NCBI GenBank assembly: GCA_020846135.1
Contig: JADLEK010000001.1
Coordinates: 1-64,000, forward strand
DNA length: 64,000 bases
Source of the DNA: Gammaproteobacteria bacterium
GTDB lineage: Bacteria > Pseudomonadota > Gammaproteobacteria > Competibacterales > Competibacteraceae
Direction: 5' to 3'
The translations under genes were made by a program, and so were the position numbers. The first letter of the stretch is position 1. Every line of letters begins with the position of its first letter. Positions 1 to 64,000 of the stretch are shown here, piece by piece. Below the pieces are notes generated by a model, which saw only the letters and a program-made list of their open reading frames with translations, was not told the DNA's origin and made no database searches.

Positions 1-2
1 AG

Positions 3-110
3 CTGACCGGCAACGCGCACTACAACCCAATTTACCCGTGGTTGGCACAGGTTGCGCGCGTTGTCCGGTCGAGCGACCAGTTAGCCCGTCCCCGCAACGC
101 AACCGGTTGA
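3..110 (+). CDS. possible C-terminal end of a truncated gene
   Basis: The first 110 bases hold an open frame without a start that ends in TGA. Its composition (Asn-Ala-His-Tyr-Asn-Pro near the start, then an alternating hydrophobic and basic stretch) could be the tail of a protein that begins outside the window. I do not recognise the family. The frame is too short to separate from chance, so this is a weak call. From 111 to 237 I see no gene, only the space before the convergent gene end at 238. Confidence 0.25.
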   Translation: MTGNAHYNPIYPWLAQVARVVRSSDQLARPRNATG

Positions 111-237
111 ATCTCAATAAAACCTGGAAGGGATTTGAATGCTTCGACTTTGATTCGATTCAGCATAATGCGTGTTAGTTTAAACCAGATAAGGCGCTGG
201 ATGATGTTACCTTACTTGCTCGACGAGTGCTACGTCA

Positions 238-873
238 TCAGCCTTCCCGATCCGGCGGCCACGGTGGAACCCGCCAGCCCCCGGCCAGCGCCGCCAAGCG
301 CAATCCTGATGCGGTTCCTGCTCCCGCCAAAAAAGCCAGCCACGATTCAGCGCCGATCCCGTTCAGACCCACGAATACCCAGCACCCGCAGAACGCGCAT
401 AGAGCATAGGGCTGGTGGTCTTGGAACACCGCCGGGACTTCATTGCACAGCACGTCGCGCATGACTCCGCCAAACACCCCGGTGACTACGCCCATCAGCG
501 TCACGATGATCACCGGCATCCCGGCCGCCAGGGTCAGCGATGCGCCGGAAATGGCGAACAGGCCCAAGCCCAGCGCGTCGGTGACCTGTAACAGCCGGTC
601 AACTACATGATGGCGCGTGGCTCGCAGCAGCGGCGGCGCGATCAGGGTCAAAGCCAGCACCAGCCAGACATAGCCCTGATGCTGCACCCAGAACAGCGGT
701 CGGCGGTCAATCAGCAGGTCCCGCAAGGTGCCACCGCCGAATGCGGTGACAAAGGCCACAGCAAAGACTCCGACCGCATCCATTCGTTTGCGAAACGCCT
801 CGATCAGCCCGGAAATGGCGGAGACGAAGATGGCGCTGACTTCAATGACGGCCAGCAATGGATCAAGGGTCAT
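238..873 (-). CDS. trimeric intracellular cation channel family membrane protein (YicG/UPF0126 type)
   Basis: A 211-residue integral membrane protein, normal for the TRIC/UPF0126 family. It has two repeats of about 85 residues, each with three predicted membrane helices. Each repeat carries the Gly-rich motif typical of the family: FGGGTLRD near residue 46 and FGGVMRD near residue 134. Bacterial TRIC homologues form trimeric potassium-permeable channels in the inner membrane; the physiological role in bacteria is poorly defined. Its start overlaps the end of the upstream minus-strand gene (863-1915) by 11 bases, so the two are probably co-transcribed and translationally coupled. The C-terminus is a short polar tail rich in Pro and Trp. 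Confidence 0.85.
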   Translation of the reverse strand: MTLDPLLAVIEVSAIFVSAISGLIEAFRKRMDAVGVFAVAFVTAFGGGTLRDLLIDRRPLFWVQHQGYVWLVLALTLIAPPLLRATRHHVVDRLLQVTDALGLGLFAISGASLTLAAGMPVIIVTLMGVVTGVFGGVMRDVLCNEVPAVFQDHQPYALCAFCGCWVFVGLNGIGAESWLAFLAGAGTASGLRLAALAGGWRVPPWPPDREG

Positions 874-1915
874 GGGGGCGGTCTGCTGTCCGGAAAGCAG
901 ACAATGGTTTGATTCTTCTCCAGAATCGCCAGCGGGCGGCGCTCGTCAGCGTATAAACCCGCCCGTTGCCGGGATAGAGATGCAGCGCCGCCAGCTTCCC
1001 GGTTTGTAGCCACCGCTGGCAGAACCTAAACCAGTGGTATTCCAGCTCCGTCACATGCTCCGCCCAGTCGGACGGATCGCCATCCGCCGGGTCATAACGC
1101 ATCGTGTCCAGCACCACCAGGCTATCGGATTCCCCATCGGCGCTGTCCAGCCAATCGCCAGCGTGTTCGGGAACCGACGCCATCGCCGCATTAGCCAGCC
1201 GCGCCAGCCCGCGCAACAGTGGGTCATTGCCGTACAAACCGGCGGCGGGCGACTGGGCTCCGATGGGCGCCATGCCACCGCCCCACAGCCACAGCCCATT
1301 GATCAGCGGCTGATTGCGTTCTTCCCGCGCCCGGTTGACCGGATGGCCGTGCAGCAGCATCTGCGCCTCGGTCAACAGTGGATGCCAGCGGTTCCGGCTG
1401 GGGCCATGCGGTAATAGCGGGTTGATGTCGCGGCCAATGGCGCTGAGCAAAGAATGAGTGCGAATGCCGGGATGGTCGGTCAGGCGCAGATACCAGCGGT
1501 TGGGACGCAGGGCGTCGAGATGCAGCCCGTCTTCGGCGAAAGTCTGGTTGAATGCAGTCGCCAGCGCCTGCGCCTCGGCGGGTTCAATCGCCAGCACCCG
1601 CGCATCGGCTAGAAAGATTCCGTGCCAATCCGGGCGCAAATGCACCGGATCGGCGCGCAGCCACCAATCGGAACCCAACTCGCCGCCATCGGCCAGGCGG
1701 GTGACGGCGGCGACCGGTAAATCGGCAGCGACGGGAATCGGCAGATTGAACAGTTGAAATAGCGTTTCGTCAGTAGTCGCTGGCGTGGGATGCGCATCAG
1801 CGCGGGTCAGCAGCCAGCGCAGCGCCGGAGCGGCTATATCCGGCAGTGAATCGGCGGGCTTGAACTGCCCGGTTTCGAGCAGACCGGGAATCAGCAGATG
1901 CAGGGTTTTGTCCAT
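863..1915 (-). CDS. phosphoglycerate mutase-like conserved protein (COG4255-like)
   Basis: A soluble protein of about 350 residues. I chose the ATG at 1915 because the family-like N-terminus (MDKTLHLLIPGLL) begins there; a longer frame reaches 1957 but runs into a palindromic repeat. Recognisable features are NRWHPLLTEAQM in the middle followed by LINGLWLWGGG, which I associate with proteins annotated loosely as cofactor-independent phosphoglycerate mutases or 'regulatory protein' in beta- and gammaproteobacteria. This resemblance is to a domain fold only; no metal-binding set of the true iPGM/alkaline phosphatase superfamily can be confirmed by eye. It overlaps the channel gene at 238-873 and lies 84 bases downstream of trpE. 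Confidence 0.5.
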   Translation of the reverse strand: MDKTLHLLIPGLLETGQFKPADSLPDIAAPALRWLLTRADAHPTPATTDETLFQLFNLPIPVAADLPVAAVTRLADGGELGSDWWLRADPVHLRPDWHGIFLADARVLAIEPAEAQALATAFNQTFAEDGLHLDALRPNRWYLRLTDHPGIRTHSLLSAIGRDINPLLPHGPSRNRWHPLLTEAQMLLHGHPVNRAREERNQPLINGLWLWGGGMAPIGAQSPAAGLYGNDPLLRGLARLANAAMASVPEHAGDWLDSADGESDSLVVLDTMRYDPADGDPSDWAEHVTELEYHWFRFCQRWLQTGKLAALHLYPGNGRVYTLTSAARWRFWRRIKPLSAFRTADRPHDP

Positions 1916-1947
1916 GAGTTCAAAGCGCGGTTGCAGCGACGGGCTGG

Positions 1948-1967
1948 ATTCCCGCATTCGCGGGAAT
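1948..1967. repeat. short perfect palindrome (REP/NEMIS-like)
   Basis: A 20-base palindrome with an 8-base stem, ATTCCCGC, a 4-base ATTC loop and GCGGGAAT, lying between trpE and the mutase-like gene. The arms resemble dispersed 'ATTCCCGCGAA' repeats seen in intergenic DNA of many proteobacteria. It could act as an RNA hairpin between the two cistrons. Confidence 0.6.
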
Positions 1968-1999
1968 GACGGAAGAGGTCGTCAACTGCCGCCCGCCCG

Positions 2000-3496
2000 T
2001 CAGCCGGTCGCTCTCGGCTCATCCAGTCCCCGTTCCGCCAGCGCCGCCGCTCGAAACAGCGCCCGGCCTTTGTTCATGGTCTCTTCCCATTCGCTGGCCG
2101 GGATCGAATCGGCGACGATACCCGCACCCACCTGGACATGCAGCAGCCCGTCTTTAAGAACGGCGGTGCGAATCGCAATCGCGGTGTCCATATTTCCCGA
2201 CCACGACAGATAGCCGACCGCGCCGGCGTAAATCCCGCGCTTGACCGGCTCCAGCTCATCGATGATCTGCATCGCCCGGATTTTCGGCGCACCGCTGACG
2301 GTGCCAGCGGGGAAGGTGGCCCGCAACGCATCGAGCGCAGTCAGGCCGGGCCGCAGCCGTCCGGTGACGTTGGAGACGATATGCATGACATGGGAATAGC
2401 GCTCGACCACCATTTTTTCGGTGAGACGCACGCTGCCGATTTCACTGACCCGTCCGACATCATTGCGGCCCAGATCGATCAGCATCAAATGCTCGGCCAG
2501 TTCCTTGGGATCAGCCAATAACTCGGCTTCCAGCGCCTGATCTTCCTCCTCGGTCGCGCCGCGCTGACGGGTGCCGGCAATCGGGCGCACCGTCAGCAAA
2601 CCGTCTTCTAGCCGCACCAGAATTTCCGGCGACGAGCCGACAATGTGGAAATCGCCCAGGTGCAGGAAGTACATGTACGGCGAGGGATTCAGGCCGCGCA
2701 AGGCCCGATATAAATCCAGCGGCGCCGCCCGGAATGGCGCAGACAGCCGTTGCGACGGCACCACCTGCATACAGTCGCCGGCCAGAATGTAGTCCTTGAT
2801 CCGCTCAACGGCGGCTTCAAAACCGGGTTGGGTAAAGCCGGAGACAAATTCGGCAGCGCCGGCCTCGGGCTTAACCCGGTGCGGCGCATACAGCGAATGG
2901 CCCGCCCGCAGCTTTTCTACCCAGTCATCCAGGCGTTGTTCAGCGCGGGCATAGGCGCGCTCGACCGCCGGATCGACCAGGGTAATCAGGTACAGCCGCC
3001 CGGCCAGATTGTCGAATACCACCACGTCCTCCGACACCAGCAGCAGGATGTCGGGATTGTCCAGCGGATCGGGGTTCGGGCATTGCGCCAGTTTCGGCTC
3101 GATATAGCGGATCGTGTCGTAGCCGAAATAGCCGACCAGCCCACCGATGAAGCGTGGCAAGCCTTCGCCGTGAGCGGGCGCCCGGTAGCGGTTCTGGAAC
3201 TCCTGAATCCAGGCCAGCGGATCGGGGACCGTCAGCACCTCGACGATTTCCCCGGCGTGTTCCACCGTGATCCGATAGCCCCGCACCCGGATGATCTTGC
3301 GGCAGGGCAAGCCAATGATCGAGTAACGGCCCCATTTTTCACCGCCCTGCACCGACTCCAGCAGATAGCTGTACGGGGCGTTGGCCAGCTTGAGATAGGT
3401 GCTGAGCGGGGTGTCGAGATCGGCCAGCACCTCGCGGGCGACCGGAATCCGGTTGAAACCCTGGTCAACCAGGCGCTGAAATTCGGTTGGGTTCAT
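2000..3496 (-). CDS. trpE: anthranilate synthase component I
   Basis: Makes anthranilate from chorismate with the glutamine amidotransferase TrpG, the first committed step of tryptophan synthesis. The 498-residue length is normal. The N-terminal domain carries the LLES element (about residues 45-48) that binds feedback tryptophan. The C-terminal chorismate-binding domain shows PIAGTRQRG (about 316), [18 protein letters not shown] (about 340) and the Gly/Ala-rich [11 protein letters not shown] stretch. It is the last gene of the minus-strand series rpe-gph-trpE, an order common in gammaproteobacteria, and follows gph after a 19-base gap. trpG is not in this window downstream of it. Confidence 0.97.
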
Positions 3497-3515
3497 GGCG
3501 GTACGGATAGCCTCG

Positions 3516-4184
3516 TTAAATCAGCAGGGCGATCAGGTCAGCGATGGAGTCAATCACTGCGTCCGGTTGGGCGTCGCGGATGTCCTGACCGTGGTTGTAG
3601 CCGTAGGGCACACAGACCACCGGACAGCCGGCATTGCGGGCTGCGCCCACATCGTTCAGCGAGTCGCCCACCATCAGCCCGGATGCGATGGCCACGCCCA
3701 TCCGTTCGGCGCAGAGCCGGATCGAGTCCGGGGCCGGCTTAGGGTTAGGAATGCACTCGCCGCCGACCACTGTGGCGAAGAAGTGGCTGATGTCCAGCCG
3801 TTCCAGCAAGGGCAGCGCAAACTCGGCGGCCTTGTTGGTGACGCAGGCCAGCGGCCAGCCGGCAGCGACCAGCTCGGTCAGCCCGTCCCGCGCCCCCGGA
3901 TACAGGGTGCTGTAGACGCTGATGTGATCGGCATAAGCAGCCTTGTACAGCGGCCGGGCGCGCGCGAACAGTTCCGGATCCGCTTCGCCGGCCATATCCC
4001 CAGTCAGCGCCCGGCGAATCAGATTGTTCATGCCGTTGCCGACCCAGGTGCGAACCTGAGCTTCGTCCCGCGCCGGCAACCCGATCTGGCCGAGCATGAC
4101 GTTCACCGCCGCGGTCAGGTCGGGAACGCTGTCCACCAACGTGCCATCGAGATCGAAAAATATCGCCGTAACGTTCTTAAACAT
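3516..4184 (-). CDS. gph: phosphoglycolate phosphatase (HAD superfamily)
   Basis: Dephosphorylates 2-phosphoglycolate. The 222 residues show the four HAD motifs: [11 protein letters not shown] with the nucleophile Asp near residue 11, a TNK motif near 117, a Lys-containing NPKP segment near 153, and VGDSLND near 172. It lies 2 bases downstream of rpe and 19 bases upstream of trpE, the usual rpe-gph-trpE arrangement. Confidence 0.95.
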
Positions 4185-4186
4185 GG

Positions 4187-4861
4187 TTAGCCGTTCGCCT
4201 GGGCCAGTTCGACCCGCATTGCCGCCAGGGTAGCCCGATAGTCCGGGGTGTTGAAAATGGCCGAACCGGCCACAAAGGTATCAGCGCCGGCCTCGGCGAT
4301 CCGGCGGATGTTGTCGAGCTTGACCCCGCCATCGACTTCCAGCCGAATCGGTAAACCGCTGTCGTCAATCAGCCGGCGGGCCTCGCGCAGTTTATGCAAC
4401 ATGCCGTTGATAAAACTCTGGCCGCCAAAGCCGGGATTGACCGTCATCAGCAACACCATGTCGATCTTGTCCATCACATATTTCAGGCAGTCCAGCGGGG
4501 TCGCCGGATTGAAGACCAGCCCGGATCGGCAACCGCAATCGCGGATGTGCTGGAGAGTGCGGTCGATGTGGTCGCTGGCTTCCGGGTGAAAGGTGATGTA
4601 CGTCGCGCCGGCGGCGGCAAAATCGGGGATGATCCGATCCACCGGCTTGACCATCAGGTGCGCGTCAATCGGCGCGGTCACGCCGTGTTTGCGCAGCGCC
4701 TCGCACACCAGCGGACCGACGGTCAGATTGGGGACATAATGGTTGTCCATCACATCGAAATGCACCCAGTCCGCGCCCGCCGCCAGCACCGCGTCCACTT
4801 CCGCGCCCAACCGAGCGAAGTCGGCGGATAAAATGGACGGCGCAATCAGATAATCCCGCAT
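4187..4861 (-). CDS. rpe: ribulose-phosphate 3-epimerase
   Basis: Interconverts ribulose 5-phosphate and xylulose 5-phosphate in the pentose phosphate pathway. TIM-barrel motifs are visible: [13 protein letters not shown] at the N-terminus, [11 protein letters not shown] (metal ligand Asp and His region), [13 protein letters not shown] phosphate-binding loop and LEVDGGV with the second catalytic Asp. The ATG at 4861 gives 224 residues; another ATG four codons upstream (4873) is possible. It is the first gene of the minus-strand rpe-gph-trpE unit, and 4874-4964 is the divergent promoter region shared with rsmE. Confidence 0.96.
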
Positions 4862-4964
4862 ATTCTTGCCCAACCTCGATTGCCAGGGACGGCAACTTTA
4901 ACTGAATCAGCGTGGATTTGGCGATCACCGGCGGCGTGGTCCGCCCCGAACCGGATTTTGGCCC

Positions 4965-5693
4965 ATGCGTATTCCCCGGATTTACCTGCCATTGCCGCTC
5001 ACCGTCGGCGCAACCGTGCGGCTGGACGATAACGCCTTCAATCACGCGGTGCGGGTGTTGCGGCTCAAACCAGATGCCGCCTTGATCCTGTTCAACGGCC
5101 AAGGCGGCGCATTTGCGGCGACCCTGGCCGATGTCAGCAAGCGGGAAGCCTGGGCGCGGCTGCTGGAATTTCTGCCCGGCGAGGTCGAATCGCCCTTGCG
5201 GGTGATCCTGGGGCAGGGCATCTCCCGGGGCGACAAGATGGATTACACCCTGCAAAAGGCGGTGGAACTGGGCGCGGCGGCGATTCAACCCCTGTTTACC
5301 GAACGCGGCGGGGTTGATTTATCCGGCGAACGGCTGACGCGCAAGGTTCAGCATTGGCGGAGCATCGTGATCGGCGCCTGTGAACAGTGCGGGCGTAATC
5401 GGCTGCCTGAGGTTTACGATCCGGTAAGGCTGGCGAACTGGCTAGCACAACCGGCGGAAGCGGGATTGCGGCTATTACTTGATCCCGCTGCTGAGTTGGG
5501 TTTACGCAGGCTGGAGTCCCCGGCGGGGCCGGTGATGCTGCTGATCGGTGCGGAAGGCGGCCTGAGTCCCGCAGAAATGGCTCAGGCCCGTCAGGCGAGG
5601 TTCCTCGGCGTCCGACTGGGACCGCGCATCCTGCGCACTGAAACTGCCGGACTGGCGGCGCTGGCGGCCCTCCAAGCGTTGTGGGGGGATTAG
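4965..5693 (+). CDS. rsmE: 16S rRNA (uracil-1498-N3) methyltransferase
   Basis: Methylates N3 of U1498 in the 30S subunit, using S-adenosylmethionine. The 242-residue protein has the RsmE layout: an N-terminal PUA-like domain (residues 1-70, ending with the LFNGQGG motif) and a C-terminal SPOUT domain with the deep-knot motifs LIGAEGGLSP (about residue 189) and LGPRILRTETA (about 217). It is transcribed divergently from rpe and convergently to the pseudogene that follows 4 bases later. Confidence 0.94.
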   Translation: MRIPRIYLPLPLTVGATVRLDDNAFNHAVRVLRLKPDAALILFNGQGGAFAATLADVSKREAWARLLEFLPGEVESPLRVILGQGISRGDKMDYTLQKAVELGAAAIQPLFTERGGVDLSGERLTRKVQHWRSIVIGACEQCGRNRLPEVYDPVRLANWLAQPAEAGLRLLLDPAAELGLRRLESPAGPVMLLIGAEGGLSPAEMAQARQARFLGVRLGPRILRTETAGLAALAALQALWGD

Positions 5694-5696
5694 GTG

Positions 5697-10265
<4,569 letters not shown>

Positions 10266-10284
10266 ACCACGGTCTGCGTTGTCG

Positions 10285-10303
10285 CTGCTCCTGCCAGGAG
10301 CAG
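10285..10303 (+). terminator. stem-loop after eno, possible terminator
   Basis: CTGCTCCT-GCC-AGGAGCAG is a perfect 8-base stem with a 3-base loop, 20 bases after the eno stop. The run of T residues begins only about 16 bases later (10319-10325), so it may be a weak terminator or a stabilising 3' hairpin rather than a canonical intrinsic terminator. Confidence 0.45.
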
Positions 10304-10400
10304 GGTAACCCTGAGAATCTTTTTTAATCGCGCCTTCCCGTCTCCTCAGCTTTGGGGAACACGGTGGAGGCGCTGATTTTTTCCGCCTTTGCGTATTGTT

Positions 10401-10919
10401 ATGGCCCATCCGACCGACCCGGAATCGAAACAACCGGAATTGAAGCTGCAACTGCTGACGGCGATCTTGATCGCCCTCGTGGTGTTTTTGCAGTATCTGT
10501 TATGGATCGCCGAGGACGGGGTTCGGCAAACTTACGCGTTACGGGTTTCCATTCAGGCGCAAACCGAGGAAAACGCCGAGTTGACCGAGCGTAACCGGGC
10601 GCTGGAAGCGGACATCCTGGATCTGAAAAACGGGCTGATGGCGATTGAAGAACGCGCCCGCTCGGAAATGGGCATGATCCGCCCTGATGAAACCTTCTAT
10701 CGGATTCTCGAACAGCCGTTGCCCAATAATCCAGCGGTGGAGCCGGGCAAACCGGGCGATCCTGCCCATAAACCAGCCACTGCCGCCGCTCCCAAAACTC
10801 CATCTAATCCCGCTTTGCCAAAAGGGGGAAGCGAAGCCAAACGGGCCGCTCCGGTCAAGCTGTCGCCCAAACCAGCCAAGCCGTCCAAGCCGCCGGTGGA
10901 TGACGCGGTGCCGGATTAG
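10401..10919 (+). CDS. ftsB: cell division protein FtsB, with Pro/Ala/Lys-rich C-terminal extension
   Basis: FtsB joins FtsL and FtsQ in the divisome. The ATG at 10401 gives 172 residues: a short cytoplasmic N-terminus, one membrane helix (about residues 20-40, LTAILIALVVFLQYLLWI), then a periplasmic heptad coiled coil (about 50-95) ending with the family-typical ARSEMGMIRPDETFY. E. coli FtsB is about 103 residues; here about 75 extra residues rich in Pro, Ala, Lys and Gly follow, probably disordered. It lies after eno as expected, but its usual downstream neighbour ispD has been displaced by 9 kb of restriction-modification genes. Confidence 0.9.
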   Translation: MAHPTDPESKQPELKLQLLTAILIALVVFLQYLLWIAEDGVRQTYALRVSIQAQTEENAELTERNRALEADILDLKNGLMAIEERARSEMGMIRPDETFYRILEQPLPNNPAVEPGKPGDPAHKPATAAAPKTPSNPALPKGGSEAKRAAPVKLSPKPAKPSKPPVDDAVPD

Positions 10920-11007
10920 CTGATTCGGCTTTTCGTTGAAATCCGCTAAAACGGCTACGGCGACAACCCATTAAAACCATTCCCGCCCTGATGGACCAAT
11001 CCCCCCG

Positions 11008-13047
11008 ATGCGCCTGACTCAACAACAATTGGAAGCCCACCTGTGGGGAGCGGCCAATATTCTGCGCGGCAAAACCGCCGGGCAGGATTACAAGAATTAC
11101 ATTCTGTCGCTGATGTTCTATAAGCGCCTGTGCGATCAGTGGGAGAACGAGGCGGACGACGCCATTGCCGAACAGGAAAAACAGCAGGGTCGCGCATTCA
11201 CCGAGACACAGAAAGCGATCTTCCGGGCGCGTGGCGAAAATCGGTTCAACATCCCTGCCGGGAGCCAGTGGGGCGATGTGCGGGCGGTTTCGGAGAAAAT
11301 TGGCGAGAAGTTGACCGAGGCCATGCGTGCGGTCGCCAATGCCAATGAGGAACTCAAGGGCGTGTTTACTGTGGACTGGAATCAGCCTGCGCCCGATGGC
11401 AGTGGCAAGCCCCTCATCCCCAACGAAGTGGTTCATGCACTGATTCAGCATTTCAATGAGCATGATCTTTCCAATCGCAGTGTGCCGCCCGACATTCTGG
11501 GGCGGGCCTATGAATACCTGATCAAGCAGTTCGCCGACGATGCCGGGGCGAAAGCCGGCGAGTTTTTCACCCCGCCCGAAGTGGTGGATACGCTGGTGCG
11601 GATTCTCGAACCGCGTCCCGGCGACACGATTTATGACCCGACTGCCGGCAGCGGCGGGATGCTGGTTCACTCCGCTGACTATCTGCGCGAACAGGGTCAT
11701 CACGCCACGTCGGCCCAATACTTCGCACAGGAAATGAATTGGGGCAACGCCGCGATTGGCAAGATCAACTCGGTGTTGCATGGCCTGGAGGCGAACATTG
11801 CGGCGGGAGCCAGCACAATTACTGATCCCGCGTTCAAGACCCCGGACGGCAAGGTGCGCCCGTTCTCACTGGTGCTGGCCAATTTCCCGTTTTCGGATGA
11901 ATTGTGGTGGTTGAAACCGGAACAGCAGACGGATGACAAGAAAAAGAAGGATCGGCTTAAAAAAGAGGTGTTCAGCAAGGAGGGCTATAAAGACCTGTTC
12001 GGTCGGTTCGGGCGCGGGACTGGATTCCGGGCGCCGCCCGCCGGTTATGGCGACTACGCCTTTATCCTGCACATTCTGGCGTCACTGACGGACAGCGGAC
12101 GCGCCGGGATTGTCTGCCCGCAAGGGGTGTTGTTTCGCGGTCAGCCGGAAGTAGAGGAAGAAACCGGCGAGTTTGACGATGATGGCAACCCGATCATCAA
12201 GCGCCGCAAAGCCGATGATGAGCATTTGATCCGTCAGGCGTTGCTGCAAGCGCGGCTGATTGATGCCGTCATTTCGCTGCCGCTGAATGTGTTCTATGGC
12301 GCGGGCGTCCCGGCCTGTCTGCTGATTTTGCGCAAGCAACGACCCCCGGAACGCCATGATCAGGTGTTGCTGGTCTATGCCGCCCGCCATTTCCGCGAAC
12401 TGTCCAATCAGAACGAACTGCGCCCACAGGACGTGATGCGGATACTGGTGCATGTCCAGGCTTACGGCGATGCCGCGAAAGTGCCGGCGCTGGTTGGCCA
12501 GCACAGCCAGCGTATCCGCGAGCAGATCAACCAGCGCGAACAGGAAGAAGTCGAACGGCTGGACGCGGAATATGCCGGATTCGCGGAACGATTGGCGGAA
12601 CTTGACGCCACGATAGCCGAAGCGCGGGCCGGGCTGGCGCGATTGAAGACGCAGACCGAGAAAACCAAGGCCGAAACCGCATTGCGCAAGCTGGAAAGCC
12701 AACGCGCCAAGCCTGCCGCCAAGGTGGCCGAGCGGGATGAGCGCATCGCCGAAACCCGCCGCCGCGCCGAAGACGACCGCCGCGATATTGAGCAGGTCGG
12801 TAGCGAACTGGGGGCGCTGTATGGCGATCCCGACGAGTTGCTGAAACATACGCGGGTCGTGAGCCTTGATGAGATTGCCGAGAATGAATTCAATCTCAAC
12901 ATTCCGCGCTATGTGGATACCTTTGAGCCGGAGCCACGGGTGGAAGTGAGGGAGGCGTTGAGGGCATTGCAACAGGCTGAGAGTGTTTTGTGTGAAGCTG
13001 AGGCTGATCTTGGCAAATTGCTCAGGGCGATTGGTTATGCAGAATAA
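11008..13047 (+). CDS. hsdM: type I restriction-modification system methyltransferase subunit HsdM
   Basis: N6-adenine methyltransferase of a type I RM system. The N-terminal HsdM domain (residues 1-160) is followed by the Rossmann methylase domain with motif I DPTAGSGGML (about residues 210-219). Motif IV reads N-F-P-F at about 292-295 rather than the usual N-P-P-F/Y. At 679 residues it is longer than common HsdM (about 500). The extra length is a predicted coiled coil (about 495-610, rich in Glu, Arg, Ala) before a conserved-looking tail containing EIAENEFNLNIPRYVDTFEP, which HsdM proteins often show near the end. It overlaps hsdS by 11 bases. First gene of the RM island between ftsB and ispD. 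Confidence 0.95.
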   Translation: MRLTQQQLEAHLWGAANILRGKTAGQDYKNYILSLMFYKRLCDQWENEADDAIAEQEKQQGRAFTETQKAIFRARGENRFNIPAGSQWGDVRAVSEKIGEKLTEAMRAVANANEELKGVFTVDWNQPAPDGSGKPLIPNEVVHALIQHFNEHDLSNRSVPPDILGRAYEYLIKQFADDAGAKAGEFFTPPEVVDTLVRILEPRPGDTIYDPTAGSGGMLVHSADYLREQGHHATSAQYFAQEMNWGNAAIGKINSVLHGLEANIAAGASTITDPAFKTPDGKVRPFSLVLANFPFSDELWWLKPEQQTDDKKKKDRLKKEVFSKEGYKDLFGRFGRGTGFRAPPAGYGDYAFILHILASLTDSGRAGIVCPQGVLFRGQPEVEEETGEFDDDGNPIIKRRKADDEHLIRQALLQARLIDAVISLPLNVFYGAGVPACLLILRKQRPPERHDQVLLVYAARHFRELSNQNELRPQDVMRILVHVQAYGDAAKVPALVGQHSQRIREQINQREQEEVERLDAEYAGFAERLAELDATIAEARAGLARLKTQTEKTKAETALRKLESQRAKPAAKVAERDERIAETRRRAEDDRRDIEQVGSELGALYGDPDELLKHTRVVSLDEIAENEFNLNIPRYVDTFEPEPRVEVREALRALQQAESVLCEAEADLGKLLRAIGYAE

Positions 13048-14329
13048 GCTCGATGCACGCCACGACTTTCTGAGAAAGCATGGAACACCAGAACAATGGC
13101 GGACGGTGGCTCTTGGGGAAGTTGCTGACTTAATCGGTGGTGGAACACCAAGCAGAGACGAAGGCCGTTTTTGGCAGGGAGGAACGATTTTATGGGCGAC
13201 ACCAACTGATTTGACCGCTAATAAATCAAAATTTATTTCGCAAACAGCAGACTTGATTACGAGCGCAGGTCTCAACTCATCTGCCGCGACGTTACTTCCC
13301 GTAGGCTCTATTCTCTATACCAGTCGAGCAACCATTGGTGCTAAGGCTATTTCTTCTGTACCAATGGCGACAAATCAAGGATTTGTGAACTTTGTACCGC
13401 ATGAAGTGGATGGTGAATTTCTCTATTACCTTCTCGATGAACTGACGCCAATCATAAAAAGGCTTGGCTCAGGAACAACCTTTGATGAAGTTAGTAAGCG
13501 CGATCTCCGCAAGGTATATTGCGCAATTCCGATAGAAAAAAACGAACAAGCCGCCATTGCCCGCATTCTTGATGCGGTGGATATGGCGATTGAGCGGACA
13601 AGGGAGGCGGTGGAACGGGCGCGAACCCTTGACCACTCGCTATTGCATGATTTGCTGGAACACGGCTTGGGTGAGGGAAGAAGCGATAAGCGTCCCGTAC
13701 ACTGGGAGATCAAGCGGGTTAGCGAAATTGCGGAGGTTGGTTCAGGCGTCACAATGGGTAAGGATGTCTCTGGATTCAAGTCAGTGGAATTGCCCTATCT
13801 TCGTGTAGCTAATGTGCAAGACGGCCATTTGGACTTGAGTACGATAAAAACAGTCAGGGTTCGATGTGATGAGGTAGATCATTACCGCTTGAAAGCAGGG
13901 GATGTGCTAATGACCGAAGGCGGCGATTTGGACAAGTTGGGGCGCGGTACATTGTGGGAAGGGCAGATTCCAGATTGCCTACACCAAAATCATATTTTTC
14001 GCGTCAGAGTCAATCGCAAGGTGCTTGATCCTCGTTTCTTCTCGTATGTCGTGGAGTCGGATATTGCTAAACGCTATTTCATACGGGTTGCCAAACGGAC
14101 AACCAACCTTGCCTCAACCAATAAAACTCAAGTACGCGCCTTTCGTTTCCCGGTGCCCCCTTTGCCGGAACAGCAACAAATCGTGGCTATCGTTGCCGCC
14201 GCCAAAGCCAAGCTCCAAGCCTTGATGCAAAAAGAGGTTGCATTGCAGCAACTCAAAAAATCCCTCATGCACGACCTGCTCACCGGCAAGGTGCGGGTTG
14301 GTGATAGTGGCCTTTCGCCGCTGCCATGA
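13037..14329 (+). CDS. hsdS: type I restriction-modification specificity subunit HsdS
   Basis: Determines the bipartite DNA target of the HsdM/HsdR complex. Starting at ATG 13037 gives 430 residues. There are two target-recognition domains (about 20-155 and 225-370), each opening with a typical W-x-x-x-x-L/I-x-E-[VI]-A pattern. Each is followed by a conserved helix: EQAAIARILDAVDMAIERTR (about 173) and LPEQQQIVAIVAAAKAKLQ (about 378). Base composition in both recognition domains is visibly more AT-rich than in flanking genes, typical of exchanged specificity segments. It overlaps hsdM by 11 bases and the next gene by 4. Confidence 0.95.
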   Translation: MQNKLDARHDFLRKHGTPEQWRTVALGEVADLIGGGTPSRDEGRFWQGGTILWATPTDLTANKSKFISQTADLITSAGLNSSAATLLPVGSILYTSRATIGAKAISSVPMATNQGFVNFVPHEVDGEFLYYLLDELTPIIKRLGSGTTFDEVSKRDLRKVYCAIPIEKNEQAAIARILDAVDMAIERTREAVERARTLDHSLLHDLLEHGLGEGRSDKRPVHWEIKRVSEIAEVGSGVTMGKDVSGFKSVELPYLRVANVQDGHLDLSTIKTVRVRCDEVDHYRLKAGDVLMTEGGDLDKLGRGTLWEGQIPDCLHQNHIFRVRVNRKVLDPRFFSYVVESDIAKRYFIRVAKRTTNLASTNKTQVRAFRFPVPPLPEQQQIVAIVAAAKAKLQALMQKEVALQQLKKSLMHDLLTGKVRVGDSGLSPLP

Positions 14330-16005
14330 ACCCCCAGGAACTCACCGCCCTGCTTGACCGCTTGCGAGCCGAACCTCGCGAAAGCGAATGGCTGGAATTC
14401 AAGGCCAACCATTTCGAGTCGCATCTTTTAGGCGAGTATGTTTCCGCATTGGCAAATTCAGCGTGCTTGTTGGGCAGGCCACGCGCTTACCTGGTGTTTG
14501 GCATTGAAGACGGCGCCCATGCCGTGATCGGCACCAAGTTCGACCCAGCAGCAGAAACGGCCAAGGATAAGGAAGGCAGGGGCAAGCAGTTGTTGCCGCT
14601 ATGGTTATCGCTGCATCTGCAACCCAACATCGGCCATGAGATTCACCCGTTCGAGTATCAAGGCCAGCGAGTAGTGTTATTCGAGATTCATCCGGCTTAT
14701 GACCGGCCCGTGAAATTCGACGGCACGGCCTATATCCGCGATGGCTCCAGCAAAACCGAACTGAGCAAATACCCGGAGAAAGAGCGGCAAATCTGGAGCC
14801 GCCGACTGGACTGGAGCGCCGAGGTCTGCGAACGCGCCAGCTTGGACGACCTTGATCCGGAAGCTATCGCCAAGGCGCGAGCGGAATACAAAACCAAGTT
14901 CCCCGCCAAAACTGCTGACATAGACGGCTGGAACGATACCGTTTTCCTCAACAAAACCAAGCTGGCCTACCGGGGCGGGGTCACTCATGCCGCCTTGCTG
15001 CTGTTAGGGCGGGAAGAATCCAGCACCTTGCTGGCCCCGGCGGTGGCGCGGATGAGCTGGATCCTCAAGAATGACCGCAATGAAGAGTTGGATTACACCC
15101 ATTTCGGCCCGCCCTTCCTGCTGAACGTGAACCAGGTGCTGGCGCGTATTCGCAACCTGACCGTGCGAGAGCTTCCCGATGGCACCCTGTTCCCCGTCGA
15201 AATGTCGCAATATGACCCGTGGGTAATCCGCGAAGCGTTGCACAACGCCATCGCTCATCAGGATTATGGGCTGCGGGGACGCATCAATATCGTCGAAACA
15301 CCGGGCAAACTGATTCTGAGCAATGTGGGAACCTTTTTACCGGGCAGTGTGGAAACGGTGATCCAGCAGGATGCGCCGCTGGAAATTTACCGCAATTCCC
15401 TGTTGGCGGAGGTCATGGTCAACCTGAACATGATCGACACCCAGGGCGGCGGCATCAAACGCATGTTCCAAAAGCAGCGGAACCGCTTTTTCCCGTTGCC
15501 GGATTACGATCTTTCCGAGCCGGAACGGGTGAAGGTCGAGCTTCAGGGGCGGATTTTGGATGAGCGCTACACCCGGCTGTTGATGGCGAACACCGACCTC
15601 GACCTACTCACCATCATCCTGTTGGATAAGGTGCAGAAGCGGCGGGCGATCACCCCGGAAGAGCATCGTTCGCTGAAAGCCCGCAAGCTGGTGGAAGGCC
15701 GTTATCCGAATCTGGTGGTTGCGGCCAAGGTAGCCGCCGCCGCAGGCGAGAAGGCGCAGCACATCCGGGATCGGGGATTCGATGGCCGATATTATCGGGA
15801 CTTGATTCTGGAACTGATTAAAGAACATCAGCCCGTGACGCGGGAGGACATCAACCAGTTGCTGCTGGATAAATTGCCGGAGATGCTGGACGAAGCGCAA
15901 AAGCAAAACCGTATTCATAACCTGCTTAGAAAGCTGGCTAAGGAGGGGCAAATCCGCAACGAGGGCAGCCGCAAATTTCCGCGATGGGTTTTGATGAACC
16001 ACTAG
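14326..16005 (+). CDS. AlbA_2 (Schlafen-like) domain protein with GHKL-type ATPase domain
   Basis: 559 residues, start overlapping hsdS (ATGA). Domain order by eye: AlbA_2/Schlafen-like domain with the hallmark ESEWLEFKAN (about residues 19-28) and LVFGIEDGAH (about 58); a middle region with the pattern LLLLGREESS; a HATPase_c_4-like domain with EALHNAIAHQDY (about 304-315, the Asn/Asp nucleotide-binding box) and LSNVGTFLPG; and a C-terminal winged-helix-like region (about 490-555). Such proteins recur inside type I RM operons but their job is unsettled (regulator, nuclease or extra defence factor). Translational coupling to hsdS implies it is made with the specificity subunit. Confidence 0.8.
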   Translation: MNPQELTALLDRLRAEPRESEWLEFKANHFESHLLGEYVSALANSACLLGRPRAYLVFGIEDGAHAVIGTKFDPAAETAKDKEGRGKQLLPLWLSLHLQPNIGHEIHPFEYQGQRVVLFEIHPAYDRPVKFDGTAYIRDGSSKTELSKYPEKERQIWSRRLDWSAEVCERASLDDLDPEAIAKARAEYKTKFPAKTADIDGWNDTVFLNKTKLAYRGGVTHAALLLLGREESSTLLAPAVARMSWILKNDRNEELDYTHFGPPFLLNVNQVLARIRNLTVRELPDGTLFPVEMSQYDPWVIREALHNAIAHQDYGLRGRINIVETPGKLILSNVGTFLPGSVETVIQQDAPLEIYRNSLLAEVMVNLNMIDTQGGGIKRMFQKQRNRFFPLPDYDLSEPERVKVELQGRILDERYTRLLMANTDLDLLTIILLDKVQKRRAITPEEHRSLKARKLVEGRYPNLVVAAKVAAAAGEKAQHIRDRGFDGRYYRDLILELIKEHQPVTREDINQLLLDKLPEMLDEAQKQNRIHNLLRKLAKEGQIRNEGSRKFPRWVLMNH

Positions 16006-16150
16006 AGGTTAACAATGGAAATTTCGGTCGTTATCAAAAGAAAATTATTTATCTAATTGAAATAAATTGAATTTTTTTATTGATAATGATGCTGCGTAGG
16101 CTTTTGCTTCAACAAAAATCATCAATAAACCGTATCAAAAGGATTCTCTG
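16006..16150 (+). promoter_or_regulatory. AT-rich spacer with inverted repeat upstream of hsdR
   Basis: These 145 bases are strikingly AT-rich against the GC-rich surroundings. They hold an inverted repeat: TTTATTGAT at 16076-16084 and ATCAATAAA at 16121-16129, separated by 36 bases. An AAAGGA ribosome site at 16137-16142 precedes the hsdR ATG. The composition and the repeat suggest a separate promoter and an operator for hsdR, allowing restriction to lag behind methylation. I could not assign -35 and -10 boxes. Confidence 0.5.
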
Positions 16151-19100
16151 ATGAGCGAAGCCGGTTACGTCGAACTCCCCGTCATGGCCTGGCTGTCCGG
16201 TCACGGCAGCAGCACACCCGGTAACAAGGGCCTGGGTTGGACCTACCGCAACGAAGCGGCGATGGCCGCGTTCAACCGGAACCTGACTGATCCGCTGGTT
16301 GAACCGTTACTGATCCAGGCCATTCTCGCCATCAACGACCACGTACACACCGCCGCGCAAGCCCAACTCGCCATCAACGCGCTGCGCAAGGCGCTGACCC
16401 AGCCGGACAAGCTCACCGCCAACCGCGCCACTCTGGATTTACTGCGCGACGGCGCGACCGTGGTTTTAACGCCCGGCGAACCGGCCAGAACCGTGCGCTT
16501 CATTGAATTCGATCCCGCCCGGCAACACCTCAACGACTTCACGGCTACCAACCAATACCGGGTGCAAGGCGTGCGGCAATGCCGCGACGACACGGTGTTG
16601 CTGGTGAACGGCATCCCGCTGGTGATCGCCGAATACAAAAGCTATCTCGCCAGCGGCAAGGACTGGACCGAGGCGGTGCGGCAACTACACCGTTACCAGC
16701 GCCAAGCGCCGCTGATGCTGGCGCCCAACCTGTTTTGCGTGGCGGCGGACGAGCAGGAATTCCGCTACGGCACGGTGCTGTTCCACGACGCCAGCCAGAG
16801 CGACATTGCCCAACATCTCGACACCTGGGGACCGTGGCTGTCCCGTTACCCCGACCGCAAAGGCTGGTGGAACGAACCCGAAGCCGATCACCCCGACGAT
16901 CCGCTGGAAATCCCAGTCAACAACCTGCTGCGGCTCAAACCCTGCCATCTGCTCGACTTCCTGCAAAACTTCGTGGTGTTCGAGACCAAGCGCGGCAAGA
17001 CGATCAAGAAAATCGCCCGCTACCAGCAATTCGAGGCGGTCAACGACATTGTGGATCGCACCCTGAAGCTTATCGACCAACCCGCTGCCGCCCAGGATCG
17101 CACCGGCCTGATTTGGCACACCCAAGGGTCGGGCAAATCGCTGACCATGATCTTCGCCGCCTATAAATTGCGGCGACAACCCGCGCTGAAAAACCCCACC
17201 GTCATGATCGTGGTGGATCGCCGCGACCTGAAAACCCAGATTGCTGACGATTTCGACGCTTGCGACTATCCCAACGTGGAAAAGGCGCTGGGCGTCGAAG
17301 ACCTCAAGCGCAAACTCAAAACGGTCTGGCGCGGCACCCTGGTAACGACCGTGCAATCCTTCCAGAAAATGGCCGATTTGCCGCCGTTGCTGGATGACAA
17401 CATCATTACCCTGGTGGACGAGTGCCACCGCTCGCAGAAAGGCAACACCGCCCACAGCCACGCCATGACGCTGCGGGTAAAACTGCCGAACGCTTTCCGC
17501 TTTGGCCTCACCGGCACCCCAATCGATCGAACTCTGCTCAACACCCATCGCGATTTTGGCCCCGTGGTGGACGGCCAGCAGGAGCGTTATCTGAGCTACT
17601 ACGGCATCAAGCGGGCGATCAAGGACGGCGCGACTCTGGAAGTGCATTACCTGCGCGATAAAGTGCCGTTCCGCGTGGATGAAACAGCGCTGAATATCGG
17701 CTTTGAACAGATGTGCGCCGAGATGGAACTGGAAGATGAGGAAGCCAAAGACCTGATCCAGCGCCAGCGTTCGCAATGGAAGGAACTGGCCCGGCATCCT
17801 GATCGGGTCGCCATTGTGATCGACAAGATGCTGACCCATTTTCTGGCGTATCCCGATCCCAGCGGCTTCAAGGCGCAACTGGTCGGCGTGGATCGCCTGG
17901 CCTGCGCCCGCTTCAAGGATGCGCTGGACGCCAAGCTCCAAGCGCGGGGACTGCCGCCCGAATGGTCGGAGGTCATCATCTCGGAAGGCCAGAACGACGA
18001 TCCCGATTTGGAACGCTTCCACTATGGCAAGCAGAAGCAGGATGACTTGATTGACTACTTCAAGCTCACTCCAGCGCAATGGGAAGTCTGGAACCGCGAG
18101 CGCTACGGCGCTGATCGAACTCTCTGGCGTCCGCCGCTGAAAATCCTGATCGTCTGCGACCGGCTGTTGACTGGCTTCGATGCGCCTATCGAACAGGTCA
18201 TGTACCTCGATAAACCGTTGCGCGATCACGCCTTATTGCAAGCCATCGCCCGCACTAACCGCCCGCTGCCGGCGATGAACAAGCGCACCGGACTCATCGT
18301 GGATTTCTTCGGCGTCTTCGCCAATCTGGAAAAGGCGCTGAACTTTGATGAGAACATCCGCGAAGAAGCGTTGATTGACTGGGATGCGCTCAAAGCCACC
18401 GTGCCGGACGAAGTGGCGCGCTGTCTGGACTCGTTCCAAGGCATTACCATCGCCGACACCCGCGAATGCCTGCTGACCGGGTTGCGGGCGCTGCAAGATC
18501 CGGACGCCGCCCGGATTTTTGAAGGCAACTTCAAGAGTCTCGAACGGCTATGGGAAGCGGTATCGCCCGATCCCTGCCTTTACCCGCACCGCTATATCTA
18601 CAACTGGCTATGCGGCATCTATGTGGCCTATCGCCGCCGCCAGCGCGGCAGTCGGGATACCCTGGGCGAGTTGTCGGCCAAGACCCAGACGCTGATCGAA
18701 GCGAACACCGCGTTCATGGACCTCGCCGAAGCCCTGCCGGTGTTCAAGATTGATCAGGATTACGTCACGCATCTTGACCAACTGCCGACCCCCGCCGACA
18801 AAGCTGCCGCTCTGGAAGCCTTGCTGACCGCCGAATTGGCCGAAGATGACCCCAACTTTACCTACCGGCAGTTGGGCGAACGCTTGCAGCGGATCAAGGA
18901 GCGCAAGGATGCCGCCGACCAAGCCGCCGAAGACCGTTTGCGGGAATTACAGGACATTGCCGATGTAGCCGCCAAGGTCAAGGAGGAACCGGATCGCCTG
19001 TATCTCACTCAGATCGGCGAATATGAACTCTTCACCGTGCTGCAAAAATACGCCATCACTCAGGATGAACGCTTCCTGGCCGACTGCGCCAGGCAGATGA

Positions 19101-19297
19101 TGACGCACCTGCACCACCATCAACGGCTGTTGCCCGGCTGGAGCGCATCTAAAGGCGGGCGGATGCGCGTGGAGCAATCGCTGCTGGCTGAATCATGGAA
19201 TCCCGCCTATGCCGGTTTGGGATTCGACCCAGACGACGCCGATCCGCCGTTTCTGAAGCCTGCCATAGAAGAACTCGCCAAGACGGATCGAGCATGA
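16151..19297 (+). CDS. hsdR: type I restriction endonuclease subunit HsdR
   Basis: ATP-driven translocase and nuclease of the RM system, 1048 residues (family-typical). The N-terminal PD-(D/E)xK nuclease core includes the VIAEYKS motif (Glu about 161, Lys about 163) after an upstream acidic residue near 145. Superfamily 2 helicase motifs follow: Walker A QGSGKS (about 323), DECHRSQ (about 423), FGLTGTPI (about 453), a motif V/VI area with LLTGFDAP and AIARTNRP (about 700). The C-terminal third is helical and should bind HsdM/HsdS. Its stop overlaps the start of the metalloprotease gene by 4 bases. Confidence 0.96.
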   Translation: MSEAGYVELPVMAWLSGHGSSTPGNKGLGWTYRNEAAMAAFNRNLTDPLVEPLLIQAILAINDHVHTAAQAQLAINALRKALTQPDKLTANRATLDLLRDGATVVLTPGEPARTVRFIEFDPARQHLNDFTATNQYRVQGVRQCRDDTVLLVNGIPLVIAEYKSYLASGKDWTEAVRQLHRYQRQAPLMLAPNLFCVAADEQEFRYGTVLFHDASQSDIAQHLDTWGPWLSRYPDRKGWWNEPEADHPDDPLEIPVNNLLRLKPCHLLDFLQNFVVFETKRGKTIKKIARYQQFEAVNDIVDRTLKLIDQPAAAQDRTGLIWHTQGSGKSLTMIFAAYKLRRQPALKNPTVMIVVDRRDLKTQIADDFDACDYPNVEKALGVEDLKRKLKTVWRGTLVTTVQSFQKMADLPPLLDDNIITLVDECHRSQKGNTAHSHAMTLRVKLPNAFRFGLTGTPIDRTLLNTHRDFGPVVDGQQERYLSYYGIKRAIKDGATLEVHYLRDKVPFRVDETALNIGFEQMCAEMELEDEEAKDLIQRQRSQWKELARHPDRVAIVIDKMLTHFLAYPDPSGFKAQLVGVDRLACARFKDALDAKLQARGLPPEWSEVIISEGQNDDPDLERFHYGKQKQDDLIDYFKLTPAQWEVWNRERYGADRTLWRPPLKILIVCDRLLTGFDAPIEQVMYLDKPLRDHALLQAIARTNRPLPAMNKRTGLIVDFFGVFANLEKALNFDENIREEALIDWDALKATVPDEVARCLDSFQGITIADTRECLLTGLRALQDPDAARIFEGNFKSLERLWEAVSPDPCLYPHRYIYNWLCGIYVAYRRRQRGSRDTLGELSAKTQTLIEANTAFMDLAEALPVFKIDQDYVTHLDQLPTPADKAAALEALLTAELAEDDPNFTYRQLGERLQRIKERKDAADQAAEDRLRELQDIADVAAKVKEEPDRLYLTQIGEYELFTVLQKYAITQDERFLADCARQMMTHLHHHQRLLPGWSASKGGRMRVEQSLLAESWNPAYAGLGFDPDDADPPFLKPAIEELAKTDRA

Positions 19298-20031
19298 AAG
19301 CAGCCACCCAGAGCTGCATTCAACTGACCGGGCGCGAGGTGAGCTACCGCCTGATCCGCTCGAAAGCTGCAAAGACGCTCCGGGTGCGCGTCGGTCCAAC
19401 CGGCGTGGAAGTGGTGCAGCCGGCCACCCGAAAAACCAGTGAGGTCGAGGCGTTCCTGCACGCCAACGACGCCTGGATCATCGCCCAACTGGAACGAGTC
19501 GAGCGTCTCTACCCGGTACGGCGTCCGCACGTTGGTGAGGGCGGGGACATTCTCTATCGTGGCGTCTCCACGCCGGTTCAGATCATCAACCACGCGCATC
19601 GCCAAGGTCCCGCCAAGGTTGTTTTCGAGCAGGATCGCCTAATCATTATCCGAAGCCGCGAATCGCGCACCTTACCCGCCAAGAGCTTGGAGAACTGGCT
19701 ACGCAAACAGGCCCGTACCGCGATTGAACAACAGGTTGCAGTCGTTGCCGATAAGCTCCAGCGCACCCCGCGCAACATCTACATCAAGGATCAGCGCACC
19801 CGCTGGGGAAGCTGCTCCTCCCGCCAAAACCTTTCCTTCAACTGGCGGCTGATCATGGCCCCGGAGTTCGTCTTGCACTACTTAGTCACTCATGAAGTCG
19901 TCCACCTTGCCATCCCCGATCACTCCAAACGGTTCTGGCTGACCCTGCAAAGCCTCTGCCCGGACACGGAACGCGCCAGACAATGGCTGTGTGCCAACGG
20001 CGGACAGCTGTATCTGGATTTCGACCTGTAA
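19294..20031 (+). CDS. YgjP-type (SprT/M48-like) zinc metallopeptidase domain protein
   Basis: The start at 19294 (ATGA overlap with hsdR) gives 245 residues. The N-terminal half resembles DUF45/YgjP proteins, with a beta-rich region and a basic helical segment. The C-terminal half has RTRWGSCSS (about 168), the zinc motif THEVVHL (H-E-x-x-H, about 200-204) and a downstream HSKRFW that supplies the third ligand. Genes of this type commonly follow hsdR in type I systems; their target is unknown. It ends 2 bases before the ispD start, tying the RM operon to ispD. Confidence 0.85.
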   Translation: MKAATQSCIQLTGREVSYRLIRSKAAKTLRVRVGPTGVEVVQPATRKTSEVEAFLHANDAWIIAQLERVERLYPVRRPHVGEGGDILYRGVSTPVQIINHAHRQGPAKVVFEQDRLIIIRSRESRTLPAKSLENWLRKQARTAIEQQVAVVADKLQRTPRNIYIKDQRTRWGSCSSRQNLSFNWRLIMAPEFVLHYLVTHEVVHLAIPDHSKRFWLTLQSLCPDTERARQWLCANGGQLYLDFDL

Positions 20032-20033
20032 CG

Positions 20034-20747
20034 ATGATCACTCCCCGGTATTGGGCTATGCTTCCCGCCGCCGGCGCGGGCCGGCGGATGGCTTCGGCCA
20101 TTCCCAAACAATATCTGCCACTGGCTGGACGACCGGTGATGGTCCATGCGCTGACCGCCCTGCTCGAACAGCCACTGGTGGCTGGAGCCATCATCGCCAT
20201 TAGCGCCGAGGATGGCTGGTGGCCGGAAGTGGCTGCGACGCTCACTCCGGTCAAGCCGCTCCGCATCGTGGCCGGCGGCGCCGAACGTTGCCATTCAGTG
20301 CTGAATGGACTGGAGGCGTTACAGGAATGGGCTGCACCAGAGGACTGGGTGCTGGTTCACGACGCCGCCCGACCATGTTTGCAGCGGGATGATTTGGATC
20401 GGTTGCTGACCCAACTGAAGGATGATCCGGTCGGTGGATTGCTGGCGGTTCCGGTGCGGGATACGCTCAAACAGGCGGACGCCGCCGGGCGGGTGGCGAC
20501 CACGGTGGATCGTTCGCAACTCTGGCACGCCCTGACGCCCCAGATGTTCCGGCTGGGCTTGCTGCATCAGGCGTTGAGCGCGGCGCTGGCCGGCGGTCTC
20601 CTGGTGACGGATGAAGCGGCGGCGATGGAAGCAGCGGGGTTCTCGCCCCGGCTGATCGAAGGGCGGGCTGATAATCTTAAAATCACCCGCCCGGAAGATT
20701 TGGCGCTGGCCGAGTTTTATCTGCTGCGCCGCCAGATCCCTGCTTAA
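20034..20747 (+). CDS. ispD: 2-C-methyl-D-erythritol 4-phosphate cytidylyltransferase
   Basis: Third step of the MEP isoprenoid pathway: attaches CMP to methylerythritol 4-phosphate. Residues 8-20 hold the nucleotide-binding loop PAAGAGRRM, followed by PKQYLPLAGRP; VHDAARPC (about 108) and the DAALVTDEA-like segment TDEAAAMEAAG (about 195) are also present. 237 residues. Translation likely starts at ATG 20034, just after the metalloprotease stop. In relatives ispD follows ftsB directly; here they are separated by the RM island, so ispD may depend on transcription from that island. Confidence 0.95.
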   Translation: MITPRYWAMLPAAGAGRRMASAIPKQYLPLAGRPVMVHALTALLEQPLVAGAIIAISAEDGWWPEVAATLTPVKPLRIVAGGAERCHSVLNGLEALQEWAAPEDWVLVHDAARPCLQRDDLDRLLTQLKDDPVGGLLAVPVRDTLKQADAAGRVATTVDRSQLWHALTPQMFRLGLLHQALSAALAGGLLVTDEAAAMEAAGFSPRLIEGRADNLKITRPEDLALAEFYLLRRQIPA

Positions 20748-20765
20748 ATTTTTGGAAAATGCATA

Positions 20766-21281
20766 ATGCGTATTGGTCACGGCTTTGACGTTCATGCGTT
20801 TGGCCCCGGCGAGTTTATTACCCTCGGTGGCGTTCGCATCCCGTATCAGCAGGGGTTGATCGCCCATTCCGATGGCGATGCGCTGCTTCACGCCCTGTGC
20901 GACGCCCTGCTCGGCGCGGCGGGGCTGGGCGATATTGGCCAGCACTTTCCCGACAGCAGCGCCGAATTTACGAACATCGACAGCCGGATTCTGCTGCGGC
21001 GCGTGGTTGCGTTGCTGCGGGAACAACGACTGATGGTGGGCAATGTGGACGCTACGATCATCGCCCAGACCCCGAAAATGGCTCCGCATATTGCCGCCAT
21101 GCGGGAAATCATCGCTGCCGATTTGAACGTCCTGTCGGCGCGAGTCAACGTCAAGGCCACTACCACCGAGCGGCTGGGCTATATCGGGCGTGGCGAGGGA
21201 ATCGCGGTTCATACGGTGGCGCTGCTGGTTTCTTTGCCCGATCTGAATCTCCCCACTCGCTACCCCGGACCTTGCGCATGA
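20766..21281 (+). CDS. ispF: 2-C-methyl-D-erythritol 2,4-cyclodiphosphate synthase
   Basis: Cyclises CDP-methylerythritol 2-phosphate. Begins [12 protein letters not shown], with the zinc ligands Asp8 and His10, and has the third ligand His in [44 protein letters not shown] (about 137) is the nucleotide-binding C-terminal motif. The 171 residues include a short extra tail. The MFS transporter start overlaps its stop (ATGA). Confidence 0.96.
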
Positions 21282-22624
21282 TGCCTCCTCTTTCCGACGC
21301 CGAAGCCCGCCAAACCTTGCGCCAAATCGCCTGGCGGCTGATTCCCTTTCTTGGTCTGCTCTACATCACCGCCTATCTCGACCGAATCAATATCAGCTTT
21401 GCCGCCTTGCAGATGAATCAGGATTTAAAGCTGAGCGCGGCGGCGTATGGCACCGGCGCCGGGCTGTTTTTCCTCGGCTATGTGCTATTCGAGATTCCCA
21501 GCAATTTGATCCTGCAACGGGTCGGGCCGCGCCTCTGGATTGCCCGGATCATGCTGTCCTGGGGACTGATTTCGACGGGCATGGCGCTGGTGCGCGACGA
21601 GACGAGTTTTTATGTGCTGCGCTTCCTGCTCGGGGTGGCCGAGGCCGGGTTCTTTCCCGGCATCATTCTCTATCTGACCTACTGGTTCCCGGCGCGGGAG
21701 CGGGCGCGCACTATTGCGAACTTCGCTACCGCCACCGCCCTGGCCGGCTTGATCGGCAGTCCGCTGTCCGGGGCGATTCTGGAAATGGACGGGCTGTGGG
21801 GCTGGCGTGGCTGGCACTGGCTGTTTGTGCTGGAGGGTTTGCCAACGGTGCTGTTGGGATTGGTGGCGCTGGCGCAGTTGCCCGACCGCCCGGAACAGGC
21901 GCGATGGTTGACGGTTCCCCAGCGCGACTGGCTGAACGAGACCTTGCGACGCGAACAGGAAGCAGCCAGCGAACATAGCCAACATACCCTCGGCGAGGCG
22001 CTGGCCAGCGGTCGGGTCTGGTTGCTGGGGCTGATTTATCTGTGCATGGTGATCGGCATGTACGGCATCGGGCTATGGCTGCCGCAGATGCTCCGCGCCC
22101 TGACCGCCGCTGACGATTTCACCCTCGGCCTGTTGAACGCGCTGCCATTTCTGGCGGCAACGGTTGGCATGGTCCTGATTGGCCGACATTCCGATAGCCG
22201 CAACGAACGCCCCTTGCATGTCGCCGGGTCGCTGGCATTGGCTGCGACCGGAACCTTGCTGGCGGCGTTGAGCTACTCCCTGCCAATGGCGCTGCTGGCG
22301 TTTTCGCTGGCGGCAGTCGGGGTCTGGGCGGTCATGGGACCATTCTGGGCGCTGGCGACCTCATTTCTAAGCGGTGCAGCGGCAGCGGGCGGGATCGCGC
22401 TGATCAACTCGCTGGGCAATGTCGGCGGCTTTCTCGGCCCATACCTGATGGGCTGGCTCAAGCAGATGACGGATGGTTACAGCGCCGGCTTATCAACGGT
22501 CGCGGCGATCCTAGTGGCTGGCAGCAGTTTGATGCTGATCACCCGTTCCTGGTTCGCAACCCGACTTTCCACCGCCGCACCCGGCTTGGCTCAGGGCCAG
22601 GTTACTGCCGGAGTTGAACCATGA
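21278..22624 (+). CDS. MFS transporter, anion:cation symporter (ACS) family-like
   Basis: 448 residues with about 12 hydrophobic helices split by a polar central loop near residue 200-220. The N-terminal segment [24 protein letters not shown] matches the ACS family (tartrate/phthalate/glucarate-type permeases), as does the motif [23 protein letters not shown] after helix 4. The substrate cannot be inferred from context, because it sits between ispF and truD, which have housekeeping roles. Start ATG 21278 overlaps ispF; its stop overlaps truD (ATGA). Confidence 0.85.
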
Positions 22625-23664
22625 TCGCCTTGCCTTTTGCCCACAGACCGCCGCCATTGAGCGGGCAACTCCGCGCTGCGCCGGAAGATTTTCAGGTGCG
22701 GGAAATCATCGGCTTTCCGCTGGATGGTTCGGGCGAACATGCTTGGCTATGGGTGCGGAAGTGCGGAGCGAATACCGACTGGGTCGCGAAACGGCTGGCC
22801 GAGCGGGCCGGAATCTCCGCCGGCGCGGTCAGTTACGCCGGGCTGAAGGATCGTCATGCCGTCACCGAGCAATGGTTTTCAGTTCATTTGCCCGGCAAAG
22901 CCGACCCAGACTGGACGGCGATTCATCCCGATTTTGCGGTGCTGGAAGCCGTGCGCCATTCCCGCAAGTTGCGGCGCGGGGCCTTGAGTGGTAATCACTT
23001 CCGGATCGTGATCCGCAATCTGGACGGCGATCCGGAAGCGCTGGCGATGCGATGGCAAACCATCGCGGCGCTCGGCGTTCCCAATTATTTCGGCGAACAG
23101 CGGTTTGGGCGGGAAGCCGGTAACCTGCAACGAGCCGAGGCGATGCTGAGTGGCGTTGAGCGGGTGCGTGACCGACATCAGCGTGGACTGTATCTGTCTG
23201 CCGCCCGGTCGGCGCTGTTCAACGCGGTGCTGGCGCGGCGGGTCGCCGAGGGCCACTGGAATCAGCTTATGCCCGGCGAGGTGCTGATGTTGGCCGGCAG
23301 CCACAGCATTTTCAGCGCGGCGGAAGGGGATGAAACGCTACGGCAGCGGGTTGCCGGGTTTGACTTGCACCCAACCGGTCCGCTGTGGGGCGCGGGCGAA
23401 CTGCTCAGCAGTGGCGCCATGCGGGAACTGGAGGAAACCGTCGCGGCGGAATGGCCGATCTTCCGCGATGGGTTGCCGACTGCCGGTTTGAAGCAGGAAC
23501 GGCGGGCCTTGCGCCTGGTGGTCGAGGAGGCGGCGCTGGCGTTTCCCGAGCCGAGCGTCGCAAGGGTGGAGTTTCGGTTGGCTGCCGGGGCTTATGCGAC
23601 GACGGTGCTGCGGGAACTGATCGGATCGGGAGTTCAGGCCGATAATAACGCCGTGAATCCTTAA
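22621..23664 (+). CDS. truD: tRNA pseudouridine(13) synthase
   Basis: Isomerises U13 in tRNA-Glu. 347 residues. The catalytic motif [15 protein letters not shown] (Asp near residue 81) and [10 protein letters not shown] (about 157) are plain, with the inserted TRUD domain between. It follows ispD-ispF in many gammaproteobacteria; here the MFS gene intervenes. The rpsP operon follows after 113 bases. Confidence 0.95.
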
Positions 23665-23777
23665 ATGTGCTGGCGGTTCCAAACCCCCGCAATTTCAGAT
23701 ATTATCCCCCGCTTCATTCGGCTGCCCCGCATGGGCGGCCTTTTTGTATCCGCATTCGCCAGAGGTACGCACAGCGC

Positions 23778-24044
23778 ATGGTGACCATTCGTCTGTCTCG
23801 CGGCGGCGCTAAAAAGCGCCCCTTTTACACCGTAGTCGTTACTGACAGTCGCAACCGGCGCGACGGGCGCTGCATCGAGCGCGTCGGTTTTTTCAATCCT
23901 ATCGCCGGCGGCCAGGAAGTACGGCTGACCCTGAATCAGGATCGGGTGCAATACTGGCTCGGCGTTGGCGCACAGCCATCGGAGCGAGTCGCCAGTCTGA
24001 TTAAGGAATACGCCCACCAGCAACCGGCGGCAGTGGCAGCCTAG
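23778..24044 (+). CDS. rpsP: 30S ribosomal protein S16
   Basis: An 88-residue small-subunit protein needed for 30S assembly. The N-terminus [20 protein letters not shown] is nearly invariant in S16; the start at ATG 23778 fits that. First gene of the rpsP-rimM-trmD-rplS operon, whose promoter should lie in 23665-23777. Confidence 0.97.
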
Positions 24045-24054
24045 TCGCAGCAGG

Positions 24055-24558
24055 ATGGGCGACGACTGGGTGGTGCTGGGCCGGGTGTCCGGCCTGTTTG
24101 GTCTGGAAGGCTGGGTGCGGGTGTTCTCCCACACCGATCCCCGCGCCGGCATCATCCGCTATAAACCGGTCTTTCTGCAGCAACAGGGCCAATGGCGCGA
24201 AGTGGCGGTTGAAGCGGGCCGTGCGCATGGTGAGGGCGTGGTGCTGAAATTCGCCGGTTGCGATGATCGCGATCAGGCGATGACCCTAATGCAAGCGCAC
24301 ATCGCGGTGCGCCGCTCGCAATTGCCGCCGCCCAATCCTGGCGAGTACTACTGGACTGATCTGCAAGGCTTGCGGGTGGTGACCCTGGATGGTGTTGAGT
24401 TGGGTACGATCGCTTCGCTGTTCGCTACTGGGGCCAACGATGTCATGGTGGTGCGGGGCAAGCGGGAACGGTTGCTGCCGTTCGTGCGCAATCAGGTGGT
24501 GGTCGAGATCAACCTTGAGCAAGGGCTGTTGCGGGTGGATTGGGACCCGGATTTCTGA
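24055..24558 (+). CDS. rimM: 16S rRNA processing/ribosome maturation factor RimM
   Basis: Assists 30S head assembly and binds S19. 167 residues: RimM N-domain starting VVLGRVSGLFGLEGWVRVFS, then a PRC-barrel domain beginning about residue 92 (GEYYWTDLQGLRVV) with LLPFVRNQVV near the end. Second gene of the S16 operon, 10 bases after rpsP. Confidence 0.96.
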   Translation: MGDDWVVLGRVSGLFGLEGWVRVFSHTDPRAGIIRYKPVFLQQQGQWREVAVEAGRAHGEGVVLKFAGCDDRDQAMTLMQAHIAVRRSQLPPPNPGEYYWTDLQGLRVVTLDGVELGTIASLFATGANDVMVVRGKRERLLPFVRNQVVVEINLEQGLLRVDWDPDF

Positions 24559-24570
24559 ACGCCGGTGGCC

Positions 24571-25392
24571 ATGCGCGTCGATGTCGTTACCCTGTTTCCT
24601 GAAATGGTTGAAACCCTGCTCCGGTTTGGCGTCACTGGCCGGGCAGTGGAACGCGGGTTGCTGACCGTCGTCACCTGGGATCCGCGGGATGACGCCCATG
24701 ATCGGCATCGCAGCGTCGATGACCGGCCTTATGGCGGTGGGCCGGGCATGGTGTTGAAAGTCCAGCCGGTGCGCGATGCATTGCGCCGGGCCAGAACTGC
24801 GGCGGAGCCGGCGGGCAGAACCATTTACCTCAGTCCCCAGGGTCGGCCTCTGACCCAGGATGGGGTACGGGAACTGGCGGGCCAATCCCGGCTGATTCTG
24901 CTAGCCGGCCGCTATGAAGGGATTGACGAACGGTTGATTGCAACCGAGATCGATGAGGAATGGTCGATTGGCGATTATGTCCTCAGCGGCGGCGAACTGG
25001 CGGCGCTGGTGATCATCGATGCCGTGACCCGGTTGCTGCCGGGAGCGTTGAACGATGAGGAATCCGCCATACAGGATTCGTTTATGGCCGGGCTGCTGGA
25101 CTGTCCGCACTACACCCGGCCGGAAGTGATCGATGGACAACCGGTTCCCGCCGTGCTGTTAAGTGGCGATCATGCTGCGATTGCCCGCTGGCGGCGGCGC
25201 GAAGCCTTGGGGCGAACTTGGGCGCGACGGCCCGATGTGCTGGCGCTACAGGCGCTGGACCACCGGGATCAACAGTTGCTGGATGAGTTTATTCGCGAAC
25301 ATCAACAGTCAGTGGGACCTGCCGGAATGGCCGGTGCGGTCCTGGAACAACGTGGAGCATCGTGTGATGAGCAAACTGCTGGAACAATTTGA
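24571..25392 (+). CDS. trmD: tRNA (guanine-37-N1) methyltransferase, with C-terminal extension
   Basis: Methylates G37 of tRNAs to prevent frameshifting. The ATG at 24571 begins [13 protein letters not shown]; a GTG two codons upstream is possible. SPOUT knot motifs: [13 protein letters not shown] (about 52), [21 protein letters not shown], and [13 protein letters not shown] (about 130). At 273 residues it is about 20-25 longer than E. coli TrmD. The extra C-terminus overlaps the rplS start by 26 bases, in a different frame. Confidence 0.95.
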
Positions 25393-25723
25393 ACGGGAAC
25401 AAATGACCCGTGAACTCCCGGCTTTTAATCCCGGCGACACCGTCGTGGTGCGGGTTAAGGTCAAGGAAGGCAACCGTGAACGGTTGCAGGCGTTTGAAGG
25501 CGTCGTGATTGCCAAGCGCAATCGCGGGCTGAATTCGGCTTTCACCGTGCGGAAAATTTCCCATGGCGAGGGTGTAGAACGGGTATTTCAGAGCTATAGC
25601 CCGGCGATTGCCGATCTGACCGTCAAGCGCCGGGGCGATGTGCGCCGCGCCAAGCTGTATTACCTGCGTGGTCTGGAAGGCAAAGCGGCCCGGATCAAGG
25701 AAAAGCTGGTCAAAGCCTCCTGA
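25367..25723 (+). CDS. rplS: 50S ribosomal protein L19
   Basis: 118 residues beginning [18 protein letters not shown], the standard L19 size. It lies at the subunit interface near the A-site. Its ribosome site (GTGGAG, about 25352-25357) and first nine codons lie inside the end of trmD, so translation is probably coupled. Followed by a clear intrinsic terminator at 25746. Confidence 0.96.
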
Positions 25724-25745
25724 GTCAACGGCACTTCAAACCAGC

Positions 25746-25773
25746 AGGCGATCGTTGAACGGTCGCCTTTTTT
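25746..25773 (+). terminator. rho-independent terminator of the rpsP-rimM-trmD-rplS operon
   Basis: AGGCGA (25746-25751) pairs with TCGCCT (25763-25768) around an 11-base loop, and a run of T follows directly (25768-25773). It lies 23 bases after the rplS stop. Confidence 0.85.
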
Positions 25774-25788
25774 GTTGAGGAAACCGGG

Positions 25789-26601
25789 ATGTCCAATGAC
25801 TGGGTGAACTGGCTCGATCCAGTGCGAACTCTGGCGGTTGCAGCAAGCGAGCGGATTATGGCGATTTACGCGACCGCGTTTGGCGTCGTCGCCAAGGATG
25901 ATCACAGTCCCCTGACCGCCGCTGATCTCGCGTCCCATCACGCCATCGTCGCCGGGTTAAGCGGGTTGACCCCGGATATTCCGGTTCTGTCCGAGGAATC
26001 CGCAGCGATCCCGTTTGCTGAGCGCACCCAATGGCGGCGCTACTGGCTGGTGGATCCGCTGGACGGCACCAAGGAGTTCATCCAGCGCAACGGCCAGTTC
26101 ACCGTCAATATCGCGCTGATTGAGGATCATCAGCCGGTGCTGGGGGTGGTGCGGGTTCCGGTGACCGGACGCTGCTATTTCGCCGCGCGTGGCTATGGCG
26201 CGTTCCGCCAGGAGTCGGGCCAGGTGCCGCAACCGATTCAGGTTAAACCCTTATCCGCCGGTCAACCGGTGCGGGTGGTCGGCAGCCGTTCGCATGGCGG
26301 GCCAGGCTTGCAACAATTCGTCGCCGCGCTGGGGCCGCATCAACTGGTCACGATTGGCAGTTCCCTGAAGCTCTGCCAGGTGGCGGAAGGCGCGGCGGAC
26401 GTGTATCCCCGGCTTGGCCCGACTTCGGAATGGGATACCGCCGCCGCTCAAGCCATTGTCGAAATCGCCGGCGGGCGGGTGGTCTCGGCGGAGACCGGCG
26501 AGCCGTTGCGTTATAACACCCGCGATTCCCTGCTGAATCCACACTTTATGGTCTATGGCGACGCGAGCCGCGACTGGCTGAGCTACGTTCCACGCGCATG
26601 A
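25789..26601 (+). CDS. cysQ: 3'(2'),5'-bisphosphate nucleotidase
   Basis: Removes the 3'-phosphate from PAP formed in sulfate assimilation and may act on PAPS. 270 residues of the inositol monophosphatase-like fold: LSEESA (metal ligand Glu, about residue 66), WLVDPLDGTKEFI (about 85, the DPLDGT metal site) and EWDTAAAQAIVEIAGG (about 204, second metal site). The next gene starts within its stop (ATGA). Confidence 0.92.
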   Translation: MSNDWVNWLDPVRTLAVAASERIMAIYATAFGVVAKDDHSPLTAADLASHHAIVAGLSGLTPDIPVLSEESAAIPFAERTQWRRYWLVDPLDGTKEFIQRNGQFTVNIALIEDHQPVLGVVRVPVTGRCYFAARGYGAFRQESGQVPQPIQVKPLSAGQPVRVVGSRSHGGPGLQQFVAALGPHQLVTIGSSLKLCQVAEGAADVYPRLGPTSEWDTAAAQAIVEIAGGRVVSAETGEPLRYNTRDSLLNPHFMVYGDASRDWLSYVPRA

Positions 26602-27095
26602 GCGAAAATAACCCTTACCAAGCGGTGATCGCCGCGCCTTTCGGCTGTTGCATCGGCATCACCATGAGCTGCGGCGCAGTGAGCGTCCTGGATTATTTGC
26701 CTGCCAACACCCCCGAACAGCCGCCGGCGGATGAAACCACCGCCGGCGTGGTTAGCCAGTTGGCGGCCTATTTCGCTGATGCCAGCAATCCGCTAACGGC
26801 CCCGGTGATGCTGGCGGGGACCAAGTTCCAGCACCGGGTGTGGGAAGCATTGCAGGCGATCCCGCCGGGAACCGTCCTCACCTACGGGGATCTGGCGCGA
26901 CAACTCGGCACTGCCGCCCGCGCCATCGGCAACGCCTGCCGGAGCAATCCGGTTCCGATCCTGGTTCCCTGCCATCGGGTCGTGGCCCGGCAAGGCCTGG
27001 GCGGCTACGCGGGCGCCGTCACCGGCGACCCGCTGGCGATCAAACGCTGGCTGCTGCGCCATGAAGGCGTGGCCGTGGCCGTGGCCAGCGGATAG
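26598..27095 (+). CDS. ogt: methylated-DNA--protein-cysteine S-methyltransferase (Ogt-type)
   Basis: Repairs O6-alkylguanine by transferring the alkyl group to its own cysteine. 165 residues; C-terminal domain with FQHRVWEALQAIPPGTVLTYGDLA, the recognition helix around AIGNACRSNP, and the active-site PCHRVV (Cys about 128). The N-terminal domain is abbreviated and diverged. Coupled to cysQ by a 4-base overlap. Confidence 0.9.
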   Translation: MSENNPYQAVIAAPFGCCIGITMSCGAVSVLDYLPANTPEQPPADETTAGVVSQLAAYFADASNPLTAPVMLAGTKFQHRVWEALQAIPPGTVLTYGDLARQLGTAARAIGNACRSNPVPILVPCHRVVARQGLGGYAGAVTGDPLAIKRWLLRHEGVAVAVASG

Positions 27096-27126
27096 CGGCT
27101 CACCGCGCCGCCGCTGCGGATTGCCG

Positions 27127-27716
27127 CTAATCGGCAGCGGCATTGACGGGCAGCGTCACGTCTTCGTAGAGCGCCTCAATCGCGACGCTGAAACTTAGGC
27201 TCGCCAACGCTACGATCTCGTCCGGTCCGTAAGCCTGCAATAGTCATTGGCCCTGGCGGTCGCGGCGGAAGCATTTGACGCTCATCCGGTTTTGCTCAAT
27301 CAGCACATACTCTTGCAGGCTCGGCAATTGCTGATAAATGGCGAACTTCCGGCCCCAATCGAAAGGCGACCGCGGCCGCGGCCGACAACACTTCCACTAC
27401 CAGCGTTGGCTGCCGTTTAAACTGGGGCGCGGCGATATCATCGGGCGCGCAGGTCGCCAGCAGGTCGGGATAAAGAAGGCATCAGCGGTTTCCACCTGCA
27501 GTTTCATGTCCATCGCATAGACCCGGCAGGGTCATCCCCGAACATGAGCGCGCAGCAGGGCAAACAGATTGCCGGTAATCGTGCCATGAGCGTCGGTCGC
27601 ACCGCGCTCATGGCGAAAATTTCGCCGGCCAGATACTGGTGCTTGTCGGGACTGTGTTCCTCCCAAGCCAGATAATCCTCAGCGGTAAAAACGGGTTTGG
27701 CGCGAGCCAAGGACAT
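27127..27716 (-). pseudogene. Uma2 family endonuclease (DUF820), frameshifted and nonsense-mutated
   Basis: From ATG at 27716 (minus strand) the protein begins like Uma2 proteins: MSLARAKPVFTAEDYLAWEE, then HQYLAGEIFAMS. The frame then breaks. Later pieces in other frames continue the family: MDMKLQVETADAFFYPDLL, PTLVVEVLSA, a break near 27365, FAIYQQLPSLQEYVLIE and CFRRDRQGQ. There an in-frame TGA (near 27244) stands where Trp is usual, before LLQAYGPDEIVALASL and the C-terminal EALYEDVTLPV. At least two frameshifts and one nonsense mutation make it non-functional. Uma2 proteins are PD-(D/E)xK-like nucleases, often multi-copy. Confidence 0.8.
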
Positions 27717-27862
27717 GGCGAATCTCCTGATCAGCAATGGAGCCAGCCCGATAGAGTAGCAGACCCGACAGGAGTGGCCGCTGCGCTGGCTTGAAATTCC
27801 GTCGCCCGCCCGCATATCCGCCTGCGGCATTCAATAATAATTTCTCCAGGAGACCGTCCCCC

Positions 27863-29764
27863 ATGACCGTTGAAGCTCATAAGGAAACCCTTGGGTTTCA
27901 GGCCGAGGTGCAGCAACTGCTGCGTCTGGTCGCGCATTCGCTGTATTCCCACAAAGAAGTTTTCCTCCGCGAACTGATTTCCAACGCCTCCGACGCCTGC
28001 GACAAGCTGCGCTTCGAAGCCTTGACCGACAGCGCCCTGTATGAGAGCGATCCCGATCTGAAAATCCGGGTCAGCTTCGATAAGGACGCCCGCACCGTGA
28101 CTATTGCTGATAACGGTATCGGCATGGATCGGCAAGAAGTGATCGACAATATCGGCACCATCGCCCGTTCCGGCACTCGCCAGTTCATGCAAAAACTGAC
28201 CGGCGATCAGGCGAAAGACACCAATCTGATCGGCCAGTTCGGGGTCGGGTTTTATTCGAGCTTTATTGTTGCGGACAAGGTCACCCTGTTGACTCGCCGG
28301 GCGGGCATGGGAGCCGAACATGGCGTCCTGTGGGAGTCCAATGGCGAAGGTGAATACACGCTGGAAACTCTGGAAAAACCCACGCGCGGCACTGAAGTCA
28401 CGCTGCATTTACGCGAGGATGAGGCTGAGTTGCTGAATGAGTGGCAATTGCGCTCGATCATCACCAAATATTCCGATCACATTACCTTGCCGGTGCTGAT
28501 GCCAGTGCAGAAATTCAGCGAGGACAAGGACGCGCCGCCTACGATCGTCGAAGAACGGATCAATCAGGCGGCGGCGCTGTGGACCCGGCCAAAAGGCGAG
28601 ATTACTGAAGAAGAATATAAGGAGTTTTACAAGCACGTTGGTCACGACTTCGAGGACCCGCTGGCCTGGACTCATCACCGGGTGGAGGGCAAGCTGGAAT
28701 ACGCCTCGCTGCTGTTTATTCCGGCCCGCGCCCCGTTTGATCTGTGGGACCGCGATCAGCGCCACGGGGTAAAACTGTATGTGCAGCGGGTGTTTATCAT
28801 GGATGATGCCGAACACCTGATGCCGCGTTATCTGCGCTTTGTCCGCGGCGTGATTGACTCCAATGACCTGCCGCTGAATATCTCCCGCGAGTTGTTGCAG
28901 GGCAGTAAAGTGGTGGACAGCATTCGCGCCGGGTCGATCAAAAAGGTCCTGGGCCTGCTGGAAGATCTGGCGGCGAACGATGCCGAAAAATACGGCAAGT
29001 TCTGGAAAGAGTTTGGCCGGGTGATTAAGGAAGGACCCGCCGAGGATTACAGCAACCGCGAGCAAATCGCCAAGTTGCTGCGCTTTGCCTCAACCCATAA
29101 CGACAATACCGACCAGACGGTTTCTCTGGCGGATTACGTCGGACGGATGAAAGATGGGCAGGACAAGATTTATTACATCGTGGCCGACAGCTTTGCCGCC
29201 GCTAAAAATAGTCCGCATCTGGAAATTTTCCGCAAGAAAGGGCTGGAAGTGCTGCTGCTGACCGACCGGGTTGATGAATGGCTGATGTCGCATCTGACCG
29301 AGTTCGAGGGCAAATCTTTCCATTCAGTCGCCAAGGGCGCGCTCGATCTCGACAAGATCGCTTCAGAAGAAGAGAAGCAGGAACAGAAACAGGCCGAAGA
29401 TCAATTCAAGGACTTGCTGACCCGGGTTAAGGAAACGCTGGGCGACCAGATCAATGAGGCGCGGATTTCGTCGCGGCTGACCGATTCGCCGGCCTGTCTG
29501 GTGGTCGATGAACACGCGCTCAGCCCCCATCTGGAGCGGTTGTTGCGCGACGCCGGCCAGAGTGTGCCGGTCAGCAAGCCGTATCTGGAGCTGAATCCAA
29601 CCCATTCGCTGGTGCTGCGGCTCAAGGATGAAACCGATACCGGACGGTTTGGCGACTGGACTCACCTGCTGTTTGAGCAGGCGGTGCTGGCGGAGGGCGG
29701 GCAGCTCGAAGATCCGGCCAGTTTCGTCAAGCGGCTGAACGGGCTGTTGCTGGCGCTAGGCTGA
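27863..29764 (+). CDS. htpG: molecular chaperone HtpG (Hsp90)
   Basis: ATP-dependent dimeric chaperone, 633 residues from ATG 27863, which has a CCAGGAG ribosome site 11 bases upstream. N-terminal GHKL ATPase motifs: [17 protein letters not shown] (about 36), [12 protein letters not shown] (about 82) and [10 protein letters not shown] (about 126). The middle domain includes NISRELLQ and the catalytic Arg region; the C-terminal domain dimerises. A stem-loop follows at 29783. Confidence 0.97.
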
Positions 29765-29782
29765 TCGCGTTACGAGGTAGCG

Positions 29783-29805
29783 CCACCCCGATTGCATCGA
29801 GGTGG
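29783..29805 (+). terminator. stem-loop downstream of htpG
   Basis: CCACC-c-CGAT-tgc-ATCG-a-GGTGG makes a nine-pair hairpin with one mismatch, starting 19 bases after the htpG stop. No T tract follows, so it may protect the 3' end or act as a weak terminator. Confidence 0.4.
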
Positions 29806-29913
29806 TGGCTAAAACCGACAATTTTGCTAAATTTAACGTATCGCTGACTCGATCAGCCCGCTTCAATTCACCCATTCTCCATGAACATCCATCAACCCAG
29901 GGGACGCCCGAAC

Positions 29914-30345
29914 ATGATGCAACTAAAGGAAGTGTTGAAAATCAAGGGGGGCCTGCCAGTGACTGTGCTGGCCAGCGCCACGGTCGCCGATGCGATCCAC
30001 GCCATGAACGAGCATAAGGTCGGTTCCGTGATCATCCCGAATGCAGACGGTTCGCCGGCCGGCATCTTTACCGAACGCGATGTGCTGAAGCTGTGCGCCG
30101 AAGGCCGCGCCGATTTTGCCAAGATGTCGATTCGGCCCTGCATGACCTGCGAGATGACCACCGGCAAACCGGAAGACAGCGTCAGCGACGTTTTGGCGAT
30201 CATGACCGCCAAGCGGTTCCGGCATCTGCCGGTCGTGGAAGACGGCAAGATGATCGGTATGGTCTCCATCGGCGATCTGGTCAAGGCCAAGCTGGACGAA
30301 ACCGCCCAGGAAGCCAAGTCCCTTCGCGACTACATCCATTCCTGA
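29914..30345 (+). CDS. CBS domain-containing protein
   Basis: 143 residues forming a pair of CBS domains and little else. The first CBS repeat spans about 10-70 (ATVADAIHAMNEHKVGSVII, GIFTERDVLK), the second about 80-135 (DSVSDVLAIMTAKRFRHLPVV, IGMVSIGDLVK). Stand-alone CBS pairs sense adenine nucleotides and regulate partner proteins. I chose the ATG at 29914 because AGGGGA lies about 10 bases upstream; an ATG at 29881 is also in frame. The partner is not evident from the neighbours. Confidence 0.85.
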   Translation: MMQLKEVLKIKGGLPVTVLASATVADAIHAMNEHKVGSVIIPNADGSPAGIFTERDVLKLCAEGRADFAKMSIRPCMTCEMTTGKPEDSVSDVLAIMTAKRFRHLPVVEDGKMIGMVSIGDLVKAKLDETAQEAKSLRDYIHS

Positions 30346-30357
30346 AGCGACCGAGGG

Positions 30358-30849
30358 ATGCCGCTTTCCTCGGCATCCCTCGTTCCCCCGCCTCTCGCGT
30401 TCACCGTGGATTCCAGCCCGCCATTCTGGCAAGACTGCGCTCTCGCCGATCTGACCTTGGCCGAGTGGGAGTCGCTGTGCGACGGTTGCGGCAAGTGCTG
30501 CCTGCACAAGCTGGAGGATACCGACACCGGCAACGTGTTTTACACCAATGTCGCCTGCCGGCTCCTGGATGTGCAGACCGGACGATGCAGCCGCTATGCC
30601 GAACGGTTTCGCTGGGTTCCTGACTGCGTGCAATTGACGCCCGCCGAAGTCGCACAGATTGACTGGTTGCCGGCGACCTGCGCCTACCGGTTGCGGGCGG
30701 CGGGCCAACCCCTGCCGGGCTGGCATCCGTTGCGAACCGGCGATCCGAAATCTACCCGGCAAGCCGGCATGAGCGTCTGTGGCCGGGTAATCCCGGAGCA
30801 GCGCGCCAAACATCTGGCTGACTACATCATCGAGCAACCTCTAACATGA
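30358..30849 (+). CDS. YcgN-like cysteine cluster protein (UPF0260/YkgJ family)
   Basis: 163 residues. The N-terminal cluster CDGCGKCCLHKLED (about residues 41-54) and further Cys residues at ACRLLD, GRCSRYAERF, DCVQLTP and SVCGRV are typical of the YcgN/YkgJ Fe-S or zinc cluster family, of unknown biochemical role. In other gammaproteobacteria ycgN lies beside minCDE; here minCDE is about 2.5 kb downstream in the same orientation. Stop overlaps the next gene by 4 bases. Confidence 0.88.
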   Translation: MPLSSASLVPPPLAFTVDSSPPFWQDCALADLTLAEWESLCDGCGKCCLHKLEDTDTGNVFYTNVACRLLDVQTGRCSRYAERFRWVPDCVQLTPAEVAQIDWLPATCAYRLRAAGQPLPGWHPLRTGDPKSTRQAGMSVCGRVIPEQRAKHLADYIIEQPLT

Positions 30850-31547
30850 AAGTCCGCTGTTTCACCCTGGGTTCATTCCAAGTCAACGCCTACCTGCTGC
30901 AAGATCCCGCCACCGGCTGCTGTGCGGTGGTGGATACCGGCGAAGGGCCGCAGTTGGCCCACGCGCTGGCCAATCTGGACCCGCGCCCGGATTTGCAAGC
31001 GATTCTGCTGACCCACGCCCATTTCGACCATGCCGGTGGCTTGGTTGACCTGCAACAAGAATTTCCCGCAGCGACCACCTATCTGCCCACCTTGGAGCAA
31101 TCCCTGTTCGAGCTGTTGCCGCAGCAAGGCTCGGTGCTGTTCGGACTCCCGGATTTCGACCGGCCCTGTGGGCGAATCGACCGGTATCTGGCCGATGGCG
31201 ACAGCCTTGAAGTCGGCGAATGGCGCTTCCATTTTCTGTCCACACCCGGCCACACCCCGGGTCAGGGTTGCTATTACGACGACACCTACGTCTTCGTCGG
31301 CGACACCCTGTTTGCCGGCAGCATTGGCCGTACTGACTTCCCGCTCAGCGATCCCGAATTGATGGAGCAAAGTCTGCGCCGGCTGTTGGAATTACCAGAG
31401 CATTTGATCGTCTGTAGCGGCCACGGTCCAGCCACGACCCTGGAGCAGGAACTGAAAACCAATCCCTATCTCGATGCGGTTCGCCGTGTGCGGGGCATCG
31501 CCGGCCCGGGCGGTTGGTCGTCCGATGCCGCGCCGCGCTGGAGTTGA
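30846..31547 (+). CDS. MBL fold metallo-hydrolase (glyoxalase II-like, YcbL type)
   Basis: 233 residues with the metallo-beta-lactamase metal motif [10 protein letters not shown] (about residues 57-66), [10 protein letters not shown] (about 136), [15 protein letters not shown] (about 155) and a final CSGHG (about 194). These are characteristic of the YcbL/glyoxalase II-like branch hydrolysing thioesters. The active site is cytoplasmic; no signal peptide is seen. Coupled to the YcgN-like gene through ATGA. Confidence 0.85.
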
Positions 31548-31560
31548 GCGGAATACGGCC

Positions 31561-32340
31561 ATGTGTGAACTGCTCGGAATGAGCGCGAATGTGCCCACCG
31601 ACATCTGTTTCAGCTTCACCGGCCTGATGCAGCGGGGCGGCAAGACCGGCCCGCACCGGGATGGCTGGGGGATCGCTTTTTACGAAGGGCGCGGTTGCCG
31701 GACCTTCCATGATCCGGCTCCCAGCGCTGAATCGGAAATCGCCCGGCTGGTGCAGCGCTACGCCATCAAAAGCCGGATCGTTATCAGCCATATCCGCCGC
31801 GCCAACCGCGGCCGGGTCTGTCTGGAAAACACCCATCCGTTCAGCCGCGAACTGTGGGGTCGGCCTTGGACGTTTGCCCATAACGGTCAGTTGCGCGGCG
31901 TCAAGCGCCTGCCGCTGGGTGGTTACCGCCCGATCGGCTCTACCGACAGCGAACACGCCTTCTGCTGGTTGCTGGGCCGAATTCGCGCCCGCTTTCCCGA
32001 CCCGCCACGCCAGTCTGCTCGACTGTGGCGGCATATTCATACCCTTTCCCAGGAGTTGAACGAGCGCGGCGTGTTCAATTTTCTGCTCAGCGACGCCCAT
32101 TATCTCTATGCCCACTGCAGCACCGAACTGTCCTGGCTAACCCGCCGGGCGCCGTTCGGCCAGGCCCGGCTGACCGATGCGGACATGACCGTTGATTTCC
32201 AGCAGGAAACCACGCCTAACGATGTGGTCACGGTGATAGCCACCCGCCCGCTGACGGCTAACGAGGCATGGACGGTGATGACGCCTGGGGTTATGACCCT
32301 CTTTGGCGCCGGAGCTGCGGTAGCGACCTTCGGGGGCTAG
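31561..32340 (+). CDS. class II glutamine amidotransferase (YafJ-like)
   Basis: ATG at 31561 leaves Cys at position 2 ([12 protein letters not shown]), the N-terminal nucleophile after Met removal. Conserved amidotransferase elements: [12 protein letters not shown] (about 35), SHIRRANRG (about 77), [20 protein letters not shown] (about 90). Length 259. YafJ-type proteins are predicted Ntn-hydrolases with an unproven substrate. It follows the MBL gene by 13 bases, so probably one transcript. Confidence 0.87.
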
Positions 32341-32449
32341 CCGCTGGACGATGCCCATTCAGGACGTCGCGATCATGCGGCTTTTTGCAGCAGAGACGCG
32401 CCGGATGCTCTATAGTAAGCGCTAAACTCTACCTGACAGGCCCCTCCTG

Positions 32450-32929
32450 ATGAAAGCAGCCCAAGGCAAAATTGTATCTCTGCATTACATCCTGACTGAT
32501 GACTCCGGCGCAGTGCTGGATTCCAGTCGCGGGCATGAACCGTTCGCCTATCTGCACGGGTACGGCAACATTATTCGCGGGTTGGAGGCAGCCTTGGAAG
32601 GCTGCGAAGCGGGGTTTAGCGGCGCGATTCGGGTATTACCTGCCGATGGTTACGGCGAACTCAATCCTCAGGCGGTTTTCGAGGTGCCCCGTGACCAGTT
32701 TCCGCCCAGCGAGGACATCCAGATCGGGATGCAAATTCAGGGCGAGGGCGAACACGGGGTGATGAACTTCATGGTGGTCGGGGTCAACGATCAGAGCATC
32801 ATGTTGGACGCTAATCATCCCATGGCCGGCAAGACGCTGAATTTTGAGGTGGAGCTGCTTTCGGTGCGAGAACCTACCCCCCAGGAACTGGCTCATGGTC
32901 ACGTTCATGCGCACGGTCATGATCACTAA
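32450..32929 (+). CDS. slyD: FKBP-type peptidyl-prolyl isomerase, SlyD-like
   Basis: 159 residues with the FKBP/IF domain arrangement of SlyD: HYILTDDSGAVLDSSRGHEPFAYLHGYGNII, an inserted-flap region with AYGE-like GYGELNPQAVFEVPRDQFP, then the remainder of the FKBP fold. The C-terminus is His-rich (HGHVHAHGHDH), the nickel-binding tail seen in SlyD. It acts in protein folding and nickel delivery. A TATAGT box near 32411 upstream could be its -10 element. Confidence 0.9.
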   Translation: MKAAQGKIVSLHYILTDDSGAVLDSSRGHEPFAYLHGYGNIIRGLEAALEGCEAGFSGAIRVLPADGYGELNPQAVFEVPRDQFPPSEDIQIGMQIQGEGEHGVMNFMVVGVNDQSIMLDANHPMAGKTLNFEVELLSVREPTPQELAHGHVHAHGHDH

Positions 32930-33001
32930 TTCACCGATACAGGATGGCGTGTAGAATAGCGCGCAGGCATCCAGTACCCGGCAAGGACCTCCCGCATCGC
33001 T

Positions 33002-33721
33002 ATGTTGTTGCGCTTCCCCCATCAAACCGACCCCGAACCGTTGCCCTTTGAACTCAAGGGCAGCCTGTTTACGTTGACGGTTCTGCATCTTTTCCAGTTG
33101 GACCCGTCCGCGATCGAGCGCCATCTGACGGAGAAGATCAAACAGGCGCCCAGTTTTTTCAATAACACCCCGGTCGTGATTGATCTGGAAGGCATGGCCT
33201 ATCCGCCCGAGGGTGTCGACTTCAACGGACTTTACGAGCTGTTGCGCAAGCACGGGATGGCCCCGGTCGGGATTCGCAACGGCAGCCCGGAACTCCAGGC
33301 GGCAGCCCGGCTGGCGCAATTACCGGTACTGCCGGAAAGCCGGGTTACCGGGGTCGCTCGCAAATCCGAACGCACTGATCCGGCGCCGACGCACAGTCAG
33401 ATCATTAGTCACCCGGTGCGATCCGGCCAGCAAATCTATACCCCGGATGGTGATGTAATCATCCTGGGCGCAGTAAGCGCCGGCGCTGAGGTGATTGCTG
33501 ATGGCAATATCCATGTGTACGGCGTGTTGCGGGGACGCGCCCTGGCGGGCGTCAAGGGCGATGCTGAAACCCGGATTTTCTGTCAGAGTCTGGAAGCGGA
33601 ATTGATTTCGATTGCTGGCCGTTATCGGGTCAGTGAACAGATCAGTGCGGCGGATCGGGGCAAACCTACACAAATCCGACTGGTGGAAGACCGGTTGGTG
33701 ATCGAATCCCTGAACCGTTAG
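33002..33721 (+). CDS. minC: septum site-determining protein MinC
   Basis: Inhibits FtsZ polymerisation at the poles. 239 residues: N-terminal MinC_N domain (about 1-105), a short linker, and the C-terminal beta-helix domain starting near 135 with the conserved VRSGQQIYTPDGDVIILGAV pattern and HVYGVLRGRALAG. First gene of minCDE. A TAGAAT box around 32951 may belong to its promoter. Confidence 0.95.
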   Translation: MLLRFPHQTDPEPLPFELKGSLFTLTVLHLFQLDPSAIERHLTEKIKQAPSFFNNTPVVIDLEGMAYPPEGVDFNGLYELLRKHGMAPVGIRNGSPELQAAARLAQLPVLPESRVTGVARKSERTDPAPTHSQIISHPVRSGQQIYTPDGDVIILGAVSAGAEVIADGNIHVYGVLRGRALAGVKGDAETRIFCQSLEAELISIAGRYRVSEQISAADRGKPTQIRLVEDRLVIESLNR

Positions 33722-33769
33722 GCCGCGCCTTCTTTTTCCAACCCAACCTTAACCTTATGGGATAGCAGC

Positions 33770-34582
33770 TTGGCAACCGTGATTGTGGTGACCTCCGGCA
33801 AGGGAGGCGTAGGCAAGACAACTACCAGCGCCAGCTTCGCCACCGGCCTGGCCCAGCGCGGCTATCGGACCGTGGTGATTGATTTTGACGTGGGTTTGCG
33901 CAACCTGGATCTGATTATGGGTTGCGAACGGCGGGTGGTGTATGACTTCATTAATGTCATTAATAATGAAGCCAATCTCAATCAGGCGCTGATTCGGGAT
34001 AAACGGGTCGAGAATCTGTACATCCTCCCGGCCTCGCAAACCCGTGACAAGGAAGCGCTCACCAAGGATGGGGTGGAGCGGATTCTGAACGAACTGCGGC
34101 AGAATTTCGAATATGTGGTCTGCGATTCGCCGGCAGGGATTGAGCGGGGCGCACTGATGGCGCTGTATTTCGCGGATGAGGCCCTGGTGGTGACTAACCC
34201 GGAAGTCTCCTCAGTCCGCGATTCCGACCGGATTCTCGGCATTCTGGCCAGTCGGTCGCGACGGGCTGAACAAGGAGATATTCCGGTCAAGGAACATCTG
34301 GTGCTGGCTCGCTACGCACCGGAACGCGCCCACCGGGGCGACATGCTCAGCGTGGACGATGTGCTGGAGATTCTTGGGATCTCGCTGCTGGGCGTGATTC
34401 CTGAATCGCCGGCGGTTTTGCAGTCTTCCAACGCCGGCGTCCCGGTGATTCTGGAAGAGGGCAGCGACGCGGGCACCGCCTATGGCGATCTGGTGGACCG
34501 GTTTCTAGGCAAAACCCTGCCGCACCGGTTTGTGACTGTCCCGAAAAAAGGTCTTTTGCAGCGCCTCTTCAGAGGGAGCTGA
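33770..34582 (+). CDS. minD: septum site-determining protein MinD
   Basis: Membrane-associated ATPase that drives Min oscillation. 270 residues. The start appears to be TTG at 33770, since the family N-terminus TVIVVTSGKGGVGKTT begins right there and no ATG is available. Deviant Walker A GKGGVGKT (residues 9-16), DFDVGLRNLDLIMG (about 38), CDSPAGIE (about 118). The C-terminal amphipathic membrane-targeting helix (KKGLLQRLFRGS) is present. Confidence 0.96.
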   Translation: MATVIVVTSGKGGVGKTTTSASFATGLAQRGYRTVVIDFDVGLRNLDLIMGCERRVVYDFINVINNEANLNQALIRDKRVENLYILPASQTRDKEALTKDGVERILNELRQNFEYVVCDSPAGIERGALMALYFADEALVVTNPEVSSVRDSDRILGILASRSRRAEQGDIPVKEHLVLARYAPERAHRGDMLSVDDVLEILGISLLGVIPESPAVLQSSNAGVPVILEEGSDAGTAYGDLVDRFLGKTLPHRFVTVPKKGLLQRLFRGS

Positions 34583-34585
34583 ATC

Positions 34586-34870
34586 ATGATGAGCCTGTTC
34601 GATGGCATTTTTGGCCGGTCTGCCAATAAGGCGACGGCAGCAGTCGCCAAGGAGCGATTGCAGATTATCGTCGCTCACGAACGGGGTAGTCGCCGCAGTA
34701 GCCCCGACTATCTGCCAGCGCTAAAGAAGCAGCTGCTGGAAGTCGTGCGCAAATACGTCCCCGTGGACCAGAGCCAGATCAAGGTGCATCTGGATCGGGA
34801 AGGGGATTATGAGGTTCTGGAGCTGAATATCACCTTGCCTGATGAGGAACAACGGGTGAGCGTGCGTTAG
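34586..34870 (+). CDS. minE: cell division topological specificity factor MinE
   Basis: 94 residues beginning [10 protein letters not shown], with the anti-MinCD helix region [33 protein letters not shown] (central 20 residues conserved) and a C-terminal dimerisation domain containing [19 protein letters not shown]. Stimulates MinD ATPase. 3 bases after minD. Confidence 0.95.
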
Positions 34871-34904
34871 CACGTTGATTCCGAATCGGAGCGGGAGCCG
34901 TTCC

Positions 34905-35300
34905 TTGACCGACACTGACGAAGACCGGGTCCGGCTGGATAAATGGCTGTGGGCGGCGCGGTTTTTCAAGACCCGCACCTTGGCCGCTGAAGCGGTTACC
35001 GGCGGCAAAGTCCATGTCGATGACCGGCGGGTTAAACCGGCCCATACCGTGCGTGTGGGTGAAATGCTGCGGATTCAGCGTGGTTTTGAAGAATACCTGG
35101 TGGTCGTCAAGGCCTTAAGCCACCAGCGCGGTCCGGCCAGTCAAGCCATTCTGCTGTACGAAGAAACTCCCGCCAATCGCCAGCGCCGCGAAGAACTCCG
35201 CGAACAACGGCGGCTACAATCCCCTCATGTCGCTCAATCCGCCGCCCGCCCCACCAAACAGAACCGCCGCCGGATTATCCAGTTTATCCGTGATGCATAA
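34905..35300 (+). CDS. hslR: S4 domain RNA-binding heat shock protein (Hsp15-like)
   Basis: A TTG at 34905 lies 8-9 bases after a GGGAG ribosome site and gives 131 residues; an upstream TTG at 34875 is possible. The S4 motif VRLDKWLWAARFFKTRTLAAEAVTGG is at residues 9-35, followed by KVHVDDRRVKPAHTVRVGEML. The C-terminal tail is Arg/Gln-rich. Hsp15 rescues 50S subunits carrying stalled nascent chains. It trails minE by 34 bases and ends the cluster; a TTACGG/CCGTAA hairpin lies at 35302-35316. Confidence 0.88.
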   Translation: MTDTDEDRVRLDKWLWAARFFKTRTLAAEAVTGGKVHVDDRRVKPAHTVRVGEMLRIQRGFEEYLVVVKALSHQRGPASQAILLYEETPANRQRREELREQRRLQSPHVAQSAARPTKQNRRRIIQFIRDA

Positions 35301-35375
35301 ATTACGGGTACCGTAAATCTTCCTATCACCGGAAAGCGGGCTTTGTTGAGCCGGATCAGAGGGCGGGGAGCGGAT

Positions 35376-35579
35376 TCATACCAAACGCAGCCGCCCCCGA
35401 GGTTCCGGGAAAGTCACCCGCTCATACCCTTCCGTCGACGGCGACACGCAACCAATAGTCGCGATGTCGATCGCCGTTTCCAGACCTTGCACCGCAGAAT
35501 ACCGCCATGATCCGTCGGCCTGGCGTTCCAGCGCCAGATAATCAGCGGCAGTGATGAAGTGTTCAGCCGGTCGGGACAT
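35376..35579 (-). pseudogene. Uma2 family remnant with internal deletion
   Basis: A 67-residue frame from ATG at 35579. Residues 1-20 (MSRPAEHFITAADYLALER) match the Uma2 N-terminus, and the last 40 (YSAVQGLETAIDIATIGC, then YERVTFPEP) resemble the C-terminal end of the same family. The nuclease core that should lie between, about 120 residues, is missing, so this is a fused relic. It is the second Uma2 relic in the window. Confidence 0.65.
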
Positions 35580-35630
35580 GGCGACTCCTTCCGTTAATTC
35601 AAGAGCGGTCTACCGACGCAGAACCGGCAG

Positions 35631-35717
35631 GGATAAACAGGGATAAACAGGGATAAACAGGGATAAGCAGGGATAAGCAGGGATAAGCAGGGATAAGCAG
35701 GGATAAGCAGGGATAAT
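35631..35717. repeat. 10-bp tandem repeat, about 8.7 copies
   Basis: Three copies of GGATAAACAG (35631-35660) are followed by five of GGATAAGCAG (35661-35710) and a partial GGATAAT. The A-to-G difference is sorted into two blocks, as expected from stepwise slippage. It lies upstream of the Uma2 relic start. Period 10 matches about one DNA turn. It is not a CRISPR because no spacers exist. Confidence 0.9.
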
Positions 35718-35963
35718 TATGCCAGATCATATGGTGCGGACCTGATCCTGTTCACGGAGGTTGCGAATTTCGACGGTACGACGGATGGCTGGTTTCCCCT
35801 GGCTGCTGCACCCCGGTTAGTATGCGTACTCTAATTTTATTTGCTAATTTCTGAATCCATCAGGGCAGTCCAATCACCGGCGCCCGAAATTCCCGGTAAG
35901 GAAATCACCAGATTTTGCAGAATAAAAATCCGCTTTGCGTAAATACTACAGAGGCGCTACCCC
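35718..35963. other. intergenic region upstream of the phasin gene
   Basis: 246 bases without a supported gene. The right part (about 35880-35960) is more AT-rich and should contain the phasin promoter, for example TTGCAG near 35916 with TAAATA about 20 bases later, but the spacing is loose and I do not make a firm promoter call. Confidence 0.4.
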
Positions 35964-36440
35964 ATGAAAGCCGACCTGTTGGAAAATCAGTTGACCAGCA
36001 ACGCCCGCGATTTCGCCCGCCAAATCTGGCTGGCGGGATTGGGCGCATTCGCCCGGACTCAGGAAGAGGGCGGCAAATTTTTTGAGACCCTGGTGCAGGA
36101 AGGCCAGGAAGTGGACACTCGGATGAAAAAAACCGCTGAAGAAAAAGCCGATCAGGTCAAGGAAAGCGTTGAGGCGGTCAAGGACAAGGCCGGTGAACTT
36201 CGCAACAAGGCGACCGGCGCGTGGAACAAGCTGGAAGAGGTTTTTCAGACCCGGGTAGCGCGAGCGCTGCGCCGCTTGGGAGTGCCGACCAAAGATGACA
36301 TCCAGCAGTTGTTTGCGCAGGTCGAGGTGCTGACCTTGAACATTCAGGAACTGACCCAGGCTGAGGCAGAGGCCAAGGCGCGCAAGGTTCGGGCCGCCAA
36401 GGTCGCCGAGTCCGCCCGAATTGCGGAACCGACAGCCTGA
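35964..36440 (+). CDS. phasin family (polyhydroxyalkanoate granule-associated) protein
   Basis: 158 residues. The N-terminal region ARDFARQIWLAGLGAFARTQEEG is the signature of PhaF/PhaI-type phasins. The centre is a long amphipathic helix rich in Lys, Glu and Ala (about 50-95); the sequence then has RALRRLGVPTKDDIQQL, typical of the family, and a basic Ala/Lys tail. Phasins coat PHA storage granules, limiting their size and anchoring other proteins. No pha synthesis gene is adjacent. Convergent with the thi operon. Confidence 0.88.
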   Translation: MKADLLENQLTSNARDFARQIWLAGLGAFARTQEEGGKFFETLVQEGQEVDTRMKKTAEEKADQVKESVEAVKDKAGELRNKATGAWNKLEEVFQTRVARALRRLGVPTKDDIQQLFAQVEVLTLNIQELTQAEAEAKARKVRAAKVAESARIAEPTA

Positions 36441-36464
36441 CGGTTTTGAGGTCCGTCGCGGGGG

Positions 36465-37595
36465 CTACCCTTGGCGGTTCAGCCAGACTTCGTAGCCGCC
36501 CTGTAGCAGTGAAACCTGCCCTTGCAACGTCCCCGGAAGCCGATGATAGGCCTGCACAGTGCGCCCGCCCTGCCAGCAATAGAGCAACAGTTCGTCGTGC
36601 GGCCCGACCGATCCGGCCCAGTCTTCAATCTGATCCAGCGGGGCATGAATCGCCCCGGGAACATGCCCGGCGGTGAATTCAGCCGTGGTGCGGACATCCA
36701 CCCAGCGCAAGGCCGGGCGCTGTTGACTGGCCGCTACGCTGAGCCAGGGCAGATCGGCTTCGGTGTGGCGGGCGGGGGTTGCGCAGACCGCTGCGGACTC
36801 GCTCAGGGTGTGGCGGGTGGACGACGCGCCGCACCCCGGGCAACCCGGATCGCGCGGCAACCGCAGTTTTTGAAACCGCATTGTCAGCAGATCAATTTTT
36901 AGCAGCGCCCCGATCAATGGTTCCCCAATGCCCAGAATCAGCTTCAAGGTCTCGTGCGCCTGCAAGATTCCGAACAGCCCTGGTACGGTGCCTAAAACGC
37001 CGGCTTGCGCACAGCTTGGGACGGTTTCGGGTGCGGGCATTTCCGGGAACAGACAACGGTAACAAGGACCCTCTGGCGCGGCGTAGACCGCCAGCATTCC
37101 CGAAAAAGCGCGGATACTGGCCCCGATATACGGTTTGCCCGCCAGGACACAGGCATCGTTCACCAGGTACTTGGTGGCGAACTGGTCAGAGCCTTCGATG
37201 ATCAGGTCATAGTCGGCGATCAGCGGGGCAGCGTTGGCGAGCGTGAACGCTGCGGGGTACACGTCGATCTGAAGATGCGGGTTCAGGGCCAGCAAGCGGT
37301 CACGGGCGACTTCTACCTTGGGGCTGCCACAGGCGTCCGTGGAGTACAGAATCTGCCGCTGGAGATTGCTGAGTTCCACCCGGTCTGGGTCAATGATCCC
37401 CAGTCGGCCCACCCCGGCCGCCGCGAGATACAGCAAAGCCGGGGTTCCCAACCCGCCCGCCCCGATCACCAGAACGCTCGCCTGCCGCAACCGGCGCTGG
37501 CCGTCCAGCCCGATTTCCGGCAGGCTCAAATGGCGTGCATACCGCAGTTGCTCGGCGCTGCTCAGCGGGGACGCGGCATTGGCAGGATCGATCAT
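36465..37595 (-). CDS. thiF: ThiF/MoeB-type adenylyltransferase fused to a rhodanese domain
   Basis: 376 residues. The adenylating domain has the nucleotide loop GAGGLGTP (about 46-53), the catalytic Arg in SNLQRQILY (about 79), and a C-P-G-C zinc pair near 255. The C-terminal rhodanese domain (about 285-375) has the active loop CWQGGR with its persulfide Cys. It should adenylate the C-terminus of ThiS and help load sulfur for thiazole synthesis; a MoeB role is possible but the position at the end of thiO-S-G-E favours ThiF. Start overlaps thiE by 4 bases. Confidence 0.88.
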   Translation of the reverse strand: MIDPANAASPLSSAEQLRYARHLSLPEIGLDGQRRLRQASVLVIGAGGLGTPALLYLAAAGVGRLGIIDPDRVELSNLQRQILYSTDACGSPKVEVARDRLLALNPHLQIDVYPAAFTLANAAPLIADYDLIIEGSDQFATKYLVNDACVLAGKPYIGASIRAFSGMLAVYAAPEGPCYRCLFPEMPAPETVPSCAQAGVLGTVPGLFGILQAHETLKLILGIGEPLIGALLKIDLLTMRFQKLRLPRDPGCPGCGASSTRHTLSESAAVCATPARHTEADLPWLSVAASQQRPALRWVDVRTTAEFTAGHVPGAIHAPLDQIEDWAGSVGPHDELLLYCWQGGRTVQAYHRLPGTLQGQVSLLQGGYEVWLNRQG

Positions 37596-38254
37596 GGCGC
37601 AGTTCCTTGAGCTGCTGATCGGATCGGGGTCGTTGCCGCTGCGGTGCGAAACAAATCCAGCCAGGCGCGCACCCGATCCTCGGGATTTGCTGCGCCCAGC
37701 ACATCGGAGACGACCGCGATGGCGTCGGCCCCCGCTTCCAGCACTGCCTTGGCGCGTTCCAGGGTGATCCCGCCAATCGCCACCAGCGGAATCTCACACC
37801 GGGTTTTCCACTCGCTGATCCGGGCCAAACCCTGCGGCGACCACGGCATCTTTTTCAACGTCGTCGGGTAAATCGGCCCCAGCGCCAGGTAATCGGGTTG
37901 AGCCTGCAAGGCCGTCGCCAGCTCTTCGGGGCTGTGTGTACTGATCCCCAGCCTGATCCCCGCCGCCCGGATCGCCGCCCGATCCGCCCCGGCCAGATCC
38001 TCCTGCCCCAAGTGCAGCCAGCTTGCGCCCAGGGTGATCGCTTCCCGCCAATAATCGTTGATGATCATCTGGCAGTCGTCGTAAGCGGCGGCAATGGCCA
38101 GCGCCTCGCGAAGCTGGCGCTGAACCACAGTTGCGGATTGCGCCTTGATCCGTAACTGGATGGTCCGTACCCCCAGGTGCAGGAACCGTCGCAGCCAGCG
38201 GACATCGTCCACCACTGGATAAAAGCCATGAATGCCGGCGGTTTTCATCATCAT
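37592..38254 (-). CDS. thiE: thiamine-phosphate synthase
   Basis: Joins the thiazole and pyrimidine moieties to thiamine phosphate. 220-residue TIM barrel with the family motifs [41 protein letters not shown] and [10 protein letters not shown]. The aspartate usually in 'ND...A...DG(V)H(LG)' is partly varied ([11 protein letters not shown]), but the fold motifs are intact. Overlaps thiG and thiF by 4 bases each. Confidence 0.9.
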
Positions 38255-39063
38255 CGACCCGGTTCCGGTTGCGCCGAATGCCAGAACGGGGTTCCGGTGA
38301 CCGGGGTACTCGGTTCCGCCAGATCCTGGGTCGGCATCGCCCCGGCCAGGTAAGCCCGCCGTCCAGCTTCAACCGCCAGCCCGAAGGCGCGGCCCATTTG
38401 CACCGGATCGGTGGCGCGGGCCACCGCGGTATTGACCAGCACCCCGTCATAGCCCATCTCCATCGCCTGAACCGCATGGGACGGTTTGCCGATGCCCGCA
38501 TCGACGATCAGGGTGATTTCGGGATAACGGGCGCGCAAGGTGCGCAGGGCGTAGGGATTATTCAAACCCTGTCCCGAACCAATCGGCGCGCCCCACGGCA
38601 TCAGAATTTTGCACCCGGCCTGAATCAGCCGCTCGGCAATCACTAAATCATCGGTAGTATACGGAAAGACTTCAAAGCCGCGCCGGCACAGCGCTTCCGC
38701 CGCTTCCACCAGCAGGAATGGGTGGGGTTGCAAGGTGTAATCGTCGCCGATCACTTCCAGTTTTAACCAGGAAGTCTCGAACACCTCGCGGGCCATTTCC
38801 GCGGTGGTCACCGCCTCCTTGACGGTTTTGCAGCCGGCGGTATTGGGCAAAACCGCGACGCCCAACGCCTTGATCATCGACCAGAACTGGCTTCCAGCCC
38901 GACCCGAGGCGGATTCACGGCGCAGCGAGACGGTCACGACTGCCGTTTCTGAGGCGCGGATCGCCTGTTCCAGCACTGCCGGCGACGGATAGCGCGCGGT
39001 CCCCAATAACAGCCGCGAATCGAGCGAGCGGCCACCCACCTCCCAAGCAGGCATCGTCATCAT
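38251..39063 (-). CDS. thiG: thiazole synthase
   Basis: Builds the thiazole ring from deoxyxylulose 5-phosphate, dehydroglycine and ThiS thiocarboxylate. 270 residues: [10 protein letters not shown] near the N-terminus, [12 protein letters not shown] (about 74), the Schiff-base Lys in WLKLEVIGD (about 100), [13 protein letters not shown] (about 140) and [24 protein letters not shown]. The start overlaps the thiS stop by one base (TAATG). Its substrate DXP comes from dxs, also in this window. Confidence 0.95.
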
Positions 39064-39263
39064 TAACCTCCCTGCATCGGCGCGACAATTTCCAGGCGAT
39101 CGCCATCCTGCAACTGAAGCGCGGCATAGCGACTGCGCGGCACAAATTCATCGTTGTGGGCCACCGCAATCAGGGCGGATTCATAACCCCAGCCGGTGAT
39201 GACCTCAGCCAGAATAGCTTGTTGATCCACTTGCTTTTTCTCACCATTGACTTCGATGATCAT
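39063..39263 (-). CDS. thiS: sulfur carrier protein ThiS
   Basis: 66 residues ending in the required Gly-Gly, which is adenylated and converted to a thiocarboxylate. Beta-grasp sequence with [12 protein letters not shown] at the start and [22 protein letters not shown] at the end. I chose ATG 39263 over 39269 because AGGAG lies 7 bases before it; this start overlaps the thiO stop as ATGA. Confidence 0.93.
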
Positions 39264-40360
39264 GCCCATTCTCCTGCAAGAGCCGGACTCGTTGACTGCC
39301 ATAATTGCGTGGTTTCCGGCAACCGGCGCTGTTCGCCGATCCATGCGGCGACGGTTTCAGCCAGCACCGGACTCAATAAATAGCCGTGGCGATACAGACC
39401 GTTGATCCGCAACAGCCGCTCATCCTGAATGATGCGCGGCAGATGATCCGGCAAAGCTGGTCGGCATTGCGTATTCATTTCAACAATTTCCGCTTCGGCA
39501 AAGGCCGGGTGTAAAGCATAAGCCGCTGACAGCAGCTCCAGACTGGACCGAACTGTAGCGGGACGTAGCGAGTCGCTTTCCAGACTGGTCGCGCCGACCA
39601 CAAAGCGGTTGCCAGGGCGCGGCACGATATACAGCGGATAGCGTGGATGCATCATCCGGATCGGGCGGCGCAACTGAACTTCGCTGGTGCATAAGGTGAT
39701 GATCTCGCCGCGCACCCCGCGTAACTCGCTGATTGGGTCCCGCGCCGCCAGCCCCCGACAATCCAGCACCCAGTCGAAGGTTTGGCGCACCCCTCGCACC
39801 TGAATGGCCCCCGGGGCTAGGGCTTCCACTTCAGTCATAAAATGCAGGGTCGCGCCCTGTTGCCGCAGGGTCTCGACCAGCGCCGGCAACAGCGAGCGCG
39901 GGTCAATTTCACCTTCAGGCGCAACATACAGCCCTTCCGCAAAGCGGCCTTCCAGTTCCGGCTCCAGCGCGCCCAGTTCAGCGCGGCGCAGCCATTGCGA
40001 ATGCGCGCCAAACCCGGCGTGCTGCACCCGATCCGCCAGTTGTTGCAGTCCGGCCCGATCCCGATGATGGGCGACTACCAGGGTTCCCGCGCAGGTCAGG
40101 TGAACCGGCAGCGCCAGGGTCGGCGCGACCGCTTGCCACAGCTTGAGAGCGGCCGCTCCCCATTGCGCGACGATATCTTCGGCCTCGCTCAATTCGCAAT
40201 ACGGCGCCAGCATTCCCGCACCGACATGGCTACAGTGCTGATCCAGGCGTTCGCTGCCACGGTCAAACAGGCTGATCTGATGACCTTGCCGCTGTAGCCA
40301 CAAGGCTTGGGTCAGTCCGGTAATGCCGGCGCCGATCACGGCGATCTGGTATGAACCCAC
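39260..40360 (-). CDS. thiO: glycine oxidase ThiO (FAD-dependent)
   Basis: Oxidises glycine to the imine used in thiazole synthesis, the oxygen-dependent alternative to ThiH. 366 residues, start GTG at 40360. FAD-binding motif IGAGITGL (about 9-16), then FDRG at the end of the second strand, and SHVGAGMLAP. The C-terminal FAD-contacting region is LLRINGLYRHGYLLSP. First gene of the thiO-S-G-E-F operon. The 170-base divergent region shared with xseB contains no recognisable TPP riboswitch. Confidence 0.92.
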   Translation of the reverse strand: MGSYQIAVIGAGITGLTQALWLQRQGHQISLFDRGSERLDQHCSHVGAGMLAPYCELSEAEDIVAQWGAAALKLWQAVAPTLALPVHLTCAGTLVVAHHRDRAGLQQLADRVQHAGFGAHSQWLRRAELGALEPELEGRFAEGLYVAPEGEIDPRSLLPALVETLRQQGATLHFMTEVEALAPGAIQVRGVRQTFDWVLDCRGLAARDPISELRGVRGEIITLCTSEVQLRRPIRMMHPRYPLYIVPRPGNRFVVGATSLESDSLRPATVRSSLELLSAAYALHPAFAEAEIVEMNTQCRPALPDHLPRIIQDERLLRINGLYRHGYLLSPVLAETVAAWIGEQRRLPETTQLWQSTSPALAGEWA

Positions 40361-40532
40361 ATTCGTTTTCCCGGTGACCGATGCTCCAGGACGGAGAACA
40401 TCGGGTAGTCGCGGATCATAGCCGGTCTGAATCGATTGAACGACCGATGATCATGACCCGTTCCCTAAATTGACCGTTTGCCGGTCGCAAGGTAGTGTAA
40501 GCCATTTAAACTGAATCAGATGGATGGATGTG

Positions 40533-40772
40533 ATGGCGAAAAAGCTTGCTCCTATCGCTTTTGAAGCGGCGCTGGCGGAATTGGAACAGATGGTCGGACA
40601 GCTTGAACAGGGCGAACTGCCCCTTGACGAAGCGCTGCAACGGTTCGAACAAGGCGTGGCGCTGACCCGGACTTGCCAGACCGCGCTGCGCCAGGCCGAG
40701 CAAAAAGTGGAGCAGTTGCTGGAGGCCCATGGCGAGCTGGTCATCGTCCCATTCAATGCGGCGGCGGGATAA
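40533..40772 (+). CDS. xseB: exodeoxyribonuclease VII small subunit
   Basis: 79 residues from ATG 40533 (an ATG three codons upstream is in frame). XseB signature FEAALAELEQMVGQLEQGELPLDEALQRFEQG in the first half, forming the helical hairpin that binds XseA. Followed by ispA with a TAATG overlap, the conserved xseB-ispA-dxs order. Confidence 0.94.
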   Translation: MAKKLAPIAFEAALAELEQMVGQLEQGELPLDEALQRFEQGVALTRTCQTALRQAEQKVEQLLEAHGELVIVPFNAAAG

Positions 40773-41668
40773 TGACCATGAGCGCTGAAGCCATTGAACG
40801 CCATCAAGCTCGCGCCCGGCAGGCGCTGGATCAACGCCTGCCGGCTGCCGACCTGCATCCCGCCACCTTGCATCAGGCGATGCGCTATGCAGCGCTGGGC
40901 GGCGGCAAACGCATCCGCCCAACCCTGGTTTACGCGGCGGGCGCAGTGGCGGGCGCGGCACTGGAGGCGCTGGACGGCCCCGCCTGCGCGGTCGAGTTTA
41001 TTCACGCCTATTCGCTGATTCACGACGACCTGCCGGCGATGGATAACGACGATCTGCGCCACGGCCAACCGACCTGCCACAAGGCGTTTGGCGAGGCGCT
41101 GGCGATTCTGGCCGGCGATGCCTTGCAGGCGCTGGCCTTCCAAATTCTCGGCCAGGACGCGGCGATGGTAGCTGATCCGGCGGTTCGGCTGCGAATGGTA
41201 GGCATCCTGGCCCAAGCCGCCGGATCACGGGGCATGGCCGGCGGTCAGGCGATTGATCTGGCGGCGGTCGGGCGCAACGACCTGAGCCTGGCCGAGCTGG
41301 AAAACATGCACATCCACAAAACCGGGGCCTTGATCCGCGCCAGTGTGCTGCTGGGTGCGCTGAGCCGGCCTGCGGTCGATCCGGCGCTGCTGGAGCGGCT
41401 GGATCACTATGCCAAGTGCATCGGGCTGGCGTTCCAGATTCGCGATGACATCCTCGACGTGATCAGCGACACCGCGACTCTCGGCAAGGTCCAAGGCGCG
41501 GATCGGGCGCTGGGCAAGCCGACCTATCCCGCCTTGCTGGGCCTGGATGGCGCTCGCGCCCACGCCCGCGCCCTGTATGAAGAAGCCCTGGCCAGTCTGG
41601 AGCCACTGGGCGTGGAAGCTGAACCGCTGCGCTGGATTGCCGGCTACATTATTGAACGGGCCTACTGA
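40772..41668 (+). CDS. ispA: (2E,6E)-farnesyl diphosphate synthase
   Basis: Condenses DMAPP/GPP with IPP. 298 residues. First Asp-rich motif HDDLPAMDNDDLRHG (about 88-102) and second motif FQIRDDILD (about 222-230); GGKRIRP near residue 46 binds IPP. The two residues between the Asp pairs in motif one are those of short-chain bacterial synthases. Works with dxs, ispD and ispF in this window. Confidence 0.95.
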   Translation: MTMSAEAIERHQARARQALDQRLPAADLHPATLHQAMRYAALGGGKRIRPTLVYAAGAVAGAALEALDGPACAVEFIHAYSLIHDDLPAMDNDDLRHGQPTCHKAFGEALAILAGDALQALAFQILGQDAAMVADPAVRLRMVGILAQAAGSRGMAGGQAIDLAAVGRNDLSLAELENMHIHKTGALIRASVLLGALSRPAVDPALLERLDHYAKCIGLAFQIRDDILDVISDTATLGKVQGADRALGKPTYPALLGLDGARAHARALYEEALASLEPLGVEAEPLRWIAGYIIERAY

Positions 41669-41703
41669 ACGCCAACCCTGCCGACCCATCATTCCAGAAA
41701 CCA

Positions 41704-41770
41704 GCCACAGAAAAACACGGAAAACACGGAAAATTTTTCTTTTTCAGTGTGTTGTGTGTTCTTCAGTGGC
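41704..41770. repeat. imperfect long inverted repeat between ispA and dxs
   Basis: GCCACAGAAAAACACGGAAA at the left and its imperfect complement ending in TTCTTCAGTGGC at the right form a hairpin of about 25 paired positions with mismatches, around a TTTTTCTTTTT core. The left arm contains the tandem AAAACACGG. It could act as a bidirectional terminator or be a dispersed intergenic element. Confidence 0.55.
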
Positions 41771-41877
41771 TAATATCCTTAGGTTTGGTTGGAGCAACAC
41801 CAAAGCGAGTATCATTTTTTCGGGAAACCGCCTTAGCCCATGCCTTTCGGATCTGAATACGGACTTTTTACCTCGCT

Positions 41878-43767
41878 ATGACTATCAATCCTGCTTTTTC
41901 CCTGCTGGAACTGATCGATACGCCGCTGGACTTGCGCCAGTTGCCTGAGACGCGCTTGCCAGCTTTGGCGCAGGAACTGCGCGAATTTCTGATTCAGACT
42001 GTGGCCCGGACCGGCGGCCATTTTTCCGCCAATCTGGGCGCGGTGGAACTGACCATTGCGCTGCATTATGTGTTCAATACCCCGGATGATCGGCTGGTGT
42101 GGGACGTGGGTCATCAATCCTATCCGCACAAGATCCTGACCGGCCGCCGCGCCCGGATGGGTACCTTGCGGCGCAAGCACGGCATCGCCGGTTTTCCCAA
42201 GCGCTGCGAAAGTCCTTATGACTGCTTCGGGGTCGGTCATTCCAGCACCTCGCTGAGCGCCGCGCTGGGCATGGCGATTGCTGCTGAACAGGCCGGCAGC
42301 GACCGTAAAACCATCGCGGTGATCGGCGACGGGGCGATGACCGCCGGCATGGCGTTCGAGGCGCTCAATCATGCGGGCCATTTAAAAAGCGATCTGCTGA
42401 TCGTGCTGAATGACAACGACATGTCGATCTCGCCGAATGTCGGCGCCTTGTCGGCGCATCTGACCCAGTTGCTGTCCAGCCGGCTGTTTTCCACCGTGCG
42501 TGAAGGCGGTAGAAAGGTTTTGAGCCATGTGCCGCCGATGCTGGAAGTCGCCCGCCGCGCTGAGGAGCATGTCAAGGGTCTACTAATCCCGGAAGGAACC
42601 CTGTTCGAAGAACTGGGCTTCAAATACTTTGGGCCGGTGGATGGCCATGATTTGCCGACACTGATACAGACCTTGCGGAATTTGCGGGCGCTGACCGGAC
42701 CCCGGTTGCTGCATGTCGTCACCCGCAAGGGCAAAGGCTACCAGCGGGCCGAGGACGAGCCGGTGGGTTATCACGGGGTCGGCGCGTTCGATCCGGCGTG
42801 TGGGCTAAAACCCGCCAAGCCGGGCGCTGGATCGACCTATACCCAGGTATTCGGCGAGTGGCTGTGCGACATGGCGGTTCAGGATGAGCGGCTGATCGGG
42901 ATTACCCCGGCGATGCGGGAAGGCTCCGGGCTGGTGGAATTCGCCCAGCGGTTCCCGGATCGCTATTTTGATGTCGCTATCGCTGAACAACATGCGGTGA
43001 CCTTCGCCGCCGGGCTGGCCTGCGACGGTCTCAAGCCGGTGGTGGCGATTTACTCCACGTTCCTGCAACGCGCTTACGATCAACTGATTCACGATGTCGC
43101 GCTGCAAAACCTGCCGGTGCTGTTCGCCATTGACCGGGCCGGACTGGTCGGGCCGGATGGGCCGACTCACACTGGCAATTTCGATAGCAGCTTTCTGCGC
43201 TGCATTCCCAATCTGGTGATCATGGCTCCGGCTGATGAAAATGAATGTCGGCAGATGCTCTATACCGGGTTTCAGTTAAACCAGCCGGCGGTGGTGCGCT
43301 ATCCGCGCGGCCAAGGGCCGGGGGTCAGGATCGAGCGGGAGCTGCGGGCCTTGCCGGTGGGCCGGGCCGAGATCCGCCGTCGGGGTCGGGAGCTGGCGTT
43401 ACTGGCGTTCGGCAGTATGGTGGCGGTCGCCGAGGCAGCGGCGGAGCGGCTGGATGCGACAGTGGTGAACATGCGGTTCATCAAGCCGCTGGATGAAGCC
43501 CTGATCGTGCAGATGGCCGCTGAACATCCGGCGCTGGCGACTCTGGAAGAGAATGTAGTCGCGGGCGGCGCCGGCAGCGCGGTCAACGAATGTCTGGCGG
43601 CGCGGGGCCTTGCGATCCCGATCCGCAACCTGGGCTTGCCCGATCGGTTTGTCGAGCAGGGCGAACGCAGCGAGTTGCTGGCCGAGTGCGGGCTGGACGC
43701 CGCCGGGGTCTTCCGGCAACTAAGCGCATGGCGTGCAACCGTAGCGGACACCGTTGCCGATGCCTGA
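41878..43767 (+). CDS. dxs: 1-deoxy-D-xylulose-5-phosphate synthase
   Basis: Thiamine diphosphate enzyme making DXP from pyruvate and glyceraldehyde 3-phosphate; DXP feeds the MEP pathway, thiazole and pyridoxal synthesis. 629 residues. [15 protein letters not shown] (about 74), ThDP/Mg motif [18 protein letters not shown]...NDN (about 148-180), catalytic [12 protein letters not shown] (about 367) and the transketolase C-domain from about 490. A 200-base gap with the inverted repeat separates it from ispA. Confidence 0.97.
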
Positions 43768-43843
43768 GTATTTTTCTAGGGAATTAACCGCCACCGGACT
43801 TATCCAAGCGGGGAACCGGTTCCAAACCTACTGAGAGGATTGC

Positions 43844-44674
43844 ATGAAGCCACTAATGATCGATGCTGCGGCCATTCCGGCGCTGAACCCGATTCCCGAC
43901 GTGCAAAACAGCGCCGATACCCGGCAGTTGGCGATCAACAAGGTCGGCATCAAGGATATTCGCCATCCGGTCAAGGTGCGCGACCGGAGCGGCGGCGAAC
44001 AGCACACCATCGCCACCTTCAACATGTATGTGAATTTGCCGCATAACTTCAAAGGCACCCACATGTCCCGGTTCGTGGAGATTCTGAACGTGCCGGGGCG
44101 CGAAATTTCGGTGGATTCGTTCCAGAACATGCTGGTGGAGATGACCGACCGGCTGGAGGCGGAGGCCGGCCACATTGAGATGACCTTCACCTACTTCGTG
44201 AACAAGGCCGCGCCGGTGTCCGGGGTGCAAAGCCTGATGGATTATGAAGTGACGTTTACCGGCGAGATTCGCGCCGGCCAACCGGCCATGAATCTCAAGG
44301 TCGTTGTACCCGTGACCAGCCTGTGTCCCTGCTCGAAGAAGATTTCCAGCTATGGCGCCCACAACCAGCGCTCCCATGTCACGATCAGCGTCCGCACCCG
44401 GGGGTTTATCGGGATCGAAGACCTGATTGATCTGGCGGAGAAGGAGGCATCCTGCGAGTTGTATGGCCTGCTCAAGCGCCCGGATGAGAAGTATGTGACG
44501 GAACGGGCTTATGAGAATCCGAAATTCGTGGAAGATATGGTGCGCGACATCGCCGCCAGGCTGAATCAGGATGATCGGGTCGCGGCTTACGCGGTCGAGT
44601 CGGAAAACTTCGAGTCGATTCACAATCATTCCGCCTACGCCATGATCGAGCGTGACAAGGACGCGGAGGGATGA
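43844..44674 (+). CDS. folE2: GTP cyclohydrolase FolE2 (type IB)
   Basis: Converts GTP to 7,8-dihydroneopterin triphosphate using a metal-flexible site, often induced under zinc limitation. 276 residues. The motif [22 protein letters not shown] (about 164-185) includes the catalytic Cys and His of FolE2, and GTHMSRFVE (about 70) is conserved. A 5' AGAGGA ribosome site precedes the start. It overlaps the PTPS-family gene that follows by 4 bases, so pterin precursor and the next enzyme are made together. No zur-type operator was recognised. Confidence 0.94.
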
Positions 44675-45198
44675 TCGAGCGCAATGGCCAACAGCGCTGG
44701 CTGATTCACGTTCGCAAGGACCATTTCAAATTTTCGGCGGCGCACATGACCGTGTTCCCCGATGGCGGCAAGGAACGCCTGCACGGGCATAACTATCAGG
44801 TTGAGCTGACCGTAGAATTGATCGAGCCGGCCCTAGCGCAGATGCTCAGTTATGAGGTGTTCAAGCCGGCGTTAAAGACCGTCTGTGATCAGTGGGATGA
44901 AAAGGTGCTGATCGCCGCCGGTAATCCGTGGCTGGAATCGTTGCCTGCCGAGGACGGGGAATGCGCCTTCCGCCTGTGCGGCAAGCGCTATGTGTTGCCG
45001 GCGGATGAGGTGGCGATGCTGGAGATGGATAACATCACCGCCGAAAATCTGGCCCGGTTGCTATTTGAGCGGTTCTGGGCGGAATTGACCGCCGACCGCA
45101 CGGTGTCGTGGCGGGAACAGGTAATTGCGATCAGTGTGCGGATTGACGAATCACGCGGTCAGGGCGCGACCTACGCGATTCGGTTTAAGCAGCCTTGA
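44671..45198 (+). CDS. 6-pyruvoyl-tetrahydropterin/6-carboxytetrahydropterin synthase family protein (PTPS-1)
   Basis: 175 residues of the T-fold PTPS/QueD family. Zinc ligands are present: His in FSAAHMT (about 28) and both His in LHGHNY (about 44-46). The Cys that QueD and PTPS use just before HGH is missing; the local sequence is [10 protein letters not shown], with Lys and Glu instead, slightly reminiscent of Glu-type PTPS-III enzymes. A roughly 40-residue insertion (about 85-125) makes it longer than QueD (120). It probably acts on dihydroneopterin triphosphate supplied by FolE2; which product it makes is open. Its end overlaps the end of the convergent methyltransferase by 14 bases. Confidence 0.8.
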
Positions 45199-45994
45199 GG
45201 GTAGCAAACAGATCCCAGTGGCCGACGGTCAATCGCGACTGGCCCTGTGCAATCCACACCTGGCGCTGATTCGCCCAGGCGGTTAATTCACCGGCCCGAT
45301 CCGGCCCGATCTGCTGCGCCGCATCCACCCATCCGGCCAGTAGCGCGGTTTGCATTGCGGCATGTTCCGGCCCCAACCGCCACGGACTGGGCCGTAACGC
45401 GACCTGATAACCCCGATCGGCCAGCAATGCCGCCAGCGCTGGCGCAGCATCGGGACCCAGCGCTGGGCCAAAACCCTTGTCGGTGTATTGATGACGATTA
45501 ACCCAGGCGCAAACCCGGTGATCGTCCGCCAGCGCGGGTTCCCAAAGGATCGTCCCGTCATAGCTGAGGACGATCAACACCGCCGCCTGCCAAGCCTGAC
45601 AGCACTGGGCCAGTGACTCCAGCCAGTCCGCAGAAACCAGATCCAGCAGCGCCGAGGCCGTGACCAGCGTTGGCTTTACCGCTTCCAGGCGCTCCCAACT
45701 ATCGGTCAAATCCAGGCAGAGCCGCTCCACCGCCACCCCACCAGGGTTAGCGAACCGGGTTGCGCCATCCGCTAGCAGGATGGGATCCGCGTCCACCAGC
45801 CGCCAGTACTGCTGATCGCTCAGCCAGGGCGCGAGAAAGCGAAGATTAGCCCCGGTTCCGCTGCCCAAATCCAGGACTGACAAAAAGCCTGGTTGCCGTC
45901 GCCAGGCGATCAGTTGCGCGGTTAATTCCTGATTGCGGGCCAGCGCATCGACCGGTTCCCGCAGCGCCAGCCAGTCGGCGGAAAAGCCGCTCAT
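45185..45994 (-). CDS. class I SAM-dependent methyltransferase
   Basis: 269 residues with motif I LDLGSGTGANLRFL (about 42-55), an acidic end of strand two (LVDADP, about 66), and LVTASALLDLVSADWL (about 110), typical of the class I Rossmann methyltransferases. The substrate is not evident. It is the last gene of the minus-strand operon PTPS-2, GT4, methyltransferase, starting directly at the GT4 stop (TGAATG). By context it should modify a pterin or a glycosylated pterin, but this is inference. Confidence 0.75.
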   Translation of the reverse strand: MSGFSADWLALREPVDALARNQELTAQLIAWRRQPGFLSVLDLGSGTGANLRFLAPWLSDQQYWRLVDADPILLADGATRFANPGGVAVERLCLDLTDSWERLEAVKPTLVTASALLDLVSADWLESLAQCCQAWQAAVLIVLSYDGTILWEPALADDHRVCAWVNRHQYTDKGFGPALGPDAAPALAALLADRGYQVALRPSPWRLGPEHAAMQTALLAGWVDAAQQIGPDRAGELTAWANQRQVWIAQGQSRLTVGHWDLFATLKAA

Positions 45995-47044
45995 TCAGGC
46001 CGGCGCAGTGTCAAGCGCTGCCGCAAACCGGGCGCAGATCTGCGGCCAGTCAGGCAGGGTGCGTCGGGCAACCCGCGCCCCGGCAGCGAGTTCTCGCCGC
46101 AGTTCCGGTTTCTCCAGCATCCGCCTTAACACTTCAGTGAGCGCCGCCACATCGCCCGGCGGAACCAGCAGCCCGGCGTCCGCCGGCACGGTGTCAGGGA
46201 TCGCCCCGGCCGTTGTACTAATGATCGGCAGGCCCCGCGCCAGCGCCTCAGCCAGCACCATGCCGTAGCCTTCATGGAAGGAGGGCAGGACGAAAACATC
46301 CGCCTGGTGGTAACTCATCGCCAGCGCCGCCGTGTCGAGTTCGCCGAGCAATGCGATGCGTTCGGTCAGTTCCAGCTCATAAATCAGCGCCTGCAAGCCA
46401 GCGGCGGTCACTGGATCCAGCGTCGGGCTACCCGCGCACCGCAACCGCCATTGATGTTGCTTGAGTCCAGCCAGCGCCCGAAACAGCACCGCATGGCCCT
46501 TGCGTAGGGTCAGGCTGGCGGCGCACAGCAACGCGACTTCGCCGCCGCTTGAACCTACAGCCAAAGGCGCGGGATCAGTACCCGGCAGAACCACCGCACA
46601 CCGCTCCGGAATCACCGCATAGTCAGCCAGCGCCCGCGCGGTGCTGGGACTGGTGACGATGATTTGCCGGACCTGCCGCAATGCTTCGCGTTCACTGGCG
46701 TAAAGCTGTTGCTGGCGGGACTCGTCCAGCCCGGTTTCCAGCGCCAGCGGGTGATGCACCAGCCCGATCAGTCGCAACCGCTCCCGATGCGCGGCGACGA
46801 CGCTCGGCATGGCTCCCAGCGCCAGCCCGTCGATCACGACCAGCGCCTGCTCCGGCAAGGCCGCTAGCACCGCGTCAGCGTCCTGTAAATCAGCAGAGTC
46901 CGGCAACGGAAACGCCGCGCTTAACCGGCGCAACTCGATCTGCCAGCCGAGTTCTCTCAATCCAGCCACGATCCGGCGGTCATAGAGATACCCGCCAGTG
47001 CGGGTCTCTGGATCGCCGGGAATCAGGAAATACGCCGACTTCAC
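45995..47044 (-). CDS. glycosyltransferase family 4 protein
   Basis: 349-residue GT-B enzyme. N-terminal half starts with a Gly-rich acceptor loop (DPETRTGGYLYDRRIV); the C-terminal nucleotide-sugar domain has SLTLRKGHAVLFRAL (about 185), LLGELDTAALAMSYHQADVFVLPSFHEGYGMVLAEALARG with the E-x7-E motif (about 275), and a final Pro-rich GLLVPPGDV. Retaining transferase by family. It overlaps PTPS-2 by 4 bases, a partnership suggesting that the acceptor is a pterin-like molecule, as in cyanobacterial pterin glycosylation. A polysaccharide acceptor is not excluded. Confidence 0.85.
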   Translation of the reverse strand: MKSAYFLIPGDPETRTGGYLYDRRIVAGLRELGWQIELRRLSAAFPLPDSADLQDADAVLAALPEQALVVIDGLALGAMPSVVAAHRERLRLIGLVHHPLALETGLDESRQQQLYASEREALRQVRQIIVTSPSTARALADYAVIPERCAVVLPGTDPAPLAVGSSGGEVALLCAASLTLRKGHAVLFRALAGLKQHQWRLRCAGSPTLDPVTAAGLQALIYELELTERIALLGELDTAALAMSYHQADVFVLPSFHEGYGMVLAEALARGLPIISTTAGAIPDTVPADAGLLVPPGDVAALTEVLRRMLEKPELRRELAAGARVARRTLPDWPQICARFAAALDTAPA

Positions 47045-47442
47045 GGCAACGATCCCTCGTAGGCGGCCCAGGCCAGGTGTGATTCATGCAGAGTGACGCG
47101 CATCGAACTGAGACCGGCGGCGCCCGTTCCCAACTGCCCATCTTCGATCCACATCGCGATCCGATCAAAAATCGCCCGCGCCAGCGCCTCGGTGGTGGTG
47201 TTATGTCCGGCGAACTGCGGCAACTCGTCGAGATTGCGGTAGTTCAGTTCCTCCAGTGCTTCGCGCAAAGCGGTGCTGAGTCTGCCGATATCCACTACCA
47301 CGCCATCCGGGTCGAGTTCAGGTCGGCGCAGTTCCAGATCAACAACGTAGGTCGCGCCGTGCAGGCGCTGAGCGGGACCAAAGGTCTCCCCGCGAAAGCT
47401 GTGGGCGATCATGAAGTGATCGCGGACGCAAACGGCGTACAT
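47041..47442 (-). CDS. PTPS/QueD-family protein with altered zinc site (PTPS-2)
   Basis: From ATG 47442 (CCAGGAA ribosome site upstream) the protein has 133 residues with the T-fold signature: FMIAHSFRGE with the first zinc His (about 14), then RLHGATYVV, where the second position of the normal HGH is His but the third is Ala. DGVVVDIGRL, NYRNLDELP and NTTTEALARAIFDRI follow the QueD pattern. There is no Cys near the HGA element. The loss of one zinc ligand and of the catalytic Cys argues that it does not do classical QueD chemistry. First gene of an operon with GT4 and methyltransferase. Confidence 0.8.
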   Translation of the reverse strand: MYAVCVRDHFMIAHSFRGETFGPAQRLHGATYVVDLELRRPELDPDGVVVDIGRLSTALREALEELNYRNLDELPQFAGHNTTTEALARAIFDRIAMWIEDGQLGTGAAGLSSMRVTLHESHLAWAAYEGSLP

Positions 47443-47461
47443 GGCAGGATTCCTGGTAGGT

Positions 47462-47523
47462 AAAGTGAGTCTTTCGCTGACTGCCGGATGGAAAAGTGAG
47501 TCTTTCGCTGACTGTCGGATGGA
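47462..47523. repeat. 31-bp tandem duplication in the PTPS-2 operon leader
   Basis: Two copies of a 31-base unit (47462-47492 and 47493-47523) starting AAAGTGAGTCTTTCGCTGAC differ at one position (C/T). They lie 20 bases upstream of the PTPS-2 start codon, so the duplication extends its leader. The unit may contain a regulatory site. Confidence 0.9.
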
Positions 47524-47727
47524 TTTGCATTGATCATCGAGTTGCATCGATCGTCAGGTTGCGCCCCACCGAGCGAATCGAGGCGATCAGTCCATCTGTA
47601 TCCATCTATAATTACTCATCAGTCATAAGTTCTCCCCCTGAAAAGCCTTGATGGCGTTCCTCGAAAGCAGCATGAATTCCCCTGAGCAGTCCGTGCCTGA
47701 ACAACCCGATCGCTCGAGGAGAATCCA

Positions 47728-47910
47728 TGCTGACCTACCTGTATCATGCTTTAGCGAGTTTTCGCAATGCCTTTTCTCGTGAACGCAGTGGGTTGCTGTT
47801 CTGTTCTGTGCCGTGGTGTTGAGTTTTTTTAGCGGCTCTGGAGATGATCGGGGTGACCTCGATGTGCCGGTTCTGGCAGAGAAATGAAGCGGTCTATCAC
47901 CGAATGCCGG
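47728..47910 (+). pseudogene. transposase N-terminal fragment (IS remnant)
   Basis: ATG at 47728 after GAGGAGAA opens MLTYLYHALASFRNAFSRER and runs to LLFCSVPWC before a stop. A neighbouring frame continues with AALEMIGVTSMCRFW and NEAVYHR. I recognise this as the N-terminus of a DDE transposase whose copies are frameshifted and cut off here. The family assignment (IS4-like) is tentative. The rest of the element is absent. Confidence 0.5.
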
Positions 47911-48051
47911 TTTTCGTAGGCTTCGATTAACGTCACCAGGACTTCCCTTTCGTCAGCTTCCTGCGTGCCTGCTTGTGCTGGGAAGACCTGTTCAAGCTGA
48001 GAATAAGGTCAACCGCAAGTCGTTGTCGTCGCGAATCGGTTTAATCGCCAT
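47885..48051 (-). pseudogene. HigA-like antitoxin fragment
   Basis: On the minus strand from ATG 48051: MAIKPIRDDNDLRLTL, then a frame break, then LEQVFPAQAGTQEADEREV and LVTLIEAYENRH. This follows the N-terminal part of HigA-type antitoxins ahead of their helix-turn-helix, which is missing because the transposase remnant begins there. Non-functional. Confidence 0.6.
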
Positions 48052-48082
48052 TGACGGTCTCCACGTTGATTGGGACGCGTCA

Positions 48083-48458
48083 CTGTTCAAATCAAACGGG
48101 TTCAGAACCCGAACGCCGGTCGCTATAAAGTCGTTCTGATTACGGGTGACTACCGCCAGGTCATAAATCAAAGCCGTGGCGGCAATCTGCTTATCCAGCG
48201 CATGCTCCGGGTGTGGCGCTCGGAGCCGACCCCAGAGTTGGGCTGCTTCTTCTTCAAAAGCAAGAATACAGTAAAAGCAAGAATACAGTCGTTGTACTCG
48301 GTGAGTATCCGCTGTAACCAGGCTTCCAGTTGCCCGGCCTGCACTGCATCGCCACGACGGCGCAGTTGTTCGATGCCGTGGCGCAGCTCCCCGACGGTCA
48401 CGACTGAGAGATAGAGCGGTACGTCACCGGCGTCCACCCACGCGAAGAATCGGCGCAT
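48083..48458 (-). pseudogene. VapC-like PIN domain toxin, broken by a 17-bp tandem duplication
   Basis: Minus-strand frame from about 48458: DVPLYLSVVTVGELRHGIEQL, then AWLQRILTEYNDCILAF, after which the frame goes wrong. The cause is visible: AAAAGCAAGAATACAGT occurs twice in tandem (48256-48272, 48273-48289). Removing one 17-base copy restores ILAFEEEAAQLWGRL and then DKQIAATALIYDLAVVTRNQNDF, ATGVRVLNPF, the PIN C-terminus with conserved Asp. The N-terminus (first 20-30 residues, with the first Asp) is also missing. Confidence 0.8.
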
Positions 48459-48493
48459 ACCGGGATCGGCTCGGTCCTTACTTGCTCACGGAC

Positions 48494-48822
48494 CGGTGCA
48501 GCAGGCGTTGCAACAACTCCACGCCTTGCCTTCAGCGCCGATGACGAGACCCGGCGGCTGGCTTTTGTCCGGGAACGCGCCCTGCGCAATGAAATCTCCG
48601 CCCTGCAAGGCGCGCACGATGAGGGTCGGCAGGGGGACCCTGCAACAGGGCCTGCAACAGGGATTTCATACCGTGCTGGAGCGCCAGTTGAGTAAACGCT
48701 TTGGCCCGCTGTCTGCCGAAACCCGTCAGCGGCTGACCCAGGCCACGCCCGAACAACTGGAAACCGGGGCTGAACGCCTGCTCGATGCACCCACTCTCAG
48801 CACGGTCTTTGAGTCGCACTGA
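48494..48822 (+). pseudogene. Rpn family nuclease/putative transposase, C-terminal remnant
   Basis: One frame gives FSADDETRRLAFVRERALRNE and ISALQGAHDEGRQG. A shift near 48635 moves to GTLQQGLQQGFHTVLERQL, then KRFGPLSAETRQRL and QATPEQLETGAERLL, the DUF4351-type C-terminus found in Rpn (recombination-promoting nuclease) proteins. The N-terminal PD-(D/E)xK part is missing. Confidence 0.7.
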
Positions 48823-48913
48823 TGGGAATTGACTTTATGAGAATCCAATGATAAAGCAGCCTGGATCGCGCAAAATCCAGGTTCTTCGGCCAAAGTTGGC
48901 CAAAAACAGCTTG

Positions 48914-49417
48914 CCGCCGATTCAGCCGCATGGCTCCGGCTATAAGCTGCAGTTCTCACACCCAGCGATGGTCGCGGATCTGCTGAATGGCTGGACGCGC
49001 CGGAGCAACAGGGCTTACGGCGGGCGTTTACAACTTGGCTACGAGAGGTATTGCTGCCGGCGCGATTGCCGGGGACTGATTGGCGGCGGTGTTGGAATTG
49101 AGCGAGGTGCGGAATATATTAGCGGAACGCGTGATGGAGTGGACCCAGGAGTGGAAACAGCAAGGCGTGGCGGAAGGCATCAAGGAAGGTATCAAAAAAG
49201 GCATTAAAAAGGTCGCCAGGGAGGCGAATTGTTGCTGTTACAGAGATTATTAGCTTTCAAATTTAGGGCGCTGGACGAGGCAAATCTGGCGCGGTTGGCG
49301 GCGGCGGACAGCGAAACATTGCTGGTGTGGGGCGAGCGGGTGTTAACGGCGGTGAATCTGGCCGCAGTGTTTGATGCCCCGGTTCCGCTGGAAGATGCGG
49401 CGATGCGTGACTGTTAG
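48914..49417 (+). pseudogene. second Rpn family remnant, internally deleted and frameshifted
   Basis: GYKLQFSHPAMVADLLNGW near the start matches the Rpn N-terminus, but it runs straight into LDAPEQQGLRRAFTTWLREV, meaning the nuclease core is deleted. Later frames give AERVMEWTQEWKQQGVAEGI, a repeated KEGIKKGIKK element, and ELLLLQRLLAFKFRALDEAN, then LAAADSETLLVWGERVL, the C-terminal domain. At least two frameshifts. Confidence 0.65.
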
Positions 49418-49462
49418 CACCTTACCTACTTGCTGCAACTGCGCTGAATTGACCAAAGGAGC

Positions 49463-49489
49463 AGGGCGGATAAGCGTAACGTATCCGAC
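49463..49489. repeat. half copy of the GGGCGGATAAGCG intergenic repeat
   Basis: AGGGCGGATAAGCGTAACG followed by TATCCGAC matches the left half of the palindromic element at 59759-59838 with two substitutions. It marks the end of the graveyard region; 49490-49614 otherwise holds the leader of the large glycosyltransferase. Confidence 0.6.
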
Positions 49490-49614
49490 AGAGAGGCCGC
49501 TTTAGTGCAGATCGCTCCGATTTTTAATGGAATTTATGTAGTTACCCTTGGCCAGTCGATTCGACTGACCGACGAAGCAACAGCCAACAGCCGAATCTAA
49601 TTCGGAGCCAAGAA

Positions 49615-52600
49615 ATGAAATCCAAAAGCTTTTTTACAACTCTCAGACACCCGTATTACATTTATACCTTTGATTATAGGCAATCATCGGCTGGGATCCG
49701 CGTTCTGCACTACCTTTGTCATGCATTAAACCTCATTGGAGAGGAAGCGTATGTTAATTGCGAAGTTACTAACGCTAAACTGCGAACACCAAAATTAACG
49801 GATAGAATCCGGGCAAAACACTGTGATCTTGGTTTACAACCTATTGCTGTATACCCTGAAGTAGTGTTTGGTAATCCAACCAATGCGCCTGTAGTAGCCC
49901 GTTATATTCTCAATAAACCGGGCCATCTAGGTGGAGATGATTCTTATGATCCGAGCGAATTTATATTCATTTACGCCAGTCTCTATTTATCAAATAATAT
50001 GGATGCGAAATTTCTTTTTATTCCACCAATCGATCCAAAAATATTCAATAATTTAGATAATGAATTTGATAAAAATCGACATGGCAGTTGTTTTTATGCA
50101 AACAAATTTTTGAGTAAAGGTGGAAAACTCACTGATTTAGTAAAAGGAGCGACTGATCTCACTCTACGAATACCACGCTCGCCTGAAGATCTAGCGGCTA
50201 TCCTGCGGCGCTCTGAAGTACTCTATTGCTATGAACCGTCAGCCATTTCTTTAGAGGCGATGCTTTGCGGCTGTCCAGTAATGTTTGTACTGACTGAATA
50301 TATGAATGAAGTACCAGCATCAATAGAACTCATTGGCGATAACGGCTGTACCACAAATCTTGACCCGTCCGGGCTTGACCATGCCCGTGCGACACTAGGT
50401 ATTGTTACTGACCGCTACTGTGAACTTGAAGAACAGGCATGGGATCAACTCGCACAGTTTGTAGAGATTACGCAAGCAGCAGCCGAAGCTCGCCATCAGG
50501 AAGCTAAGCTATTCTCTGCTTCCCCTTCAATCAGTGATCGAGATCCGCACACACTAGCTGATTTGTCCTCCACACTTACTGTAACCGCGCCACAGCCACT
50601 GCTGTCGATAATCATTTGCAGTATTGACGACGAACGCTTTGCCAAGGTAGCCCGCAACTATCGTGATTTGCTTGCCGCGATTCCGCACGAAATTATCCGT
50701 ATTAACGATGCCAAGTCTTTATGTGAAGGCTATAACCGGGGTATCGCCCGTAGCAGAGGCGAATACCTGATTTTCTCCCATGATGATATTGAAATATGGA
50801 CGCCTGATTTTGGCCAGCGCCTACTAAGGCATTTAGGTTGTTGTGACGTGGTAGGTGTGGCTGGCACCGATCTACTGGTGGATGCCAATACTACCAAAAA
50901 AGTCAATTGGATTTGGGGTGGTGCAGGACCAGCCCATGTATTCGGGCGAATTATCCAACTGGCTTTAGATGAAAAAGACTATAAATATACAGTCAATTTG
51001 TATGGGGTTCCATCGCTGCTGATAGAAGGGATGCAAGCACTGGATGGGGTATTTATCGCAATGCGAAGGTCAGTAGCCGTAACTCTGGGCTTTGATCAGG
51101 AAACTTTTGACGGTTTTCATCTTTATGATATTGATTTTACCTATCGCGCCTTTCATCAAGGATTCCGTATTGGAGTATTCAATGACATTGCAATCATTCA
51201 CTACTCGTCCGGTCGCTATGATGAACACGAATGGAACTTTAATCAGCGATTTTTAAATAAATTCGCGGGAATCATCCCTAAAAGGCAGACCCTCTATTGG
51301 AAAACCGCGAAGATTGGATTCCAGCAGATCGATGAAATCCTCGCGTTCTACGCAGACAGTATCCAAGGATTACCACAAACGGCTAACGTGATCAGTACAG
51401 CGCTGGATGAAAAACGCGATAAAGCTGAATCTTCAGATGCAGCGGCCTATCAACGCTGGTGTGAACAACGACAATTAGGAGAAGGCTGGGCTGAGCTTAT
51501 TGGCATCAGGATGATGACCCGGTGGCGAACACAGCCGACCTTTCATCTGGTGATCTGGTGCGAGCCAGGCCAACAAACCGCGTTAGCTGACACGCTCGAA
51601 TCCTTGGGGCAGCAACTCTATGGTCAATGGGGCTTGAGCATCTTGGCGCCCTTCGCTCCGCCGGACGAAACGGCCAGTGAATTACCCAACATTGAATGGA
51701 TCCGGGTCGACGCAGATACCGACACAGCCCTACGAAACACGCTGGAAGCATCGGCGCTCGATTGGTTCGCCTTGCTCGAACCGGGCGACCGACTGCCTAC
51801 CCATGCCCTGTTAACGGCGGCTGACTACATCAATCGTTATCCAGCGTGGCGCTTCATTTATCTGGATGAAGATCAACTGGATGGTCGCGGTGAACGCCGC
51901 GCTCCACTGTTCCGTCCGAGTTTCGATCTGGATCTACTGCTGGCGACCCACTACCTCGGCGATTGTTGCCTGATGCACCGGGAAAGTGTGCTGACAAGCG
52001 GCGATCTGCCCTATGTGCCCGGTCTGCTCACCTTCCAGGCAGCGCTCCGCGTCCGTGAATACTATGGCCGATCCGCGATCGGCCATATCGCGGATGTTCT
52101 CTATCATCGGGCAGTACATCCTCCAGTTACTGATGCCGACCTGGTAGCGCAAGCGCGTCGGCAACTGGTGATCGACTACCTGAACCAGCGTGGCATTGCC
52201 GCAACGGTTGAGGACGCACTACTGCCCGGCACCTGGCGGGTAGTCTATCGCCATTCACGTCAACCAAAAGTTTCGATCATCATTCTTGCTCGCGATGCGA
52301 TGGATTGGCTTGACCGATGCTTGCGCCGATTACTCGATAAAACCACTTACCCGGATTATGAAATCCTCGTCGTCGACTGTGGCAGCGAGGTCGATGACAC
52401 GATTGATCTCTACAGCGAACTCGAGACCCGACATCCCGATCGATTTCAGGTGATCGTCGCCCAAGGGCCGTTTTCAATATCCGCTTATCGTAACCAGGGT
52501 GCGCGCCAGGCCCGGGGCGAAGTGTTTATCTTCCTGACGGGATCGGCGCTCACGATCCAGGCAGAGTGGGTCGAGCGGTTACTCAATCATGCCCTGCGCA

Positions 52601-54117
52601 ACGATGTAGGCATCGTTGGCGCCCGTCTGACGACCCCTGATAAAACCTTACCGTTTATTCAGGGCACCGCACAGATTCTGGGGATGCGCGGCATTGCCGG
52701 TCCGCTCTTCACCGGTCTGCCACTGCGGGCACCGGGGCCACTCGACCGCGCGCAGGTTGATCAAACCGTGTCGGCAGTCAGTGCGGAATGCATGGCGATC
52801 CGGCGTGAAGTATTCGAAGCGGTTAACGGCTTTGATGAAGCGTTCACCATTGCCCATGCTGACACTGATCTTTGCTTGCGCACCGCTATGCAGGGTTATC
52901 GCGCCGTGTGGACGCCCTTCGCCAACCTGGCCTGGCTGGGTGACTATCCACTGGCTACCGGATACGATTCGGCTGAACTGGCCCAGCTCGCCCGTGCTGA
53001 TGCGGAACGAATGTTCGAACGTTGGTTGCCACAACTCGCTGCAGATCCTGCCTATAACCCGAATTTGAGTCTGGCCGAACCCCGCCGGATCGAAGCCGAA
53101 CTAACACCCCGCTGGGATACCCGCTTCCACGATCGACCGCGCTTGTTGGGCTTCCCGATGGATATGTCCGGCTGTGCGCTGTATCGGGTTTACGCCCCCC
53201 TCTGGCTACTCGAACACCAGGCCAAGGCGGAATGTATGTTGATTAAAGCCGGTGGCCGTTTGCCGGAGTTGGCGGAATTAGCCCGTCTGGCCCCTGATAC
53301 GGTGTTCTATCAATCCACACTCAAGGACGCCTGGTTGGAAGCCATGCGGCAGTATCGCCAGTTCCATCGCTCCTTCAAAGTGTTTGATCTCGATGATCTC
53401 AAACATGATGTCCCCGACGCCAACAGTCTCAAGGAACGCTTGATGCGGGATATAAAATATCGTCACCGCCAAGCCTTGCAGCATTGTGATCGGTTGATTG
53501 TCTCGACTGAACCATTAGTCGAAGCCTGCCGGTCATGGATTCCTGACATCCGGGTTGTGCCTAACCGCTTGGAGCGATCCCGCTGGGAGCATCTCCATAA
53601 CCAGCGCCGGGCCGGATCGAAACCACGGGTGGGGTGGGCGGGTGCCCAACAGCACCATGGCGATCTGGCCTTCATTACCGAAGCCGTTCAGCAAACCCAC
53701 GATGAAGTAGACTGGATCTTTTTCGGGATGTGCCTAGATGATCTGCGGCCCTATGTGAAGGAAGTACACGACTGGGTGTCGCTCGATGATTACCCGGCCA
53801 AACTCGCTTCACTGAATCTCGACGTAGCCGTAGCGCCGCTGGAAAACCATCCTTTCAACGAAGCCAAGAGCAATTTGCGCATTCTTGAACATGGGGTTCT
53901 GGGCCGTCCGATGGTCTGCACCGATATCTATCCCTATCAAAATGCGCCGGTCGTCCGAGTGCCGAACGAAACTCGCGCCTGGGTAGAAGCAATTCGCGCC
54001 TACGTCCATGACCTTGATGCCGCTGAACGGGATGGCAAGACCTTGCAGACCTGGGTGCTGGACCATTACCTGCTGGATGATCACACCGATGACTGGCTCA
54101 GCGCACTCAGACCCTGA
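49615..54117 (+). CDS. giant multi-domain glycosyltransferase next to flagellin
   Basis: 1500 residues, GGAG ribosome site at about 49602. Parts by eye: a GT-B-like segment (about 1-310) with YEPSAISLEAMLCGCPVMFV; a GT2 domain (about 325-560) starting LLSIIICSIDD with FSHDDIE as the metal motif; a second GT2-like domain (about 635-870) with FIYLDEDQLDG; a third GT2 domain (about 883-1150) opening PKVSIIILARDAMDWLDRCL with HADTDLCLRTAMQG; and a C-terminal GT-B domain (about 1170-1500) with FPMDMSGCALYRVYAPL and FNEAKSNLRILEHGVLG. The first 600 codons are clearly richer in A/T than the rest, so the gene is probably a fusion or recombinant. Position before fliC suggests flagellin glycosylation. 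Confidence 0.85.
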   Translation: MKSKSFFTTLRHPYYIYTFDYRQSSAGIRVLHYLCHALNLIGEEAYVNCEVTNAKLRTPKLTDRIRAKHCDLGLQPIAVYPEVVFGNPTNAPVVARYILNKPGHLGGDDSYDPSEFIFIYASLYLSNNMDAKFLFIPPIDPKIFNNLDNEFDKNRHGSCFYANKFLSKGGKLTDLVKGATDLTLRIPRSPEDLAAILRRSEVLYCYEPSAISLEAMLCGCPVMFVLTEYMNEVPASIELIGDNGCTTNLDPSGLDHARATLGIVTDRYCELEEQAWDQLAQFVEITQAAAEARHQEAKLFSASPSISDRDPHTLADLSSTLTVTAPQPLLSIIICSIDDERFAKVARNYRDLLAAIPHEIIRINDAKSLCEGYNRGIARSRGEYLIFSHDDIEIWTPDFGQRLLRHLGCCDVVGVAGTDLLVDANTTKKVNWIWGGAGPAHVFGRIIQLALDEKDYKYTVNLYGVPSLLIEGMQALDGVFIAMRRSVAVTLGFDQETFDGFHLYDIDFTYRAFHQGFRIGVFNDIAIIHYSSGRYDEHEWNFNQRFLNKFAGIIPKRQTLYWKTAKIGFQQIDEILAFYADSIQGLPQTANVISTALDEKRDKAESSDAAAYQRWCEQRQLGEGWAELIGIRMMTRWRTQPTFHLVIWCEPGQQTALADTLESLGQQLYGQWGLSILAPFAPPDETASELPNIEWIRVDADTDTALRNTLEASALDWFALLEPGDRLPTHALLTAADYINRYPAWRFIYLDEDQLDGRGERRAPLFRPSFDLDLLLATHYLGDCCLMHRESVLTSGDLPYVPGLLTFQAALRVREYYGRSAIGHIADVLYHRAVHPPVTDADLVAQARRQLVIDYLNQRGIAATVEDALLPGTWRVVYRHSRQPKVSIIILARDAMDWLDRCLRRLLDKTTYPDYEILVVDCGSEVDDTIDLYSELETRHPDRFQVIVAQGPFSISAYRNQGARQARGEVFIFLTGSALTIQAEWVERLLNHALRNDVGIVGARLTTPDKTLPFIQGTAQILGMRGIAGPLFTGLPLRAPGPLDRAQVDQTVSAVSAECMAIRREVFEAVNGFDEAFTIAHADTDLCLRTAMQGYRAVWTPFANLAWLGDYPLATGYDSAELAQLARADAERMFERWLPQLAADPAYNPNLSLAEPRRIEAELTPRWDTRFHDRPRLLGFPMDMSGCALYRVYAPLWLLEHQAKAECMLIKAGGRLPELAELARLAPDTVFYQSTLKDAWLEAMRQYRQFHRSFKVFDLDDLKHDVPDANSLKERLMRDIKYRHRQALQHCDRLIVSTEPLVEACRSWIPDIRVVPNRLERSRWEHLHNQRRAGSKPRVGWAGAQQHHGDLAFITEAVQQTHDEVDWIFFGMCLDDLRPYVKEVHDWVSLDDYPAKLASLNLDVAVAPLENHPFNEAKSNLRILEHGVLGRPMVCTDIYPYQNAPVVRVPNETRAWVEAIRAYVHDLDAAERDGKTLQTWVLDHYLLDDHTDDWLSALRP

Positions 54118-54174
54118 GCTTAGGAGACTTGAGAGTCGGCGTGGGTGGGTTGCACAATATTTTTGTGGGGTCAC

Positions 54175-54201
54175 TAAAGCTCATCGTCTGCACGCCGATA
54201 T
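54175..54201 (+). promoter_or_regulatory. sigma-28 (FliA) promoter of fliC
   Basis: TAAA at 54175-54178, a 15-base spacer, then GCCGATAT at 54194-54201: seven of eight matches to GCCGATAA with ideal spacing. It lies 72 bases before the flagellin ATG, the usual distance. Confidence 0.9.
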
Positions 54202-54273
54202 GAAGATCATAAGCCCGGATGATCCGGGATGCGCAAACCGCTTCAAGACCCCATTCCAACCAGGAGTACCGCC

Positions 54274-55131
54274 ATGGCCCTCGTCATCAATTCCAATATC
54301 CCCGCCTACACCGCACAAAATCAGTTGGCAAAGACCAACACCGCGCAACAGAACGCGATGCAACGCCTGACCTCTGGCCTGAAAGTCAATAGCGCCAAAG
54401 ACGATTCAGCCGGTCTTGCGATTGCCAATACCATGACGGCGCAACTTCGTGGTATGAGTGTGGCGATTCGAAATGCAAATGATGGGATTTCTATGGCCCA
54501 GACGGCTGAAGGATCCCTCAACGAAATTAACACGCTCATGCAGCGTATGCGTGAGCTTGGAGTACAGGCGGCTAATGACACCAATACGTCTGGTGACCGG
54601 CTGAAAATTGCCGAAGAAGTTGGATCGCTTGGCAGTGAAATTGATCGGATCGCCAAGTCCACTGACTTTAACGGTACAAAGGTTTTGAATACATCCGCTA
54701 ATTACAATATTCAGGTCGATCACTCGGTAACTGCAAATGGTACTATTAGCGTTAGTGTTGCCAGTGCTGGCACCTTGAGCGGCTTGGGCGGCGCAAGCTT
54801 GGCGAGTGCGAGTTCAGCGGGTTCTATTTCCTCCTCGCTCGCTTCAAATTCGGCGGCAATGACGTTCGTTAGCTCTATCGATACCGCACTGGGTAATATC
54901 AATGAGATGCGCGCCAAACTCGGCGCGGTGCAGAATCGCTTGTCTAGCACCGTTAGTAACATCCAGAATGTTTCTGAAAACATGACGGCTGCCAAATCCC
55001 GCATCATGGATGCCGACTTCGCGGCGGAAGTGTCCAATCTGAGTCGGTCGCAGATCCTGTCGCAGGCTGGCACCGCGATGTTGTCGCAGGCCAATCAGGC
55101 GCAGCAAAACGTGCTCTCGCTGCTGCGGTAG
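54274..55131 (+). CDS. fliC: flagellin
   Basis: Flagellar filament subunit, 285 residues from ATG 54274 with CAGGAG upstream. The D0/D1 N-terminal helices (MALVINSNIPAYTAQNQLAKT, RLTSGLKVNSAKDDSAGLAIA) and the C-terminal D1/D0 helices (RAKLGAVQNRLSSTVSNI, ILSQAGTAMLSQANQAQQNVL) are canonical. The variable central region is very short (about 150-205) and rich in Ser, Ala, Gly and Thr, offering many possible O-glycosylation sites. Transcribed from the sigma-28 promoter at 54175. Confidence 0.97.
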   Translation: MALVINSNIPAYTAQNQLAKTNTAQQNAMQRLTSGLKVNSAKDDSAGLAIANTMTAQLRGMSVAIRNANDGISMAQTAEGSLNEINTLMQRMRELGVQAANDTNTSGDRLKIAEEVGSLGSEIDRIAKSTDFNGTKVLNTSANYNIQVDHSVTANGTISVSVASAGTLSGLGGASLASASSAGSISSSLASNSAAMTFVSSIDTALGNINEMRAKLGAVQNRLSSTVSNIQNVSENMTAAKSRIMDADFAAEVSNLSRSQILSQAGTAMLSQANQAQQNVLSLLR

Positions 55132-55153
55132 TCTGAATACTCGGATGGCGACC

Positions 55154-55199
55154 GGCGGGGCTTGCGTGATACCCATCGTAGGCCCCGCCCCCTGTTTTG
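55154..55199 (+). terminator. GC-rich stem-loop after fliC
   Basis: GGCGGGGC (55154-55161) and GCCCCGCC (55182-55189) are perfect complements around a 20-base loop; TTTT follows at 55194. It probably attenuates transcription between fliC and flaG, which would allow abundant flagellin mRNA. Confidence 0.65.
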
Positions 55200-55211
55200 A
55201 AGGAGAATGTA

Positions 55212-55736
55212 ATGAGTGACATTACTCTGAGTCCTCTCGCGGGAGCTGTACCCGCACCAACCCCCACCCGCACCGCACCGCCGGAACCGGCCACAGTGCA
55301 GCAAGCGGTCGGTCAGCCGATCAACAGTCCACAAACTGCGGTGAATCAATCACCTACCTCGGGCAGTGCTGAACGGCGCGAGAACACCGATGCTGATGGC
55401 CAGCGGCAAAACTCACCGGCCAAAATTCCACCCAGCCCTCAGCAACTGGCAGACACCCTGGATCGGGTCAACCAGCGCCTGCTGGATTACAACACGAAGA
55501 TTCAATTCGACATCGACACCAAGCATGGTGGTAAAACGGTGATTCGCATCATTGACCAGGAAACCAAGGAGGTGATAAAGCAGATTCCCCCGGAGAAAGC
55601 GCTCGAGTTTGCTGCCTTCTTTGATGAACTGGAAGCGCAAAACAGTCCGGTTTCATCTGAATCAGCTCAAAAAAAAGCTGCTGCTGATGGCTCGCGATTA
55701 AAACTGGAAGGTCTGCTGTTCAGCGATAAAGCCTGA
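55212..55736 (+). CDS. flaG: flagellar protein FlaG
   Basis: 174 residues from ATG 55212 after AAGGAGAA. The first 80 residues are Pro/Thr/Ser-rich and disordered; the C-terminal half has the FlaG core: LADTLDRVNQRLLDYNTKIQF, VIRIIDQETKEVIKQIPPEKAL. It influences filament length. Usual position between fliC and fliD. Confidence 0.9.
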   Translation: MSDITLSPLAGAVPAPTPTRTAPPEPATVQQAVGQPINSPQTAVNQSPTSGSAERRENTDADGQRQNSPAKIPPSPQQLADTLDRVNQRLLDYNTKIQFDIDTKHGGKTVIRIIDQETKEVIKQIPPEKALEFAAFFDELEAQNSPVSSESAQKKAAADGSRLKLEGLLFSDKA

Positions 55737-55785
55737 TTTATCGGAAGTCTGTTTCAGAAACACAACATTTTAAGGAGTGAACACC

Positions 55786-57177
55786 ATGGCTATTTCGTTA
55801 TCGACTGGACTCGGTTCTGGAATTGATGTTCAGAGCATGGTTTCACAGTTGGTATCTGCTGAGCGTACCCCGGCAACTCAACGGCTGGATGCACTTAAAA
55901 CCAAACTGACCACCCAGATTTCCAGCCTTGGTTCCATAAAAAGCGCTCTATCCGGATTCCAGAGTACCCTTGCTGATCTGAAGAAAACCAGCACTTTTCA
56001 AAACCTGAAAGCCACTGTTGCTGACGAAAAACAATTTACCGCAACAACGGATTCTGACTCGACTGCAGGTAGTTATAACATCCTAGTTAATAACTTGGCT
56101 CAAGCACAACGGCTGGTGACTGCGGCTGACCCAACGCTTACCAGCACCACTAGCCAGATTGGTACAGGAACGCTGTCTATCCAGGTAGGTTCTGCTGAAG
56201 CCCAGTCTGTTACCGTTACTGATGGTAGTTTAACCGGGGTGCGTGATGCCATTAACAACGCTAAAATTGGCGTCACGGCTAATCTTGTCAAAGATGGTAG
56301 CAGTTATCGTTTAGTAGTAGGTGCCAATGACACTGGGGCTGCTAACGGATTGACCATAACCGTAAGCGGCGATGGTGATGATAATAATAGCGATAATAGC
56401 GGTTTATCACGACTGACCTATAATTCTGCGGGTACGAAAAATATGACAGAGACGGCTGCCGCCAAGGACTCACAAATTGTTGTGGATGGCCTGACGCTGA
56501 ATAGCGCCAGTAATACCATTAAGGATGTCATCCCCGGCGTGACCCTCAGTCTCAAAGCGAAGGGTGATACCGCGACCAGCCTCGCAGTGGCACAGGACGC
56601 CTCTGGCGTGACTACTAAACTGGAAGCGTTCGTCAAGTCTTATAATGATTTGATGAGCAATGTAAAATCGGCAACGGCTTATAATCCAACAACCAAGACT
56701 GGAGGTACCCTAATTGGAGATTCAGTTGTCCGTTCGACCGTCAGCCAGGTTCGCGATGTAGTCAGCAGTAGCGTTGCGGAAGCTACCGGCGACTACAAGA
56801 TGCTGGCTGATATCGGCATTAGCATGCAACGTGACGGTACCTTGGCGCTCGACGCCACCAAATTAAAAACCGCCTTGGCAGCGAATACCGATGGTGTTGC
56901 CAGCGTGTTCACCGCCGGCACGACCGGCATTGCACAGCGATTGGATAGCGCATTGACTAAAATCCTGGGTAGCGATGGGCCATTAGCCAGCCGTACCGAC
57001 AGCTTGAACCGGCAAGTCAAGGATATAGGTAATCAGCGCAACACGCTGGACCTACGGATGGCCGCACTGGAAAAGATTTATTTCACCAAGTTCTCGGCGA
57101 TGGATCAGCTAGTGAGTGGACTTAACAATACGAGCAGTTATTTAGCTTCACAGTTGTCCGGGCTATCGAGCAGCTAA
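55786..57177 (+). CDS. fliD: flagellar hook-associated protein 2 (filament cap)
   Basis: Cap protein that helps flagellin fold at the tip. 463 residues from ATG 55786 (AAGGAG 9 bases upstream). N-terminal FliD_N signature STGLGSGIDVQSMVSQLVSAER and the C-terminal FliD_C coiled region (about 240-460) ending SSYLASQLSGLSS. Middle domains are Ser/Thr/Asp-rich and more AT-rich than average. Confidence 0.94.
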   Translation: MAISLSTGLGSGIDVQSMVSQLVSAERTPATQRLDALKTKLTTQISSLGSIKSALSGFQSTLADLKKTSTFQNLKATVADEKQFTATTDSDSTAGSYNILVNNLAQAQRLVTAADPTLTSTTSQIGTGTLSIQVGSAEAQSVTVTDGSLTGVRDAINNAKIGVTANLVKDGSSYRLVVGANDTGAANGLTITVSGDGDDNNSDNSGLSRLTYNSAGTKNMTETAAAKDSQIVVDGLTLNSASNTIKDVIPGVTLSLKAKGDTATSLAVAQDASGVTTKLEAFVKSYNDLMSNVKSATAYNPTTKTGGTLIGDSVVRSTVSQVRDVVSSSVAEATGDYKMLADIGISMQRDGTLALDATKLKTALAANTDGVASVFTAGTTGIAQRLDSALTKILGSDGPLASRTDSLNRQVKDIGNQRNTLDLRMAALEKIYFTKFSAMDQLVSGLNNTSSYLASQLSGLSSS

Positions 57178-57221
57178 TCCACTGAAGACTGCATTTCGTC
57201 ATGTTACCCTGGAGATTGCAC

Positions 57222-57650
57222 ATGGCTACCCCAAATAGTGTATTGCAGCGATACCAACAAGTTGGCGCCCAGAGCGGCGTCGCTTACGCCAGCCCACATC
57301 GGCTGATTCAGATGCTGATGGAAGGCGCGTTTGAGCGGATCGCTGTCGCCAAGGGCTGCATCCAGCGCCATGACATCCCCGGTAAAGGCGAACAGATCGG
57401 CAAAGCGATTGACATTATCGGTGGCCTGCGTGATGGCCTCAATATGGACGCTGGCGGTGAATTAGCGGCCAATCTCGACGGGCTGTACGCCTTTGTGCAA
57501 CAGCGACTGGTGGAAGCCAACCTGCATTCCGACGCCACTATCCTTGATGAAGTCGCCGACCTGCTGCGCCCGATCAAGGAAGGCTGGGACGCGATTGGCA
57601 ACAACCCGGAAGCCGCCGCGCCTCCACCACCCGCAGACGCGCCGGCGTGA
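57222..57650 (+). CDS. fliS: flagellar secretion chaperone FliS
   Basis: Chaperone that keeps flagellin from polymerising in the cytoplasm. 142 residues; RYQQVGAQSGVAYASPHRLIQMLMEGAFERI and AIDIIGGLRDGLN are typical, with a Pro/Ala tail. Overlaps fliT by 4 bases. Confidence 0.94.
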   Translation: MATPNSVLQRYQQVGAQSGVAYASPHRLIQMLMEGAFERIAVAKGCIQRHDIPGKGEQIGKAIDIIGGLRDGLNMDAGGELAANLDGLYAFVQQRLVEANLHSDATILDEVADLLRPIKEGWDAIGNNPEAAAPPPPADAPA

Positions 57651-57964
57651 TGACGCCCGCCGAGTGGGAACAGCGCATCAACCGGCTGCGCTCACTCAGC
57701 GCCGAGCTGTTGGGACTGGCTCAAGCCGGCCAGTGGGACGCCGTCACCGAACGAGAGGTCCAGCGGCGGGTCTTGCTGGAAGAACTATTCCAGACTGCGC
57801 CACCCGCCGATCTTGCCCCCCAACTGGAAGCCGCCGCCCGCGCCACGCTGGACAGCGACGCCCGCTTGCTGGAACTGGCCCAGACCGAACGGGACCAATT
57901 GAGCGAGCATCTCAAGTCACTCGGCCAAGGTCGCCGCGCCATGCACGCCTATCAGAATTTTTGA
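57647..57964 (+). CDS. fliT: flagellar protein FliT
   Basis: 105-residue helical protein placed directly after fliS, with the FliT-like pattern of an N-terminal helical pair (RLRSLSAELLGLAQAGQWDAVTE, REVQRRVLLEELF). It would chaperone FliD and may restrain the flagellar master regulator. Identification rests on position and length as well as the weak family pattern. Confidence 0.78.
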   Translation: MMTPAEWEQRINRLRSLSAELLGLAQAGQWDAVTEREVQRRVLLEELFQTAPPADLAPQLEAAARATLDSDARLLELAQTERDQLSEHLKSLGQGRRAMHAYQNF

Positions 57965-57974
57965 GGGGATGGGT

Positions 57975-58208
57975 ATGGCATCGCAAATCATCAGACAATG
58001 GGACGCTACTCCGGTCGTAGCCATTCCAGCAGCGGTCATGGAAGCTGCCCGTTTGAGACTCAATCAAGCGGTTCAAGTACGAGCGGAGAACGGGCGGATC
58101 ATTGTCGAACCAGCGACCCAGGAATTGACTCTTGACGCCCTGCTAGCTGCAATTACCCCGGAAAACCGGCGCCAGGAAATTGATATTGGTCCACTGGTAG
58201 GGCGCTAG
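57975..58208 (+). CDS. AbrB/MazE-type antitoxin-like protein without a toxin partner
   Basis: I start at ATG 57975, six bases after the GAGGGG ribosome site (an ATG at 57969 is too close). 77 residues of the SpoVT/AbrB fold: IIRQWDATPVVAIPAAVMEAARL, then VQVRAENGRIIVEPATQE, and a tail with DALLAAITPENRR typical of MazE antitoxins. No MazF/PemK gene follows; the next 50 bases hold only a 12-codon frame. Location inside a flagellar operon is unusual. Confidence 0.82.
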   Translation: MASQIIRQWDATPVVAIPAAVMEAARLRLNQAVQVRAENGRIIVEPATQELTLDALLAAITPENRRQEIDIGPLVGR

Positions 58209-58260
58209 TTCGCCTGATGCCCGCTTATTACGTTCGCCAATGGAAACAGGAGTAGCCGCC

Positions 58261-58599
58261 ATGAGCACCATTGTCATGGACACTCTGGAATTTGCTACCA
58301 AACTCAAAGCCGGTGGATTCACCGAACAACAAGCCGAAACTCAAGCCCGCGCCTTTGCCGATGTGGTGGAAAAGCAACTGGCTACCAAGCGGGATATGGA
58401 CGACCACGAACAAAATCTGCGCCGGGATATCGAATCGCTCCGGGCCGATGTAAAGCGGGATATTGAACTGTTGAGGGCGGAAGTGAAAAAGGATTTGGCG
58501 GAAACCAAAGCAGAATTGATCCGCTGGGTCGTCGGCGTTGGCGTTCTGCAAACAACGCTGGTGGTAGCGATCATCGCCCGTTTGGCAAAAATCATTTAA
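58261..58599 (+). CDS. DUF1640-like coiled-coil membrane protein
   Basis: 112 residues from ATG 58261 (AGGAG upstream). N-terminal TLEFATKLKAGGFTEQQAETQARAF resembles DUF1640 proteins. Then a charged coiled coil (about 45-85, with repeated DIE/KRDIELLRAEVKKDL heptads) and one C-terminal membrane helix (about 88-108). It resembles mitochondrial CCDC90/MCUR1-type proteins in layout; function in bacteria unknown. Possibly co-transcribed with fliT and the PilZ-like gene. Confidence 0.7.
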   Translation: MSTIVMDTLEFATKLKAGGFTEQQAETQARAFADVVEKQLATKRDMDDHEQNLRRDIESLRADVKRDIELLRAEVKKDLAETKAELIRWVVGVGVLQTTLVVAIIARLAKII

Positions 58600-58610
58600 C
58601 GACGCCCGCC

Positions 58611-59189
58611 ATGATCCCCCCTTCCTCCGATCTCGCCGCCAATAGTCTGGTCTTCGCCGGACGCCTGCCGCTAGCCTGGCAAGAACTGTCGGCCCTGCCC
58701 GATGACCTTGAGCTGCGGGAGATGGATCGCGCCAACCTCCAGAACCTGAACACCTTATTCGCCCTGGATATTCACGCCGGCGACTTTGGCGACGATCCGA
58801 CCGCCCTCGCCAACGCCAGCGAACTCAAACGGCTGGATTTCAAAGTCAGCCTGCTGCTGGAACTGGTCGGCCAACTGTTCGCCCGTCAGCAGAACATCCC
58901 GCCCGAACGACTGCTGACGCTCACCGTCAACAGCCTGACCTGGCCGGCCAACGCCGAATCGCCCGCTCCCGGCGCTCTGCTGCGGCTCGAACTCTACTGC
59001 AACCTCAGCTATCCCCGCCCGCTGCTCATCCCCGCCCAAGTCGCCCAGACGCCGCCCGATCCCGCTGGCCGCTTCCTCCAGGCCGATTTTTACGCCCCCA
59101 GCCACTCCCTCCAGGAAGCCCTGGAACGCTACATCTTCCTCCAGCACCGCCGCACCATTGCCAGCCAGCGTCGCCACCCCTCGCGTTAA
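58611..59189 (+). CDS. PilZ-like domain protein
   Basis: 192 residues. The pattern LVFAGRLPLAWQ near the N-terminus, LDFKVSLLLELVGQLFARQQ in the middle and LRLELYCNLSYPRPLLIPAQV later is similar to diverged PilZ-like proteins found beside flagellar genes. The c-di-GMP motif RxxxR is not evident and D/NxSxxG is absent, so ligand binding is doubtful. It may link motility with c-di-GMP signalling as a degenerate PilZ. The C-terminus is helical. Confidence 0.6.
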   Translation: MIPPSSDLAANSLVFAGRLPLAWQELSALPDDLELREMDRANLQNLNTLFALDIHAGDFGDDPTALANASELKRLDFKVSLLLELVGQLFARQQNIPPERLLTLTVNSLTWPANAESPAPGALLRLELYCNLSYPRPLLIPAQVAQTPPDPAGRFLQADFYAPSHSLQEALERYIFLQHRRTIASQRRHPSR

Positions 59190-59242
59190 AATTTTGACGC
59201 CCGCGTGGTCTCCACTAAAATCCCTATAATCACTGGCTCCCA

Positions 59243-59725
59243 GTGGGAGTAGTACGGTGGCTGGGGATTCACCGGTTTCGCCTGCGCGATGACCAGGGGC
59301 AGAGCCTGATCGATCACGGCGGGATCTGGCTGCTGGAATTAAACAAGGTAACCGTCCAAGTGGTCGAAACCGATCAGCAGCGGTGGCTGAAGTTTTTTGT
59401 AGAAGGTGACCGGCTGGATGATGAACACTTGCCCGCATGGATGAATACCGAGGAGATGCAGCAAGCCATGAATACCTTAAAAGCCTTTTCCGAGAAAACC
59501 CGTGCCTACCACCGGTATCAGGCGCGGCAGAACTACCTGCGCCAGCAGCAGAGTATTCAGAACCACATGAATCTGTTGCTTGCCCAAGCCGAGCAGGCGC
59601 AGGCCGAGAAAGAGCAGGCGCAGGCCGAGAAAGAGCAGGCGCAGGCCGAGAAAGAGCAGGCGCAGGCTGAGAAAGAAGCAGCCTTGGCGGAAATCGAACG
59701 TCTCAAAGCCCTGCTCCGCAACTAG
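59243..59725 (+). pseudogene. Rpn/PDDEXK-family C-terminal remnant with EQAQAEK heptad repeats
   Basis: 160 residues. The opening IHRFRLRDDQGQSLIDHGGI and WLLELNK, followed by WLKFFVEGDRLDDEHLPAWM, correspond to the late part of Rpn-type PD-(D/E)xK proteins; the nuclease core is missing at the N-terminus. The C-terminal part is a coiled coil containing four identical EQAQAEK heptads. It could still be translated (open frame to 59725), but the truncated start suggests a relic. Confidence 0.6.
59591..59674 (+). repeat. 21-bp coding tandem repeat (4 copies)
   Basis: Unit GAGCAGGCGCAGGCCGAGAAA occurs four times (starting 59591, 59612, 59633, 59654), the last with one C-to-T change. It encodes the heptad EQAQAEK, so copy-number changes preserve the frame and the coiled-coil register. 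Confidence 0.95.
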
Positions 59726-59758
59726 TGGGCTACCGCAAAAGTTTTGATAGGTTAGGAA

Positions 59759-59838
59759 GCGTAGGGCGGATAAGCGTAGCGCATCCGCCAGGTCAGGCCA
59801 CTGGTGGATGCGGCGCAAGCGCCTTATCCACCCTACGC
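59759..59838. repeat. BIME/REP-like palindromic element
   Basis: GCGTAGGGCGGATAAGCG at the left and CGCCTTATCCACCCTACGC at the right form a long interrupted inverted repeat, with an inner pair CGCATCCGCC/GGTGGATGCG. The motif is a known type of dispersed intergenic repeat in proteobacteria. A half copy lies at 49463. It separates the Rpn remnant from fleQ. Confidence 0.8.
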
Positions 59839-59954
59839 CAGATCAAGACCTGTCAGAATTTATGCGGTAATCCACCAAGGGAGGGCGTCTTACGCAACAG
59901 CGCGTCATGGCACACCCCAGCAAGCAGCGCGCTCCGCGAGACTATAATTAAAAT

Positions 59955-61406
<1,452 letters not shown>

Positions 61407-61429
61407 GATCCACTGCCGCCAAAAAAATG

Positions 61430-61449
61430 GCGTTCCACGAACGCTTTTT
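61430..61449 (+). terminator. intrinsic terminator after fleQ
   Basis: GCGTT (61430-61434) and AACGC (61440-61444) flank a CCACG loop, directly followed by TTTTT. It begins 24 bases after the fleQ stop and isolates fleQ from the fliE operon. Confidence 0.75.
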
Positions 61450-61480
61450 ACAATTCATTGTTTATTAACCCGTTTGATTG

Positions 61481-61496
61481 AGGCATGATTTTTGCT
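61481..61496 (+). promoter_or_regulatory. sigma-54 promoter of the fliE-fliF-fliG operon
   Basis: AGGCATG-ATTT-TTGCT fits the -24/-12 consensus TGGCACG-N4-TTGCW with invariant GG and GC at the correct 10-base separation. It lies 45 bases before the fliE ATG and would be the target of the FleQ-like activator. Confidence 0.85.
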
Positions 61497-61540
61497 CGAA
61501 ATCGGGCACTCTGGGTGCTGCCTCTGGAACGCGAACGCCG

Positions 61541-61855
61541 ATGAACGCCATCAACAACTCCCTGCTGAATAACCTGCGTGGCCTGTCCGCGCCGGTCAGC
61601 CCTTCCGCTCCACCGGGCGGCGGGACTTTGGCCGGCGATGATTTCGCCAGCATCCTCCAATCCATGCTGGTCGGCGTCAGCCAGTCCCAGCAACACGCCA
61701 CCCGCCTGGCCGAGTCGTTTGAAATGGGCCAGCACCAGGACCTGGCCAGCGTCATGATCGACCAGCAAAAAGCCAAACTGGCGTTCCAAACCACCTTGCA
61801 AGTCCGCAACAAGATGGTTTCCGCCTATCAGGACATCATGAACATGCCGGTCTGA
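61541..61855 (+). CDS. fliE: flagellar hook-basal body complex protein FliE
   Basis: 104 residues from ATG 61541; joins the MS ring to the rod. C-terminal half SFEMGQHQDLASVMIDQQKAKLAFQTTLQVRNKMVSAYQDIMNMPV is canonical. N-terminus is Pro/Ser/Gly-rich. Preceded by the sigma-54 promoter at 61481; fliF follows after 38 bases. Confidence 0.94.
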   Translation: MNAINNSLLNNLRGLSAPVSPSAPPGGGTLAGDDFASILQSMLVGVSQSQQHATRLAESFEMGQHQDLASVMIDQQKAKLAFQTTLQVRNKMVSAYQDIMNMPV

Positions 61856-61893
61856 AGCGACCCGCATGGACTGGTTGACCAGAGGAACCCACC

Positions 61894-63660
61894 GTGGCTG
61901 AAGACAACAACGGCTTGCCAAGCCCGCCCGCCCCGTTCGACTGGCGGAGCGAACTGGCCAAGTTTCGCCGGCCAGGCCCCGCGCAGATCGGCATTCTGGC
62001 GGGCCTCGCCGCATTGCTGGCGCTGCTGGTGGCCGGCACGCTGTGGCTGAATGTTCCCACCTACGATGTCCTGTACCGGGGCCTGGCCGAGGCGGACGCC
62101 GGCCAGATCATGGATGCTCTGCAAAAAGCCAACATTCCCTTCAAGGTCGATCAACGGAACGGCGCGCTCATGGTTCCCGTCGATCAGGTGCATCCTGCCC
62201 GGCTGAAACTGGCCGGCCAGGGCTTACCGCGGGGAACCATCAACGGCCTGGAAGCATTGGAACAGAAAAACAACTTCGGCGTCAGCCAGTTCATGGAGTC
62301 CGCCCGCTACCAGCACGCCCTGGAAGGCGAACTGGCCCGCTCGGTGATGACGATCGGCTCCGTGGAGACCGCCCGGATTCATCTGGCTTTTCCCAAGGAA
62401 ACCGTATTCGCCCGCCAACAGCAGTCCCCTACCGCTTCAGTGCTGGTGCGGCTGCGGGCCGGGCGGACCCTGGACGAAGGTCAGGTCGCCGCTATTGTGC
62501 ATCTGGTGGCGGCCAGCGTTCCCAAACTGACGCCCGAACGGGTGTCGGTGGTCGATCAGACCGGTAACCTGCTGACCAAACCGGAACGCGACAACGCCTC
62601 CAGCCTGAATCTCGACCAACTGGAATACACCCGGCGCCTGGAAGACCGCTACGCCCGGCGGGTTGAAGATCTGCTCACCCCGGTCTGGGGCGCTGGCCGG
62701 GTCCGCGCCCAAATTTCCCTGGAACTCGACTTCACCGCCAGCGAGGAAACCGCCGAACGCTACGAACCCCGCCAGGAGCCACGGCCGGTGCGCAGCGAAC
62801 AACTGCTCGAAGAAACCAACCCCCGGCTGAATCCATCCGGCGTTCCCGGCGCGCTGTCCAACCAGCCTCCCGGCGCAGCGACCGTCCCCGAGACCACCGC
62901 CCAACCCGGGCAGACTCCGCCCAACCCGGCTAACCCGGACATACCGGGTGCGCCTGCAGCGGCCACCCAGACCACGACCGCCACGCCCACCCGCAAGGAA
63001 GTGACCCGCAACTACGAACTGGACAAGCGGGTCACCCACAACCGGGGATCGCCCGGACGGATTCTGCGAGTCTCCACGGCGGTCGTGGTCGATGACCGGA
63101 CGACCATTGAAGAAGGCCTGCCGGTGCGCAAGCCGCTGAGTCCGGAAGAAGTCGAGCGGATTACCGCCCTGGTCAAACAGGCGGTCGGATTCAGCGCTGA
63201 GCGGGGCGACAGCGTGAATGTGCTGAATGCCGCGTTTGCGCCTTCAGCGCTCGATGAGCCGCCGTTGCCGATGTGGCAACAACCCTGGTTCCTGGAACTG
63301 GTGAAGTGGGGCGTGGTTGCGGTGCTGGCGCTGGCGATTCTGTTGCTGGTGATCCGTCCGGTCATGCGCCGGCTGTTGCCGCCACCGGTTCCGGTCGAGG
63401 CGAAAAACGGCAAGAATGGCAAGAACGGCCATGGGGAGACCACGCCCGCACTGGCCGGTCCTGGTGAAGAAGGAATGGAAGGGTTGCTGGAAGATCAGGT
63501 TCAACTGAGCGGGACCCTGGAAAATGGTCAGCCGGCGGGACTGCTGGGCAATCCGGCTGAACAACTGGAAAAACGCATGGATCTGGCCCGGTCCCTGGTG
63601 GCCGACGACCCGAAACGGGCGGTCCAGATTATCCGCAACTGGCTGGCCAGCGAGGCGTAA
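61894..63660 (+). CDS. fliF: flagellar M-ring protein FliF
   Basis: 588 residues, GTG start at 61894 with AGAGGA upstream. First membrane helix about 32-52, ring-building motifs YDVLYRGLAEADAGQIMDALQKANIPFKV (about 58) and ALEGELARSV (about 145). A Pro/Thr-rich linker (about 305-370) is followed by the second membrane helix (about 468-490) and the C-terminal FliG-binding segment, which ends IRNWLASEA. Two KNGKNG repeats lie after the second helix. Confidence 0.96.
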   Translation: MAEDNNGLPSPPAPFDWRSELAKFRRPGPAQIGILAGLAALLALLVAGTLWLNVPTYDVLYRGLAEADAGQIMDALQKANIPFKVDQRNGALMVPVDQVHPARLKLAGQGLPRGTINGLEALEQKNNFGVSQFMESARYQHALEGELARSVMTIGSVETARIHLAFPKETVFARQQQSPTASVLVRLRAGRTLDEGQVAAIVHLVAASVPKLTPERVSVVDQTGNLLTKPERDNASSLNLDQLEYTRRLEDRYARRVEDLLTPVWGAGRVRAQISLELDFTASEETAERYEPRQEPRPVRSEQLLEETNPRLNPSGVPGALSNQPPGAATVPETTAQPGQTPPNPANPDIPGAPAAATQTTTATPTRKEVTRNYELDKRVTHNRGSPGRILRVSTAVVVDDRTTIEEGLPVRKPLSPEEVERITALVKQAVGFSAERGDSVNVLNAAFAPSALDEPPLPMWQQPWFLELVKWGVVAVLALAILLLVIRPVMRRLLPPPVPVEAKNGKNGKNGHGETTPALAGPGEEGMEGLLEDQVQLSGTLENGQPAGLLGNPAEQLEKRMDLARSLVADDPKRAVQIIRNWLASEA

Positions 63661-63663
63661 ACC

Positions 63664-64000
63664 ATGCCGGAACCGACGACTCTCAAGGGCGTGGAACGGG
63701 CGGCGGTGGTGCTCATGGCGCTCGGCGAAAGCCACGCCGCCGAAATTCTCCGCCATCTGGATCCGCGCGAACTGCACAAACTGGGCGTGGCCATGTCCGG
63801 GCTGACTCGCGTCAACCGCAGTCAAATCAGCGAGATCGTGCATACCTTCAATGAAGAAGTCAGCAACCAGAGTTCCATGATGCTGGATAGTGAAAATTAC
63901 GTTCGTGGGGTCCTAATCCGTGCGCTGGGGCGCGAAAAAGCCAAGGGCGTGCTCGAACATATTTTCAGCGGCGAATCCCAAACCGGGGTGGATTCGCTGA
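63664..64000 (+). CDS. fliG: flagellar motor switch protein FliG (partial, runs off the window)
   Basis: Starts at ATG 63664, 3 bases after fliF. The 112 codons present match the FliG N-domain: GVERAAVVLMALGESHAAEILRHLDPREL and a following helix with EKAKGVLEHIF. This part binds FliF. The middle and C-terminal torque domains lie beyond the window. Confidence 0.95.
   Translation, partial: MPEPTTLKGVERAAVVLMALGESHAAEILRHLDPRELHKLGVAMSGLTRVNRSQISEIVHTFNEEVSNQSSMMLDSENYVRGVLIRALGREKAKGVLEHIFSGESQTGVDSL

Follow-up and report, generated by a model that had tools for sequence, protein, structure and literature searches.

In Pseudomonas aeruginosa, flagellin made by a pa1091 mutant is unglycosylated (PMC11833859). 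The enzyme concerned, PA1091 or FgtA, combines a glycosyltransferase with a phosphotransferase and has been classed as GT2, and the native flagellin glycan consists of a single deoxyhexose and a phospho-dimethylthreonine group (PMC11833859). Pseudomonas syringae carries fgt1 and fgt2 upstream of fliC; the flagellin of an fgt1 mutant is unglycosylated, and Fgt1 adds rhamnose to Ser (PMC3927599, PMC3402453). Flagellin glycosyltransferases with fused methyltransferase domains have also been described in enterobacteria (PMC4875605). In the open-access literature, to which our search was confined (subscription papers lay outside it), we found no report that members of the FgtA family swap domains.

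Here we analyse a glycosyltransferase (GT) gene just upstream of fliC in a 64,000-nucleotide stretch of a Competibacteraceae genome (contig JADLEK010000001.1, positions 1 to 64,000; hereafter the window). Judged by homology, the gene belongs to the FgtA family of flagellin glycosyltransferases, as a somewhat special member. We read its product, with a probability of roughly 0.72, as a modular flagellin O-glycosyltransferase in which the C-terminal domain E primes, two N-terminal modules (A and B) extend and the intervening domains C and D are mainly structural, yielding a glycan of at most about three sugars. The architecture, motif states, FgtA homology, synteny and discordant history come from the data, and the activities, donor sugars, order of addition and role of each domain are what the model predicts. 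A long unclassified GT is thereby placed in a family with a genetically proven role in flagellin glycosylation.

Domain layout and catalytic motifs

The gene (positions 49615-54117, forward strand, as are all features below) is a single, uninterrupted, ATG-started frame of 1500 residues, as the initial annotation had it, with GGAG 8 nt 5' of the ATG. The five GT-like domains proposed there as an upper figure are correct as a count of folds, on the evidence of Pfam and predicted structures. Module A (codons 1-320; 49615-50574) has no Pfam match; its AlphaFold model is confident for residues 1-300 (pLDDT mostly >90), Foldseek relates it to GT-B enzymes, and it contains a conserved YEPSA...EA motif (E207, E214). 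Module B (codons 325-610; 50587-51444) bears the GT2 signature PF13712 at residues 331-533, with SHDD (D390, D391) and YDIDF present; its fold is assigned from Pfam, and it was poorly modelled in the structure prediction. A family-wide linker (codons 611-640; 51445-51534) leads into the core, for which the predicted structure of residues 636-1500 (pLDDT 92.5, pTM 0.90) gives two GT-A domains, C and D, followed by a GT-B domain, E. Domain C (residues 641-880; 51535-52254) has Gly (G724) at the DXD position, and in domain D (residues 881-1150; 52255-53064), which carries the second GT2 signature (PF00535 at 887-1069), the DXD Asp is replaced (LTGSA, S977). Domain E (residues 1165-1500; 53107-54114) is the most conserved part, with intact GWAG, FFGMC and FNEAKSNLRILEHG motifs; the Pfam group 1 GT signature PF13692 is weak here (16.8-18.5 bits against a cut-off of 27), and the predicted model resembles GT-B enzymes such as PglA.

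For comparison with FgtA we used a P. aeruginosa record from a plasmid collection, in which a flgK-fleR block carries a 1694-aa GT upstream of a B-type fliC. Its gene order (flgK-flgL-methyltransferase-HAD-NTP transferase-GT-fliC(B-type)-flaG-fliD-fliS) matches the described pa1088-pa1092 arrangement, and the 1694-aa protein was therefore taken as FgtA; that is, gene order and annotation are the basis for equating it with PA1091. The window core is 36% identical to this protein over 872 residues (E 6e-124), with 44% in domain E; the final 850 residues of the P. aeruginosa protein pair with window residues 638-1500 at 36%, and the core profile scores it at 970 bits. Its domains C and D are degenerate (the D motif reads LGAGV, with the DXD Asp lost), E is intact, and a Glyphos_transf domain forms the N-terminal module. 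This mark of the PA1091 subtype (PF04464) is absent from the window protein, where A and B are GT modules; since the N-terminal module varies across the wider family, its absence rules out the PA1091 subtype only.

The motif record differs from domain to domain. In domain C, the last DXD position is Asp in none of the 76 members and Gly in 75 of them, which marks C, as far as motifs can tell, as an ancestral pseudo-GT domain. The DXD of domain D is intact (LNNDT and similar) in many members and lost in the window protein, in its nearest relative (G027), in FgtA and in most genes bearing module A. The motifs of domain E are intact throughout. Because C lacks the metal-binding Asp family-wide and D lacks it here, both probably serve as scaffold or in binding the acceptor; GT-A enzymes without a DXD can be active, however, so that its loss is no proof of inactivity, and C or D may still work. 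As FgtA makes a one-sugar glycan and, within the shared core, E alone is clearly intact as a GT domain, E would be the flagellin-directed transferase. FgtA residues ~497-843 form an unclassified stretch in which another transferase might be hidden, and this weakens the argument for E as the priming domain.

In the model, then, the protein would be a cytoplasmic modular O-glycosyltransferase whose core (linker plus C-D-E) acts on the flagellin encoded next door. The first sugar most likely comes from domain E, which would attach it to Ser/Thr residues in the short central segment of FliC that is rich in them. Modules A (GT-B) and B (GT2) would most likely contribute a sugar apiece, and the predicted glycan is the joint product of E, B and A. 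Five active domains building a pentasaccharide on one protein would fit the five GT folds per chain and the putative catalytic base that D keeps (HADTD, D1083/D1085). Such an enzyme is nonetheless highly improbable, given the missing DXD Asp in C of every member and in D here, and given that FgtA, with the same losses, places a single sugar on flagellin (PMC11833859). The suggestion that the protein might assemble a multi-sugar glycan by itself was thus overstated, two of its five domains being without the usual metal-binding Asp, and we propose up to three sugars instead.

We also considered whether the presence of module A goes with the loss of the D-domain DXD Asp. By gene counts it does (9/10 against 6/40, Fisher p 1.7e-5; 8/11 against 12/62 in a larger set, p 9e-4). 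On the tree the association comes down to about three concordant and no discordant independent pairs, the rest showing no difference, which is not significant and serves as a hint only.

Module exchange, base composition and history

Relatives were sought in one genome per species and among the host's own relatives, which gave 41 and dozens more. The C-D-E core (residues ~611-1500, ~890 residues including the linker) was found in 78 distinct genes, mostly of Beta- and Gammaproteobacteria. Ahead of it stands a linker with the pattern YxxWxxxxxLxExDAxxxAERMxxxW. What stands before that linker is very variable: domain mapping gave one to three GT2 domains, GT4, A, PF13712, methyltransferases (including TylF), a sulfotransferase with TPR, WbsX and RgpF, together with a weak radical-SAM match, and the longest gene (L037) reaches 2938 residues. 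Among the relatives found there is no second gene with the order A-B-C-D-E; in 11 other genes A is joined straight to the core, B being absent. Relatives of module A occur stand-alone or fused to a core.

Near-identical cores with unrelated N-termini occur in four pairs of genes (L052/L054, L007/L131, L063/L050 and L036/L038); L052 and L054 are 94-100% identical across ~550 C-terminal residues and 12-42% across most of the N-terminal part. The opposite sense of swap is seen in L062/L073 (A 95-98%, C-D 40-60%), and in L012/L014 the divergence lies mostly in D. When module A was mapped on the E-domain tree, its 10 rows required 9 changes, about as many as shuffled labels (9.3), so A was gained or lost many times. 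Domain fusion in the FgtA-type family is real and recurrent, and the alignments indicate that N-terminal modules are swapped by recombination.

The composition break reported in the initial annotation is there, although the remainder of the gene does not match the host as had been stated. A single strong change-point in GC3 falls at codon 623, inside the linker, with 0.37 before and 0.615 after it. Module A is the most AT-rich part (0.32), followed by B (0.43), and C, D and E reach 0.61, 0.59 and 0.63. As a yardstick for the host we took individual genes from elsewhere in the window, leaving aside the fliC-fliD stretch; they range from 0.66 to 0.78. Values of 0.69-0.78 were obtained for dxs, folE2, an NtrC-type regulator gene, fliF and others, and one PTPS gene and fliS are lowest at 0.66. 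Downstream of the GT gene GC3 is low as well (fliC 0.59, flaG 0.54, fliD 0.50). The core, fliC, flaG and fliD are all below the host values, and a composition valley thus spans the region from the start of the GT gene through fliD. Nor is the step peculiar to this gene: in 56 of 74 distinct family genes GC3 is lower in the N-terminal module than in the core (median -0.043, sign test 1e-5). Among these genes the drop of 0.23 in the window is the fourth largest, and a large drop recurs in five of the six homologues examined in other genomes of the host family.

The nearest relative of the core is G027, from another genus, at 74% identity, and copies from the same genus as the window share only ~38-41%. 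On the E-domain tree the window gene pairs with G027 with full support, outside the clade of seven host-family homologues (starred branches), two of which come from the window's own genus. In domain E the window is 79% identical to G027 and 45% to G003, a member of its own genus, and G003 and G013 share 85%. The ends of FliC follow the same pattern (71%, 59% and 79%, respectively), and so do the flagellin lengths, 285 aa in the window and 300 in G027 against ~505 and 749 in the same genus. FliS, on the other hand, is 81% identical to that of G003 and 57% to that of G027, and for the NtrC-type regulator the values are 93% and ~72%. FliD is closer to G027 (59 against 51%) and FlaG to G003 (53 against 43%); these opposite leanings blur the exact ends of the exchanged block. 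With its GC3 below the host level, its nearest relative in another genus and its distance from same-genus copies, the core is not resident; it was exchanged horizontally together with its flagellin. The pairwise identities show two GT types, each with its own flagellin type, on both sides of genus borders. In the model, modules are exchanged by recombination and the GT along with its own flagellin.

This history bears on the earlier proposal that a recently acquired, AT-rich A-B half was fused to a resident host GT gene. Domain fusion as such stands, given the A-core genes and the repeated changes on the tree, and a recent event would suit a change-point at a module boundary, the low GC3 of A and B and an A-B-core gene found nowhere else among the relatives searched. 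The resident partner is what does not hold, as the core is discordant with the genus and lies below host GC3. No recent donor is visible either, the nearest relatives of A being only ~45% identical. Finally, the contig of G027 (3004 bases, cut at both ends) contains the end of a core gene and, after 4 nt, a B frame continuing into the linker of a core; it is most likely a second, B-core gene. A separate short B gene was rejected as a reading of this frame, because it has already entered the linker where the contig stops. The joint is free of any composition step (GC3 0.67 and 0.71), and since G027 has the B-core joint in common with the window, the composition break is no mark of a fresh fusion. 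We therefore regard a recent fusion with a resident partner as unlikely.

Linkage to flagellin genes

Downstream of the GT gene the order is fliC-flaG-fliD-fliS (54274-57650). The 285-aa flagellin is encoded by fliC (54274-55131), and its central 66 residues, from about 141 to 206, are 35% Ser/Thr; a flaG-like gene (55197-55736) and fliD (55777-57177) follow, the latter forming the 3' limit of the low-GC3 stretch, next to which lies fliS with its genus-like history. A sigma-28-like promoter box is rightly placed before fliC (54175-54201), with three mismatches; of 100 shuffles of the whole window, 17 gave an equally good match. L081 has a similar TAAAG...GCCGATAG. No sigma-54-type box occurs within the window, and no Rfam family was found near the locus. 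Upstream, the GT gene borders on a 2-kb stretch without long frames, as had been noted; tblastn with the proteins of the fetched loci detected no older GT remnants in it (47.5-49.6 kb).

The linkage recurs across the family. Downstream sequence of 900 nt or more was available for 75 distinct core genes, and in 43 of them fliC lies no more than 2.5 kb downstream. In Pseudomonadaceae the core is present in 74 of 158 genomes, and fliC lies beside it in 27 of 30 inspected loci (the family was assigned from two loci whose C-terminal ends are the same as in records named Pseudomonas and Stutzerimonas). The other 32 of the 75 genes show no fliC match within those 2.5 kb, so some members of the family may act on other acceptors; at some of these loci, such as L037 and L081, fliC lies a few kb further on. 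These 32 genes, together with the resemblance of C-D to polysaccharide GT2 enzymes and the similarity in sequence and fold to synthases of chondroitin and heparosan, could point to an enzyme of cell-surface polysaccharide (O-antigen or capsule) that adjoins fliC for other reasons. We consider this improbable in view of the FgtA homology and gene order, the repeated fliC linkage and the co-exchange with FliC; nor do the long frames in the right third of the window include a polysaccharide gene cluster around the GT gene. Flagellin as the substrate, as first suggested from the position of the gene, gains support from fliC adjacency across classes, from FgtA and from the joint exchange of GT type and flagellin type, and glycosylation of flagellin by this gene is strongly supported by context.

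More tentatively, and with somewhat less than even confidence, the FgtA family as a whole can be viewed as a combinatorial synthase of flagellin glycans. A universal priming domain E and a dead ancestral domain C serving as a flagellin-docking platform would be combined with a domain D that flickers between active and dead and with swapped N-terminal modules (GT2, GT4, GT-B, methyltransferase, sulfotransferase, phosphotransferase and perhaps radical-SAM), the gene moving with its matching flagellin and the filament surface being diversified. Pairs with near-identical cores and swapped modules, L052/L054 among them, offer a natural set for studies of flagellar glycan diversification. For FgtA itself, the GT2-like core domains look dead, which makes the conserved GT-B domain a better candidate for the initial transfer to the protein, and the question of which FgtA domain does what becomes directly testable.

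Comparison with known systems

The best fold matches of C-D are the synthases K4CP and PmHS2, which likewise have two GT-A domains per chain, both sites being active. They differ in being polysaccharide polymerases without a GT-B domain or a flagellar context, and their hallmark, a DXD in both GT-A domains, is absent from the window protein, which has Gly (C) and Ser (D) at the last DXD position. Caulobacter FlmG, Aeromonas Fgi-1 and the Maf proteins are also enzymes of flagellin glycosylation, and published descriptions set them apart by their other architectures. P. syringae Fgt1 and Fgt2, compared by description only, are flagellin glycosyltransferases encoded upstream of fliC, in two genes where the window has one. 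FgtA shares with the window gene the homologous C-D-E core, a degenerate C and D, an intact E, an extra N-terminal module and a position just upstream of fliC-flaG-fliD-fliS. The two differ in that N-terminal module, a CDP-glycerol-type phosphotransferase in FgtA and GT-B plus GT2 in the window gene, and in the pa1088-pa1090 genes, which accompany FgtA in P. aeruginosa and have no equivalents beside fliC in the window.

The stretch upstream of the GT gene and other genes of the window

The ~2 kb ahead of the flagellin glycosyltransferase (GT) gene (window 47547-49614) yielded no convincing gene; a frame at window 49232-49414 that resembles a gene tail is without a Pfam match. The only part of this stretch that matches same-genus DNA is a 64-bp segment (window 49355-49418), with 81% identity to the DNA upstream of fliC in L081, a locus from another genome of the genus. 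Further upstream, two 6-pyruvoyl-tetrahydropterin-synthase-like genes (window 44671-45198, + strand, and 47041-47547, - strand) flank one methyltransferase-like and one GT4-like gene, all judged by eye. A PD-(D/E)XK transposase-family fragment (window 59243-59725, + strand) lies inside the flagellar cluster, and QAEKEQAQAEKEQ repeats at its end.

Modules in other large glycosyltransferases

The same-genus flagellin GT (L081:10794-15761, - strand) is an open frame of 1656 aa. Its N-terminus has CNLACPSC and gives a weak, sub-threshold hit to Radical_SAM (2.9e-5); GT2 and then the C-terminal core (linker plus domains C-D-E) follow. In Azospira oryzae, a core GT version of 2938 aa (L037:1914-10727, + strand) carries TylF methyltransferase, two GT-B, TPR and GT2 modules ahead of the core. 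A tandem pair of core GTs is located downstream of fliC at another locus (L132:7346-14637, - strand); in one of the two, the GT-B-like N-terminal module A is present and domain E is strongly diverged (23%). The window's own genome encodes a further large frame of 1621 aa with two Glyco_trans_1_4 domains (G000:C41:62169-63701).

The locus of the FgtA comparison sequence

The locus that supplied the FgtA sequence (NZ_CP131792.1, 396298-414727) belongs to an 847 kb record labelled as a P. aeruginosa plasmid, on which the flagellar block is complete from flgK to fleR, including the b-type flagellin and its FgtA.
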